From IMG/VR virus record IMGVR_UViG_3300045789_000777, positions 1-45,276 of that record: a DNA stretch of 45,276 nt; one strand, given 5' to 3'. The DNA comes from a virus. The notes beneath the pieces are model-generated. The model searched no databases, was not told where the DNA came from, and worked only from the letters and a program-made list of their open reading frames with translations. The position numbers and the translations under genes are program-made. Shown here in pieces: positions 1 through 45,276 of this stretch (positions are counted from its first letter, which is position 1; every line of letters begins with the position of its first letter).

Positions 1-248
1 CCATTTACCCAGTACCATTGACCGTCTATAAGCTCCGCGTAAATGTGCTTTTCAGGCGGTTCGATATAGATAGTGTCGGGTTTATCGTGCATTTTTATCT
101 CACTGCTGTTTGATGGGCCACCCTCAGCACGGTAGCGCTCAAAGTCACGATGGTCGTCACCGTGGTAAAAGGTCTGAGTGCTTCCATTGCGCATTCTTTG
201 GGTGTACCCATCTAAGCGAGGGTCATTGATTAGTTGTGGATAGCTCAT
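1..248 (-). CDS. Hypothetical leftward early protein, partial (runs off the left edge)
   Basis: This is an open frame of 82 codons starting MSYPQLINDPRLDG; its 3' end is outside the window. The ATG overlaps the stop of the upstream gene by the four bases ATGA, so the two are almost certainly translationally coupled in one leftward operon. The visible part is hydrophilic, rich in His, Asp, Tyr and Trp, with no signal peptide or membrane segment, and I recognise no domain. By position it belongs to the leftward early operon of a lambda-type prophage, where recombination, host-takeover and accessory genes usually sit. Function unknown. Confidence 0.7.
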   Translation of the reverse strand, partial: MSYPQLINDPRLDGYTQRMRNGSTQTFYHGDDHRDFERYRAEGGPSNSSEIKMHDKPDTIYIEPPEKHIYAELIDGQWYWVN

Positions 249-769
249 GCTGCCACCTGAACTTTAGCGGCGTCATGAGCGCGTTTAGCTGCGTCGTATT
301 CACTGCCAAATATCTCAGTTGCATCTATAAGGCTAAGGCGGGTATTAAGATAAATAACGTCATCGTGAAGAAACAGTGAAAGAGGAGTGAATAGGCAGTT
401 TCCCCAGTCAGTGCCGATAGCTTTGAGAAGTGGTTGGCGTGAAACTTCATCTGGGACCATGGCGTTATATTTAGTTCTGATAGCCTCTAGAGCCTCACGA
501 TCTGCTGCTTTCGGTTTACCGTGTTTAGGTGATGAAGCAAATGAACTCGATGCCTTAGGCTTTGACCATAAATGGTTGTTCTCAAGTTTGTTAAAGTTGT
601 GGAAGTTGATACCTGCAAATGAAATACGTTCGACCTGATTGCTAAAAATAGGTTTCCCGCCGAAGTGAGCCGCTAATTTAGTTGCTTGCTCAATCAACTC
701 CACTTTGCTTGCTTCAAATGACTTGAAAGCTTGCACTGCTTTTTCATTGGTAATTTTGTAGTAACTCAT
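245..769 (-). CDS. Hypothetical leftward early protein, 174 aa
   Basis: A soluble 174-residue protein starting MSYYKITNEKAV. Residues 1-35 look helical. The middle (about 70-90) is rich in Ser, Lys and Pro and probably disordered. The C-terminal half holds a hydrophobic stretch around FTPLSLFLHDDVIYLNTRL, and the last 20 residues are Ala-rich and helical. No catalytic motif is visible. It is 21 bases from the gene upstream and overlaps the gene downstream by 4 bases, so it is an operon member. Short proteins of this general look occur in prophage left arms, but I cannot assign a family. Confidence 0.7.
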   Translation of the reverse strand: MSYYKITNEKAVQAFKSFEASKVELIEQATKLAAHFGGKPIFSNQVERISFAGINFHNFNKLENNHLWSKPKASSSFASSPKHGKPKAADREALEAIRTKYNAMVPDEVSRQPLLKAIGTDWGNCLFTPLSLFLHDDVIYLNTRLSLIDATEIFGSEYDAAKRAHDAAKVQVAA

Positions 770-790
770 AATCGCTGCTCTCTTCGATTG

Positions 791-1126
791 CTAACCTATG
801 TAAGTGGCCCATTCCATAATTTCTTTCTTGGTCTTGGGGTTAATGGCTTCTGTTGGCCTTCTATATCTAATTTCAATATCACGGCACTGTTCTTGTGCCT
901 TGGTTAGTTCTGCGTATTGCTTAGCTAAACGTGGGGTCGATAAGCTGTGACTTAGCTTTTGTGCTTTCATTTTGGCAAACAGTTCATCACGGGTTTTCGC
1001 TAGCTTTTTTTGGTATTCATCAATAGTTAGCTCTCGTCTATTTGGATAAGTACCTGTGAATCTGCTGCATTTTTTATCTGCTGCTTTTTTAACTAATGTT
1101 TCGCTTACTCCGAATACAAAAAACAT
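791..1126 (-). CDS. Hypothetical leftward early protein, 111 aa
   Basis: A basic, helix-rich protein with many Lys, Arg and Glu residues, including the stretch ELTIDEYQKKLAKTRDEL, which could form a coiled coil. It has no membrane segment or recognised motif. Start chosen at ATG 1126; a later start within the first 20 codons is possible because the Shine-Dalgarno sequence is weak. It lies 2 bases after the stop of the preceding gene, in the tightly packed leftward operon. Function unknown. Confidence 0.6.
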   Translation of the reverse strand: MFFVFGVSETLVKKAADKKCSRFTGTYPNRRELTIDEYQKKLAKTRDELFAKMKAQKLSHSLSTPRLAKQYAELTKAQEQCRDIEIRYRRPTEAINPKTKKEIMEWATYIG

Positions 1127-1128
1127 AG

Positions 1129-1314
1129 CTAAGCCCTCATTAACCGCGACGATTGATGTTGCTGGTGGATTGCAGTTAATCGCGTTTTGGTCACCATAAA
1201 ACCTGACTTTAATCTTATTAGTCGGTTTCGATGTTCAGGAAAGTCACTGATCATCTGCTCCATTTCAGCTAGCTTCTTGTCGCACCATTCCAACGTTGCG
1301 GGTTGTTTACTCAT
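1129..1314 (-). CDS. Small hypothetical leftward early protein, 61 aa
   Basis: Start placed at ATG 1314 (MSKQPATLEWCDKK), because the sequence just upstream on the coding strand carries the GA-rich ribosome site GAGGTG at a suitable distance. A longer frame opening with TTG at 1332 exists but lacks this support. The protein is charged and helical (LAEMEQMISDFPEHRNRLIRL) with no membrane segment. It overlaps the end of the upstream gene by 8 bases, which suggests coupled translation. Function unknown. Confidence 0.6.
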   Translation of the reverse strand: MSKQPATLEWCDKKLAEMEQMISDFPEHRNRLIRLKSGFMVTKTRLTAIHQQHQSSRLMRA

Positions 1315-1663
1315 GACCCACCTCTGCAGCAATGAGTTGTCTATTCTTCCAGTCGTTTATTCTGTTACTGATGTGTATTACTGGCTTTTCTTGCTGTTTT
1401 AATCTGAATAAAAGCACTTTATTCACGCAATTCACTCTCATACTGCTTATTTCATTTAACTGACCGGTGAACTCAATAAAGTTTATTTTGAACACCTCAG
1501 TGCATGTGTTGCTTTTTAAGTACTTCTCAAGCTCTGTTGCACGTTGGCGAACGGTAGGGCACTTCATTAGATTCGGCATTAATGCGAGGCGACACGCCAT
1601 GCCAAGATTCATTATCAGTTTTGCTTCTGTTACTGATTTACTTTCTTGATAGTTAGTTTCCAT
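1307..1663 (-). CDS. Hypothetical leftward early protein, 118 aa
   Basis: Starts METNYQESKSVTEAKL, preceded on its strand by GAGGA a few bases before the ATG. A 118-residue basic protein with three Cys residues (C24, C35 and C54) and a Lys/Arg-rich C-terminal half (residues 85-112). No domain recognised. It is the first sizeable gene of the leftward block after the small membrane protein at 2046-2288. Its tight spacing to the downstream genes indicates one transcript from pL. Function unknown. Confidence 0.65.
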   Translation of the reverse strand: METNYQESKSVTEAKLIMNLGMACRLALMPNLMKCPTVRQRATELEKYLKSNTCTEVFKINFIEFTGQLNEISSMRVNCVNKVLLFRLKQQEKPVIHISNRINDWKNRQLIAAEVGHE

Positions 1664-1687
1664 ACATTCCTCGCATTAAATGGTTAG

Positions 1688-1765
1688 TTAGAACAAATCG
1701 AATGGGATTAATTTGGCAATAAGTTGAATAATTAAGTCGATAAAATCGGGTTGCTGTGATTGCAT
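1688..1765 (-). CDS. Possible 25-residue hydrophobic peptide
   Basis: A very short frame, MQSQQPDFIDLIIQL followed by an amphipathic Ile/Leu/Lys tail ending LIPFDLF. It has a good ribosome site (GGAG, 7 bases before the ATG) and lies just upstream of the leftward genes. Small amphipathic peptides such as lambda CIII and Kil are encoded in this part of lambdoid genomes, but there is no sequence evidence linking this peptide to either. It may be a leader peptide or chance. Confidence 0.3.
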   Translation of the reverse strand: MQSQQPDFIDLIIQLIAKLIPFDLF

Positions 1766-2045
1766 AGCGAAACTCCATGCAGTTGAACTAAGTCGAACTA
1801 TTCGGTTATTCCGAATAGCTCATTTTATTGGTTGCCGGTTACGTCATCCGGCGGCCTGAACCCGTCTCATGCCGCAATTTTGCCGATGATAACTGGTGCA
1901 CAACTTTCAGGCGTTCGTGCTTCTTTACCAGTGGGCCCGTATTTATTAACCCTAACCAGATCCAAAGCTGGCTATCGACATGGATACTCGGGGCGCAGTC
2001 ATAACCTGCGCTCATGGTTTAGCAAATGATTAACTTGGCATTGGC
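1766..2045. other. Unassigned stretch with a possible rightward 60-65 aa frame and a hairpin
   Basis: This stretch separates the leftward genes from the small membrane protein. Its first part carries an inverted repeat in the sequence ATTCGGTTATTCCGAAT (1799-1815). A + strand frame at 1832-2029 (internal motif GYSGRSHNLRSW) and a competing frame on the - strand are both open, and neither has convincing support. Just beyond it, 2059-2077 forms a GC-rich hairpin (GCCTGC/GCAGGC). Base composition is more GC-rich than the flanks. Confidence 0.4.
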
Positions 2046-2288
2046 TTATCCTCTGTTTTTTGCCTGCTGATGCCGCAGGCTGGCTTTTCTATTGTTAAGG
2101 ACGTAAAAAAGTACAAGCAACAAATAGCTGCAGTAGATAATTATCGAAAACAAATCAACCAAATTAGAAGGCTTAAGGCCGAAAACCAAAAAATTATCAA
2201 ACAGCACAGTAGTAAAATACGTGGTATACAAAAAAAGATGGATTGAATACAACACCCACCCCGATATCCATTGATATTTAATTCGCAT
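2046..2288 (-). CDS. Small membrane protein, first gene after pL
   Basis: An 80-residue protein, MRIKYQWISGWVLYS, with two hydrophobic segments (about residues 8-32 and 43-63) and a basic, hydrophilic C-terminus. Start placed at ATG 2288 because AGGGTG precedes it at good distance; a longer frame from GTG 2342 is open but unsupported. It is the first gene downstream of the leftward promoter. Lambdoid phages often encode superinfection-exclusion or host-membrane proteins here, but nothing in the sequence identifies this one. No N antiterminator-like (short, Arg-rich) protein is seen in the slot. Confidence 0.5.
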   Translation of the reverse strand: MRIKYQWISGWVLYSIHLFLYTTYFTTVLFDNFLVFGLKPSNLVDLFSIIIYCSYLLLVLFYVLNNRKASLRHQQAKNRG

Positions 2289-2665
2289 TAATTTCACCCT
2301 GTTTATTGCTTTGGTTTTATCGCTACCACTCGTGTTGAACACAAATGGCAGCTGTAAAACCTGTTCTTACCACTGCCGCCAGAACGTGGCGGGGTTGTTC
2401 GCGTTGCGGGTCATGCGCTCGGGGCGGGATCATGTCCCTTATCAGCCGCAGGGTTTATCCCTCGTTGGTTGCCTATCTGAGCAATCTGATACCCGGTCGC
2501 CGCAAGAGGCGTACAAGTCTATTTCAGCGAATTTCTGTCCTCCCTCGCTGGGTACTGGGAGTGACCTAGTACTGTCTTGGTGCCGTAATCAGTTACGGTA
2601 CCAAGCAATGGTTAGTCGTTCATGGTTCTGATTGTTAAAGAGCGTGGCAATTTGCCGATAAACAA
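2289..2665 (-). other. GC-rich leader of the leftward transcript with strong hairpins; no convincing gene
   Basis: About 375 bases between pL and the first leftward gene. They are clearly more GC-rich than their surroundings. Overlapping + strand frames (2311-2631 and 2345-2569) run through this region. The first has a Cys cluster (CKTCSYHC) but no ribosome site and opposes pL transcription. The most striking element is a near-perfect 13-bp hairpin at 2576-2605 (CTTGGTGCCGTAA / TTACGGTACCAAG, 4-base loop), followed leftward by further short stems. None has a U tract in the leftward direction. This could be a structured RNA leader; see findings. Confidence 0.4.
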
Positions 2666-2694
2666 AATGTACATTACGTACACGTCACAGTCAA
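2666..2694 (-). promoter_or_regulatory. pL, leftward early promoter
   Basis: On the - strand, -35 TTGACT (2694-2689), a 17-base spacer and -10 TACATT (2671-2666). The -10 box and spacer are overlapped by an operator palindrome. The same -10 and spacing occur in pR. Confidence 0.75.
2668..2682. promoter_or_regulatory. Repressor operator OL1
   Basis: TGTACATTACGTACA matches the 15-bp palindrome at the right operators in 14 of 15 positions and covers the pL -10 region, so binding should block leftward transcription. Confidence 0.75.
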
Positions 2695-2707
2695 TACAAA
2701 ATGTACA
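2693..2707. promoter_or_regulatory. Repressor operator OL2 (weaker match)
   Basis: AATACAAAATGTACA matches the operator consensus at 12 of 15 positions, with one perfect half site. Its centre is 25 bp from that of OL1 and it starts within the pL -35 box. Confidence 0.55.
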
Positions 2708-2845
2708 TATATTTTGTTCGTGCTAAATTTTTTACTACTATTTTGTAAAAGTAAGATGGCAATGAGTTAAAAGGGTATAAAGCGAAATGGATGTGTTTGT
2801 GGGTGCTAAAGAAGTGAGCGCTGATTATGTCAGTAAATTGCAGGC

Positions 2846-2870
2846 ATAAAAAAACCGCCGAAGCGGTTTT
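2846..2870 (-). terminator. Terminator of the repressor operon
   Basis: A perfect 8-bp stem (AAAACCGC, loop CGAA, GCGGTTTT). On the - strand it ends in a run of seven T, directly after the stop of the last gene in the leftward operon (2890). It separates that operon from pL. Confidence 0.85.
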
Positions 2871-2889
2871 AGTATGGTTGTCTATAAAT

Positions 2890-3753
2890 CTATCTTAGTT
2901 GGAATGGTGTAACTTCTGGCAGGTGTAATTGTCTTGCAAATTTATAAATTGCTTGTTTGTCGGCAAATGGAACCACATTAACGCCTAATCTGTCAATTTC
3001 TCGCTCAACTTCTAGGTACACCGCTTTTAACTCGCCTTTATTTTTGGCGGGTTCTTCTACGGTAAATAGCATGTTTTGTGGTTGAACTGCGTTATTATTA
3101 AGTAAGCGCTTTACGCGACCGATCCATTTTTCGCCATGTTCCAATAAGCTAATTGGCTTGGTTTGGTCGAATGCAAGTGGTTTGATTACTTTGTAATAGC
3201 CATCAGCAGCAGCAACCAACGGCATATTGATTGCGGTGTTCAAATCACCGTGCAATTGCTTTTGCACATAACGTAGGCCATCTACATGCTTACGTAGCCC
3301 ACTGCGTAGGCTTTTTACCATGACTTGTTCGCGATACTCTGGTGTAACAAAGTTTCGGCCAACGTAATAGTCGTATAGCTCATCAATCTGTTGCTCTGGG
3401 TTGTCGCAGAGAATCGCTGACATATTACCAAATCTGAAAATGCTTTCTCTGAACCTAGTTACTTCTTGGAATGCATTTAACAGGTTTTTACCTGTTCTGT
3501 GCTTGCATTCTTGTGTGATGCGTCTAAGTTCTTCATCAAAAAGATGTAAACCTTTTTGATAAACTCCACCGTCAAGATCGTTGAAAAAGTCTGTTACTCT
3601 TGCAAACCGTTTTGGTGCTAATCGAAATGCAGAATAACCAGTTTGCGGTGTAAACAGTAGAATGCCTACATTAGCAAATTCCTCAGTTTCAAGGAACGGC
3701 ATAAAGCGAATGATAGAGTAGTGACATAGCTGTTTCATTTTATCCCCTCCCAA
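2890..3753 (-). CDS. DUF3037-family protein
   Basis: A 287-residue soluble protein. The N-terminal part (CHYSIIRFMPFLETEEFANVGILLF) matches the typical opening of DUF3037 proteins: a YxxxRFxP strand, then E-F-x-N-V-G-I. The family has no established biochemical function. DUF3037 genes commonly sit beside small HipA-like kinase genes, and here the start overlaps the upstream HipA-like gene by 19 bases, so the pair is coupled. ATG 3753 gives MGGDKMKQLCHYS; ATG 3738 (MKQLCHYS) is equally plausible and preserves the overlap. It is the last gene of the repressor operon, followed by a strong terminator. Confidence 0.75.
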   Translation of the reverse strand: MGGDKMKQLCHYSIIRFMPFLETEEFANVGILLFTPQTGYSAFRLAPKRFARVTDFFNDLDGGVYQKGLHLFDEELRRITQECKHRTGKNLLNAFQEVTRFRESIFRFGNMSAILCDNPEQQIDELYDYYVGRNFVTPEYREQVMVKSLRSGLRKHVDGLRYVQKQLHGDLNTAINMPLVAAADGYYKVIKPLAFDQTKPISLLEHGEKWIGRVKRLLNNNAVQPQNMLFTVEEPAKNKGELKAVYLEVEREIDRLGVNVVPFADKQAIYKFARQLHLPEVTPFQLR

Positions 3754-4454
3754 AATTGATTATGTTCATAAGATAACAATCTTACCTTGATGTTTGCCAT
3801 GAAGCTAGATTTTGCATTTTCATTATCGAACCATTCTGATGGGATTTGTTCGGTAATGCGTTGCCAATTACCCATTATTACAGCAAATCTATCACTGTAC
3901 ATAGGTTTATCATCAATTCTTATTTGCTCACTATTCCATATAGTTGATGCAAGGTGCAGCTCTTTATGAGCCTCAACTGAGAATTGTTCATCAAAAGCTA
4001 AGTTATGGTCGAAAACAACAAGTGAAGATTGGCTTATATCGTAAAAGGCATTGGGGTTTCCACCATACTTAGTTAGGCTTCTATCGGGGTTGTTAATCCA
4101 ATAATCAAAAACATAAAGGTCTAACATAACTTGTTTATCTATTCTGTCAATTTGAGTAAATAGTATTTCGGTGAGATTTTCGACAAGCTTTGATCCAAAA
4201 CACCATTCGATATCAAGCCCTGGGTAAACACCGCTGTCAATTATCTCTTGGGGTACGCGAATAAGTGCGAAGTCAGGTATGGGCAAGCCAAACTCTTTAC
4301 ATAAGAAAGCACAAACTAATTCAATCGCAAGCTGTTGTCTGGTGGTGTTAGATCCTTTTACCACATACTTAGCACCATCACAGCAACCACATATGTAAGG
4401 TTGAGTAAATCCTTGTTCCATACGCCTAATAACTTGGTTAATTTCCGTAATCAT
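3735..4454 (-). CDS. HipA-like kinase (small, HipA_2 type)
   Basis: A 239-residue kinase-fold protein. K33 in the strand KYVVKGSN is placed as the ATP-binding lysine. The catalytic loop reads DYWINNPDRS (D117, N122, D124, R125), and VVFDHNLAFD (D149) fits the metal-binding DFG-like strand. This is the pattern of short HipA-family proteins lacking the N-terminal domain of classic HipA. No HipB-type antitoxin gene adjoins it; its partner is the DUF3037 gene downstream. It overlaps the exonuclease-BRCT gene by 4 bases. It is likely an active Ser/Thr-type kinase with unknown substrate. Persistence, toxin or phage-defence roles are inference. Confidence 0.75.
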   Translation of the reverse strand: MITEINQVIRRMEQGFTQPYICGCCDGAKYVVKGSNTTRQQLAIELVCAFLCKEFGLPIPDFALIRVPQEIIDSGVYPGLDIEWCFGSKLVENLTEILFTQIDRIDKQVMLDLYVFDYWINNPDRSLTKYGGNPNAFYDISQSSLVVFDHNLAFDEQFSVEAHKELHLASTIWNSEQIRIDDKPMYSDRFAVIMGNWQRITEQIPSEWFDNENAKSSFMANIKVRLLSYEHNQFWEGIK

Positions 4455-5362
4455 GGCTGCTCTTCAATTAACTCCATAAATTCATCTTCATCAAGAATTT
4501 GAATATCTACACCTTCATCGATAAGTGCCTCAGCTTTTATCTGTTTATTTGATATGCCAGTTGGGCCAACTAGGTTTTCATTTTGTTCGCCAACGACTAG
4601 GTAGTCTGTCTTTTTCGAAACCCCAGATTTTATTTCAAGCCCAATTTCTGCCGCTGCCTCAAATGCCTCTGCGCGGCTTATAGATAATTCGCCAGTAAAA
4701 ACGATGGTTTGTCCATATAGATCACCAAGCTCATTAGCAGGATAGTTTTTATGGCTGACTTGATTTGGGTTGGCGCGTTTTACGGAAGTTTCATTAATAT
4801 GGCCTAGCGTAGTTGCAGCACACATAAATACACGACCAGCTGCAATAGCATCTGCCTTAGCACGATGTGCACCATTAAGAGGGACTTTACAATACTCAGC
4901 AACAGTGGCTAATTTGTAATTGTGCAGGTCAAAGGCAAGCTTGGATAAGTTCATCGCGCAGTGAAATGGGTTATTAATGGCAATACCAACATTAGAAAAT
5001 TCATGCTGTACAAAGCTTTTATCAAATTGTGCGTTATACGCCACCATTGGCAAATCACCAATAAACTCTTTTAGATCATTGGCGATGTCGGCAAAGCTTT
5101 CTTTATCTACCAACATTTGATTGGTAATGCCAGTGAGGTTAGTAATCAAACTCGATACTTTTATGCCTGGATTAATTAACTCTTCAAATACAAGATGATC
5201 ATTTGAGAGCAGGTCAAATTTAATTGCAGCTACTTCGATAATTTTATCTGTCCCCGGTGTTAACCCCGTGGTTTCAACGTCAATTGCGATAAATTTTGTC
5301 GGTATATAAGGATGTTTTTTTAAAAAGTTTGCAGTCATTTCGTCCATTTTGGTTGCATCCAT
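4451..5362 (-). CDS. DnaQ-like 3'-5' exonuclease fused to a BRCT domain
   Basis: A 303-residue two-domain protein. Residues about 22-190 are a DEDDh exonuclease: motif I IDVETTG (D28, E30), motif II VAYNAQFDKSFV, motif III HRAKADAIAAG (H and D). Residues about 212-300 are a BRCT domain of the DNA ligase/exonuclease type (GQTIVFTGEL, SISRAEAFEAAAEIG, SKKTDYLVVGE). Free-standing DnaQ-BRCT proteins occur in bacteria and are presumed to act on DNA ends, and the BRCT domain may target it to DNA or to partner proteins. Being co-transcribed with the prophage repressor means it is expressed in the lysogen, which suggests a role for the host or in excluding other phages rather than in lytic replication. 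Confidence 0.85.
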   Translation of the reverse strand: MDATKMDEMTANFLKKHPYIPTKFIAIDVETTGLTPGTDKIIEVAAIKFDLLSNDHLVFEELINPGIKVSSLITNLTGITNQMLVDKESFADIANDLKEFIGDLPMVAYNAQFDKSFVQHEFSNVGIAINNPFHCAMNLSKLAFDLHNYKLATVAEYCKVPLNGAHRAKADAIAAGRVFMCAATTLGHINETSVKRANPNQVSHKNYPANELGDLYGQTIVFTGELSISRAEAFEAAAEIGLEIKSGVSKKTDYLVVGEQNENLVGPTGISNKQIKAEALIDEGVDIQILDEDEFMELIEEQP

Positions 5363-5364
5363 TT

Positions 5365-5784
5365 TTATTTATAGAAACCACTAGGTAATAGTGCCATGCT
5401 GCCAGATGGGTCAAGCGCAATCCGATAGGTTTTATGTTGTCCTTTTTTGATTGAGGTTTCTAACTGGCGGAGACTGCTATTTATACATAGGCCATTACCA
5501 GTAAGTTGCAGGCCAAGAAATATTTCACCTGCATTTACATTGAATGTAGCCTTTTCTGATACGTCTAAGGTCGCGGCTAACTCTTCATCAATAAAAACAT
5601 TAATGTTGCAGGCGCTACCCAAAAAACCGCTATCCCTGATAATGGTAATGACTGCATTTCCATCGATATTATTTTTAATAAAAAACCGATCATCAGGTAC
5701 TTGCTTGGCCGTTTCCACTGACACTTCCGATGTTGCGCATCCAGATAGCACACATAGCATTAGCGAAATAATGAGCAATTTCAT
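5365..5784 (-). CDS. Small lipoprotein expressed with the repressor
   Basis: A 139-residue protein with a clear lipoprotein signal: MKLLIISLMLCVLSGC, with lipobox LSGC and acylated Cys16. The next residue is Ala, so outer-membrane sorting is likely. The mature part is beta-rich, containing VITIIRDSGFLGSACNINVFIDEE, which resembles the fold pattern of small DUF2846-like lipoproteins; that match is tentative. It sits between the repressor and the exonuclease gene. Lipoproteins expressed from prophage repressor operons often alter the lysogen surface or block superinfection (as lambda Bor and similar proteins do), but the role here is inferred from position only. Confidence 0.7.
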   Translation of the reverse strand: MKLLIISLMLCVLSGCATSEVSVETAKQVPDDRFFIKNNIDGNAVITIIRDSGFLGSACNINVFIDEELAATLDVSEKATFNVNAGEIFLGLQLTGNGLCINSSLRQLETSIKKGQHKTYRIALDPSGSMALLPSGFYK

Positions 5785-5819
5785 AGAAATAATCCTTTAT
5801 GACTAAAAATTCAAACTAG

Positions 5820-6485
5820 TTAGAAAATCTTAATTTTAGCATCCACTACAACACCAATAATTTTACAATTTCCATTAATCGGTAGTGTTGGATATACAGA
5901 ATTAAGTGGTTTTAAATATTTTTGACCAGCATCTATAACTAATTTTTTAAATGTAGCCTCATTTACATCAATTAACTTTGCCACAACAAAAGAACCATTC
6001 TGGTAGTCCTTTTCTGTATCGATCAAGATAAGTGTATCTTCTGGGAAGCTTATTCCAGAAGGTGATGTCATTGAATCTCCCTGAACTCTAAGCCAGAAGC
6101 ATTTTTCGCTTGTTCGCTCTGTTGTTTCGTACCACTCGTCAGATGAAGATGGTAAGCATGATTCAACTGCCTCAGTCCAAACACCAGCTTGCACATTACT
6201 TATAACTGGGAATGATTTTTGATATGAAATAGTTGACCTTGCCTTTAATGTGTTTGATATAAGCTCATTGGGATACTCTAATGACCCATCAGAATATAAA
6301 GTTAAAGAGTCAAGACTAACAGCTTTAAGAATTCTTGCTATTTGACTAAGAGATGGTTCCCTTCTGTTATTTAACCAATGACCCATTCCGCCAGGAGTTA
6401 CTTCTACTAACTCAGCAAGCTTTTCTTGGGTCATACCTAAATCTTTAATTCTGGCTTTAACCAGTTCAGTCCATTTCATTTTCAT
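5820..6485 (-). CDS. CI-type phage repressor (HTH plus S24 peptidase)
   Basis: Residues 5-60 form an XRE-type helix-turn-helix (GMTQEKLAELVEVTPGGMGHWLN). Residues 90-221 are a LexA/CI S24 self-cleaving domain, with probable cleavage site A100-G101 (NVQAGVW), catalytic S138 in GDSMTSPSG and K170 in FVVAKLID. This is a RecA-dependent, SOS-inducible repressor. The start at 6485 (MKMKWTEL) is chosen because operator and pRM lie immediately upstream; the transcript would start at or within a few bases of the ATG, so translation is probably leaderless, as for lambda cI. ATG 6479 is an alternative. Longer frames run through the operator and are unlikely. Confidence 0.93.
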   Translation of the reverse strand: MKMKWTELVKARIKDLGMTQEKLAELVEVTPGGMGHWLNNRREPSLSQIARILKAVSLDSLTLYSDGSLEYPNELISNTLKARSTISYQKSFPVISNVQAGVWTEAVESCLPSSSDEWYETTERTSEKCFWLRVQGDSMTSPSGISFPEDTLILIDTEKDYQNGSFVVAKLIDVNEATFKKLVIDAGQKYLKPLNSVYPTLPINGNCKIIGVVVDAKIKIF

Positions 6486-6491
6486 ATCCAA

Positions 6492-6519
6492 AATGTACAT
6501 TATGTACAAAAACAATCAA
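6492..6519 (-). promoter_or_regulatory. pRM, repressor maintenance promoter
   Basis: On the - strand, -35 TTGATT (6519-6514), a 16-base spacer and -10 TACATT (6497-6492). The start site would fall at about 6485, the repressor ATG. The operator at 6494-6508 covers the -10. Confidence 0.65.
6494..6508. promoter_or_regulatory. Right operator proximal to cI (OR3-like)
   Basis: TGTACATTATGTACA is a perfect 15-bp palindrome around one central base. It overlaps the pRM -10 box, so binding here would shut off the repressor, the role of OR3 in lambda. Confidence 0.8.
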
Positions 6520-6534
6520 CGAACATAATGTACA
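6520..6534. promoter_or_regulatory. Middle right operator (OR2-like)
   Basis: CGAACATAATGTACA matches the palindrome in 13 of 15 positions. Its centre is 26 bp from the cI-proximal site. It lies between pRM and pR, where bound repressor could contact polymerase. Confidence 0.7.
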
Positions 6535-6540
6535 TTTGTG

Positions 6541-6569
6541 TTGATAATAATATATACATAATGTACATT
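6541..6569 (+). promoter_or_regulatory. pR, rightward early promoter
   Basis: -35 TTGATA (6541-6546), 17-base spacer, -10 TACATT (6564-6569). It is overlapped by the cro-proximal operator and mirrors pL in -10 sequence and spacing. Confidence 0.75.
6553..6567. promoter_or_regulatory. Right operator proximal to cro (OR1-like)
   Basis: TATACATAATGTACA matches the palindrome in 14 of 15 positions and spans the pR spacer and -10 box. Its centre is 33 bp from the middle operator. Confidence 0.75.
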
Positions 6570-6597
6570 GTTTGTGGTCGTAAAATCAGAGGTTACT

Positions 6598-6879
6598 ATG
6601 CAGCGGATTCGCTATATCAGAGAGAAGGCTGAAATCTCAGTTAAAGAACTCTCAAAAATTATAGGTACCGATGTGTCAACTTTTTATCACTATGAAAAAA
6701 GCAGAAGAACCCCTGACTTTAATCAGTGCTGGAAAATTGTAAACGCATTGAACTCCCTAGGAGCTAATTGCTCATTTTCTGATGTATTTCCTAATCCTTT
6801 GGAAACGTCAAATCTTGACCAGAAAAAAGCAATTGAATCAGCTCCCTCTCACAAAATTGACGTTTCTAGTCGTTGTTAA
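6598..6879 (+). CDS. Cro-like regulator
   Basis: A 93-residue protein with an XRE helix-turn-helix at residues 5-55 (VKELSKIIGTDVSTFYHYEKSRRTPD). It is divergent from the repressor and is the first gene from pR, as Cro is. Start chosen at ATG 6598, which follows AGAGGT at good distance; the longer frame from 6568 begins inside the promoter. The C-terminal 30 residues are hydrophilic and probably disordered. It should bind the same palindromes as the repressor, with preference for the cI-proximal site, but that is by analogy. Confidence 0.8.
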   Translation: MQRIRYIREKAEISVKELSKIIGTDVSTFYHYEKSRRTPDFNQCWKIVNALNSLGANCSFSDVFPNPLETSNLDQKKAIESAPSHKIDVSSRC

Positions 6880-6896
6880 GAAGGATATACACACTG

Positions 6897-7463
6897 ATGA
6901 CAACTCGCACATTAAAGCGCAAAACCCTTTCATGTACTGATCCTCTCTATGCGGCCCATGCGCTGGGTCATGAGTTTGGTGTTGATAAGTTAGCTAACAC
7001 GCTGTTTCAACAACCTGGTGTTATGTACAACAAATTAAACCCAGAGAACGACAGCAATCATTTGTACTTGCGTGATGCTGTTCACCTCACCGAGATTGCT
7101 AATGATGACCGGATATTAAGTGCGTGGTGTAGCCAGCGTGGCGGGGTATTTGTAAAGCTACCAGAGGCCGTTAATTGCGATGAAGAGTTAAGTGATCAGC
7201 TGCTTAAAATTAGTGAGCAAATGGGGATGGCGTTAGCTGAAATTAGAGCATCACGGGCTGATGGCGTGATTACTCATGATGAATTTGAATCTATTGGGCG
7301 TGAGTTAAGCAATACCGTTCGTGAGGTGTTGTCACTAAAGGCTGTAGTAAGCAGTCAAGTGCGTGAATTGCCAATATCTAAACCAGCGACTACCGCAAAA
7401 CTAAATACCGCGAAATTCAACAACGCCATTGATTCAGATGGTCCGGTCAAGGTGAGCGCATGA
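6897..7463 (+). CDS. CII-like phage regulatory protein (Phage_CP76 type)
   Basis: A 188-residue protein starting MTTRTLKRKTLSCTDPLYAAHALG. The layout fits the Phage_CP76/CII family: an N-terminal region (DPLYAAHALGHEFGVDKLANTLF) resembling a DNA-binding helix bundle, a central LYLRDAVHLTEIANDDRILSAWC segment, and a helical C-terminal half for oligomerisation (ELSDQLLKISEQMGMALAEI, RELSNTVREVL). It sits after cro, as cII does. Start at ATG 6897 follows AAGGA. It is expected to help set the lysis/lysogeny choice. Its target promoter was not identified. Confidence 0.7.
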   Translation: MTTRTLKRKTLSCTDPLYAAHALGHEFGVDKLANTLFQQPGVMYNKLNPENDSNHLYLRDAVHLTEIANDDRILSAWCSQRGGVFVKLPEAVNCDEELSDQLLKISEQMGMALAEIRASRADGVITHDEFESIGRELSNTVREVLSLKAVVSSQVRELPISKPATTAKLNTAKFNNAIDSDGPVKVSA

Positions 7464-7657
7464 GTGATGCCGTCGATGATGCTGCTAAAGAAGCCTATCT
7501 TCATTTTACCGCCGCATTAGAAGTGCGTAAGCCTGTATTGCCATTTAATGGTTTTTGTCACTACTGCATTGAGCCTGTTGGGCCTAATAGTCATTTTTGT
7601 GATGCCGATTGCCGTCATGACCATGAACGATTAGTGATAAACGGCAAACTGCGATGA
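7460..7657 (+). CDS. Small zinc-ribbon protein
   Basis: A 65-residue protein whose middle reads GFCHYCIEPVGPNSHFCDADCRHDH, two CxxC/CxxxC knuckles 14 residues apart that make a zinc ribbon likely. It starts at an ATGA overlap with the upstream gene and ends in an ATGA overlap with the next, so it is coupled on both sides. Small zinc-finger proteins of this type, often annotated DksA/TraR-like or DUF2116-like, are common in the early operons of lambdoid prophages. Specific function unknown. Confidence 0.7.
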   Translation: MSDAVDDAAKEAYLHFTAALEVRKPVLPFNGFCHYCIEPVGPNSHFCDADCRHDHERLVINGKLR

Positions 7658-7821
7658 CCAACTCAAATCACTTAACTGATAAGTATTCAACCGTAAGTTG
7701 GCTATTCGATCTTATTGGCGGGTGTGCTGGGCTGTTGATAGTCGGATTGGTGACTTCAATTGGTTTAGCATTTTATTTGAGCAAGGCATTCAGTTTTAGC
7801 AAGGAGAGTGATGATGAGTAA
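7654..7821 (+). CDS. Single-pass membrane peptide, 55 aa
   Basis: A short gene starting at an ATGA overlap with the zinc-ribbon gene: MTNSNHLTDKYSTVSW, then one hydrophobic segment of about 22 residues (LIGGCAGLLIVGLVTSIGLAFY), then a short charged tail. It ends a few bases past the ribosome site and start of the next gene, so it is an operon member. The coding start contains one of three copies of a 21-23-base motif found in this prophage (7663-7685). Function unknown. Confidence 0.6.
   Translation: MTNSNHLTDKYSTVSWLFDLIGGCAGLLIVGLVTSIGLAFYLSKAFSFSKESDDE
7663..7685 (+). repeat. Dispersed repeat motif, copy 1
   Basis: These 23 bases are identical to 28136-28158 and nearly identical to 19842-19862. 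The core is ATCACTTAACTGATAAGTA, containing the inverted halves ACTTA and TAAGT. This copy lies inside a small coding region, unlike the others. Confidence 0.7.
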
Positions 7822-8044
7822 GGTAACTGGAGTTGATTGGCAGTTTGATCAATCTGAAATCCACACTGAATCGCCAGAAGAAAAAGAAGCATTTGACCGT
7901 ATATCGCGTGAGCAGCAAATAGATGCAATAGCCGCGGTGGTGAGGACGTGCCCCACAACCAGTTCAACTGGTATTGCAGTTCTGTTAGTTGAGGCGGGAT
8001 GTTCAATCGATTTATTAAGTATACAAAATAAGAAAGCCCACTAG
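7814..8044 (+). CDS. Small hypothetical early protein, 76 aa
   Basis: Starts MSKVTGVDWQFDQ at ATG 7814, 7 bases after AGGAG; two other starts (7808, 7811) are too close to the ribosome site. It is acidic at the N-terminus, with a C-terminal helix (GIAVLLVEAGCSIDLL) too polar at its ends to be a confident membrane segment. Just beyond its stop, 8037-8066 can form a stem (GCCCAC/GTGGGC) before the ribosome site of the O-like gene, which may modulate that gene's translation. Function unknown. Confidence 0.6.
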   Translation: MSKVTGVDWQFDQSEIHTESPEEKEAFDRISREQQIDAIAAVVRTCPTTSSTGIAVLLVEAGCSIDLLSIQNKKAH

Positions 8045-8082
8045 AGCTGTGGAGGCCGTGGGCTTAATACCGGAGAGGTTTA

Positions 8083-9000
8083 ATGATGTTACAAAAAACA
8101 GCTGATTGCGTCAATAGCGATGTGAATAGCAATGTTGTGCCGTTTAGGCCAGTTGCTGATAGTAATAATGAGTGTGAGCGGGGTGTCGTTGTGAAAGCAG
8201 ACTTGGATGATGGTTATTTACGACTGTCTAACACGCTGGTGGACAAGCTCTGCATGACAAAATTGAGCGATAGAGAAAGCCGTGTATTGTTATCAGTGAT
8301 ACGCAGAACCTATGGCTTTGGTAAAGCGCTTGATTGGATATCGTATAGCCAGATTGAAGAGATGACCGGCATTGATGCAAACAATATTTCTCGTATTGCT
8401 GGTGGCCTTTTAAAGCGTAATATTTTAATTAAAGAGGGCAAAAAGTTAGGCATTAATAACATTGTGTCAGAGTGGGAAGGTAAACCTGAACTCACTAAAA
8501 AGCCTAAACTCGCTAACATATCCGACCTGTCTAAACAGACAGTAAAACCTGTCAATTTGAACAATGGCACTGTCAGTTTAGACAGTAAAACCTGTCAATC
8601 TAGACCCCCACAAAAGAAAGACAATACTACAAAAGAAAGACAAAAAGATATTTGTGCTAAATCGTCGTTTAATGACTTTTTTAAAGCGTATCCCATTCAC
8701 CGCAAGGGTGGGTCTGATTCAGCCGCTTGGACTGCATGGAAATCTGAAAAACTAACTGATCAAGATTGTAAAACCGCTATTGAGTGGTTAGCCCAAGCAG
8801 CACAACGTGACCCAAGATGGGGCGTTAATGCTTCAGGTCAATTCGTACTCGGTGTCACTAAGTTTATTAGAACTAAAACATGGCTGACGCCACTTCCTCA
8901 AGTTGTTAATCGACAAGCTAACCCTTTGCACACTCCTGCACATAGTGTTGATCACAATCCATACGCTGACTTTGCTAACGATTTTAATACGGAGCTATGA
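8083..9000 (+). CDS. Replication initiator, phage O-like
   Basis: A 305-residue protein. Residues about 40-130 fit the N-terminal winged-helix DNA-binding domain of the phage replication O family (LSDRESRVLLSVIRRTYGFGKALDWISYSQIEEMTGID, then NNISRIAGGLLKRNILI). The middle (150-200) is polar and encodes the iteron cluster at the DNA level. The C-terminal part (FNDFFKAYPIHRKGGSDSAAWTAWKSEK) resembles the domain that contacts the helicase loader. It overlaps the DnaC-like gene by ATGA. As in lambda, the initiator gene appears to contain its own origin. Confidence 0.85.
   Translation: MMLQKTADCVNSDVNSNVVPFRPVADSNNECERGVVVKADLDDGYLRLSNTLVDKLCMTKLSDRESRVLLSVIRRTYGFGKALDWISYSQIEEMTGIDANNISRIAGGLLKRNILIKEGKKLGINNIVSEWEGKPELTKKPKLANISDLSKQTVKPVNLNNGTVSLDSKTCQSRPPQKKDNTTKERQKDICAKSSFNDFFKAYPIHRKGGSDSAAWTAWKSEKLTDQDCKTAIEWLAQAAQRDPRWGVNASGQFVLGVTKFIRTKTWLTPLPQVVNRQANPLHTPAHSVDHNPYADFANDFNTEL
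8527..8596. repeat. Phased iteron array inside the O-like gene: probable origin of replication
   Basis: Six pentamer half sites alternate as CTGTC, GACAG, CTGTC, then CTGTC, GACAG, CTGTC, starting at 8527, 8538, 8549, 8570, 8581 and 8592. Spacing is 11 bp within each triplet and 21 bp between triplets, so all lie on one face of the helix. The 19-mer GACAGTAAAACCTGTCAAT occurs twice (8538-8556, 8581-8599). In lambda, iterons bound by O lie inside the O gene. An A-rich, easily opened stretch (8609-8650) follows. Confidence 0.7.
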
Positions 9001-9743
9001 ACATGAATTCGATGCCTTCAGTGTCAACTGAGCTACACCGTTTATTAAAAAAAATGGGCTGCCCAGAAAATGTTAAACCGTTTGATCGCGAGCTTATTGC
9101 TGCTGAGAAACGTCAGTCTGAGATTGCTTCTGCTGCTGCTCACCAGCAACGTGTCATTGAAAAGTTGATGGGTTCTAGTGGGTTGAATACTCATTTTTTA
9201 GAATGCTCGTTTGATAGTTATGTGATTGAAAATGATGAACAGCGCCGAGTCGTTGATATCGCCAAGCGTTATGTTGATAAGTTTGATGAGTTATTGGCAA
9301 CCGGAAAAGGCTTTTTGTTTTTGGGTACGCCAGGCACGGGCAAAAATCATTTAGCCAGCGCGATGGCCAATGCGCTAATGCGCAAACGTTACTCTGTGGT
9401 GTTGATCAGCGTTATGGATTTGTTTGCCCGGTTGCGTATGTCTTACAGCGATAAATCGTTAACCGAGGAAAAGCTGATTGCTGAATTTATGAAACCCCAG
9501 CTACTGGTAATTGATGAGCTTGGCTTACAACGTGGTAGCGCCGATGAAGTGCTTTGGTTAACGCGGATTATCGATAAACGCTTATACGGTCGTAGACCAA
9601 CAGGGTTTATTACCAACCTAAACCAAAAGGCGTTGCACGAGCTGCTCGGTGAACGTGGTTACCAACGTGTTCAAGATGCGGTGAGTGTTGCAGTGCCATT
9701 CAACTGGCCTAGTTACAGGGGGCGTAAAAAGAATGGCGCTTAA
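8997..9743 (+). CDS. DnaC-like helicase loader ATPase
   Basis: A 248-residue AAA+ protein. Walker A is GTPGTGKNHLA (residues 110-120); the GKN form in place of GKT/S is typical of DnaC. Walker B is LLVIDELGL (169-177). Sensor I is probably in GFITNLNQ, and an Arg-rich C-terminal end follows. It would load the host DnaB helicase onto the origin together with the O-like protein, replacing lambda P functionally. Start at ATG 8997 overlaps the O-like stop (ATGA); ATG 9003 is an alternative. Confidence 0.9.
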   Translation: MNMNSMPSVSTELHRLLKKMGCPENVKPFDRELIAAEKRQSEIASAAAHQQRVIEKLMGSSGLNTHFLECSFDSYVIENDEQRRVVDIAKRYVDKFDELLATGKGFLFLGTPGTGKNHLASAMANALMRKRYSVVLISVMDLFARLRMSYSDKSLTEEKLIAEFMKPQLLVIDELGLQRGSADEVLWLTRIIDKRLYGRRPTGFITNLNQKALHELLGERGYQRVQDAVSVAVPFNWPSYRGRKKNGA

Positions 9744-10047
9744 ACAACTCAGCGAAAATTACCCTGATTTTTACAGTGGGATTAAAGAAGTTAAATCGCC
9801 TACACCAAAAAAAGAACCGCATAGGTTAGAGCGCAAGGATTACCCGTTGTTTTGGAGTGGTAAGAAAAATGCCGAAGGCAAAACAGATATTGTTTGGATA
9901 TTAAAGAAAATGCGGGTGATCCCCGCATCGATGAAGCATCAAGTTTCAGAAAAGTATGAGTCATTATTTTTAAGCGACAAAGTGAATGGTAGAAAATTAG
10001 CCAACACGTATTTACATGATATAGCCAATAAGTTCAGGGGTGTTTAG
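9733..10047 (+). CDS. Hypothetical early protein, 104 aa
   Basis: Start placed at ATG 9733 (MALKQLSENYPDFYSGIKEV), overlapping the end of the DnaC-like gene by 11 bases; a longer frame to 9685 is out-of-frame read of that gene. The protein is very basic (many Lys, Arg), with aromatic residues in DYPLFWSGKK and a helical C-terminus. A nucleic-acid binding role is plausible from charge and from its place between the helicase loader and the resolvase, but no family is recognised. Confidence 0.6.
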   Translation: MALKQLSENYPDFYSGIKEVKSPTPKKEPHRLERKDYPLFWSGKKNAEGKTDIVWILKKMRVIPASMKHQVSEKYESLFLSDKVNGRKLANTYLHDIANKFRGV

Positions 10048-10050
10048 TTT

Positions 10051-10548
10051 ATGAAAATAGGTATAGACCCTGATTTGACGAAAAGTGGTGTGGCCTTAGT
10101 GGTTAATGGAAAAATTGAATTTCTTAAGAGTCTTGGTTTTGGTGAATTGATTGTTTATGTGGTGGGTTTAGATAATCAGCAAGGCTTGGTGACGGTACTA
10201 CTTGAGGATGTGGATAACAAAAAGCCTGTTTTCCCTAAGCGGCTCAAGCAGGCTAATAAGGGACAAAGCCCATTGTTGCAGTTTGTTGGCCACGCACCCA
10301 GCCAAAGCGGGTCCGCGGCGAAAGTGAATATGAGCATTGCAGAAGACCTGGGCAAAGTGAAAGCCACTGCCAGATTAATAAAAGAACTGCTAGAAGATAA
10401 TGGTGTAACGGTAAAGCTGGTTAAACCACTGCGTGGGCCTATAAAAGCAGCCAAAAAGAATAGTGCCTATTTTAATAAGATAACAGGTTGGACTGGGCGC
10501 AGTAATGAAGATACCCGTGATGCAGCATTGATTGCATTGTTCGGCTAG
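10051..10548 (+). CDS. RuvC-like Holliday-junction resolvase
   Basis: A 165-residue RNase H-fold nuclease. The first strand reads MKIGIDPDLTKSGVA (catalytic D6), the second acidic residue is in VLLEDVD (E52), and the C-terminal helix NEDTRDAALIALFG supplies the final acidic residues (D154, D157). This matches RuvC. Phage RuvC-like enzymes resolve recombination or replication intermediates before packaging and take the slot of lambda Rap/NinG. Spacing to its neighbours is very short, so it is in the early operon. Confidence 0.8.
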   Translation: MKIGIDPDLTKSGVALVVNGKIEFLKSLGFGELIVYVVGLDNQQGLVTVLLEDVDNKKPVFPKRLKQANKGQSPLLQFVGHAPSQSGSAAKVNMSIAEDLGKVKATARLIKELLEDNGVTVKLVKPLRGPIKAAKKNSAYFNKITGWTGRSNEDTRDAALIALFG

Positions 10549-10596
10549 TTATCTGTTATTTCAACGCTAAAGCTTTTGCTTAATAAGGATTTTTAG

Positions 10597-11190
10597 ATGG
10601 TATCAATTGAGCGGTTATTTTGTTTGATTTCACCTAAGTCGCTCGATATCGCGGCCGTTATGGGTGGTTTTGGTGTGTTTAGTAAAGATGACGCAATAGG
10701 GGTTATTGCTATGATCCAAGGTAAATTTCCGATTGGTGCCAGAGTATTAGAAACCAGAGTTAATGATGATATCGATATGAAAAACACTCTGATTTCAGCA
10801 TTGTCAGCAAGGTTTGTTACTGAAAACTTAAAGCCAAAAGCGGCTAATGCCTTGGCGTTGATGGTTATTGCTGAAGTATGTAATTCAAGAACCTGCAAAG
10901 CGTGTAATGGCACTGGGTACCGATTACCTCGTCGTTATGATGCGTACAGTGGGTGCCCTAATTGTGCAGGCACCGGTGTGAGATTAAACACGACAAATAA
11001 TTTAGCCGGTACGTTTTCGTCAATGGTGAATGTTTTGGTTACCCAGGAGCAATTTAGCAAAGTGTTTTATGATCTATATATGGATGCTGTTGATGATTTG
11101 TATAACCAAGTGAATGCCGCTGAGCGCTATGGGTACCAAATACTGAACATTATTAAAAATGAGCATTTTGGAGTCGCTAGTAATGATTAA
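10597..11190 (+). CDS. Q-like antitermination protein, first copy (zinc motif)
   Basis: A 197-residue protein. Residues about 100-130 hold a zinc-finger: CKACNGTGYRLPRRYDAY then CPNCAGTG, two CxxCxGxG motifs of the DnaJ type found in several lambdoid Q proteins (for example phage 82 Q). The N-terminal part (IAAVMGGFGVFSKDDAIGVIAMIQG) also resembles that group in layout. AAGGA precedes ATG 10597. Q proteins bind DNA at the late promoter and let polymerase ignore terminators. The next gene is a divergent paralogue with the same motif. Assignment is by motif and position, and a different zinc protein cannot be excluded. Confidence 0.6.
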   Translation: MVSIERLFCLISPKSLDIAAVMGGFGVFSKDDAIGVIAMIQGKFPIGARVLETRVNDDIDMKNTLISALSARFVTENLKPKAANALALMVIAEVCNSRTCKACNGTGYRLPRRYDAYSGCPNCAGTGVRLNTTNNLAGTFSSMVNVLVTQEQFSKVFYDLYMDAVDDLYNQVNAAERYGYQILNIIKNEHFGVASND

Positions 11191-11782
11191 TACTGTTAAG
11201 GACCTTGTTGTTCGACTTAACGTAGAGGCTGAGCAGCTTGAGTCTATTGGCTGTCATGAGGCTGCTTGTGGGGTGCATTCATCGATTAGAGTTATTCAGG
11301 ATGAGCTTGATGATCATAGTGCTATTGGCAACGCCGATAGTCATAGAATTGAACCGCTAGAGCGATTAAATACTAGATTAATAAACGCTCTGGCTCGTCA
11401 GTCAACAGCCATGCAACGGTTTAATCATTACTGCAAAGAGGGCATTTTATCTACATCACAATTTCACCAACTGGTGCAAAGTAACAAAGCCATTAAAATA
11501 AAAATAAGGCTTTTACCACGTTGCCAGGTATGTAATGGGGCGGGTAATACTAAGCCGCTGTTTTATGTTTATGAATGTGACTCTTGCGGCGGTACCGGTA
11601 TTAATTTAGCCAATACCACAGAGCTAGTACACTTACAGCAAGCCATTATTCATGGGGAGTTCGATTTGATTGAAAAGCTAGTTGCTGCTCTGTTTAAATG
11701 TGGATTAGCCGATGCAGATAGAGCTGCTCTATCCGTTGCAAACTTTTACGACAATAGTGCCAATAACCTAAGGTTAGATTGA
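11183..11782 (+). CDS. Q-like zinc protein, second copy
   Basis: A 199-residue protein with the same organisation as its upstream neighbour. It has a helical N-terminal half with TVKDLVVRLNVEAEQLESIG and a CQVCNGAGNTKP...CDSCGGTG zinc motif at about residues 115-140, followed by NLANTTELV, which aligns with NTTNNLAGT of the first copy. Start placed at ATG 11183 behind GGAG. The first gene's stop lies inside its start region. Probably an ancient tandem duplication. It may be a second antiterminator, a heteromeric partner, or a regulator of the first. Confidence 0.6.
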   Translation: MINTVKDLVVRLNVEAEQLESIGCHEAACGVHSSIRVIQDELDDHSAIGNADSHRIEPLERLNTRLINALARQSTAMQRFNHYCKEGILSTSQFHQLVQSNKAIKIKIRLLPRCQVCNGAGNTKPLFYVYECDSCGGTGINLANTTELVHLQQAIIHGEFDLIEKLVAALFKCGLADADRAALSVANFYDNSANNLRLD

Positions 11783-13008
11783 TGACAGTTGCCACAATCC
11801 AATTTACCGACTCAGCAATAAAACGGGCGCTGGCTGATAAGTCTGTCACTGAATTAAGGGACCCACGCTTTCCGCTTAGGCTTCGTTTATCTCGTTTGCA
11901 TAATCGAGGAAGCTGGCACTTAGTGACGTATAAAGATGGTAAGGACAGGTGGGAGAAGGTTGCGAGTTGGCCGCTTGTTGGTGCTAAAGTGATACTGGAT
12001 GGATTGCCATCAATGAGTATTCAGCATAGACAGGACAATAATATAAAAGTAAATAACTGGCTCAGTTGTAGCGGTTTGTTGCAGTGGTATTTAACTCGAT
12101 CGCAATCTGATACCAGCTTGTCTATTAAACGAAAGCGTAATATCAAATGCGCTATTAGTAAGCATTTATTACCTGTGCTTGGCGATGTACTGTTAAGTGA
12201 GTTAAACCACCATAAAGTTGATGAGCTATTAATCTGGCCACTGCAGTCGCGATACGCCATCGGCAGCGTTCGTCAGTACTACGCAATTTTACGTAAGGCA
12301 TTTAAGCAGGCGACGGTACTTAAGCTGATAAGTGATGATCCATTATCATCATTGAGTTTTACTGATTTTATCTCAACCCCAATAGCAACTAAACCACCTA
12401 AGTTACAGGCGACTGATTTATTGCCGCTGCTGACGAACATTGGCAATGCTAAAGACGACGCTGCAGTGCTGATATTTATCATGTTGGCCTATGGCACTCG
12501 TATTGGTGAGACCAGATTATTAAAGTGGGCGTATTACGATGAGGCAAATACCAAACTGGTTATTCCAGCAGATATTACTAAGACTCAAGCCCAGTTAACT
12601 ATCCCTATTACTCCTTTGATGGCTTCTGTATTGAATTGGCATAAGCGTAATCAATTAGCTGATGGGTATCGCGGTGTGTATTTGTTTCCCCATAAATATC
12701 GTGCCGGCGGGTTGGATGAACGTTCGGCTAATAGCATGGTAAAACAAGTTAGTGATGGTGAATGGACTGCTCATGATTTGCGTAAGCTTGCCAGGTCGTG
12801 TTGGGCTGACTTAGGCATTGATTATATGGTAGCAGAGCAGATGTTAAACCACTCTATGACCAAGTTAGACCAAGCCTATATTCACACTTACTTAGCCGAC
12901 CAGAAGAGGGCCGCTATTGAGCTCTGGCATAGTCATTTAATGGAAGTATTTAATCCTTTCGTTTGTCGATTTAATCAAGACAGTACCGAGACAGGAAATA
13001 ATTTATAA
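11782..13008 (+). CDS. Tyrosine integrase
   Basis: A 408-residue site-specific recombinase. The catalytic set is R240 (GTRIGETRLLKW), K267 (ITKTQ), H331 and R334 (AHDLRKLARS), H357 (MLNHSM) and nucleophile Y366 (AYIHTY). Residues about 95-185 are the SAM-like core-binding domain, and the N-terminal about 80 residues an arm-binding region. The ATG overlaps the preceding stop. It should insert and excise this prophage. The location is unusual: it lies in the rightward early operon behind the Q-like genes, not next to an attachment site at the prophage end. No excisionase is recognised in the window. Confidence 0.92.
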   Translation: MTVATIQFTDSAIKRALADKSVTELRDPRFPLRLRLSRLHNRGSWHLVTYKDGKDRWEKVASWPLVGAKVILDGLPSMSIQHRQDNNIKVNNWLSCSGLLQWYLTRSQSDTSLSIKRKRNIKCAISKHLLPVLGDVLLSELNHHKVDELLIWPLQSRYAIGSVRQYYAILRKAFKQATVLKLISDDPLSSLSFTDFISTPIATKPPKLQATDLLPLLTNIGNAKDDAAVLIFIMLAYGTRIGETRLLKWAYYDEANTKLVIPADITKTQAQLTIPITPLMASVLNWHKRNQLADGYRGVYLFPHKYRAGGLDERSANSMVKQVSDGEWTAHDLRKLARSCWADLGIDYMVAEQMLNHSMTKLDQAYIHTYLADQKRAAIELWHSHLMEVFNPFVCRFNQDSTETGNNL

Positions 13009-13053
13009 ACAGTCTAAACTCAATCTGGGCGGTAGTTACAGGTGAGTTTATGC

Positions 13054-13072
13054 ATCTTCACAAAGGGAAGAT
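13054..13072 (+). promoter_or_regulatory. Hairpin over the ribosome site of the exonuclease gene
   Basis: ATCTTC (13054-13059) pairs with GAAGAT (13067-13072), taking in part of the GGGAAG ribosome site 7 bases before ATG 13078. A related arrangement recurs at 16303-16321 in front of a relic frame. It may hold down translation. Confidence 0.45.
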
Positions 13073-13077
13073 ATTTA

Positions 13078-13680
13078 ATGAGTAATAAACCATATTTTTT
13101 GTTTGGCGACATAGAGACTGGCGGCTTAAATGGTCGCTTGGATAATGGTCAGTTAGGGATGGAATATTATCCTATTTTTGAATTAGCACTTGTTGTTACC
13201 GATAGGGATCTCAACCAGGTAGGTAGCGCTCTAAGAGTAGTGGTTCATCAAAGTGAAGACATGATCAATCGTTCGCATCAATGGGCCATAGATACACATG
13301 CTAAAAGCGGCTTGCTTGATGAGGTTAGATTAGGTGCATACTCATTGGCAGAATGTGAGCAGCAGATATTAGATCACTTAAATAAGATGGGTATTGAACC
13401 CTATGACCGAGATACTAAAGAGGGCGTTATCTTCGCCGGCAATTCAATCATGTTCGACCGGTCATACATAATGTGTCAAATGCCAGGCTTACATGAGTTT
13501 ATGCACTATCGTCAGTTAGATATTTCGGCTATTGCACTCGCGGCTAGAGTATGGGCGCCTGAACTGGAGAAGAAAGCGTTAAGCATGAAGCAATACAAGC
13601 ATGAAGCGCTGGCTGATATTCGAGAATCGATTGCAGAGCTTAAGTGCTATAAAGATGCGGTGTTTGTTGGCAAAGAATAG
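13078..13680 (+). CDS. DEDDh 3'-5' exonuclease (oligoribonuclease/DnaQ-like)
   Basis: A 200-residue exonuclease. Motif I is GDIETGG (D11, E13), motif II is GNSIMFDRSYI (D127), and motif III is HEALADIRESI (H175, D180). Spacing and motif II (GNSI..DR.F-like) are closest to oligoribonuclease, although this copy is a prophage gene. Start at ATG 13078 is set by GGGAAG; an earlier GTG (13042) is open but lacks a ribosome site. It could degrade short RNAs or single-stranded DNA during lytic growth. It ends directly at the start of a decayed DUF4406 gene, so the two were probably co-transcribed. Confidence 0.85.
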   Translation: MSNKPYFLFGDIETGGLNGRLDNGQLGMEYYPIFELALVVTDRDLNQVGSALRVVVHQSEDMINRSHQWAIDTHAKSGLLDEVRLGAYSLAECEQQILDHLNKMGIEPYDRDTKEGVIFAGNSIMFDRSYIMCQMPGLHEFMHYRQLDISAIALAARVWAPELEKKALSMKQYKHEALADIRESIAELKCYKDAVFVGKE

Positions 13681-13914
13681 ATGATAGCGACAAACATAGG
13701 AGGCCCTATTAGCGGTAATGTAGATATAAATAAGCAGGCGTTCTTTAATACCGCAGACCAATTGCAATCAAGTGGTCGTGTGGTGTTGCATTCTGCTGGC
13801 TTACCAATTGCGTAACTGAACCGCAGTACATGGATATTTGCTTCGCCATAATCCGCCTGTAATGAGATAGTGATGTTATCAGGTTGGCGTAAATCAGCTG
13901 GCGCTAAGGCCTAG
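13681..13914 (+). pseudogene. Decayed DUF4406 gene (nucleoside deoxyribosyltransferase-like)
   Basis: The first frame reads MIATNIGGPISGNVDINKQ and continues to VVLHSAGLPIA before a stop at 13813-13815. It matches the start of DUF4406 proteins (hydrophobic-GPMSG, then AFN.AA..L, then G..V..PA.LP). The family's next block, TEPQYMDICFAIIRL, follows at once in another frame (13818-13862) and ends in stops. The family's last block (W.KSAGAKA) appears in a third frame at 13885-13914. So at least two frameshifts and several stops have inactivated a once complete gene. DUF4406 belongs to the nucleoside 2-deoxyribosyltransferase-like fold and is common in phage early operons. Confidence 0.7.
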
Positions 13915-14225
13915 TATGATTATGCCAAGAATAATAGGGTAAAATTATTGTTCAAACTGAATAATTAAGATATATTTTAGATATACATACTATGGTTCGT
14001 TTTTAGTGATAGATATAATTAAATCGTTTACGAAAGGTTTAATTTTTTTTGTACCATATAATCAATAGCTTATGATTGTCGTGATTGTTGGCTATACTTT
14101 AAGTTATCCAATAGACATTTTACTTAATAGTATATTTTACATAAAGCTGATGAGTACTTTTAAATACAGTTAGTTAAATATGTTAGTTTGTATGTGCATA
14201 CTTAATAAAATGATAATATGGATTT
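13915..14225. other. AT-rich intergenic stretch with a candidate promoter
   Basis: No gene is seen. The stretch is strongly AT-rich, unlike the early operon before it, and marks the start of the accessory region. It contains a reasonable promoter at 13948-13976. Confidence 0.5.
13948..13976 (+). promoter_or_regulatory. Candidate rightward promoter for the accessory membrane genes
   Basis: TTGTTC (13948-13953), a 17-base spacer and TATATT (13971-13976), about 250 bases before the next gene. In AT-rich DNA such matches arise by chance, so support is modest. Confidence 0.3.
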
Positions 14226-14696
14226 ATGAAGGTTATGCTTGCCTATGATCCATACGCTGGTACAATGCCGAAATTTTCTTGGGTCAAGTTTATGCGCAAG
14301 CCAATAGAAGGGATTTCTGAAGAGTCAACGGAGTTTTTGACATGCATTATTTTGCATATGCTAGTTCCTTTGTTACCTTTGATTATCGAATCATGGAAAA
14401 TGAAGGGGGATGCTTCGGAGGCTACTCTGGCAATTACTGCATCGATGTACTCAATATCAATAGGTCTTTCATCTAGGAATAAGGGGGTTTTTTCTTTATG
14501 CCTTTTTATCAGCTTCCTGTTTTCAATGGCTTTTGGTTTAAGCGTTGGAGCTCCAGCATCAGGTATTTTGCCTCTGCTAAAAATTAGTGCTCTAATTACG
14601 ATTGTGTTGGTTTTTATCATACATTCATGCGAAAGGTATAATATCCATGTTGTTGAATGCGCGCCTTTCTGGAATTTTAAAAGGAGTGATGGTTAA
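14226..14696 (+). CDS. Multi-pass membrane protein, accessory
   Basis: A 156-residue protein with about four hydrophobic segments: around residues 38-55 (LTCIILHMLVPLLPLII), 67-83, 86-108 (FSLCLFISFLFSMAFGLSVG) and 115-133 (LLKISALITIVLVFIIHSC). There is no cleavable signal. The start at 14226 has no clear ribosome site; ATG 14235 (MLAYDPYAG) is a possible alternative. The stop overlaps the start of the next gene (TAATGG), so the two form a unit. It sits in the AT-rich accessory region and looks like a moron. Superinfection exclusion is the usual guess for such proteins but is not shown here. Confidence 0.6.
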   Translation: MKVMLAYDPYAGTMPKFSWVKFMRKPIEGISEESTEFLTCIILHMLVPLLPLIIESWKMKGDASEATLAITASMYSISIGLSSRNKGVFSLCLFISFLFSMAFGLSVGAPASGILPLLKISALITIVLVFIIHSCERYNIHVVECAPFWNFKRSDG

Positions 14697-15097
14697 TGGA
14701 AATAATTAGCTTGTTACCAACAATTTTAGCTTTTACTGGAGTGGCATTTGCCGCTTTCGCAGCATTTAAGGCTATCGAAAGCTTGAAGTATCGATTATAT
14801 ATTGAGAAAAAGCTGGCGCACAAATTAGCAATCTCATTAGCAAAGAGAAAAATTGATTCAAAAATTTCAGTTCGATTAAATAAGATTACAATCGAAGGAA
14901 AATGCACTAATAAGCAAATCGATTTATTTAAAAAAGAAATCGATAGCGCATTAAAAGAAGCCATTCAAGAGCTTGTCGATTCTGAACGCTCGCTCGTTCT
15001 TCAATCTATCGAGCAGCCATCCAAGAAAGGACAGTTTAATTACCTTAAAAAGTTAGTGGAAACTTCATTAGACGAGCTCCAACATAAGCAGGCTTGA
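14696..15097 (+). CDS. Membrane-anchored basic protein, partner of the upstream gene
   Basis: A 133-residue protein. Residues 5-27 are one transmembrane helix (LLPTILAFTGVAFAAFAAFKAI). The rest is cytoplasmic-looking, Lys-rich and helical, with KISVRLNKITIEGKCTNKQIDLFKKEIDSALKEAI and a C-terminal coiled-coil-like stretch. It overlaps the multi-pass membrane gene by one base and is followed by a terminator at 15212, so the pair is a self-contained two-gene unit. No family recognised. Confidence 0.6.
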   Translation: MEIISLLPTILAFTGVAFAAFAAFKAIESLKYRLYIEKKLAHKLAISLAKRKIDSKISVRLNKITIEGKCTNKQIDLFKKEIDSALKEAIQELVDSERSLVLQSIEQPSKKGQFNYLKKLVETSLDELQHKQA

Positions 15098-15599
15098 TAT
15101 ATTTCGTTTATAATGGCATTAAAACATTGATAATAAAAAAGAATAGAATAGTACGGCATGATGTGCCGATGTGGTTACTTTGCACAGGCTATTGTGTAGA
15201 TAAAGATTAATAAAAAGCTACCAGTAAGGTGGCTTTTTTATTTTTTGTAGCCAAGAAACTACAAAAGTTAGTATTGCTAATATTTATTATGAATTTCATG
15301 CGTTGTAATATGGTGATATTTAAGCGTAATAAAACACTATTAAGTCATTGTAATAATTATTAATTATACTTATTCAAGACATCGAAAGTAATTCCTGCAT
15401 TGATGTAAACACATTAGAACATTAACTTACATTATGGTCGTCATACTTTGTTATTGGCTGCTCATGGAATATACCTGCAGTGGGCAATGCGCCGTGAGTT
15501 ATTGACACCCCATTACACAACCAAGTAGGGTAGTTTGCCGAAGATAAAATGCTGGAGTCAGTATCTTTATTTAAAAATCATAATCAAAGGAGTGAACCA
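15098..15599. other. Intergenic stretch, AT-rich, with terminator and small hairpin
   Basis: It holds a hairpin at 15153-15167 (CGGCA/TGCCG) and the terminator at 15212-15239. From about 15240 to 15599 I see no coding frame except an in-frame extension of the next gene that lacks a ribosome site. Confidence 0.5.
15212..15239 (+). terminator. Terminator after the membrane-protein pair
   Basis: AAAAAGCTACC, loop AGTAA, GGTGGCTTTTTT: an 11-bp stem with one wobble pair, followed by more T. Confidence 0.8.
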
Positions 15600-15923
15600 A
15601 TGCCAGTCAAGATAAATATGAAGGGATTAGATAAGCTGAAAAAGAAATTTGAAGATTTACATGGGCAGCATAAAATAGGTTTAAGTGAGACCCTGACACC
15701 AGAATTTCTTACCGAGTGCTCTGATTTCTATGATATTAATCAATTTTTTAATGCGAGTGGTTTTAAGGTTGAAAGCCCAGAAGATTTTAAAGCGATACCC
15801 GATAATGAATGGGAAGAGTTTATTGTCAATAACACAACTTTTGAATCATGGGAGGCTATGCAAAAGGCTGCACTAGATAAACATGTGAAATCAAAAATAT
15901 TTAACGCTTTAAACGTGAGATAA
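15600..15923 (+). CDS. Small acidic hypothetical protein, 107 aa
   Basis: Start at ATG 15600 (MPVKINMKGLDKLKKKFEDL), 7 bases after GGAG. The N-terminal 20 residues are a basic helix and the rest is acidic: DFYDINQFFNASGFKVESPEDFKAIPDNEWEEFI and TTFESWEAMQKAAL. Proteins with this layout (short basic helix, then FxSFDE and SPEDFEAIPD-like blocks) recur in prophages as conserved hypotheticals. I know of no assigned function. It stands alone, with terminator-like sequence on both sides. Confidence 0.65.
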   Translation: MPVKINMKGLDKLKKKFEDLHGQHKIGLSETLTPEFLTECSDFYDINQFFNASGFKVESPEDFKAIPDNEWEEFIVNNTTFESWEAMQKAALDKHVKSKIFNALNVR

Positions 15924-15997
15924 ATAGATACTCACATCGATTGACCTAGCCTGCATCTTTTTTATATCGTTCTATAATAATGCAGATTAAAGCATCT

Positions 15998-16020
15998 AAA
16001 GCCACCTTAATTGTGGTTTT
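15998..16020 (+). terminator. Weak terminator after the 107-aa gene
   Basis: AAAGCCAC, loop CTTAATT, GTGGTTTTT: a 4-bp GC-rich core extended by A-T pairs with a T tract. Confidence 0.5.
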
Positions 16021-16302
16021 TGTGTTTTCAATGCATAGATTTATACTCAATCAGGTTGGGTTTAGTAGCAGGATTTACGGTGGATAATGAAACTAAGCCG
16101 CATTAAATGCCTTCTTTTGTTATGCGAAGAAGATAGGTTTGGTGATACAGGACATGCCCTTTAATTGGTAACACCCGAATTAACCTCAAAATCTGCAATC
16201 AACTCTTATACTCACTTCTATCGGCAAGACATTACCTAGATGATGTTTATGGGTAACTTAATCTATAATATTGTTATTAATAATGTTTTAGCTACTTCGT
16301 GA

Positions 16303-16392
16303 ATCTTCCAAACAGGAAGATATTTAATGAGTAAAACCAAACTATTCAAAATCATCGGTTACGTGTTTAGGCCAAAGCGTTTCAGAGCTTAA
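16303..16392 (+). pseudogene. Relic related to the exonuclease leader and ends
   Basis: ATCTTCC/GGAAGAT hairpin, then the shared string GGAAGATATTTAATGAGTAA found before the exonuclease gene at 13066, then a 21-codon frame (16327-16392). The frame's last bases, CAGAGCTTAAGT, also match the exonuclease 3' part near 13635. It is best read as a copy of the exonuclease region with its middle deleted, although the short frame could be an independent leader peptide. Confidence 0.45.
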
Positions 16393-16446
16393 GTATTATC
16401 TAGCAAGATTTTGATTGAGAAATTTTGTTTTTAACCATAGTCTATT

Positions 16447-16749
16447 GTTGCACGAAGCCGCTGCGCGGAGCAAAATGATGCTTCAATAGATTGAACTACA
16501 GGTATTGAATTAGCTAAACTTAAAAAAGATGTAATGGAACACCACAATGACAAGGGATTTCAATGAAATACGTGCAAGTCAAGCCATATAAACAGTTCAA
16601 AACTGCTCTACAGCCCAGAGCCAGCATCAAGAAAAGCAAATTCTTACTGCATAAAGCGTACCAATTAACCTAGACTCGGCATCGGCCAAGTCCAACAAGC
16701 AGTTTGTGCCATGCAAACAGCGCAAAGCATAAATACTAAAACGTTATGC
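16447..16749 (+). repeat. Long repeat A, copy 1 (cassette-like)
   Basis: About 303 bases, clearly similar along their length to 17578-17878 in the same orientation. It begins GTTGCAC, holds a hairpin (GAAGC/GCTTC around CCGCTGCGCGG) and a small frame, and ends AATACTAAAACGTTATGC. The last 60 bases run from GTCCAAC (16690) to GTTATGC (16743), the inverse-core and core layout of integron attC sites. It ends 23 bases before the next gene. Confidence 0.7.
16563..16673 (+). CDS. Possible 36-residue basic peptide in repeat copy 1
   Basis: MKYVQVKPYKQFKTALQPRA followed by a Lys-rich tail. It has a ribosome site (AAGGGA, 6 bases before the ATG) that is conserved in the second repeat copy, where a shorter version is encoded. 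Several differences between the two are silent or conservative, which hints that the peptide was translated. Function unknown. Confidence 0.35.
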   Translation: MKYVQVKPYKQFKTALQPRASIKKSKFLLHKAYQLT

Positions 16750-16772
16750 AATTATCAATATCGAGCATCTAA

Positions 16773-17156
16773 ATGGACAAAGGTAAATACCAAACATATA
16801 TAAACAATTTTCGACGGAGGCTTACACCTTCGCTGAAGCCTGGTGTAGGTCTTTCATGCAATGTATTTCCATCAAACGATGGCGGCGCAATATTAGAGTT
16901 CAGCATAGGTAATGCCTCCGAGAATGATGATGATTACAAGGCGATTAGTGAAAGTCTTGGAGCAGCCTTGTCAAATATCAAACAGCGTATGTTTGGTGGT
17001 AATTTGGAAGGGTTTAATTTTGGTGGCACAAATACGATCCTTGAAGACAATCGGATAATTTATATTAAGGAGTCAAATCCAAAAGAATGGAGTGATTCTG
17101 CAGCGCTAAAAGATGTGATGGCCCTTGTCTCTAATTCTCAGAGGGCCGAGAAATGA
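16773..17156 (+). CDS. Hypothetical cassette protein, 127 aa
   Basis: A soluble protein, MDKGKYQTYINNFRRRL, with Gly- and Asn-rich strands in the middle (GGAILEFSIGNASENDDD, FGGNLEGFNFGGTNTILEDNRIIYI). No catalytic motif. It begins 23 bases after the first long repeat and overlaps the following membrane-protein gene by ATGA, so the two are translated together. Both sit between two copies of the repeat, as one unit. A soluble/membrane pair is a common layout for two-component defence or toxin modules, but no known family is recognised. Confidence 0.6.
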   Translation: MDKGKYQTYINNFRRRLTPSLKPGVGLSCNVFPSNDGGAILEFSIGNASENDDDYKAISESLGAALSNIKQRMFGGNLEGFNFGGTNTILEDNRIIYIKESNPKEWSDSAALKDVMALVSNSQRAEK

Positions 17157-17539
17157 AAATCGGATCTGTAGAGGGAACACCAGAAGAAGTTAGAAACCTA
17201 TTTGAAAATCATGGGCTCGATTTATCCGCGTACATCGAGAAGCCAGATGGGCCTATTCATAAAGTTTGGATAATCATTCCGGCAGCGTGCCTTGTTGCAT
17301 GCTTTGGAGTTTTGTCTTTTATTGCTACGCTGCCTTCCAGTGGTAAGGTTTTTATATTTCTTTTAGGATTTTCATCTAGTGTATGGCTTGGTGTCTGCAT
17401 ACATATTCGTTTTAAAAGTGCGTGGGGGGCAGGCGCCATAATGCTTGCTGGGCTGCTAATAATGCTGGTCGCTTTAGGTGTTCTTACTCCTTCTGAGTTA
17501 TTAGAGCATTATAAGGCAGCTCAAGATGCAAATGCATAA
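17153..17539 (+). CDS. Membrane protein with an N-terminal regulatory-looking domain, 128 aa
   Basis: Residues 1-40 are soluble (MKIGSVEGTPEEVRNLFENH, then GLDLSAYIEKPDG). Three hydrophobic segments follow at about 42-62, 66-84 and 92-112. A short helical tail ends DANA. It overlaps the upstream gene (ATGA). Its stop lies inside the attC-like site at 17534-17584, a common position for integron cassette genes. Function unknown; pore-forming effector and membrane sensor are both only guesses. Confidence 0.6.
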   Translation: MKIGSVEGTPEEVRNLFENHGLDLSAYIEKPDGPIHKVWIIIPAACLVACFGVLSFIATLPSSGKVFIFLLGFSSSVWLGVCIHIRFKSAWGAGAIMLAGLLIMLVALGVLTPSELLEHYKAAQDANA

Positions 17540-17584
17540 CAAAAAGTCGCCAACTTACCTACGTCGGTGAACTTAGCGTTGAAC
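17534..17584 (+). repeat. attC-like site at the end of the two-gene cassette
   Basis: Inverse core GCATAAC (17534), core GTTGAAC (17578). The arms AAGT..C-CC-AC and GT-GG..ACTT between them are imperfectly complementary. GCATAAC is the exact reverse complement of the GTTATGC that opens this cassette at 16743, as expected if the segment once circularised between the two sites. Confidence 0.5.
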
Positions 17585-17878
17585 TAAGCCGCTGCGCGGA
17601 GCCTAAAGAGGCTTCAACTTAGAATTTAATCTTTATTGAATCAGCCGAGCTTAAAAATGTATGATAGAAAAAAACATGAAAAGGAATTTCAATGAAACAT
17701 GTACAAATTAAGCCACATAATCAGTTCAAAACTGCTCTACAGCCCAGAGCTAGCATCAAAAAACGAAAATCCCCTTAGCATAAAACGTACCAATTAATCT
17801 GGACTCGGCATAGGCCAAGTCCAACAAGCGGTTTGTGTCATGTAAACGGCGCAACGCACAAATACTAAAACGTTATAC
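17578..17878 (+). repeat. Long repeat A, copy 2 (cassette-like)
   Basis: About 301 bases in the same orientation as copy 1. It runs from GTTGAAC through the hairpin CCGCTGCGCGG and the small frame to AATACTAAAACGTTATAC (17872-17878). It ends 16 bases before the next gene. Differences from copy 1 are scattered substitutions, so the duplication is not recent. Confidence 0.7.
17692..17778 (+). CDS. Possible 28-residue basic peptide in repeat copy 2
   Basis: MKHVQIKPHNQFKTALQPRA followed by SIKKRKSP. It is the counterpart of the peptide in copy 1, shortened at the C-terminus, with the ribosome site AAGGAA conserved. Confidence 0.3.
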   Translation: MKHVQIKPHNQFKTALQPRASIKKRKSP

Positions 17879-17893
17879 ATTTAGGAGAGTTCA

Positions 17894-18343
17894 ATGGCTG
17901 ATAGTAAATGGCCTCATATCGTATCTTTAATTAGTGTTATTGGAGCCTCTTCAACGGCACTTTACACAACATACTCGAATAACTCAGTGTCTGTGGAATT
18001 GGAAGAGTTAAAAAATAATTACGCACAGGAAACACAAACTAGAAAAGAAAATTTCAGTGCAATCCAAAGTCGATGTAATTCTATCAGTTTGGCTGCTACA
18101 AATTTAGCTAAAGCTAGATCTGAAGCATATATAAACCATGATTTGGATCAAAGAAGTTCTATTCAAGCTTCTTTATGGGCTGCCGCTACGTTGTTGTCAC
18201 CAGATAATAAGACTCTTTTCTTGAATCGTGTAAATAAAGGTGTATCTAAAGATGATACATATGAAATGGGGCAAGAATTAGAATTGATCACAATTGCTTT
18301 AAAAGGTTTAGCGTTAGATTCGAAAGATTGTTACCCAGAATAA
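17894..18343 (+). CDS. Membrane-anchored hypothetical cassette protein, 149 aa
   Basis: MADSKWPHIVSLISVIGASS opens a single hydrophobic segment (residues 7-27). It is followed by a coiled-coil-like stretch (VSVELEELKNNYAQETQTRKENFSAI) and a soluble helical domain with two Cys (C53, C146). AGGAG precedes the ATG. The gene starts just after repeat copy 2 and is closed by the long attC-like hairpin at 18346-18436, so it occupies a cassette alone. No family recognised. Confidence 0.6.
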   Translation: MADSKWPHIVSLISVIGASSTALYTTYSNNSVSVELEELKNNYAQETQTRKENFSAIQSRCNSISLAATNLAKARSEAYINHDLDQRSSIQASLWAAATLLSPDNKTLFLNRVNKGVSKDDTYEMGQELELITIALKGLALDSKDCYPE

Positions 18344-18345
18344 AT

Positions 18346-18436
18346 ATATAACAAGTTGCTTAAACCGAAAATTAATAGTTGGTCATCGCTTCGCGATTAT
18401 AGCCAACCATTAATTTCGCTTAGTAAGGCGTTGAGG
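18346..18436 (+). repeat. attC-like long hairpin after the 149-aa gene
   Basis: Inverse core ATATAAC (18346-18352) and core GTTGAGG (18430-18436) bracket a long imperfect palindrome. Its arms GAAAATTAATAGTTGG and CCAACCATTAATTTCGC pair closely, with a central ATCGC-TTC-GCGAT. Length (91 bp), position right after a stop codon, and bulged arms fit integron attC sites. Confidence 0.6.
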
Positions 18437-18630
18437 TTATAGAATTATTCAGAAATGAAATTTACACAAAAAACTTAAGCGCTGTGATTTCATAAATTGT
18501 AGTTTTCATCGCTATATTGGGTCAAAACCCTTATAGACATATTATTTTCGGCCTTATGTATAACAATTTTACTGCTGTTTTTTTTCGAAATAGAAATTCT
18601 ACAGTCTCGTTAGCTACTTGGAGTCGAACT

Positions 18631-18804
18631 ATGGATAGGTTTATATCATCAATAAGAAAATCGATAGAGGATGAAAATTGGTTTTCAGCTTTATTTTTAA
18701 CATTAGCTTTAACTGATATCTGTGGTGCGTTAGAAAAGCCTCCGACAGGGAAGCTGGGTGCAGGGCAACCGCATGAGTGCTCTCTTTTTGAGCAGTATGT
18801 TTAA
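18631..18804 (+). CDS. Truncated conserved hypothetical protein, 57 aa
   Basis: Start at ATG 18631 (MDRFISSIRKSIEDENWFSA), 7 bases after GGAG; longer frames upstream lack a ribosome site. The block FISSIRKSIEDENWFSALFLTLALTDICGALEKP is the recognisable N-terminal part of a widespread conserved hypothetical family of longer proteins, in which a YxxWFxxYV block follows. Here SLFEQYV is reached in a shifted context and the frame stops at once. It is probably a 3'-truncated or frameshifted remnant lying in the next cassette-like unit. The family's function is unknown. Confidence 0.5.
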   Translation: MDRFISSIRKSIEDENWFSALFLTLALTDICGALEKPPTGKLGAGQPHECSLFEQYV

Positions 18805-19026
18805 ACTACATACTTGAACTGCGTTCAAGCATACTAATCTTGGTTGGTTCGCTTTATGTCGAGCTCATTTAACAAACAATTAGTGCTCAAAAAATGTTCG
18901 CGATCTCACCCTGCTATCTGACGTACCAAGTAGATGAATTTGTTGATTGATTTAAATTTAACTCTAAAAGCAGTGAAATAAATTAGGCTCGCCTATTGAT
19001 TGCCGAGAAGCTCATATGTGTTAGCA
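18805..19026. other. Non-coding remnant between convergent genes
   Basis: No frame of note. It contains TTTAACAAAC (18869-18878) and GTTAGCA (19020-19026), which resemble the outer cores of attC sites but lack clearly paired arms between them. Confidence 0.35.
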
Positions 19027-19553
19027 TTACTTTACTTTGTTGTTTAGTAAAGTGGAGTAAGGCACTAATTCGGCACTGTGTATCCAGCCTTCATGCAATG
19101 AATAAATACTATATTTAGTATGGTATACGATTTCAACTACAGGGTTTGAAGGATCTTTTTGTTTACGAACAGCCACAAGCGTAGGAGTTTTAATGACTTC
19201 ACAGGTTTTGAACCTGCTATTAGATTTATTAGTATTATCAATTACAGTGGGATTGTATTTTCCGCCTCTTTCGAGAACCCAGTTATACGCTTCAACATAA
19301 TCTTCTCTCGCTCTACATGAAAAAGCACCAGGGTTTAAAATATATGCTCCATTTGGATTGTTTTTCACATTTTGTCTATAATCTATAATCTATAATCTTG
19401 AAACTTGTTACAGTCATCCATAAGTCTAGCTCTATCAGATTCGCTGAAATTTCCACTGTTGGTTATTCTATTGGAAACAGCAGAAGAACAATCTGCGGAT
19501 ATAGCATTTGATGTAAATATTGTGAGTAAAAAAAGATTCGGCAAGCATTTCAT
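19027..19553 (-). pseudogene. Secreted-protein gene broken by a 7-bp repeat expansion
   Basis: The first frame (19553 leftward) encodes a signal peptide, MKCLPNLFLLTIFTSNAISA, and a mature start DCSSAVSNRI, then reads FQDYRL and stops. The stop lies within three tandem copies of a 7-base unit (19376-19396). The second frame (113 codons from GTG 19368, ending at 19027) continues with NNPNGAYILNPGAFSCRARE. Removing two of the three units fuses the frames as QDYRQNVKNNPNG without a stop, giving a protein of about 170 residues. Because the unit itself carries a stop in this frame, only the one-copy form is open. On the strand opposite to its neighbours and preceded by an inverted copy of the long repeat. 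Confidence 0.6.
19376..19396. repeat. Heptanucleotide tandem repeat, three units
   Basis: CTATAAT repeated three times on the + strand, inside the secreted-protein pseudogene. Changes by slippage alter the reading frame. Confidence 0.85.
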
Positions 19554-19565
19554 TATATATTCCTA

Positions 19566-19754
19566 CAATTTATGTGTTGCGCTGTTTGCAAGGCATAAAT
19601 TGCTTGCAGGACTTGGCCGATGCCACATCCATATTAAACGGTATACTTTATGCTATAGGAATTTGCTTTTTTGCGGTAGTGGTACTTTATCTTTTCCCAT
19701 TGACCGATTATTGCTTTTAACCTGATATACCCTAACTAACACGTAATGGGCCAT
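19566..19754 (-). repeat. Long repeat A, partial inverted copy 3
   Basis: Read on the - strand, 19685 to 19566 aligns with the 3' half of copies 1 and 2. It shares AAAAGCAAATTC, GCATAAAG, GGCATCGGCCAAGTCC, GCAAACAGCGCAA and CATAAAT. It ends about 15 bases before the ATG of the - strand gene, the same relation the other copies have to their genes. A 33-codon frame (19653-19754) takes the place of the small peptide frames and ends with a similar KSKFL. Confidence 0.6.
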
Positions 19755-19841
19755 AAATATCAACCCCAATCCGTTATTGGACAAATGAATGCCAAAAATT
19801 ACCAATCTATATTATAAATGATCAAACTATAACCGATCGAT

Positions 19842-19862
19842 AAATCACTTAAGTGATAAGTA
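19842..19862 (+). repeat. Dispersed repeat motif, copy 2 (palindromic form)
   Basis: AAATCACTTAAGTGATAAGTA differs by one base from the other copies. That change makes ATCACTTAAGTGAT a perfect 14-bp palindrome. Confidence 0.6.
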
Positions 19863-19916
19863 ATTATGCTTTATTTGGCCGTCACTATTTTTATTGATTG
19901 AATATATCAATTAGCA

Positions 19917-19945
19917 TTGCATCGCCTTAATGTTTCGTCTATGAT
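19917..19945 (+). promoter_or_regulatory. Probable late promoter (pR'-like)
   Basis: TTGCAT (19917-19922), 17-base spacer, TATGAT (19940-19945). Transcripts would meet a terminator about 30-45 bases later. A constitutive promoter immediately followed by a terminator is the hallmark of a Q-dependent late promoter. Confidence 0.5.
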
Positions 19946-19976
19946 TTTCCCATGCTGTGAAAACTATGCTTATATG

Positions 19977-19999
19977 AAACCACCTTATCGGTGGTTTTT
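19977..19999 (+). terminator. Terminator just after the late promoter (tR'-like)
   Basis: AAACCACC, loop TTATC, GGTGGTTT followed by more T: perfect 8-bp stem. Confidence 0.85.
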
Positions 20000-20134
20000 T
20001 GCTTTCTACAGTTCACTAATCAAGGCCGTCAGTGAAAAGAAGTTGCTCTTTCTTAATAAGATAACGGCATGACGCAGTTCGGTTTCGCGCCCCCGTTAAT
20101 GAATCAATCAGCGATTGACTACTAAATACTTTCA

Positions 20135-20160
20135 AGCCTCAGCATCTGCTGAGGCTTTTT
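20135..20160 (+). terminator. Second terminator before the lysis genes
   Basis: AGCCTCAGCA, 2-base gap, TGCTGAGGCT followed by T: a perfect 10-bp stem, 36 bases before the endolysin start. Without antitermination the lysis genes would hardly be transcribed. Confidence 0.85.
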
Positions 20161-20195
20161 GTTTTCAACCTCAGCAAATATCGGGAGATGTGAAC

Positions 20196-20708
20196 ATGCG
20201 TAACAGAATCGCAGTCGCTGGGCTTAGCCTTTCAGCTGCTGCATTTATTACCCTTATTGCGTCAGAAGGTTTCTCTCCAACTGCGACTATCCCGGTTAAA
20301 GGTGATCGACCTACTGTTGGCTTTGGTTCTACTTATCACCCTGATGGTAGCCAAGTGAAGCTGGGTGAATCCATTACACCAGTCAGAGGGTTGCAGACAG
20401 CTCAGTCTCACATATCAGTTGATGAACAACGATTTCGGAATAGCTTATCTGGTGTTGAGTTAACCCAAGGGGAATATGATTTGTATATCGATTGGGTATA
20501 TCAATACGGCATTGGCCGATGGATAGCATCACCCATGCGAACTCATTTGCATGATGGTGAATATGTCCAGGCATGTGATGCTTTATTGCTGCCTCAGTAT
20601 CGAACCGTCGCTGGGTATGACTGCTCAACGCCAGGGAACAAAAGATGTTATGGCGTTTGGACTCGAGCACAAGACCGACATCAACGATGCATAGATTCAC
20701 AAAGATAG
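20196..20708 (+). CDS. Endolysin, GH24 lysozyme with signal-anchor-like N-terminus
   Basis: A 170-residue muramidase that cleaves peptidoglycan. The N-terminal hydrophobic helix (residues 5-21, IAVAGLSLSAAAFITLI) runs straight into the catalytic start ASEGFSP, so E24 lies at the membrane boundary, as in signal-anchor-release endolysins. The GDRPTVGFGST block carries D38 and T46, which fit the E-D-T triad of the family. Start at ATG 20196, 8 bases after GGGAG; longer frames begin inside a terminator. C-terminal Cys pairs (YDCSTPGNKRCYG, QRCIDS) may form disulfides in the periplasm. Confidence 0.88.
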   Translation: MRNRIAVAGLSLSAAAFITLIASEGFSPTATIPVKGDRPTVGFGSTYHPDGSQVKLGESITPVRGLQTAQSHISVDEQRFRNSLSGVELTQGEYDLYIDWVYQYGIGRWIASPMRTHLHDGEYVQACDALLLPQYRTVAGYDCSTPGNKRCYGVWTRAQDRHQRCIDSQR

Positions 20709-20957
20709 TTATCACCCGTTAAACATCCAGCTCAACGCAATAGCAATCGATTACAGAAGGGTTTTAAATCTTGATATCAGCAATTAAATTATTCAATAAA
20801 ACCCATAAAATCAATACCTTCGACTCCATTGTGGTGTTGCGATAGGGGGTAGGGCGGGTCGAAACCTTGGGGCTTTAATTTTCCTGACCGTTCGCTCCCA
20901 TGTTTATACAGAACCGCGAAATGAGACCTTTTTTTCTGGGGCTAGGAGATGATCAAA
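20709..20957. other. Non-coding gap in the late operon; candidate cos region
   Basis: The longest gene-free interval between lysis and packaging genes. It contains an unusual G-rich run (GGGGGTAGGGCGGG, 20843-20856) followed by TCGAAACCTTGGGGC, and a T-run hairpin-less tail before the Rz gene. Phages with P27-type small terminase usually have a cohesive-end site upstream of the terminase genes, and this is the only non-coding stretch of suitable size there. Evidence is compositional only. Confidence 0.3.
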
Positions 20958-21482
20958 ATGTTCAGCACATTAAAGAATAAAATCATTACGTTAGTTATTG
21001 GTTTACTGATTGTCTCAATCATCGGTTTAATGGCGATTTTTGAAGTAAATCAGGGTCAAATAGCACTACTAAAGAGCGATTTGGCTATTTCAGAGCAATA
21101 CAGGGAAGACTTGCAAAGGGATTTGACTTCTATCACAAATGAGTTGGAAGTCGCTGAATTAGAAAAGATTAAGTTGCGAGATAGTTTGACGTTACTGGCT
21201 AAGACATTTAGCGAACGCGAGTTAAATCGAGCTGAAATAAAAACGGATTTCGCCGTCAGCAATAAAAAGCTGCTACAGATTTTTGACGGGACAACTGATG
21301 AAAAAACCATTTCTTGGGGTACTGCTAATATCCCTATTGATATTAGTCGGGTGCTCGAGCATTCCGCCAAATGTGCGAACCGTTACCGTAACAAAGACAG
21401 TTTATGTGTTCCCTCCAGCAGAACTGATAAGCAAATGTTTAGTTCCGGAGTATTCCAGCCAAACAAACCAAGAACTTTCTAA
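20958..21482 (+). CDS. Rz-like inner-membrane spanin
   Basis: A 174-residue protein, MFSTLKNKIITLVIGLLIVS, with one N-terminal transmembrane helix (residues 7-27) and a long periplasmic coiled coil (about 35-95, SDLAISEQYREDLQRDL onward), the layout of Rz. Start at ATG 20958, 9 bases after AGGAG; ATG 20949 would touch the ribosome site. The Rz1-like lipoprotein is encoded out of frame inside its 3' end. Together the two would span the periplasm and fuse the membranes after the endolysin acts. Confidence 0.75.
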   Translation: MFSTLKNKIITLVIGLLIVSIIGLMAIFEVNQGQIALLKSDLAISEQYREDLQRDLTSITNELEVAELEKIKLRDSLTLLAKTFSERELNRAEIKTDFAVSNKKLLQIFDGTTDEKTISWGTANIPIDISRVLEHSAKCANRYRNKDSLCVPSSRTDKQMFSSGVFQPNKPRTF

Positions 21483-21585
21483 TTACACCAACTCACTAAT
21501 TGAAGTTATATCACTCTGTGACCTTGATTGGGTCACGTTAGATAACTGGATCCGTGATCAGAAATCAAAGCTGTCTACCGAGTGA
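21298..21585 (+). CDS. Rz1-like outer-membrane spanin lipoprotein
   Basis: A 95-residue lipoprotein, MKKPFLGVLLISLLILVGC, with lipobox LVGC and acylated Cys19, then SSIPPNVRTVTVTKTVYVFPP, a Pro- and Thr-rich mature start typical of Rz1. It begins within the Rz-like gene in another frame and extends past it, a partly nested spanin pair. The longer frame from TTG 21283 is unlikely. Confidence 0.8.
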   Translation: MKKPFLGVLLISLLILVGCSSIPPNVRTVTVTKTVYVFPPAELISKCLVPEYSSQTNQELSNYTNSLIEVISLCDLDWVTLDNWIRDQKSKLSTE

Positions 21586-21599
21586 TCGGAGGCAAAAAT

Positions 21600-21860
21600 A
21601 TGATTAACAAAACTATGACGACGCCAATTATGGATAAAACTGTTCAAACTGGGAGCTATATTGCTTCTATTTCGACTGCGATAGGCGGTTTCTTATCGTT
21701 AAGTAATATTGCGCTATTGCTCGGTATTGCATCAACAATAGCCCTCTTTATTGTTCAATACCGCCGAACTCAGTCATCAGAGATACGCGATCTTGAATAT
21801 CATAAAGCTAGAATGGCTGCGTTAAAAGTCACATCTAAATCAGGGTGTAGTGATGAGTAA
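21600..21860 (+). CDS. Holin-like membrane protein
   Basis: An 86-residue protein starting MINKTMTTPIMDKTVQTGSY, 7 bases after GGAGG. It has two hydrophobic stretches (about 21-40, ASISTAIGGFLSLSNIALLL, continuing to 55) and a basic, charged C-terminus (YRRTQSSEIRDLEYHKARM). Size, topology and place beside endolysin and spanins fit a small class of phage holins (HP1-like). It could instead be an antiholin. No other holin is apparent in the lysis block. Confidence 0.65.
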   Translation: MINKTMTTPIMDKTVQTGSYIASISTAIGGFLSLSNIALLLGIASTIALFIVQYRRTQSSEIRDLEYHKARMAALKVTSKSGCSDE

Positions 21861-22032
21861 AATAGATGCCTTAATCGATGCGTTGAAAGCCCAAACGGAA
21901 GCTCTTAATCAGCAAACAACGGCTATTAGCCAATTGGTTAATAGTAATCTAGATATTATGGACCAACTTATGGCTGCTGATTCTGAACAAGCAGCAACCC
22001 CAAACTATTTAGATCAACCAGATGAACTATGA
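21853..22032 (+). CDS. Small coiled-coil protein, 59 aa
   Basis: MSKIDALIDALKAQTEALNQ continues as a heptad-like helix through residue 45. ATG 21853 overlaps the holin stop, and its own stop overlaps the HNH gene start (ATGA). It may be a lysis accessory or an HNH/terminase cofactor; nothing in the sequence decides. Confidence 0.6.
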   Translation: MSKIDALIDALKAQTEALNQQTTAISQLVNSNLDIMDQLMAADSEQAATPNYLDQPDEL

Positions 22033-22361
22033 GTAAAGACATTAGCTGGCGTGATGACAAACGTAAGACGGCAGAGCGTGGATATGGTGGCAAATGGCAG
22101 AAGGCCAGAGAAACATTTTTAAAACGTAATCCACTTTGTTGCTTCTGTGAGCAAGAAAACAAAATTGTAGCCGCATCAGTAGTTGACCACATTAAACCGC
22201 ATCAAGGCAATCAAGCCCTGTTTTGGGATACCGATAACTGGCAACCCCTTTGTAAACCTTGTCATGATAGCACTAAGAAAATAATGGAGAACCGAGGCGT
22301 TAGGCTGGGCGCTGATGAAAACGGCAAACCAACAGATCCTAATCATCATTGGAATAAATAA
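22029..22361 (+). CDS. HNH endonuclease of the packaging module
   Basis: A 110-residue nuclease. CCFCEQENKIVAASVVDHIKPHQG carries the first zinc Cys pair and the VDHIKP HNH strand; WQPLCKPCHDSTKK provides the second Cys pair and final His. Such HNH proteins lie next to terminase genes in HK97-like phages, where they are needed for specific cos cleavage (as HK97 gp74). It overlaps the upstream gene and is 11 bases before the small terminase. Confidence 0.9.
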   Translation: MSKDISWRDDKRKTAERGYGGKWQKARETFLKRNPLCCFCEQENKIVAASVVDHIKPHQGNQALFWDTDNWQPLCKPCHDSTKKIMENRGVRLGADENGKPTDPNHHWNK

Positions 22362-22372
22362 GCGAGGTTAAA

Positions 22373-22885
22373 GTGGCGGCTGGCAGAAAAGCTACACCCA
22401 CCGCGCTCAAGCTAGTCACTGGTAACCCGGGCAAACGTGCACTTAATAAAAAAGAGCCCAAATTAGCGCCTGGTGTTCCTAGAATGCCATCTCATTTAAG
22501 CCCACGCGCAAAAGCAGCTTGGAAAAAGCTGACCAAACTACTTAAAGATATGGGCGTTCTTACCTTAGCCGATGGTATGGCACTTGAGCGTTTATGTGAT
22601 GTCTACGCCGAAATTCTTGAATTAAGAGATGAAATCAAGAAAAACGGCAGAACATATCAAAGCGTAAAAATCATTGGTGAAAACGTCGATGAAGAAACTA
22701 AAGAGTTTACCCAAGTCGAGCAAATGTTAATGAAAGCGAATCCTGCAGTACAAATGCTAGCAGATGCCGATCGGCGCTTTAAAGGCTATCTCGTTGAATT
22801 TGGATTAACCCCTTCCGCAAGAAGCAAAGTACAGGTAACTGATGGTAGTAAGGAAAAAGAAGAAATCGACGAGTTCTTCGGATAA
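22373..22885 (+). CDS. Terminase small subunit, P27 type
   Basis: A 170-residue protein beginning (GTG start) MAAGRKATPTALKLVTGNPG, the signature opening of P27-family small terminases, then LSPRAKAAWKKLTKLLKDMGVLTLADGMALERLCDVYAE. It recognises the packaging site and recruits the large subunit. GAGG precedes the GTG. Its 3' end overlaps the large-subunit gene by 44 bases. Confidence 0.9.
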   Translation: MAAGRKATPTALKLVTGNPGKRALNKKEPKLAPGVPRMPSHLSPRAKAAWKKLTKLLKDMGVLTLADGMALERLCDVYAEILELRDEIKKNGRTYQSVKIIGENVDEETKEFTQVEQMLMKANPAVQMLADADRRFKGYLVEFGLTPSARSKVQVTDGSKEKEEIDEFFG

Positions 22886-24587
22886 ACATCAAGACCATGT
22901 TACACGCTGGGCAAAGGAAGTGGTATCGGGTGAGTTTTTAGCGGGACCAGACATTCGTAACGCCTGCAAACGGCACCTAAAAGATTTAGAAACAGGCCAC
23001 GAACGTGGCCTTTATTTTGACTTAGAAGCAGCAAATCGCGCGATATCATTCTTTCCCAAAGTATTACGATTAAGTGGCGGTGATCACGAAGGTAAACCGT
23101 TTCAACTGCTCGACTGGCAAGCCTTTATCGTTGGATCGCTGTTTGGGTGGAAAGCTGATGATCACACTCGTCGTTTTCGTATGTGTTATGTCGAAAGCGG
23201 CAAAGGCTCCGGTAAATCACCGCTTGCAGCAGGTGTTGGATTATATGGGTTAGTCGCTGATAACGAAGCCTCGGCGGAGGTTTATGCCGCTGCGACCAAG
23301 AAAGACCAAGCTATGATTTTGTTTCGCGATGCGGTTTCAATGGTCAATCAATCGCCTCAATTAAGTTCAAGACTTAAAAAATCAGGTACTGGCCAAAGCG
23401 TTTGGAACCTAGCGTATATCGCTAAAAACTCATTCTTTAGACCGATTAGTTCAGATAACGGTCAGTCCGGTCCGCGGCCACACATGGCGCTGATTGATGA
23501 AGTTCACGAACATAAAAACAATAACGTTGTAGAAATGATGCGAGCCGGTACTAAAGGCCGCAAGCAAGCGCTGATCTTCATGATCACCAACTCAGGCCAT
23601 GACCGTACCAGCGTTTGTTACTCATACCATGAATACGGTAAATCAATTTGTACCGGTACCAAAGAAGATGATTCCTTCTTCGCTTTTATCTGCTCGTTAG
23701 ATGAAGGCGACGACCCCATTAATGATGAGAGCTGTTGGCCTAAGGCTAACCCATCACTTGGGCATACATTCAATCATAAATACTTGAGAGAGCAGGTTAC
23801 CCAAGCTAAAGGCATGCCAGCCAAAGAAAGTATTGTTCGCCGGCTTAACTTTTGTCAGTGGGTTGATTCTGCGTCACCTTGGCTATCGTCAGATACATGG
23901 ACAGACTGCGAAGATGACATCGATATTAACGAGCTCATCGGTGAAGAGTGTTACGGCGGCTTAGATTTATCGGGTACCAGGGATTTAACCGCACTAGGGC
24001 TTTACTTTCCACGGGTTAAAACCTTGCTAGTAGAGTTTTGGACACCAAAAGATACGCTTCTAGACCGCGAACGTACCGACAACGTGCCGTATTCATTATG
24101 GGAAAAACAAGGTTTTATCCATGCGCCACCAGGTCATGCAGTAGATTACAGCTTTGTTGCTGAGCGAATAGCCGATTTATCCGCACAGTTCGACATTAAA
24201 TGCATTGGTTTCGACCAATACCGCATTAATTACCTCGAGCCTGTATTGGTTGAAGCAAACGTCTATATCCCACTGGTTAAACACGGGCAAGGTTACTACA
24301 AAGCATCTGAATCAAACCTGTGGATGCCGCGGTCAATCGAACTATTTGAAAAGCTGATCACCGATAAAGAAATCAAAATAAAAATCAATCCTTGTCTTAG
24401 GTGGAATGCAGCAAGCGCAGTGCTTGAAGCGGATGCCAAAGACAATCGAATATTCACCAAGAAAAAATCAACCGGTCGCATCGATGGTGTGGTTGCCGCT
24501 GCAATGGCAGTGGGAACCGCTTTAGAGTCTGAAGGCATTGATGACGATGAAGATTGGTTAGAAGCAATACGGGACCCAATTTACTAA
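22842..24587 (+). CDS. Terminase large subunit
   Basis: A 581-residue packaging motor. Walker A is VESGKGSGKS (117-126) and Walker B HMALIDEVHEH (ALIDE 216-220). The C-terminal nuclease begins YGGLDLSGTRDLTALG (first acidic residue) and ends near GRIDGVVAAAMAVG with the last catalytic Asp. It belongs to the Terminase_1 group that pairs with P27 small subunits. It cuts and translocates phage DNA through the portal encoded downstream. Confidence 0.95.
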   Translation: MVVRKKKKSTSSSDKHQDHVTRWAKEVVSGEFLAGPDIRNACKRHLKDLETGHERGLYFDLEAANRAISFFPKVLRLSGGDHEGKPFQLLDWQAFIVGSLFGWKADDHTRRFRMCYVESGKGSGKSPLAAGVGLYGLVADNEASAEVYAAATKKDQAMILFRDAVSMVNQSPQLSSRLKKSGTGQSVWNLAYIAKNSFFRPISSDNGQSGPRPHMALIDEVHEHKNNNVVEMMRAGTKGRKQALIFMITNSGHDRTSVCYSYHEYGKSICTGTKEDDSFFAFICSLDEGDDPINDESCWPKANPSLGHTFNHKYLREQVTQAKGMPAKESIVRRLNFCQWVDSASPWLSSDTWTDCEDDIDINELIGEECYGGLDLSGTRDLTALGLYFPRVKTLLVEFWTPKDTLLDRERTDNVPYSLWEKQGFIHAPPGHAVDYSFVAERIADLSAQFDIKCIGFDQYRINYLEPVLVEANVYIPLVKHGQGYYKASESNLWMPRSIELFEKLITDKEIKIKINPCLRWNAASAVLEADAKDNRIFTKKKSTGRIDGVVAAAMAVGTALESEGIDDDEDWLEAIRDPIY

Positions 24588-24748
24588 TGACCTTACCACT
24601 CACACTATTCATTTTATTAGCGCTTTCTGGTTCATTACTGGCCGTTGCTGGCGCTTACATATTATTTGGCCTTGGTTGGTCGTTAGTGGTGGCCTCGGTA
24701 TTTTCATTTGCTGGCGCTTCATTTTTACGTAAAGGAATGACAGCGTGA
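24587..24748 (+). CDS. Small two-helix membrane protein between terminase and portal
   Basis: A 53-residue, almost wholly hydrophobic protein starting MTLPLTLFILLALSGSLLAV, with a second helix (residues 24-44) and a basic end LRKGMTA. The ATG shares a base with the terminase stop, and its stop overlaps the portal GTG, so it is coupled on both sides. Short membrane proteins occur in this place in related HK97-like genomes. Function unknown. Confidence 0.65.
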   Translation: MTLPLTLFILLALSGSLLAVAGAYILFGLGWSLVVASVFSFAGASFLRKGMTA

Positions 24749-26055
24749 AACCATCAAATTCACTAACAAGTATTATAGCCAAAGCCGCGAACCAGCCATT
24801 TGCATCAATAGACGGCTTTATGGGAACAACACTGCGCCTAACCGATGGTGATTTTTGGTCGCAGTTAATGGCCACATCAAAAAGCGGTAAAACAGTTAAT
24901 GTTAATACCGCAATGCAGCTTGCTGCTGTGTGGGCATGCGTTAGACGTATATCAGAAACCGTTGCCATGTTGCCGCTCGGTTTGTACGAACGCCAAAAAG
25001 ACGGTGGACGGATCCAAGTCCAAAGCAGCTTATCTAATGTACTAAGCCATCGCCCTAATGCCGACATGACATCAATGCAGTTTTGGGAAGCGGTTTTAGC
25101 ATCGCTGCTATTGAAAGGTAATGCCTTTATCGAAATACATCGTTCAGGTAGCGACATTATTGCGCTCGATTTCTTAATGCCGAACAGAATGGATGTTGAT
25201 TTAGCCGATAACGGCAGTTTGATCTACTGGTATACGCCCCGCAAAGGTAGAAAACGACAAATTTTTAAGCAAAATATGATGCACATTCCAGCATTCTCGC
25301 TAGATGGCTTAATGGGTTTATCCACTATTTCATACGGGGCCAATGTATTTGGTGGTGCAATGTCTGCTGAAGATGTTAGCGCTAATACCTTTAAAAATGG
25401 CATGACCAAGACAGTCGCATTCTCTGTAGACCGAATTCTAAAAAAAGAACAGCGTGACGAATTTCGTGAATATGTCAAAACCATCACTGGTGCCATGAAC
25501 GCGGGAAAATCTCCCATATTGGAACAAGGAGTAAAGCCTGAACTCATTGGAATAAACCCTATTGATGCTCAATTACTTGAATCACGAAATCATAGCGTGG
25601 AAGAAATCTGCCGCTGGTTTTTAGTTGATCCATCACTGATTGGCGTTGGGGGTAAAGACAGTAACTGGGGCACAGGCTTAGAACAAAAGATGATCGGCTT
25701 TGTCACCCTGACACTATCGTCGTGGATACGTCGCATAGAGCAATCAATTTACATCAACTTGCTCACCCCAGCACAGCGCCAAAACCAATACGCCCAATAC
25801 AATCTTGAAGCATTGCTTCGTGGTGATAGCGGATCGCGTGCTGAGTTCTACAGCAAAATGACACAAAACGGCATATACACCCGTGATGATTGTCGTGTTA
25901 AAGAAAACTTACCGCGTCGTGGTGGTAATGCCGATGTGCTAACCGTTCAAACAAACTTATCACCAATCGATCAGCTAGGTAGCCAATCAGAATCAGACAA
26001 AGCGCAATCTGCGTTAATGAACTGGCTTAACCAAGACAAAGACAAGCAGGAGTAA
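24745..26055 (+). CDS. Portal protein, HK97 family
   Basis: A 436-residue portal (GTG start). It has diagnostic stretches VNVNTAMQLAAVWACVRRISETVAMLPLGLY, MTSMQFWEAVLASLLLKGNAFIEI, and near the C-terminus LESRNHSVEEICRWFLVDPSLIG. It forms the dodecameric vertex through which terminase pumps DNA. It is followed 3 bases later by the maturation protease. Confidence 0.95.
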   Translation: MKPSNSLTSIIAKAANQPFASIDGFMGTTLRLTDGDFWSQLMATSKSGKTVNVNTAMQLAAVWACVRRISETVAMLPLGLYERQKDGGRIQVQSSLSNVLSHRPNADMTSMQFWEAVLASLLLKGNAFIEIHRSGSDIIALDFLMPNRMDVDLADNGSLIYWYTPRKGRKRQIFKQNMMHIPAFSLDGLMGLSTISYGANVFGGAMSAEDVSANTFKNGMTKTVAFSVDRILKKEQRDEFREYVKTITGAMNAGKSPILEQGVKPELIGINPIDAQLLESRNHSVEEICRWFLVDPSLIGVGGKDSNWGTGLEQKMIGFVTLTLSSWIRRIEQSIYINLLTPAQRQNQYAQYNLEALLRGDSGSRAEFYSKMTQNGIYTRDDCRVKENLPRRGGNADVLTVQTNLSPIDQLGSQSESDKAQSALMNWLNQDKDKQE

Positions 26056-26058
26056 ACC

Positions 26059-26913
26059 ATGCCATTTCCAAAAAGTTTTACGCAGAGCGGAGTGCGCTGC
26101 GATATATCTCCGCGAGCGCAAGAACTGTGGAACCCAGCTATTCAAGCCGCTGTTGAAAACACTGAATCGACTATTACTGTTTACGGCATCATTGGCGAAG
26201 ACTGGTACAGCGATGGTGTCACGTTAAAACGTATAGATGCCGCATTGCGCAGTATTGGCAACGATAACGATGTCACGGTTTATATCAACTCACCTGGCGG
26301 CGATATGTTCGAAGGTATTGCTATTTACAATCGCTTTCTTGAGCACAAAGGCAAAGTCACTACCAAAGTGCTCGGTCTGGCGGCTTCTGCTGCATCCGTT
26401 ATTTATATGGCCGGAGCCGATGATGCGCGTTTTATTGCCAGTTCTGCTTTCCTGATGATCCACAACTGTTGGGTGTACACAGTAGGTAATCGCCATGCAC
26501 TAAGAAACGTGGCAGATGATATGGAAGAGTTTGACGCTGCCATGGTTGATTTATATGTAGAAGGTAGCGACCAAAGTGAAAAAGCCATTACCAAAATGAT
26601 GGATGAAGAAACCTTTATTCGTGGCAAAAAAGCCGTCGAGTTAGGTTTTGCATCAGGCACGTTATCTGCCGATGAAATTGGTGAGTCTACCGACAACGCT
26701 AATGCCAACTCACTTCGTAAAGTGGATGCGGCCATGGCCAAAGCAGGCGTTCCGCGCACTGAGCGACGTCAACTATTACAAGATTTAAAGTCCAGCACGC
26801 CGAGCGCTGTTGGCGGCATCAAGCCAGGTGCTGATGTGTCCGATACGCAAAACGCTGTCGCCCCTGATCTAAGCGCGTTAATTAACGCGTCAAAAACTAT
26901 CTTAATTAACTAA
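26059..26913 (+). CDS. Head maturation protease, ClpP-like
   Basis: A 284-residue protein of the S14 ClpP fold. The oxyanion loop is VYINSPGGDMFEGIAIYN, the nucleophile S110 is in GLAASAASVIYMAG, and H135 is in FLMIHNCW, with an Asp further on. The C-terminal 80 residues are polar and may act in assembly. In HK97-like phages it trims the capsid delta domain during head assembly, and the capsid gene follows directly. Confidence 0.93.
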   Translation: MPFPKSFTQSGVRCDISPRAQELWNPAIQAAVENTESTITVYGIIGEDWYSDGVTLKRIDAALRSIGNDNDVTVYINSPGGDMFEGIAIYNRFLEHKGKVTTKVLGLAASAASVIYMAGADDARFIASSAFLMIHNCWVYTVGNRHALRNVADDMEEFDAAMVDLYVEGSDQSEKAITKMMDEETFIRGKKAVELGFASGTLSADEIGESTDNANANSLRKVDAAMAKAGVPRTERRQLLQDLKSSTPSAVGGIKPGADVSDTQNAVAPDLSALINASKTILIN

Positions 26914-26925
26914 TTGGAGGCGACA

Positions 26926-28116
26926 ATGCCAAACCCAAATTTTGAAAAGCAAGTTGAAGAGCTAGGCACTAATCTGACCAAGATTGGCGATCAAATTAAA
27001 TCAGCAGCAGAAGAAACCAACAAGCAGATCAAGGCTTCAGGTGAAATGCATGCTGAAACCCGCGACAAAGTTGATAAGCTTTTATTAGAGCAAGGTGCTT
27101 TGCAATCTCGTTTGCAAGAAGCAGAACAAAAACTATTAAAAGGTCCTGAAAGTCGTGAAGAAGAGCACGAAATGTCAATTGGCGAGCGGGTAGCTAACGA
27201 CAAAGAAATGGAAGGTGTTAATAGCTCATTCCGTGGTAGTCGTCGTGTTGGTATGCCACGTTCTGCTATTACCTCTGCAGGTGGTTCAGGTGGCGCATTA
27301 GTTCGACCAGATCGTATGGCTGGTATTGTGGCTGGCCCAGAGCGCCGCTTAACTATTCGTGACTTAATTGCACCTGGTGAAACAGAAAGTAACAGCGTTG
27401 AATATGTCAAAGAAACAGGCTTTACCAACAATGCTGCCCCTGTCCCAGAAAACACCGGTAAACCCTATTCAGACATCACTTTCGGTTTAGTCAACAATGC
27501 TGTTCGCACTATTGCGCATATGTTTAAAGGCAGTCGTCAAATATTAGACGATGCAAAACAATTACAGAGCTTTATCAACGCTCGTGCAAAATACGGGTTA
27601 ATGCTTAAAGAAGAGTTACAACTACTTTATGGCAATAACACCGGTGCAAACTTACACGGCATTATCCCGCAGGCTAGTACTTACGTTAAGCCAACTGGTG
27701 CAAACGTCGATACCGAGCAGCATATTGACCGTATTCGCCTTGCATTATTGCAAGCTGCATTAGCTGAGTATGCGGCAGACGGTATTGTGCTCAACCCAAT
27801 TGATTGGGCTGTTATTGAAATGCTTAAAGACAGTAATAAAAATTACTTAATCGGCAAGCCACAAGGCCAAACCTCACCAACGCTTTGGAACCGTCCAGTG
27901 GTTGAAACCCAGTCTATTGTTCAAAACGAGTTCTTAGTTGGGGCATTCCAAATGGGTGCACAAATTTATGACCGTATGGATATTGAAGTCTTAATCTCAA
28001 CCGAGAACGACAAAGACTTTGAAAACAACATGGTCAGTATTCGTGCAGAAGAGCGATTAGCGTTAGCGGTATATCGTCCAGAAGCATTTGTAACGGGTGA
28101 CTTTACCTTCGTGTAA
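26926..28116 (+). CDS. Major capsid protein, HK97 fold
   Basis: A 396-residue protein, MPNPNFEKQVEELGTNLTKI. Residues 1-110 are a coiled-coil scaffold (delta) domain. The mature part begins in the Gly-rich region around SAGGSGGALVRPDRM and contains typical blocks LTIRDLIAPGETESNSVEYV, IAHMFKGSRQILDD and GIVLNPIDWAVIE. Start at ATG 26926 behind GGAGG; the longer TTG start at 26914 lies on the ribosome site. The protease upstream presumably removes the N-terminal domain. Confidence 0.95.
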   Translation: MPNPNFEKQVEELGTNLTKIGDQIKSAAEETNKQIKASGEMHAETRDKVDKLLLEQGALQSRLQEAEQKLLKGPESREEEHEMSIGERVANDKEMEGVNSSFRGSRRVGMPRSAITSAGGSGGALVRPDRMAGIVAGPERRLTIRDLIAPGETESNSVEYVKETGFTNNAAPVPENTGKPYSDITFGLVNNAVRTIAHMFKGSRQILDDAKQLQSFINARAKYGLMLKEELQLLYGNNTGANLHGIIPQASTYVKPTGANVDTEQHIDRIRLALLQAALAEYAADGIVLNPIDWAVIEMLKDSNKNYLIGKPQGQTSPTLWNRPVVETQSIVQNEFLVGAFQMGAQIYDRMDIEVLISTENDKDFENNMVSIRAEERLALAVYRPEAFVTGDFTFV

Positions 28117-28135
28117 GCGAATATGCTCAAAACAA

Positions 28136-28158
28136 TCAAATCACTTAACTGATAAGTA
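28136..28158 (+). repeat. Dispersed repeat motif, copy 3
   Basis: Identical over 23 bases to 7663-7685. It lies between the capsid stop and the following terminator. Confidence 0.7.
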
Positions 28159-28166
28159 AATCAATT

Positions 28167-28198
28167 AAAGGCTGACAATGTTCAGCCTTTATTGTTTT
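28167..28198 (+). terminator. Terminator after the capsid gene
   Basis: AAAGGCTGA, loop CAATGT, TCAGCCTTT, then ATTG and a T tract: a perfect 9-bp stem in the middle of the late operon. Confidence 0.8.
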
Positions 28199-28214
28199 TT
28201 ATAGGAGAACTCCC

Positions 28215-28619
28215 ATGGCTATTGTTATGGCTATTGCACTTAAATCGTTTTATTTCGTAAAAGAAGTGAAAACAAAACAATCAAAACCATTTGAGGTTGA
28301 ACAGCACAACTTCAATGAACTAAAAGCGCTTGGAATGGTAGATCATGCCCCAGACGATGAAGCTGCTTTAAAGGCTAAGGCTGACGAAGAGTCTGCGTTA
28401 AAGGCTAAAGCTGATGAAGAAGCAGCATTAAAGGCTAAGGCTGACGAAGAGTCTGCGTTAAAGGCTAAAGCTGATGAAGAAGCAGCATTAAAGGCTAATG
28501 CTGACGAAGAGGCTGCGTTAAAGGCTAAGGCTGATGAAGAAGCAGCATTAAAGGCTAAGGCTGATGAAGAAGCAGCATTAAAGGCTAAAGCTGATACCAG
28601 CAAAAAGACTAGAGCATAA
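28215..28619 (+). CDS. Capsid-adjacent protein with eight 10-residue repeats
   Basis: A 134-residue protein. Residues 1-46 are a small domain (ALKSFYFVKEVKTKQSKPFEVEQ) of a type often encoded just after phage capsid genes. Residues 47-126 are eight copies of DEEAALKAKA with minor changes, predicted as one continuous charged alpha-helix, and a basic end follows (DTSKKTRA). AGGAG precedes ATG 28215. It may be a head decoration, head-tail joining or scaffold-like factor. Copy number of the repeat is likely to vary among relatives. Confidence 0.7.
   Translation: MAIVMAIALKSFYFVKEVKTKQSKPFEVEQHNFNELKALGMVDHAPDDEAALKAKADEESALKAKADEEAALKAKADEESALKAKADEEAALKANADEEAALKAKADEEAALKAKADEEAALKAKADTSKKTRA
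28353..28592 (+). repeat. 30-bp tandem repeat, eight units
   Basis: Eight in-frame 30-base units. Two sub-types alternate at first (GACGAAGAGTCTGCGTTAAAG and GATGAAGAAGCAGCATTAAAG forms, trimmed), making a 60-base higher-order repeat. This indicates growth by slippage or unequal exchange. Confidence 0.9.
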
Positions 28620-28642
28620 AAAATAGTGAGTAGGAGTCATCA

Positions 28643-28939
28643 GTGGACCTAATAACATTAATCCAAGCAAAGCCGTACCTCGATGTCATTCATGATGAAG
28701 ATGATGACAAGCTACAACTTTTGCTCGATGCCGCTGAAGATGAAGCCTGCCAATTCTTGGGAAGGGAATCCCTGTCTATTTTGGTTGTTGAAGCAACGGG
28801 CAAGCTGCCACCCAGCGTGACAATGGGAGTGATGATATTGCTACAAGCAAACTATCAAGCTGCTCCTGATGATGTGCCAAAACTGCGTCTTGCTGCAGAA
28901 ATAAAATTAACGCCATATCGAATAGGTTGGGGTATTTAA
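28643..28939 (+). CDS. Head-tail connector, gp6-like
   Basis: A 98-residue protein (GTG start behind AGGAG): MDLITLIQAKPYLDVIHDED, then DKLQLLLDAAEDEACQFLG, the layout of HK97 gp6-type adaptors (short helices, DDxxLxxLLxAAxxxxxxFLG). It forms the ring beneath the portal. Its stop overlaps the start of the next connector gene. Confidence 0.85.
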   Translation: MDLITLIQAKPYLDVIHDEDDDKLQLLLDAAEDEACQFLGRESLSILVVEATGKLPPSVTMGVMILLQANYQAAPDDVPKLRLAAEIKLTPYRIGWGI

Positions 28940-29292
28940 TGTTATCTCACCGACTACGCCATCGCATTCATATACAGCAGCCTGAAAAAATACAAGATCT
29001 ACAATCAGGTGAAGAACTGGAAGGATGGCAAACGCTTTATATTGGCGTAAAGCCACTCAATAGCGTGCCAGCTGAAGTGTTAACTGGCACTGGTCGTGAA
29101 TTTATAGCTGCTGATGCCAAACAATCCGAAACCACTGCAAGAATTAACATCCGCTGGTTTCCAGTCGATATCCGCCTATTTTATCAGTGCCGGATATTGT
29201 GGGATGGCAGGGTGTATGACATCCATTCAATTGAAACCGATTTAACAGGGCGCCAAGAGTGGCGACTCCGTTGCAAAGATGGTGCGAACTAA
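28939..29292 (+). CDS. Head-closure protein, SPP1 gp16-like
   Basis: A 117-residue protein, MLSHRLRHRIHIQQPEKIQD, with GREFIAADAKQSETTARINIRW and CRILWDGRVYDIHSIETDLTGRQEWRLRC, the hallmark strands of phage head-tail joining (head-closure) proteins. The ATG shares a base with the preceding stop. It closes the DNA channel and docks the tail. Confidence 0.88.
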   Translation: MLSHRLRHRIHIQQPEKIQDLQSGEELEGWQTLYIGVKPLNSVPAEVLTGTGREFIAADAKQSETTARINIRWFPVDIRLFYQCRILWDGRVYDIHSIETDLTGRQEWRLRCKDGAN

Positions 29293-29302
29293 GGTTATTA
29301 AT

Positions 29303-29767
29303 ATGTCAGCATCGTTTGAGTTTAGTTTGCTTGGCGTAAAAGACGTCAAAGCAAAAATGAATAAGGTCAGCCAAACCGTTAATGATACTGGTACCCGCAC
29401 TGCATTACGCAAAGCGGCTGGCATAGTAAAAAAAGCGGCTCAACAAAACGTACTCGCAGTTGATGACCCCAAAACGGGTCGACGTATCCGTGATAACGTC
29501 ACCTTGCAGTTTGCCAGCAAACTTTATCGTCAAAAAGGGGTAATTATGTATCGTGTTGGTGTCGCCACTAATCGCGGCCGTATTCCTACTCCAAATACTG
29601 ACCAAGGTGCTAAAGGTAATACTCCGCACTGGCACTTAGTTGAACTCGGTACCGAACGAGCTGCTGCTCAACCATTTATGCGCCCCGCTCTAGCTAACAA
29701 TGTTAACCAAGTAACAGATAAGTTTATCAACGAGTTCAACAAAGAACTTGATAAGGCATTGTCATGA
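29303..29767 (+). CDS. Tail completion protein, HK97 gp10-like
   Basis: A 154-residue protein, MSASFEFSLLGVKDVKAKMN, with LRKAAGIVKKAAQQNV and the C-terminal HWHLVELGTERAAAQPFMRPAL, diagnostic of the HK97-gp10 family. Start at ATG 29303 behind AAGG; the frame also opens at 29279 inside the previous gene. It overlaps the next gene by ATGA. Confidence 0.9.
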   Translation: MSASFEFSLLGVKDVKAKMNKVSQTVNDTGTRTALRKAAGIVKKAAQQNVLAVDDPKTGRRIRDNVTLQFASKLYRQKGVIMYRVGVATNRGRIPTPNTDQGAKGNTPHWHLVELGTERAAAQPFMRPALANNVNQVTDKFINEFNKELDKALS

Positions 29768-30132
29768 GTCTAGTGCCCATATTTTCAGTTTGCGCCGCAA
29801 GTGTAGCTGTCACACGATTATTAGGTACAAATCCTACTCGGCTGTATCCATTTGGACAAGCGCCACAAAATGTGGTCAAACCTTATGCGGTTTGGCAAGT
29901 CATTGGCGGTAGTCCTGAAAACTACGTATCAGGAAGACCAGATACGGACACGTTCAGTTTGCAAGTCGATGTATATGCCGAGTCAGGTTCATCAGCATCA
30001 AATGTGGGTGACGCAATACGAACAGCCATTGAATTAGATGCTTACACGACAAACTTTAACGGTGATAGTCGAGACGAACAAACAGGCCATTATCGCCATA
30101 GTTTTGATGTGGACTGGATAGTTAGCCGTTAA
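29764..30132 (+). CDS. Tail terminator-like protein, DUF3168
   Basis: A 122-residue protein with RLYPFGQAPQNVVKPYAVWQVIGG and DTFSLQVDVYAESGSSASNVGDAIRTAI, typical of DUF3168 tail-completion/terminator proteins related to lambda gpU. It caps the tail tube at the head-proximal end. It is coupled to the upstream gene by ATGA and followed by a terminator. Confidence 0.88.
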   Translation: MSLVPIFSVCAASVAVTRLLGTNPTRLYPFGQAPQNVVKPYAVWQVIGGSPENYVSGRPDTDTFSLQVDVYAESGSSASNVGDAIRTAIELDAYTTNFNGDSRDEQTGHYRHSFDVDWIVSR

Positions 30133-30156
30133 TAAAATTAACTCTTTATTTACCCC

Positions 30157-30184
30157 AAGCCTCTGCAACCGCAGAGGCTTTTTT
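30157..30184 (+). terminator. Terminator before the tail tube gene
   Basis: AAGCCTCTGC, loop AACC, GCAGAGGCTT followed by TTTT: perfect 10-bp stem. Confidence 0.88.
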
Positions 30185-30221
30185 GTATCTGCCGCAAGGT
30201 TTATTGTTAGGAGCAAAACAC

Positions 30222-30686
30222 ATGAGTATGAAAACACAGGGCACCCAGCTCTACGCAATCGATCCGGAAGATGATTCGGTTTTAGTCATCACTGCTGTCA
30301 CGAGTATCGACGGCATTGATAGTGCCGTTGATTCAATCGAAACCACCCCATTAGAAGCGTTGGCGCGTGAGTTTGTATCAGGCCTCAAATCGCCAGGTGC
30401 GGCAACGTTTGGTATTAACGTTGATCCAAAAAACCCTAGCCACTTACGTTTGCACCAATTAAAAACAGCGGGTACCACACTTAAATGGGCACTTGGTTGG
30501 TCTGATGCAGTCGGTACGCCGCCAACATTCTTAACCGATGATTTTGTATTACCACCAACCAGAACATGGATAACGTTCGAAGGCTTTATGACTGCTTACC
30601 CATTTGGCTTTACACAAAACGACGTTGTTAAATCAACGGTAGGCATTCAAGTTTCCGGTGACCCAATCTTGGTACCTAAAACATAA
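30222..30686 (+). CDS. Major tail tube protein
   Basis: A 154-residue protein, MSMKTQGTQLYAIDPEDDSV, with ETTPLEALAREFVSGLKSPGAATFGINVDP, the pattern of gpV-like tail tube proteins without an Ig domain. Start at ATG 30222 behind AGGAG. It polymerises around the tape measure to form the non-contractile tube. Confidence 0.88.
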   Translation: MSMKTQGTQLYAIDPEDDSVLVITAVTSIDGIDSAVDSIETTPLEALAREFVSGLKSPGAATFGINVDPKNPSHLRLHQLKTAGTTLKWALGWSDAVGTPPTFLTDDFVLPPTRTWITFEGFMTAYPFGFTQNDVVKSTVGIQVSGDPILVPKT

Positions 30687-30700
30687 ACTTATGCTAGATA

Positions 30701-30728
30701 GCCCATTGGTTACCCTTTGGGCATTTTT
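30701..30728 (+). terminator. Terminator-like hairpin before the tail chaperone
   Basis: GCCCA and TGGGC flank a 12-base loop, followed by ATTTTTAT. The short stem suggests partial termination, which would help lower chaperone levels relative to tube protein. Confidence 0.5.
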
Positions 30729-30746
30729 ATACACCAAGGAAATACT

Positions 30747-31187
30747 ATGAAATTAAGTGTTGCTAGCCTAATCCAATCTGGCTCATTTTCTCCCGTTAAC
30801 CCTGAACAACGAGAAATATCGTGGTTTAACGATAAAGGCGAAACTGTCAGCGCTGTTATTTTTGTACGTAAAAAATCATTTTCTACGGCAAATATAGAAG
30901 CTAATCACTACAACACTGGTGTTGATTCGCTTACTTCACGCATTGTTTCAAGCATTGTTGATGAAGAGGGTACGCCTTTATTTAGTGTTGACGACATTAT
31001 TGGTAATGCAGCTCATGGTCCTATTTGTGACTCGCTCGGTATGGCATTGATTGGCGCCATAAATGAAGTGAATGGGATAGGGCTCAAACCTGACCCAAAA
31101 TCCTTACCGCCGACGACGAATTCTGGCACGAGATCGTCCTCGCCGGCGTTGGTGGAAGAACCGTTGAACACGCCAAGCAAAACCTAA
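30747..31187 (+). CDS. Tail assembly chaperone, G-like (zero-frame product)
   Basis: A 146-residue protein, MKLSVASLIQSGSFSPVNPE, with AAHGPICDSLGMALIGAINEVNG before a disordered tail. Start at ATG 30747 behind AAGGA; the longer frame from 30717 is unsupported. It lies between tube and tape measure genes, as lambda G does, and contains a slippery heptamer that yields a longer GT-like fusion. It coats the tape measure during tail assembly. Confidence 0.85.
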   Translation: MKLSVASLIQSGSFSPVNPEQREISWFNDKGETVSAVIFVRKKSFSTANIEANHYNTGVDSLTSRIVSSIVDEEGTPLFSVDDIIGNAAHGPICDSLGMALIGAINEVNGIGLKPDPKSLPPTTNSGTRSSSPALVEEPLNTPSKT

Positions 31188-31426
31188 CCCACAAAGAAGT
31201 CGTCTATTGGATAGCGTATCGCGAAAAGTATGGTCCTTTAAGTGTTCAACTACGTCAAGAACGCATCGCTGCAGCTCAAATGCATCACATGAACACCATA
31301 CATGGCGGTAAAGCTGAGTTATCCGTGTTCATGCTATTCAGCCAAGTAGAAGACCAGCAACCTCAAGATGCCAGCATTGACGATGTACTCGTCATGCTTC
31401 AAGCCAGTGCAATCAAAAAACCGTAA
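30747..31426 (+). CDS. Tail assembly chaperone, GT-like fusion by programmed -1 frameshift
   Basis: Translation is zero frame to 31100 (118 codons), then -1 frame from ATC (31100-31102) to the TAA at 31424-31426, total 226 residues. The slip site is CCCAAAA at 31094-31100, read C CCA AAA. The -1 extension starts ILTADDEFWHEIVLAGVGGR and contains VVYWIAYREKYGPL, the expected T-domain pattern with conserved Trp/Tyr. No independent start with ribosome site exists for the T part, which supports frameshifting as its only route of expression. Confidence 0.85.
31094..31100 (+). promoter_or_regulatory. Slippery heptamer for -1 ribosomal frameshift
   Basis: CCCAAAA fits XXXYYYZ in the correct phase for G-to-GT slippage. 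GC-rich sequence follows (31107-31165), where a stimulatory structure could form. Confidence 0.85.
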
Positions 31427-31469
31427 TTAAAAATAATGCCAAGGATGGCACCAATAATGGAGCAAGTTA

Positions 31470-34247
31470 ATGTCTAATCGGTCGTTAAGTACGCTAACGC
31501 TAAATATGATCGCTGAAACAGGCAGCTTCAATGCTGGAATGGATAAAGCTGAGCGGTCACTAGATAAAGTTGCTCGAGCAGCGGCCAAGCAGAAAAATGA
31601 TTTAGTCCGATTAATGGGGCAGATAGATCCGCTTGTCGCAGAATACGCCAAGCTTGATAAAATGGAGCGGCAGCTTCAAAAACATCGAGAAGCAGGAACA
31701 TTAGCCGGAAGTGAATATGACCTATATTCAAAACGTCTTTCACAAATGCGTAGCGAGCTTGGTAGAACAGGTGCTCAGCTTAATAAAACAGATATCCAGT
31801 TTAATAAAGCAGGCCTATCTGCCAAGCAAATGGCATTTGCAACGCGTGGCTTACCGGCACAATTTACCGACATCGCCGTATCGCTTCAAGGTGGTCAAAA
31901 CCCGTTAACAGTATTTTTGCAACAAGGTGGCCAGTTAAAAGATATGTTTGGCGGTATAGGTCCAGCCGCCAAAGCCATGGGCAGTTACGTTGCAGGCATG
32001 GTAAACCCATTCACTATTGGTGCAGCTGCAGTAGCGGTATTAACCCTTGCTTATTATCAAGGAAGTATCGAAGCTGATCGACTTCGTAATGCTCTTATTC
32101 TTACTGGTAATTCAGCTGGCACAACCTCCGATCAACTAATGGATGCTGCCAAACGTATCGATGGTATTAGCGGTAGTCAGCGACAAGCTGCAGCAGCATT
32201 AGCTGAAGTGGCTAGCTCCGGTAAATTTACTGCCAATCAAATCGAGTTAGTTGGTTTAGCTGCCGTGCAAATGGAGAATGTAACGGGAAAAGCCGTTGCT
32301 GATACTGTTGCTGAGTTTGCTAAATTAGCCGATGACCCAGTAAAGGCTGTCGAAGAACTTAATAAAAAATATAACTTCCTAACTGCCGCGGTTTATGAAC
32401 AGATCGTATCGCTTAAAGAATCAGGTAAATCAACAGAAGCAGCGGACCTGGCATTTAAGGCATACAGTGATGCAATCAATGACAGAACAACAGAAATCAC
32501 CAGTAACTTAGGAAGCATTGAAAAAGCGTGGAAAGCCCTTAAAACTGGAGCGTCTATATCTTGGGATCAGATTCTTAATGTTGGCAGAATGGATACGCTT
32601 AAGGAAAAGCTAGCTGCAAATTCTAAAGAAATAAATGAGCTTATATCACTTGGTAAAGGATCCCGCGGTGAAGCCACTCGCCGCGAAAACCTACTTGCAA
32701 AATTGCAAGCAGAAGGTAATGAGCTAGTTAAGCAAATACAATCAGCTGAAAAAATAGCCGCAAGCCAAGCTGAACGAGCCAAGTTAACTAAGGAGTCCAT
32801 TGAGGCTCAACGTGCTATTGCTAAAGTGGCCGACGATACATTAACCAATGAGCAAAAGCGCACTAAAGCAGTCGCTGAGTACCTGAGCAATATTGAAAAA
32901 GTTAGACAGGCCGATATTAATAGCGCCTTGCTCGATCCTGAAAAAATAAAACAAGACCTAGCTACTATTGATGAAAAGTTCAAAGACTCAGCGAAGAAAA
33001 CCAAAGCATTCGCTGATGATGCCGCTGCGTCTTATCTTCTGCGGTTGCGTGAAACCCAAGCAAGTTTACAGGGGCAATTAGATTCAAACGTCAAACTCAC
33101 TCAGTCACAAAAAGAATTGGTTAAGTTTGAGCAACAAATTGCTGATATCAAAAATAAAGATGTACTGACCGCCCAGCAAAAAAGTTTGCTTGCTGAGCAG
33201 TCGGCGATCCGCGCCCAGTTAGAAAAAAACGTTGCCATCGATGAGGAGCTAAAACTCCGCAATGAATCAATTCGTCTCCAAAGTTACAGTGCTCAACTCA
33301 CTGCCAATATAGCCGCAGAACAACAACGTAATGCAGATAAACTTGCAGGTTTTGGCCTTGGTGACAAAGCTCAGCAACGCCTTGGCGATAGCCAAGGGAT
33401 TGAGCGTGATGTAGAACGAGCTCAAGGTAAGGCATTATCAGATAACCTTGCTGGCAGAACCACCGACGAAGAATATCAGCAACAGCTCGCCATGCTAAAA
33501 GACAACCTTTCCGCGCGATTGGCGGTTCAAGATGAATACTATTCAGCACTCGATGCCAAACAGGCCGACTGGACTAATGGCGCCCGTTCATCAATGCAAA
33601 ATTACATTGATGCCGCAGGCGACATGGCAGGACAAACTAAAACATTAATGGATGGTGCATTTGGAGGGATGACAGACGCGCTTACCGATTTTGTGACTAC
33701 TGGTAAAGCAGATTTTGCCGGGCTGGCTAAATCAATATTGGCGGATATCGCAAAAATAGCGATGCAAAAAGCTGTTGCGGGTTTAGTCGGTAGCCTGTTC
33801 GGTGGTTATGCTGACGGCGGGGTTGTAGACGGAAAAGCGACAGGTTTCTCTTCTGGTGGTTACACCGGCGCTGGTGGCAAGTATCAACCAGCGGGGATTG
33901 TACATAAAGGTGAAGTGGTTTGGTCTCAGCGTGATGTTGCCCTCGCTGGTGGTGTTGCGACAGTAGAAGCAATGCGAAAAGGCCACACTGGTTATGCTGA
34001 CGGTGGCGTTGTTGGCGGTTCAACTTTTAAGGGCATTCCTGCTGCAATGGCTGGTACTAGTGGTGTAAATGTTCAAATTAATATTGAAAAAAGCGGTAAT
34101 ACGACGACCACTTCAGATACGCCAACGTTAAATCAGTTTGGCTCAGAAATCGGTAAATTTGTTGAGCAAAAATATCGAGAGTTGCTAGCAAAAGACTTAC
34201 GCCCCAACGGACAAATTGGTCGAAGTATGGCTGGAGGATACCGCTAA
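31470..34247 (+). CDS. Tail tape measure protein, lambda H-like
   Basis: A 925-residue protein. The N-terminal part (MSNRSLSTLTLNMIAETGSFNAGMDKAER and FATRGLPAQFTDIAVSLQGGQNPLTVFLQQGGQL) and the internal IMGTPASIS-like coiled coils (350-660) are typical of lambda H-type tape measures. Hydrophobic segments lie near 160-200. Gly-rich repeats such as YADGGVV (twice near 800-850) precede the C-terminus. Length sets the tail length and is slightly greater than lambda H (853 residues), so the tail should be similar in length. Start at ATG 31470. Confidence 0.93.
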   Translation: MSNRSLSTLTLNMIAETGSFNAGMDKAERSLDKVARAAAKQKNDLVRLMGQIDPLVAEYAKLDKMERQLQKHREAGTLAGSEYDLYSKRLSQMRSELGRTGAQLNKTDIQFNKAGLSAKQMAFATRGLPAQFTDIAVSLQGGQNPLTVFLQQGGQLKDMFGGIGPAAKAMGSYVAGMVNPFTIGAAAVAVLTLAYYQGSIEADRLRNALILTGNSAGTTSDQLMDAAKRIDGISGSQRQAAAALAEVASSGKFTANQIELVGLAAVQMENVTGKAVADTVAEFAKLADDPVKAVEELNKKYNFLTAAVYEQIVSLKESGKSTEAADLAFKAYSDAINDRTTEITSNLGSIEKAWKALKTGASISWDQILNVGRMDTLKEKLAANSKEINELISLGKGSRGEATRRENLLAKLQAEGNELVKQIQSAEKIAASQAERAKLTKESIEAQRAIAKVADDTLTNEQKRTKAVAEYLSNIEKVRQADINSALLDPEKIKQDLATIDEKFKDSAKKTKAFADDAAASYLLRLRETQASLQGQLDSNVKLTQSQKELVKFEQQIADIKNKDVLTAQQKSLLAEQSAIRAQLEKNVAIDEELKLRNESIRLQSYSAQLTANIAAEQQRNADKLAGFGLGDKAQQRLGDSQGIERDVERAQGKALSDNLAGRTTDEEYQQQLAMLKDNLSARLAVQDEYYSALDAKQADWTNGARSSMQNYIDAAGDMAGQTKTLMDGAFGGMTDALTDFVTTGKADFAGLAKSILADIAKIAMQKAVAGLVGSLFGGYADGGVVDGKATGFSSGGYTGAGGKYQPAGIVHKGEVVWSQRDVALAGGVATVEAMRKGHTGYADGGVVGGSTFKGIPAAMAGTSGVNVQINIEKSGNTTTTSDTPTLNQFGSEIGKFVEQKYRELLAKDLRPNGQIGRSMAGGYR

Positions 34248-34585
34248 TGGCTGCACAAGTGTTTACATGGACACCAGACAACGGTGCCACTGGCGAAGTC
34301 CAATATCGAACCAGAATGGTGCAGTTTGGTGATGGTTATACTCAGACTGTAGGGGATGGTATTAATAATAAAACTCAAAGTTGGCCATTGTTATTTACAA
34401 AAAACAAATCTGAATCTGAGGCCATAGTGGAATTTTTAGATAATCATCACGGTTCAAAATCATTTCAATGGCTACCACCTTTAGGTACAGCATCTTTATT
34501 CAAAGCAATACAGATAACCAATACACCTCTTGGTGGCGGTATGTACCGTATTACCGCCACCTTTGAACAAGCATTTCATCCTTAA
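34247..34585 (+). CDS. Minor tail protein M-like
   Basis: A 112-residue protein with VQYRTRMVQFGDGYTQTVGDGINNKTQSWPL and SKSFQWLPP, the signature of the phage minor tail M family. The ATG shares a base with the tape measure stop. It joins the tail tip initiator. The L-like gene that normally follows is displaced by the fibre pair at 34609-38109. Confidence 0.9.
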   Translation: MAAQVFTWTPDNGATGEVQYRTRMVQFGDGYTQTVGDGINNKTQSWPLLFTKNKSESEAIVEFLDNHHGSKSFQWLPPLGTASLFKAIQITNTPLGGGMYRITATFEQAFHP

Positions 34586-34608
34586 TCATTCTGCTACTGG
34601 AATTAATC

Positions 34609-37380
34609 ATGGCATTCGAAACAATTAATCTTGGCACTCAACCAACAGGTACCGGTGGTGACACTGCACGTTCAGCATTTGAAAAGGTAAATCAAAACTT
34701 CATTACTGCAGAGGTGTTAGCTTCATCTATGTCGCAAGCTCAGTTTGAAGCTATTCGAGCGCAGAACAATGAAGAGTATGCGGCTAGTGGTTTTGTTCAT
34801 TTTGGTAAGCATTACAATCTTAGCGCAGGTTTTATTGCTATTAATGAAGGGCTATGGACGGCAACGTCTGAAGCTAACATATTACGTATTGGCAGGTATT
34901 CTACTGACGGGGTTGGAGAATCTAAAGCGCAAAACCCGCACGTTAATATTGCAGGGGTTTTAACTGAATTATCCCATTTATCATATCCCGATAGTGTTAC
35001 TAACAGAATAAAACTCCCTCAAGCCCCTGACGGCAAGACCACTTACAACAAGTCTACTGGTGCTAACACTGTCCACTCAACAACCACTGCAGCATTTAAC
35101 GCAGCGGGAGCAGACCCTACTAACGTTGAGGTAGTTACAGACCGTGTTGATATGTGGGGCTTTGAATCATGGCTTGAAGAGGTTAGTTCAACTAATCCTT
35201 ATATCTATCCTAATGGATTAATTCAATCACTAGCAACAACAATGGACGGCATAGCCACTAGCGCAAGTAATCGCCCTGATACTTACTACGCTTGGTTTGA
35301 TGGTGACACAGGCAGCAAGGGTAAAGGCGTTAATTACTTCACACTTACTGATGCGCAAAAAAGAAAGATGTTAGCTAATCATAAGAACAAGCTTTATTTC
35401 TTAGATGATGGCCGCTTAGTTCAATGGCGTGTTCGTGGTCGTTCGTTTGCTGGTGCTGGTAATGGTGACTGGGGAAGGATTAACTCTGTAGGTGGAGGCC
35501 AGTCGTACTCTAAGATAATGGGGTTCACTTATGGTAACAGTGCTTCAACACTTGTATCAGCTCAAGGCGCTAAGAATTCAGTGGTTTCTGTTGGGGGTTA
35601 TGTAGGTAATGAGATGTACACAACCTCCAACGCAACGGATAACCCTTTTAATAAGAAGCTTGGTGTTTTTGGTTTGGAAGGCCTAAGCGCTTCCGTTGCA
35701 ATTAATGGTGAGTGCTATTTCCTAGTATGTGGAACAGTTAACCGGCTTAATCAAGGGGCTTATCATCCTAGCTTTAATCCTAGTGGGTCTAAATTTTGGA
35801 TAAATACTGTAAGTGGTGGTGGCGCTTACTGGTATCTAGCTAATGCCGGAAATAATAACGTATCAACGGCATTGTGCTTTAATCAAGTTGAGGCTGGCAC
35901 AACTAGCATTGTAGGTGCAAGAAAACAAAGCGGGTATATTGGTGATTCTTCAGCAAGGCCAGATGGTCGTTTATACGATGCTATCTACGCGAGTGGACAG
36001 GGTGGTGTTTGTCGTGATATGCGCTATTCAGCTAATCACACAACACTAGAAAAGTTTGCTGAAGCTGACTTGAAAGTTAAGAATGGTACTTATCTTGGAT
36101 TTGAAAAAGGATTATTTACATTTGTTGATACAGGATCGAATAGATTAGTTAGCTGGTACAACACAACTTATTATCGTTGCGCTCTTTCTGCTGAAGAAGC
36201 AAGCATGATAGTTGGCAATGTTTTTTCTGTAGTTGGTGGTACGACGATATCGTCATACGTAGTTGCATCTATAAGTAGCAGGGGTGATGGCACTTACAAC
36301 ATAAATACTAATGGTACAATCATAACGAATTTTGGAGTTGTAGATTACGTTATTATATCTCTAAGTAAGTATTCTTCAGTAGGTGGCTTATTCATCCAGA
36401 CCGATGTTATTGGTACCCCTGCAAATATACTTGCAACACCTGCTTTATCTAATGGATGGGAAGGTCGCTGGATCCCAGATCTTCCAGCGGGAGGTGGTAA
36501 GTCGCATTATGGCACCCGAAAAAACATTAACTTTGGGGGGTCGCCATTACTTACATCTAATAACAATGGGGCAACTTGGGATTCATTCCTTGCGGGAACG
36601 CAAGTGGCAAGTATTGCTAATGTATTAACTGGCAGTTATGCCACGACTGAGATACGAGTCTGCCAGTACCAAGCATTTGCTAAACAAACTGAAGCCACTA
36701 CAAATGATAGTATTTATGGGCATTTAAATGGAATACTGGGTGTTTTTTCATCAAATTATTACACCACTGATACTGGGTGCCTTCTTTCTGAAAGCTTGAT
36801 ATCAAAGGTTCTTATATCAGGAGCTATCAAGCCAAACGTTGACTACTGCACATTGTTAAAACCAAATATACAAGCTAATAATAAGCTTTCTACTAGTGTA
36901 AGTTGGGGGGTTATCGGTCACTCACCGATAACGATAGCATCAGCTGCCCCAGACGCGCCAGCATTTAAGGCTCTAGGTTACTGCGTAAAATCAAACCAGC
37001 AAGCTTATGTTAACTATGCCGCCACTGAGTTAGTTTATAAGCCTTTGGCTTACACAGCTCTTACAGAAGAAGCCACAACGAAATCAGTTGGGGCTCTATA
37101 CAAAATTTCAAATGGAAGATTTTCTGGGGTTCTAGTTCATTGGTTAGCTGGCGCAACCGCACCGCTAAGCTCGTCAGGCTGGCGCATAGTTAATGGTGAT
37201 TTCATGTTTGACAGTGAATTAATTATCTATGGAAAAGTTTACAATAATGGGTGGGGTGATGATTCTCAAATCCACATTGTAGATGGTGAGAATACGTTAA
37301 CCGACTTAAACGGTAAGACTGTCAAAGTTGTTACTCACAAACTAAAAGAGCCAATCGGCTGGATTAAAAATACTATCTAA
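34609..37380 (+). CDS. Large tail-fibre or receptor-binding protein, 923 aa
   Basis: Residues 1-35 (MAFETINLGTQPTGTGGDTA followed by RSAFEKVNQNF) match the short N-terminal motif common on phage tail-fibre and tail-spike proteins (INxGTxPxDGTGDxxRxAFxKxNxNF). The body (100-880) is rich in Gly, Ser, Thr, Asn and aromatic residues, beta-like, without coiled coil or recognised enzyme motif. Blocks such as KSHYGTRKNINFGGSPLLTSNNNGATWD suggest a carbohydrate-binding or beta-propeller-like region. A membrane segment is absent. Host recognition is the likely role. Its position between M- and L-like genes is unusual. Confidence 0.7.
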   Translation: MAFETINLGTQPTGTGGDTARSAFEKVNQNFITAEVLASSMSQAQFEAIRAQNNEEYAASGFVHFGKHYNLSAGFIAINEGLWTATSEANILRIGRYSTDGVGESKAQNPHVNIAGVLTELSHLSYPDSVTNRIKLPQAPDGKTTYNKSTGANTVHSTTTAAFNAAGADPTNVEVVTDRVDMWGFESWLEEVSSTNPYIYPNGLIQSLATTMDGIATSASNRPDTYYAWFDGDTGSKGKGVNYFTLTDAQKRKMLANHKNKLYFLDDGRLVQWRVRGRSFAGAGNGDWGRINSVGGGQSYSKIMGFTYGNSASTLVSAQGAKNSVVSVGGYVGNEMYTTSNATDNPFNKKLGVFGLEGLSASVAINGECYFLVCGTVNRLNQGAYHPSFNPSGSKFWINTVSGGGAYWYLANAGNNNVSTALCFNQVEAGTTSIVGARKQSGYIGDSSARPDGRLYDAIYASGQGGVCRDMRYSANHTTLEKFAEADLKVKNGTYLGFEKGLFTFVDTGSNRLVSWYNTTYYRCALSAEEASMIVGNVFSVVGGTTISSYVVASISSRGDGTYNINTNGTIITNFGVVDYVIISLSKYSSVGGLFIQTDVIGTPANILATPALSNGWEGRWIPDLPAGGGKSHYGTRKNINFGGSPLLTSNNNGATWDSFLAGTQVASIANVLTGSYATTEIRVCQYQAFAKQTEATTNDSIYGHLNGILGVFSSNYYTTDTGCLLSESLISKVLISGAIKPNVDYCTLLKPNIQANNKLSTSVSWGVIGHSPITIASAAPDAPAFKALGYCVKSNQQAYVNYAATELVYKPLAYTALTEEATTKSVGALYKISNGRFSGVLVHWLAGATAPLSSSGWRIVNGDFMFDSELIIYGKVYNNGWGDDSQIHIVDGENTLTDLNGKTVKVVTHKLKEPIGWIKNTI

Positions 37381-37413
37381 TGGAGATTAGGGGAGCAATC
37401 CCCTTTTAACTTT

Positions 37414-38109
37414 ATGTATGAATCACTAGAAGATATACCCGTTGAAATTCGCGAATTTTATGAATTGGTAGAAAATACGGTTTCCTTAATCGAGCGTGAC
37501 AAGGTTTTATTTGATGATGTAATGCAGTCGTTTAGCTTGCGCCATTCACGCGATGTAATCGATGCTGCTTTACGCAAGGCTATCGAATGGGATTATTTTG
37601 TTGTTAACCATAATGGTTATTTGGCTTGGGTTAATAATCTTGCTTTATGGGAGCAAAAACAACTTGATAATAAAGACAATGAAGATTATCAACCAACAAC
37701 TGCACCGGTAAGGCTTGTCATCGATATCGAAAGCTATCGCAAGTATTACCGGGTGATCATTGCCCCTATTAGCAACATAGAAAACTCGTTAGCTACTTTT
37801 GTTGATACTATTGATGATGATTTGTTTATCATTAACAGAGTGCATGATACTGAGCCAAAGCCTAAAGATGATATTGATAGAATCAAAAAGCTAGAAGGCG
37901 TTGAGTTTAATGGTGTGAAGTGTTCTGCAACGAAAGAAGATATGTGGGGGCTGTCAAGTGTAGAGGCATTGGTACGAAGTGGAACACCGATTAACTTTAA
38001 CTTTGACAGCGGAGAAACATTATTGCTTACTCCTGCAAACATCGATGAGTTTCAAGCTGTATGGGTTCCATTTAGAATGAGTTTTTTTACTGCAACCAGC
38101 CAAATTTAA
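37414..38109 (+). CDS. Tail-fibre partner protein, 231 aa
   Basis: A soluble acidic protein, MYESLEDIPVEIREFYELVE. Its C-terminal block VEFNGVKCSATKEDMWGLSSVEAL...NFNFDSGETLLLTPANIDEF resembles the DUF4376-type module found in proteins encoded next to phage tail fibres (residue that binds, helix, short strands, then LTxxxx). It is placed 33 bases after the fibre gene and followed by a very strong terminator, so the two form a unit. A fibre chaperone or tip component is likely. Confidence 0.6.
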   Translation: MYESLEDIPVEIREFYELVENTVSLIERDKVLFDDVMQSFSLRHSRDVIDAALRKAIEWDYFVVNHNGYLAWVNNLALWEQKQLDNKDNEDYQPTTAPVRLVIDIESYRKYYRVIIAPISNIENSLATFVDTIDDDLFIINRVHDTEPKPKDDIDRIKKLEGVEFNGVKCSATKEDMWGLSSVEALVRSGTPINFNFDSGETLLLTPANIDEFQAVWVPFRMSFFTATSQI

Positions 38110-38130
38110 TAAATAAACAACTATTAGATA

Positions 38131-38162
38131 ACGGCCAGAGCCAAAAGCTCTGGCCGTTTTTG
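38131..38162 (+). terminator. Terminator after the tail-fibre pair
   Basis: ACGGCCAGAGC, loop CAAAA, GCTCTGGCCGT followed by TTTTTG: perfect 11-bp stem, the strongest intrinsic terminator in the window. Confidence 0.92.
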
Positions 38163-38196
38163 TTTTAGTTCCCAGATAAAATTTAAGGGGCAGTTA

Positions 38197-38922
38197 ATGC
38201 TTAGCGCGGACATTCAAACGTTAGAACCAGGTAGTGAAGTTATTCTTTATGAAATAGACGGTACCGCTTTTGGTGCTGATATCCTGAGATTTCATTCACA
38301 CACTATTCCATATAGTCAGACAGATATGTTACAACCAGATTTACCCGCACGAATAATTTGGTGGCAAGGTGAAGAATATAGCGCCTGGCCTACACAGCTA
38401 GAAGGACTAGAAGTTAATTCGGATGGCTCACCAAGTACTCCAATGCTGACGGTCGCTAACGTAGACGGGAGTATTAGTGCTATGTGCTTGTATTTTCAAA
38501 ATATGGAGCAAGCCAAGGTGACTATTCACAGAACTCTGTCAAAGTATCTTGATGATGCCAATTTTCAAATTGGTAACGTGGACGCGGATCCAACTCAAGA
38601 AGCAATAGAAATTTGGTACATTGATAAAAAAGTAAACGAAGATAACGAAACCATATCGTTTGAATTATCAAACCCAGCAGATCTTTCAGGATACAAAATT
38701 GGGCGGCAAATGACCGCTTATTGTTTCTGGTGCCAAAGAGGTGAATACCGTGGTGCCGATTGTAGTTATACCGGTGCAGCTATGTTTACCGATGAAGATT
38801 TACCAACTGATAATCCTGCTCTAGATCAGTGTTCTGGCACCATCGCCGGTTGCACTAAACGCTTTGGCGAAAACGAAGAGCTACCCCACGGCGGTTTCCC
38901 AAGTGTTCGCCTTATCCGTTAA
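38197..38922 (+). CDS. Minor tail protein L-like, iron-sulfur type
   Basis: A 241-residue protein with MLSADIQTLEPGSEVILYEI at the start and a C-terminal Cys set: C179 and C189 (CFWCQRGEYRGADCS) and C212 and C219 (CSGTIAGC). The spacing of 10, 23 and 7 residues closely matches the four Cys ligands of the [4Fe-4S] cluster in lambda gpL (9, 23, 7). It completes the tail tip between the tube and J. Confidence 0.92.
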   Translation: MLSADIQTLEPGSEVILYEIDGTAFGADILRFHSHTIPYSQTDMLQPDLPARIIWWQGEEYSAWPTQLEGLEVNSDGSPSTPMLTVANVDGSISAMCLYFQNMEQAKVTIHRTLSKYLDDANFQIGNVDADPTQEAIEIWYIDKKVNEDNETISFELSNPADLSGYKIGRQMTAYCFWCQRGEYRGADCSYTGAAMFTDEDLPTDNPALDQCSGTIAGCTKRFGENEELPHGGFPSVRLIR

Positions 38923-38978
38923 ACATAAGCGACAACCATTATCCTGACACAAAAAATGGTTTATCGAAGTAGGTTATT

Positions 38979-39689
38979 ATGCATCCAATACTATTACATG
39001 CATTTAAGCAGCATACAATCAGCTGCTATCCAAATGAGGCATGTGGATTAATCATCAACATGGGCAATAAAGCTCACTACATAGCATGCAATAATGTGGC
39101 TATAAACAAAGTAGATGAGTTTGAAATATCCGCCCAAGAGTACGCTTCCGCTGAAGATCAAGGTGATATCATCGGTGTTTGTCATAGCCATCCAGATGCA
39201 ACAAGTAAACCTAGCCAACGCGATATAGCCATGTGTGAAGCGAGCTTACTTCCTTGGCATATATTGAGTTGGCCAGAAGGCGATTTGCGTTCAATAGTGC
39301 CAACAGGTGAAGTCACTCCGTTAGTTGGTAGGCCTTTTGTCCACGGAGTATGGGATTGCTACAGCTGCGTTCGCGACTGGTATAAAGAAATCAAACATAT
39401 CATATTGCCAGACTTTGAGCGTAAAGACGGATGGTGGGAGGGTGAGGAAGAACTCTATTTAGATAATTTTACCAAAGCTGGCTTTATCCAGGTGCATGAT
39501 CAGTTACAAATTGGTGATGGCATTTTAATGCAAATACAAAGTAAGCGTGTGAATCATGCCGCTGTGTATGTGGGTGATGGAAAAGTTTTACACCATTTAT
39601 ACGGACGCTTAAGTCGTCATGATTTTTATGGTGGCTATTGGCAGCGTAATACTCGAATGATTGTGAGGTATGTAGGCGATAAAGATTAA
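38979..39689 (+). CDS. Tail tip assembly protein K-like (JAB plus NlpC/P60)
   Basis: A 236-residue two-domain hydrolase. The N-terminal JAB/MPN+ domain has E20 (YPNEACGLI) and HSHPDATSKPSQRD (H69, H71, D82). The C-terminal NlpC/P60 domain has C127 (VWDCYSCVRDWY) and H193 (VNHAAVYVGDG). Same architecture as lambda gpK. It may process tail-tip proteins or peptidoglycan at entry. The 150 bases after it contain only a terminator. Confidence 0.92.
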   Translation: MHPILLHAFKQHTISCYPNEACGLIINMGNKAHYIACNNVAINKVDEFEISAQEYASAEDQGDIIGVCHSHPDATSKPSQRDIAMCEASLLPWHILSWPEGDLRSIVPTGEVTPLVGRPFVHGVWDCYSCVRDWYKEIKHIILPDFERKDGWWEGEEELYLDNFTKAGFIQVHDQLQIGDGILMQIQSKRVNHAAVYVGDGKVLHHLYGRLSRHDFYGGYWQRNTRMIVRYVGDKD

Positions 39690-39794
39690 AATCTTTATCG
39701 TTTGTTAGGTCGTTAGCTCATTAGCATGATGGGAAACCAATCATGATTTCTTAAGCCTCACAGCTGGAAAATTAAAATATATCAATAACTAATA

Positions 39795-39820
39795 AAACCA
39801 CCGAAAGGTGGTTTTTTTTA
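39795..39820 (+). terminator. Terminator between K-like and I-like genes
   Basis: AAACCACC, GNRA loop GAAA, GGTGGTTT then TTTTT: perfect 8-bp stem. Confidence 0.85.
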
Positions 39821-39840
39821 TCAAAAGTCCGAGAGTAATT

Positions 39841-40488
39841 ATGAGCACTAAATTCACTACGATTAAATTATCTGGCTCATTGGCCAAGAGGTTTGGCCGC
39901 GAACATAAGCGGTTGCTCGAAACTGGTGCAACATCAGAAGCCTTTAGTGCCATAAAAAATACGCTTCAAGGGTTTGAATCATTTATCAAAGAGCAGGCAA
40001 AGTTAGGTTTGCGTTATGCCATTTTTCGAAATGGTAAAAATGTTGGACAAGATGAATTCGATTTATCTGGATCGCGCGAAATTCGAATTGTGCCTGTTTT
40101 GGGCGGCAGTAAACGTGGCGGTATCTTGCAAACGATTGTAGGTGCAGTATTAATTGTCGCAGGTTCTTTTTTATCATTAACGCCTTTTGGCGCGCCACTA
40201 ATAGCAGCAGGTATTAGTATGGTGGCTGGTGGCGTTATACAAATGCTCAGTCCTCAGGCTAAAGGGTTGAAAGGGCGAGAGGCTAGTGACAACGCCCCTA
40301 GTTATGCCTTTGGTGGTGCCGTTAATACTACCGCAGCGGGTAACCCTGTTGGTATTGGTTATGGCAAGCGTCGGATTGGTGGCGCCATTATTAGCGCTGG
40401 TATTTATGCTGAAGACATCGCAGTTTCAAAGCGCCCAGTGCAAACCAGTGGTAGCAGTGGCGGCAGTAACGGACAACAGGAGCCGTAA
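39841..40488 (+). CDS. Tail assembly protein I-like
   Basis: A 215-residue protein. MSTKFTTIKLSGSLAKRFGR and the beta-grasp-like N-terminal half precede two hydrophobic, Gly-rich segments (about 100-145, GGILQTIVGAVLIVAGSFLS and GAPLIAAGISMVAGGVIQML), then PSYAFGGAVNTTAAGNPVGIGYGKRRIGGAIIS, typical of lambda gpI. Start at ATG 39841; the longer frame begins in the terminator. It acts in tail-tip initiation with J. Confidence 0.9.
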   Translation: MSTKFTTIKLSGSLAKRFGREHKRLLETGATSEAFSAIKNTLQGFESFIKEQAKLGLRYAIFRNGKNVGQDEFDLSGSREIRIVPVLGGSKRGGILQTIVGAVLIVAGSFLSLTPFGAPLIAAGISMVAGGVIQMLSPQAKGLKGREASDNAPSYAFGGAVNTTAAGNPVGIGYGKRRIGGAIISAGIYAEDIAVSKRPVQTSGSSGGSNGQQEP

Positions 40489-40493
40489 ATAAT

Positions 40494-43400
40494 ATGGGCA
40501 TACCAGCAATAACAGAACGTCAATTTACTATTAATGGCGCTAAAGGTGGAGAGTCCGATCAACGTACTCCAGTAGAATCCCCCGATGATTTACGTTCTAT
40601 CGCTAAAGCTAAAATATTACTCGCAATTGGTGAAGGCGAATTTGATGGACAGTTATCGGGTCAAAATGTGTTTCTTGATGGCACACCCTTGCTAGATGCT
40701 AATGATATAGAAAACTTCCCGGGTGTTATTTGGGACTTCCGCCCAGGCACTGTGCATCAAACTTATATTCCAGGGTTGCCATCTGTTGAAAATGAAGTTG
40801 CCTTAGGTATTGAGTTAAAATCAGATCAGTCTTATACCCGCGCCATTACTAACTCATTACTTTCTGCTGTGCGAGTGCGCTTTCGTTGGCCTGCATTACA
40901 AAAGCAACTTGATAATGGTGATGTGACTGGGTATCGCATTACTTATGCAATAGACATTTCGACTGATGACGGCAGTTATCAAACAGTGCTAAATACTGCT
41001 GTTGATGGAAAAACTACACAAGCTTATGAAAGAAGCCATCGTATTGACTTGCCTGTGGGTAATAGTTGGCAGATTCGTCTACGCCGGTTAACTGCCAATC
41101 AAAATAATAATCGCGTTGCTGATACTATGCAGATTTCTGCGATCACGGATGTTATTGATCGTAAGCTTAAGTACCCTAATACAGCTTTACTTTATGTTGA
41201 GTTTGACGCCAGCCAATTCCAGAATATTCCAGTGGTGTCGTGCGAACCTAATATGCGCAAGGTAAAAGTGCCGACAAATTATAACCCACCGACTAGAACT
41301 TACTCTGGTGTGTGGGATGGGTCATTTAAAGTTGAGTGGACAGATAACCCTGCATGGGTGAGTTACGACATTATACTGGATGATCGCTTTGGTACAGGTA
41401 GAAGAATAACTGCAGCGCTGGTGGATAAGTGGGAGCTTTACAATATCGCTCAATATTGCGATCAGTTGGTACCCGATGGCAAAGGAGGCACAGAGCCTCG
41501 CTATATCTGTAATATTTATATTCAACAAGCGACAGGAGCATGGCAGGTATTACGTGATTTGGCATCGATTTACCGCGGGATGACCTATTGGTCTAATGGG
41601 CAGATGTATTCTGTTGCAGATATGCCGCGAGATATGGATTTTACCTACAATAATGCCAATGTTATTGATGGTAAGTTTAGCTATTCATCAAGCAGTGAAA
41701 AAGTAAAATATACCCGTGCATTAATTAGTTGGGATAACCCTGATAATGCCTTCGAATCTGATGTCACCTCAGTATCAGATCAAGCACTGCAACGCCGCTA
41801 TGGTGATAACGTTGTTGAATTATCAGCATTAGGTTGCACCCGTGAATCAGAAGCGCAGCGCCGCGGTAAGTGGGCTATTTATACTAATAACAATGACCGG
41901 GCAGTAAACTTTAAAGTAGGAATGGACGGTAATATTCCGTTGCCTGGTTTTGTAATCGGGGTTGCCGATCAGCTTATTGCTGGAAGCCGTATTGGAGGCC
42001 GAATATCGGCAGTAAGTGGAAAAGAGATTACGTTAGACCGTGCTGCAAATATTGCTGTTAACGATAGGCTTATTATTAACCTGCCAGCGGGAAAAGCTCA
42101 GGCAAGAACGATTGAATCGGTTAATGGGCGCATCGTAACAGTCTCTACTGAATACAGTGAAACGCCATTGCCTCAACTTTTGTGGTCTGTTGAGTCTGAC
42201 GATCTCAAGTTGCAACAATTTAGAGTGCTACGCGTGGGCAAAGCCAACAGCGATAGTATTGAATATGAGATCACGGCTGTTGAGCATAACCCTAGTAAAT
42301 ATCCTTACATCGATACCGGGGCAAGATTAGAAGAAAGGCCAATCAGTAAGCTACCCGTTGGAGCACAAGAAGCACCTGCAAGCGTTACCATTTCTCAGTC
42401 AGTTTTTACTGAGCAAACGCTTGCTGTCACTACTATGACAATTCAATGGGAGTCTGCCAAAAATGCTGTGGCTTATGATGTTGAATGGCGAAAAGACAGT
42501 GGTGAATGGATAAAGTTACCAAAAACGAGCAGTACATCTATTGATATTCGCGGGGTTTACACTGGACAGTATATTGCTCTAGTCCGCGCGATCAATTCAG
42601 TTGATGTCTCGTCGGTACCAAAGTCATCCGTGCTAACTAACATTACAGGTAAAGTGGGGTTGCCCCCTGCAGTTGCATCTTTTGAAGCTATGCCTTTGGT
42701 TTTTGGTATTAGTCTTAACTGGTTATTTCCTGCAGGTGCAGAAGATACGCTTAGAACCGAGCTTGAATACGGGCCCAATAACAGCGACATCGGTATGATC
42801 AAGCTCGGTGATTTTGCATACCCAATTGCTACTCATACAATGACAGGCTTAAGTGCTGGTTCTAGCTTTTGGTTCAGGGCTCGCTTGGTTGATCGCTCTG
42901 GTAATGTAGGTCCATGGTCAAATTTTGTCAGCGGCAAATCATCAACAGATCAAACAGAATATGATGATTACTTTAGCAAACGGATAACTTCATCAGCATT
43001 GGGTCAAGAACTACTAAGTGAAATAGAGCTCATCCCTATCATAAAGATTGAATCTGACAAAATACCAGATATTGAAACGTCGCTAGTTCAAACACAGTCA
43101 CAAATATCACAAATGCAGGCAGAAATAGCCGATATAAGTGGCGCGGGAGAATGGGATAATACAGCCTCATATTTATCTGGGCAGTTAGTTAAATATCAGG
43201 GTAAGTTATATTCAGCAAAACAAACCGTACCAGCAGGAACGCTGCCAACCAACACAACATACTGGACGAAAATTGGTGAGTATTCTTCGCTCGGTGAAGC
43301 TGTATCTGCTTTAACTGTGCGTCTTGATACTGTAGAAACGTCAATTGATACCATAGACGATCAACTCGTTTCGCAAGCGGCTAGAGTGGCTGGTATTTTT

Positions 43401-44822
43401 GCTCAAGTTAATCCGCCTCTTTCTGGTGATATGAGTTGGGGTGCTGGAACCACAGAAGTATTTGCTGGGGTTTGGTCAGAGCAATATGCTCGCGCTTCTG
43501 CAGATGAAGCGTTAGCTACTAGTATTGATTTTGTTTCAGCGACGTTAGCTAACAATCAAGCGGCAATTACGATCGAAAAAAACGCACGAGTAACGGCTGA
43601 TGAATCACTGGCAAGTCAAATATCGACAGTCTTTACCATAACTAACCAAAATGCTGCGTTAATAAAAAATGAGCAAACCGCTCGAGCGAATGCGGATAGT
43701 GCTTTAGCGCAAAACATCACAACAGTACAAGCTAGCGCAAATGCTGCTAATGGTGCAGCAAGTACCGCTCAAGACACTGCAAATGCAGCCAATACTAAAG
43801 CGACTCAAAATGCTGCCGCAATTCAAACGGAGCAAACCGCTCGAGCGAATGCGGATAGTGCCTTAGGTCAACGAGTGGATACCGTCCAAGCGTCAGCAGG
43901 TAGTAATGCATCTGCTGTTCAGCAAACTTCGACCGCGCTAGCTCAGTTAGATGGAAAATTGCAAGCCATGTACTCAGTTAAAGTAGGCGTTACAGCCGAT
44001 GGTAAATACTATGGTGCAGGTATGGCGATCGGTGTAGAGAACTCACCAGTAGGTATGCAATCACAGGTTTTATTTACAGCAGATAGATTTGCCATAATTA
44101 ATAAAGTTTCTGGGGCGTCAACTGTTACAACTCCATTTGTTGTAGAAAATGGTCAAGTTTTTATGAATTCAGCCTTTATTGGAGAGTTACAAAATAAAAC
44201 ACTGATCCAACGTGAGGGAGGGTACTTATCAGTTTATGGACCAGGCTTTGGTGCCAATAATGAGTTTATCGATTGGTTTGGTCCAGATGTTGGCAATATA
44301 GCAAACTGCACTAAATCAAATGCTATAACTTATCGTACTAAATTTGGTGATGCATATTTTGGCGGTTCGCTCAGTGCTGGAGTTTTGAAAAATGGAGTGT
44401 CTACCTCAGATAAAAATATTTATACCGTTGGACTATACCCCGTAGAAATTGGCCCATTTGGCACAAATAATAAAAGTAAAAATATTGTTATTTCGTATTC
44501 ACTGGAAGCAACTAGCTCAAAATCATCACCTGGCACAATGGTACAGCCTAGCGTTGGGTGGAGGTTACAAAGAAAGGTTGGTTCTGGATCTTGGGTAACT
44601 ATAACTAATGGTACTTTTAATGGGACCACTACTAGTCGTTTAAACTCAGAAACTAGTAGATATGATGTTACTGAGATTTGTTCAGGTTCATCAACATTTG
44701 CAGATGGGTATTCATCAAGCAGTGATTTTAGCTACCGAGTCGAAATTACTTCTGCTTCAAGATACCACGTACCTCAAAATGTTATCAGCCAAGTATTTTC
44801 AATAATATCGACAGAGCAATAA
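40494..44822 (+). CDS. Central tail tip protein J-like (host specificity)
   Basis: A 1442-residue protein, longer than lambda J (1132). The N-terminal about 600 residues contain the conserved J core (SPDDLRSIAKAKILLAIGEGEFDG and WQVLRDLASIYRGMTYWSNGQMYSVADMP). Fibronectin-III-like modules follow near 630-820 (IQWESAKNAVAYDVEWRKDSGEW). A coiled-coil region at about 880-1160 includes the repeated EQTARANADSAL. The last 250 residues are a beta-rich receptor-binding end. It forms the tail tip and contacts the receptor. Confidence 0.95.
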   Translation: MGIPAITERQFTINGAKGGESDQRTPVESPDDLRSIAKAKILLAIGEGEFDGQLSGQNVFLDGTPLLDANDIENFPGVIWDFRPGTVHQTYIPGLPSVENEVALGIELKSDQSYTRAITNSLLSAVRVRFRWPALQKQLDNGDVTGYRITYAIDISTDDGSYQTVLNTAVDGKTTQAYERSHRIDLPVGNSWQIRLRRLTANQNNNRVADTMQISAITDVIDRKLKYPNTALLYVEFDASQFQNIPVVSCEPNMRKVKVPTNYNPPTRTYSGVWDGSFKVEWTDNPAWVSYDIILDDRFGTGRRITAALVDKWELYNIAQYCDQLVPDGKGGTEPRYICNIYIQQATGAWQVLRDLASIYRGMTYWSNGQMYSVADMPRDMDFTYNNANVIDGKFSYSSSSEKVKYTRALISWDNPDNAFESDVTSVSDQALQRRYGDNVVELSALGCTRESEAQRRGKWAIYTNNNDRAVNFKVGMDGNIPLPGFVIGVADQLIAGSRIGGRISAVSGKEITLDRAANIAVNDRLIINLPAGKAQARTIESVNGRIVTVSTEYSETPLPQLLWSVESDDLKLQQFRVLRVGKANSDSIEYEITAVEHNPSKYPYIDTGARLEERPISKLPVGAQEAPASVTISQSVFTEQTLAVTTMTIQWESAKNAVAYDVEWRKDSGEWIKLPKTSSTSIDIRGVYTGQYIALVRAINSVDVSSVPKSSVLTNITGKVGLPPAVASFEAMPLVFGISLNWLFPAGAEDTLRTELEYGPNNSDIGMIKLGDFAYPIATHTMTGLSAGSSFWFRARLVDRSGNVGPWSNFVSGKSSTDQTEYDDYFSKRITSSALGQELLSEIELIPIIKIESDKIPDIETSLVQTQSQISQMQAEIADISGAGEWDNTASYLSGQLVKYQGKLYSAKQTVPAGTLPTNTTYWTKIGEYSSLGEAVSALTVRLDTVETSIDTIDDQLVSQAARVAGIFAQVNPPLSGDMSWGAGTTEVFAGVWSEQYARASADEALATSIDFVSATLANNQAAITIEKNARVTADESLASQISTVFTITNQNAALIKNEQTARANADSALAQNITTVQASANAANGAASTAQDTANAANTKATQNAAAIQTEQTARANADSALGQRVDTVQASAGSNASAVQQTSTALAQLDGKLQAMYSVKVGVTADGKYYGAGMAIGVENSPVGMQSQVLFTADRFAIINKVSGASTVTTPFVVENGQVFMNSAFIGELQNKTLIQREGGYLSVYGPGFGANNEFIDWFGPDVGNIANCTKSNAITYRTKFGDAYFGGSLSAGVLKNGVSTSDKNIYTVGLYPVEIGPFGTNNKSKNIVISYSLEATSSKSSPGTMVQPSVGWRLQRKVGSGSWVTITNGTFNGTTTSRLNSETSRYDVTEICSGSSTFADGYSSSSDFSYRVEITSASRYHVPQNVISQVFSIISTEQ
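43671..43860 (+). repeat. Direct repeat inside the J-like gene
   Basis: A 31-base string beginning GAGCAAACCGCTCGAGCG occurs at 43671-43701 and, without change, at 43830-43860, encoding EQTARANADSA each time. It lies in the coiled-coil stalk. Confidence 0.85.
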
Positions 44823-44837
44823 CTTAATCAATTAACC

Positions 44838-44862
44838 GGCCTGAATATTTCAGGCCTTTTTT
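44838..44862 (+). terminator. Terminator at the end of the tail operon
   Basis: GGCCTGAA, loop TAT, TTCAGGCC followed by TTTTTT: perfect 8-bp stem, 16 bases after the J stop. Confidence 0.88.
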
Positions 44863-45123
44863 ATATCTAAGGAAAATTATGTTTGCCACATTACCTACAA
44901 AAATATTGAAAGGTTTTGGGTATGAAAGCAATAAATTGAAAAATAGTAAATTCAGTTGTATCGCTATTTTGCTGTTGTTAAAGGTTCAGCGTATAATATT
45001 CGCAAAATTATCATTTATAGCGCTTCTTTTAATCAAAACCAAAAAGAAGAAAACTAAGTCACTTTTATTATTGTGTACAAGTATGCGTACAAATAATCAG
45101 ATTAAGAAGTAGTACCAAGTAAA
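44863..45123. other. Right prophage junction region
   Basis: AT-rich, between the tail terminator and prfC. A frame at 44879-45112 opens with a good ribosome site (AAGGAAAATTATG; protein start MFATLPTKILKGFGYESNKL), but its later part is low-complexity and overlaps a promoter. It may be the cut-off start of a phage gene. The attachment site must lie here or in the first bases of prfC. Confidence 0.5.
44969..44997 (+). promoter_or_regulatory. Promoter for prfC
   Basis: TTGCTG (44969-44974), 17-base spacer, TATAAT (44992-44997): a strong sigma-70 match about 125 bases before the prfC ATG. Whether it is host DNA or supplied by the prophage cannot be told from this window. Confidence 0.65.
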
Positions 45124-45276
45124 ATGTCTAATGAAATCAATAGAAGGCGAACTTTTGCCATCATTTCGCACCCCGATGCGGGTAAAACCACCATCACCGA
45201 AAAAGTGCTTTTATTCGGAAATGCCTTACAAAAGGCTGGCACGGTAAAAGGCAAAAAGTCTGGTCAACATGCTAAA
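45124..45276 (+). CDS. prfC: Peptide chain release factor 3, N-terminal part
   Basis: Fifty-one codons at the right edge. After a short MSNEINRR start come [22 protein letters not shown] (G1 loop HPDAGKTT of the GTPase, trimmed) and [20 protein letters not shown], clearly RF3. RF3 is the GTPase that recycles RF1/RF2 after peptide release. This is the host gene flanking the prophage. The N-terminus before RRTFAII is shorter than and unlike that of E. coli RF3, a point of interest because SXT/R391 elements insert in this stretch and replace the start. Confidence 0.95.

Follow-up and report, generated by a model that had tools for sequence, protein, structure and literature searches.

Accessory genes that follow the repressor of a temperate phage are best known from lambda, where the immunity region follows the plan OL - rex slot - CI - OR. 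In both lambda rexAB and RexABpp of Pseudomonas putida, the genes lie between CI and the left operator, are co-oriented with CI and follow an abortive-infection logic, with a DNA-binding sensor and a membrane effector. A second system of importance for the present locus is the kinase/partner pair HipAD, of which the primary description is reportedly that of Brenes and Laub (2025). Work by others on relatives of this pair has shown that defence needs the kinase and that loss of the DUF3037 partner is toxic: within a retron-Sda1 operon, deletion of HipA abolished defence whereas deletion of DUF3037 was toxic (PMC12548924), and a further report renames the DS-6 system HipAD and describes a catalytic kinase mutation that abolishes defence (PMC13092281). 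A gene next to a repressor need not be defensive. Two genes of P. putida prophage P1 that lie between the repressor and rexAB did not affect any of the tested phages (PMC12894663), and position alone is therefore no proof of a defence role. Here we describe a set of four genes in the rex slot of IMG/VR virus record IMGVR_UViG_3300045789_000777, probably a temperate Shewanella siphophage; "the window" denotes the whole stretch of DNA that was analysed (45,276 nucleotides).

Layout of the immunity region

As originally predicted, four ORFs follow a CI-type repressor gene (5820..6515, minus strand; HTH_3 and Peptidase_S24, E=1.4e-26) on the same strand, and their family assignments held up on searching. 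They encode a lipoprotein (5365..5784; phrog_890, E=1.9e-41), a DEDDh 3'-5' exonuclease with a C-terminal BRCT domain, hereafter exo-BRCT (4451..5362; RNase_T, E=3e-29, plus BRCT and PDC-S48), a HipA_2-family kinase (3735..4454; PF20613, E=1.8e-69) and a DUF3037 protein (2890..3738; PF11236, E=2.2e-25). Overlaps of 4 and 19 bases had been claimed; the first, between exo-BRCT and HipA_2, is correct, whereas the second, between HipA_2 and DUF3037, also becomes 4 bases once the DUF3037 start is corrected. This start is very probably the ATG at 3738, because a strong Shine-Dalgarno sequence (GGGAGGGG) precedes it and no ribosome-binding site accompanies the TTG at 3753. The homologues of exo-BRCT begin at a point that matches the ATG at 5347, its probable start; the true start of CI is probably among the ATGs near 6479-6485, since the TTG at 6515 adjoins the operator. 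For the divergent Cro-like HTH gene (6568..6879, plus strand), the ATG at 6598 is the probable start.

Between the divergent CI and Cro-like genes lies a right, OR-like operator cluster (6485..6567) with four TGTACATWATGTACA-like sites; a perfect 15-bp TGTACATWATGTACA site occurs once in this cluster, at 6494-6508. The same motif makes up a left, OL-like cluster (2659..2707) just past an intrinsic terminator (2851..2870, minus strand) that consists of a stem-loop followed by a U run (dG -14.6 kcal/mol, z -4.2). Across the 45-kb window the motif has 7 matches against 2.1 expected, and all 7 fall in the two clusters, which flank the entire four-gene set, itself closed by the single terminator. 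A promoter scan of the window returned fewer sites than were found in shuffles. The region is lambda-like, OL - (DUF3037 - HipA_2 - exo-BRCT - lipoprotein - CI) - OR, and the four genes are therefore probably expressed from the CI transcript in the lysogen, in line with the earlier proposal that genes co-oriented with CI, in a rexAB-like slot and sharing one terminator, would be made there.

The likeness to lambda rexAB and RexABpp is one of site, orientation and abortive-infection logic; the proteins are unrelated, the window having a kinase toxin and antitoxin rather than a sensor and a membrane effector. Since the kinase belongs to the HipA-type fold family and the slot is that of rexAB, the genes could be thought to represent a classical HipBA persistence module or a RexAB homologue, but we give this practically no credence. 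No HipB-like HTH partner was found, family searches of the DUF3037 and HipA proteins giving no HTH match; the HipA_2 profile matches no solved HipA by sequence; and neither HipA_2 nor DUF3037 is like the RexB membrane protein. At the sequence level, membership in HipBA or RexAB is refuted.

The HipAD pair and its neighbours

Judged by sequence, the HipA_2 and DUF3037 genes are a divergent, apparently intact HipAD pair (DS-6; PADLOC PDC-M66, with HipA_2 as PDC-M66A and DUF3037 as PDC-M66B). The kinase residues K33, E45, N122, D124, R125, D149 and N151 are invariant among 31 aligned HipA_2 relatives. Of 45 distinct viral loci, 44 have DUF3037 as the next gene downstream of HipA_2, and in 34 a CI-like repressor is found within 1.5 kb upstream of HipA_2. 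In E. coli phage PhiR5_1 the pair is directly behind cI and annotated as HipA toxin and HipD antitoxin, and Salmonella SW-37 and Klebsiella Kp4864-1 also have the HipAD pair behind a regulator or repressor; the HipA gene of SW-37 is frameshifted. The adjacency of the two families, which had been described as known, is thus that of a published defence pair. The kinase had also been described as lacking a HipB antitoxin; a lack of antitoxin in the functional sense is not supported: by analogy with the published system, DUF3037 (HipD) is the apparent antitoxin, and HipA as an orphan toxin was rejected, DUF3037 being its partner. The same analogy supports a defence role for the window pair.

Compared with the described HipAD systems, the window shares both genes, their order and overlap, the CI-adjacent prophage site, the intact kinase residues and the absence of a HipB-type HTH. 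It differs in sequence (window HipA is about 33-36% identical to its E. coli phage counterpart), in the lipoprotein and exo-BRCT genes that precede the pair, and in the C-terminal half of DUF3037, which lacks DUF1829 and is predicted to be restriction-endonuclease-like. DUF1829 has been reported for DS-6B. None of 31 DUF3037 proteins matched DUF1829 at E<=1, and we take that domain to be peculiar to one studied member and not to define the PDC-M66 family.

For the window DUF3037 protein, AlphaFold2 gave a confident model (pLDDT 90, pTM 0.58). Foldseek searches against the PDB gave only one match below 0.001, and PD-(D/E)XK folds, which are restriction-endonuclease-like, make up almost all of the top matches (MGME1, Can2, Cdn1, McrC, XisH, BstEII, Bax1, SfsA); from the model and its secondary structure, the similarity appears to sit in the C-terminal half. 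Among the 31 members, K186 is invariant, the position two residues earlier is almost always Ala or Val, and the strand preceding K186 has no conserved acidic residue; E137, E200, H201 and W205 are conserved. The C-terminal half of HipD may therefore be a nucleic-acid-binding, perhaps inactive nuclease-like domain, a reading that fits the DNA contact predicted for DS-6B (PMC13092281) and offers a testable idea for how the HipA toxin gets released.

An important question is whether exo-BRCT belongs to HipAD, as the original prediction of one defence module implied. Four Shewanella-type loci have HipAD after exo-BRCT (the window, L008, L009 and L228), and nine have exo-BRCT without HipAD (L005, L006, L007, L092, L094, L133, L135, L229 and L230). 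In L005-L007 a terminator-like hairpin lies within ~60 bases of the exo-BRCT stop codon, whereas in L008 the HipA start sits on that stop codon and the hairpin comes after DUF3037; in L092 and L133 other genes occupy the slot. L133 carries a pair of 366 and 159 aa, weighed as a possible RexAB, that matched no known family. Conversely, 44 of the 45 distinct viral HipA_2 loci have HipAD without exo-BRCT, the trio occurring in one, and Shewanella chromosomes hold five intact stand-alone HipAD loci that also lack exo-BRCT. Since each of the two is found without the other, the trio is a lineage-specific neighbourhood of Shewanella-type phages, in which HipAD reads as a cassette that follows the exo-BRCT stop codon and precedes the terminator.

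These counts bear directly on a three-component system in which exo-BRCT would sense or process phage DNA ends and trigger the kinase. The 4-base overlap of the exo-BRCT and HipA genes in the window and the joint occurrence in the window, L008, L009 and L228 would suit such a system, but nine relatives have exo-BRCT and no HipAD (with a terminator or other genes next in those inspected), HipAD stands alone in nearly all viral and in five intact Shewanella loci, and published HipAD functions as two genes (PMC12548924; PMC13092281), which together make it very improbable. Rare co-occurrence had been named in advance as the outcome that would count against the trio, and this is what the conservation survey found; the four genes as one system are ruled out by the co-occurrence data.

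One further Shewanella chromosomal copy has a HipA split by an insertion beside an intact DUF3037, and chromosomal HipAD is also found near transposase-like ORFs. Toxin-antitoxin pairs can be addiction modules, and both observations would agree with selfish or decaying cargo, the split gene being what one would expect if loss of the toxin is tolerated; the set would then comprise a prophage-stabilising toxin-antitoxin pair, a relict nuclease and a neutral lipoprotein, with no anti-phage effect. We consider this improbable, as conservation of the catalytic residues is complete in both enzymes, the slot exchanges its contents as defence hotspots do, and relatives of the pair were defensive in experiments (PMC12548924; PMC13092281).

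The exo-BRCT family

PADLOC assigns exo-BRCT to PDC-S48, a family listed only as an uncharacterised candidate. As in the 411-position PDC-S48 model, where the DEDDh exonuclease takes up positions 4-185 and the BRCT domain positions 335-406, the window protein has an exonuclease followed by a C-terminal BRCT, but the ~150 positions between the two domains are absent. At 20.2 bits, the BRCT domain falls just below the Pfam cut-off of 21.3; it is backed by PHROG matches to ligase BRCTs and by PDB matches to ligase and RFC1 BRCTs, which are also its nearest solved relatives. The DEDDh residues D28, E30, D114, H166 and D171 and the BRCT residues T223, G224 and K273 are invariant in 52 of 52 sequences. 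A Thr/Ser-Gly...Lys combination constitutes the BRCT phosphate pocket, including that of the RFC1 BRCT, which binds 5'-phosphorylated DNA ends. Exo-BRCT is probably an independent nuclease. Our literature searches found no report of BRCT exonucleases in prophages, and no experimental report of anti-phage activity for PDC-S48 or of a function for the short form.

Phages of Pasteurella, Campylobacter, Staphylococcus, Streptococcus, Listeria and others carry relatives with ~30% identity. One Staphylococcus, one Streptococcus and one Campylobacter phage have the gene immediately, or almost immediately, after the repressor; the Pasteurella phage does not. From the best 80 loci of a pattern scan, we took those distinct viral loci that lie outside the Shewanella group and have sufficient sequence upstream; a same-strand Cro/CI-type gene is present within 1.5 kb upstream of exo-BRCT in 26/44 of these against 37/147 for other long ORFs (Fisher p=4e-5), and the control is conservative because it is made of neighbours in the same loci. 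Upstream ORFs matched HTH_3 in 22/77 cases and ImmA-type Peptidase_M78 in 10/77, and downstream ORFs were integrases in 18/68 (nine tyrosine and nine serine recombinases) and HTH_3 in 2/68, fractions that describe this sample of the best 80 loci. An order-wide search found exo-BRCT matches in 5/395 genomes, full-length in only two, and exo-BRCT is therefore no chromosomal housekeeping gene in that order; most Shewanella exonuclease matches were chromosomal exonucleases of ~200 aa without a BRCT, which were left uncounted. A genome-contig scan with exo-BRCT gave one close relative only, and back-translated peptide scans with single window proteins recovered few loci, so that alignments were required. 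In one Shewanella genome exo-BRCT lies beside apparent arsenic-resistance genes, seemingly without a prophage repressor.

Exo-BRCT could serve DNA repair or lysogeny stability rather than defence: by trimming 3' ends it would reduce RecA loading and so dampen SOS induction of the prophage. Its domains are of replication and repair types (PolC and DnaQ exonucleases, ligase BRCT), and its neighbours include the repressors and ImmA-type metalloproteases counted above (22/77 and 10/77), which points to induction control. Against this, the family is a defence candidate in PADLOC, the slot holds mostly immunity genes, and induction control would be pointless for the copy beside the apparent arsenic-resistance genes, seemingly without a prophage repressor; we regard such a role as possible but unlikely.

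Probably separate protection genes in one slot

The lipoprotein has the lipobox export signal LSGC with Cys16, which, like Cys59 and Cys100, is invariant in 23 members. Pfam gave no match for this gene, and the model of the protein is a beta-sandwich for which a fold search returned generic beta-sandwich matches, none at E<=0.001. In 24 distinct viral loci the family lies directly before tail gene I in 17 and directly behind CI in 6; in L009, a Pfam Superinfection-immunity protein occupies its place. That the gene alternates between the lysogeny operon and the tail region, which serves host recognition, suggests a probable role of the lipoprotein in superinfection exclusion at the surface. Tail-region exclusion lipoproteins such as Cor and the mEpimmI Lpp are likewise small, and most relatives of the window protein adjoin tail gene I; the likeness is one of type and position, and the window gene sits behind CI, whereas the tested mEpimmI exclusion lipoproteins are located in the structural cluster (PMC11893012).

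Taken together, the genes present, their layout and families, the intact catalytic residues and the modularity of the slot make it likely that this lysogen-expressed accessory segment combines several separate anti-superinfection genes, stacked behind the repressor and transcribed together with it. The lipoprotein would exclude superinfecting phage at the surface. The BRCT domain of exo-BRCT would hold the 5'-phosphorylated ends of linear phage DNA that enters the cell while the DEDDh domain digests its 3' strand; the prophage would be spared because integrated DNA has no ends. HipA would be restrained in the lysogen by its DUF3037 partner HipD until infection by a second phage frees it, upon which the kinase would phosphorylate its target, halt growth and abort the infection. 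Of the defence module originally put forward, the defence part is supported at least for the HipA_2/DUF3037 pair, with validated relatives (PMC12548924; PMC13092281), and the part that joins exo-BRCT to it as one module falls away.

A bolder version, which we offer tentatively and hold to be doubtful, is that the short DEDDh-BRCT proteins are unrecognised lysogeny-module defence nucleases spread across phyla (Proteobacteria, Campylobacter, staphylococci, streptococci), kept by prophages behind the repressor, that grip the 5'-phosphorylated ends of injected phage DNA, while in parallel HipD senses nucleic acid via its degenerate restriction-endonuclease-like domain and releases the HipA kinase.

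Rather than a new four-part machine, the set most plausibly comprises independent protection genes that share one slot and can be swapped. The slot behind exo-BRCT varies among relatives, holding HipAD, nothing or other genes, and the comparison shows content swapping behind a CI-exo-BRCT unit. HipAD, validated but little studied, is now seen beyond the enteric phages, in a lambda-like immunity region. With HipAD as the known part, interest turns to the repressor-linked exo-BRCT family, a recurring companion of repressors in several bacterial phyla, and to whether rexAB-type slots in unrelated phages have converged on a DNA-end nuclease.

Genes in the slot behind the repressor

The phage lipoproteins of family phrog_890 occupy two genomic positions in viruses, either right behind CI or right before tail gene I (window 5365-5784; relative loci L236-L315). 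At relative locus L009, an Imm_superinfect (PF14373) membrane/zinc-ribbon protein (5562-5987) lies in the lipoprotein's place between CI and exo-BRCT, and the exo-BRCT of L094 is apparently fused to an N-terminal stretch resembling this protein. Behind the exo-BRCT of L133, the slot (6028-7675) holds a cytosolic-type protein of 366 residues (phrog_3482) followed by a 159-residue, probably membrane, protein, a layout similar to that of RexA/RexB.

Exonuclease variants and other reading frames

In L138 and L139 (about 5001-5570), a Shewanella-type exo gene with 76% identity to that of the window stops ahead of BRCT, and is an exonuclease-only form occupying the same slot as the window's exo-BRCT. 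A full-length exo-BRCT gene is present on a Shewanella chromosome (L230 / L105; G084:C1:1251226-1252119), where its neighbours resemble genes for arsenic resistance; neither a repressor, nor a lipoprotein, nor HipAD was detected in its vicinity. The early region of the window has what, judged by eye, is a second DEDD-type exonuclease-like ORF (13042-13680, plus strand), near an integrase-like gene (11779-13008). An ORF in the structural region (28215-28619, plus strand) is built mostly from the ten-residue repeat ALKAKADEEA.

The HipAD pair

The C-terminal half of DUF3037 (window 2890-3350) is predicted from modelling to adopt a restriction-endonuclease-like fold; a Lys is invariant and the canonical acidic residues are absent. 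At L321 (3726-6240, genome G062), a transposase-bearing insertion splits HipA_2 and leaves DUF3037 intact, as would be expected if the toxin is HipA.
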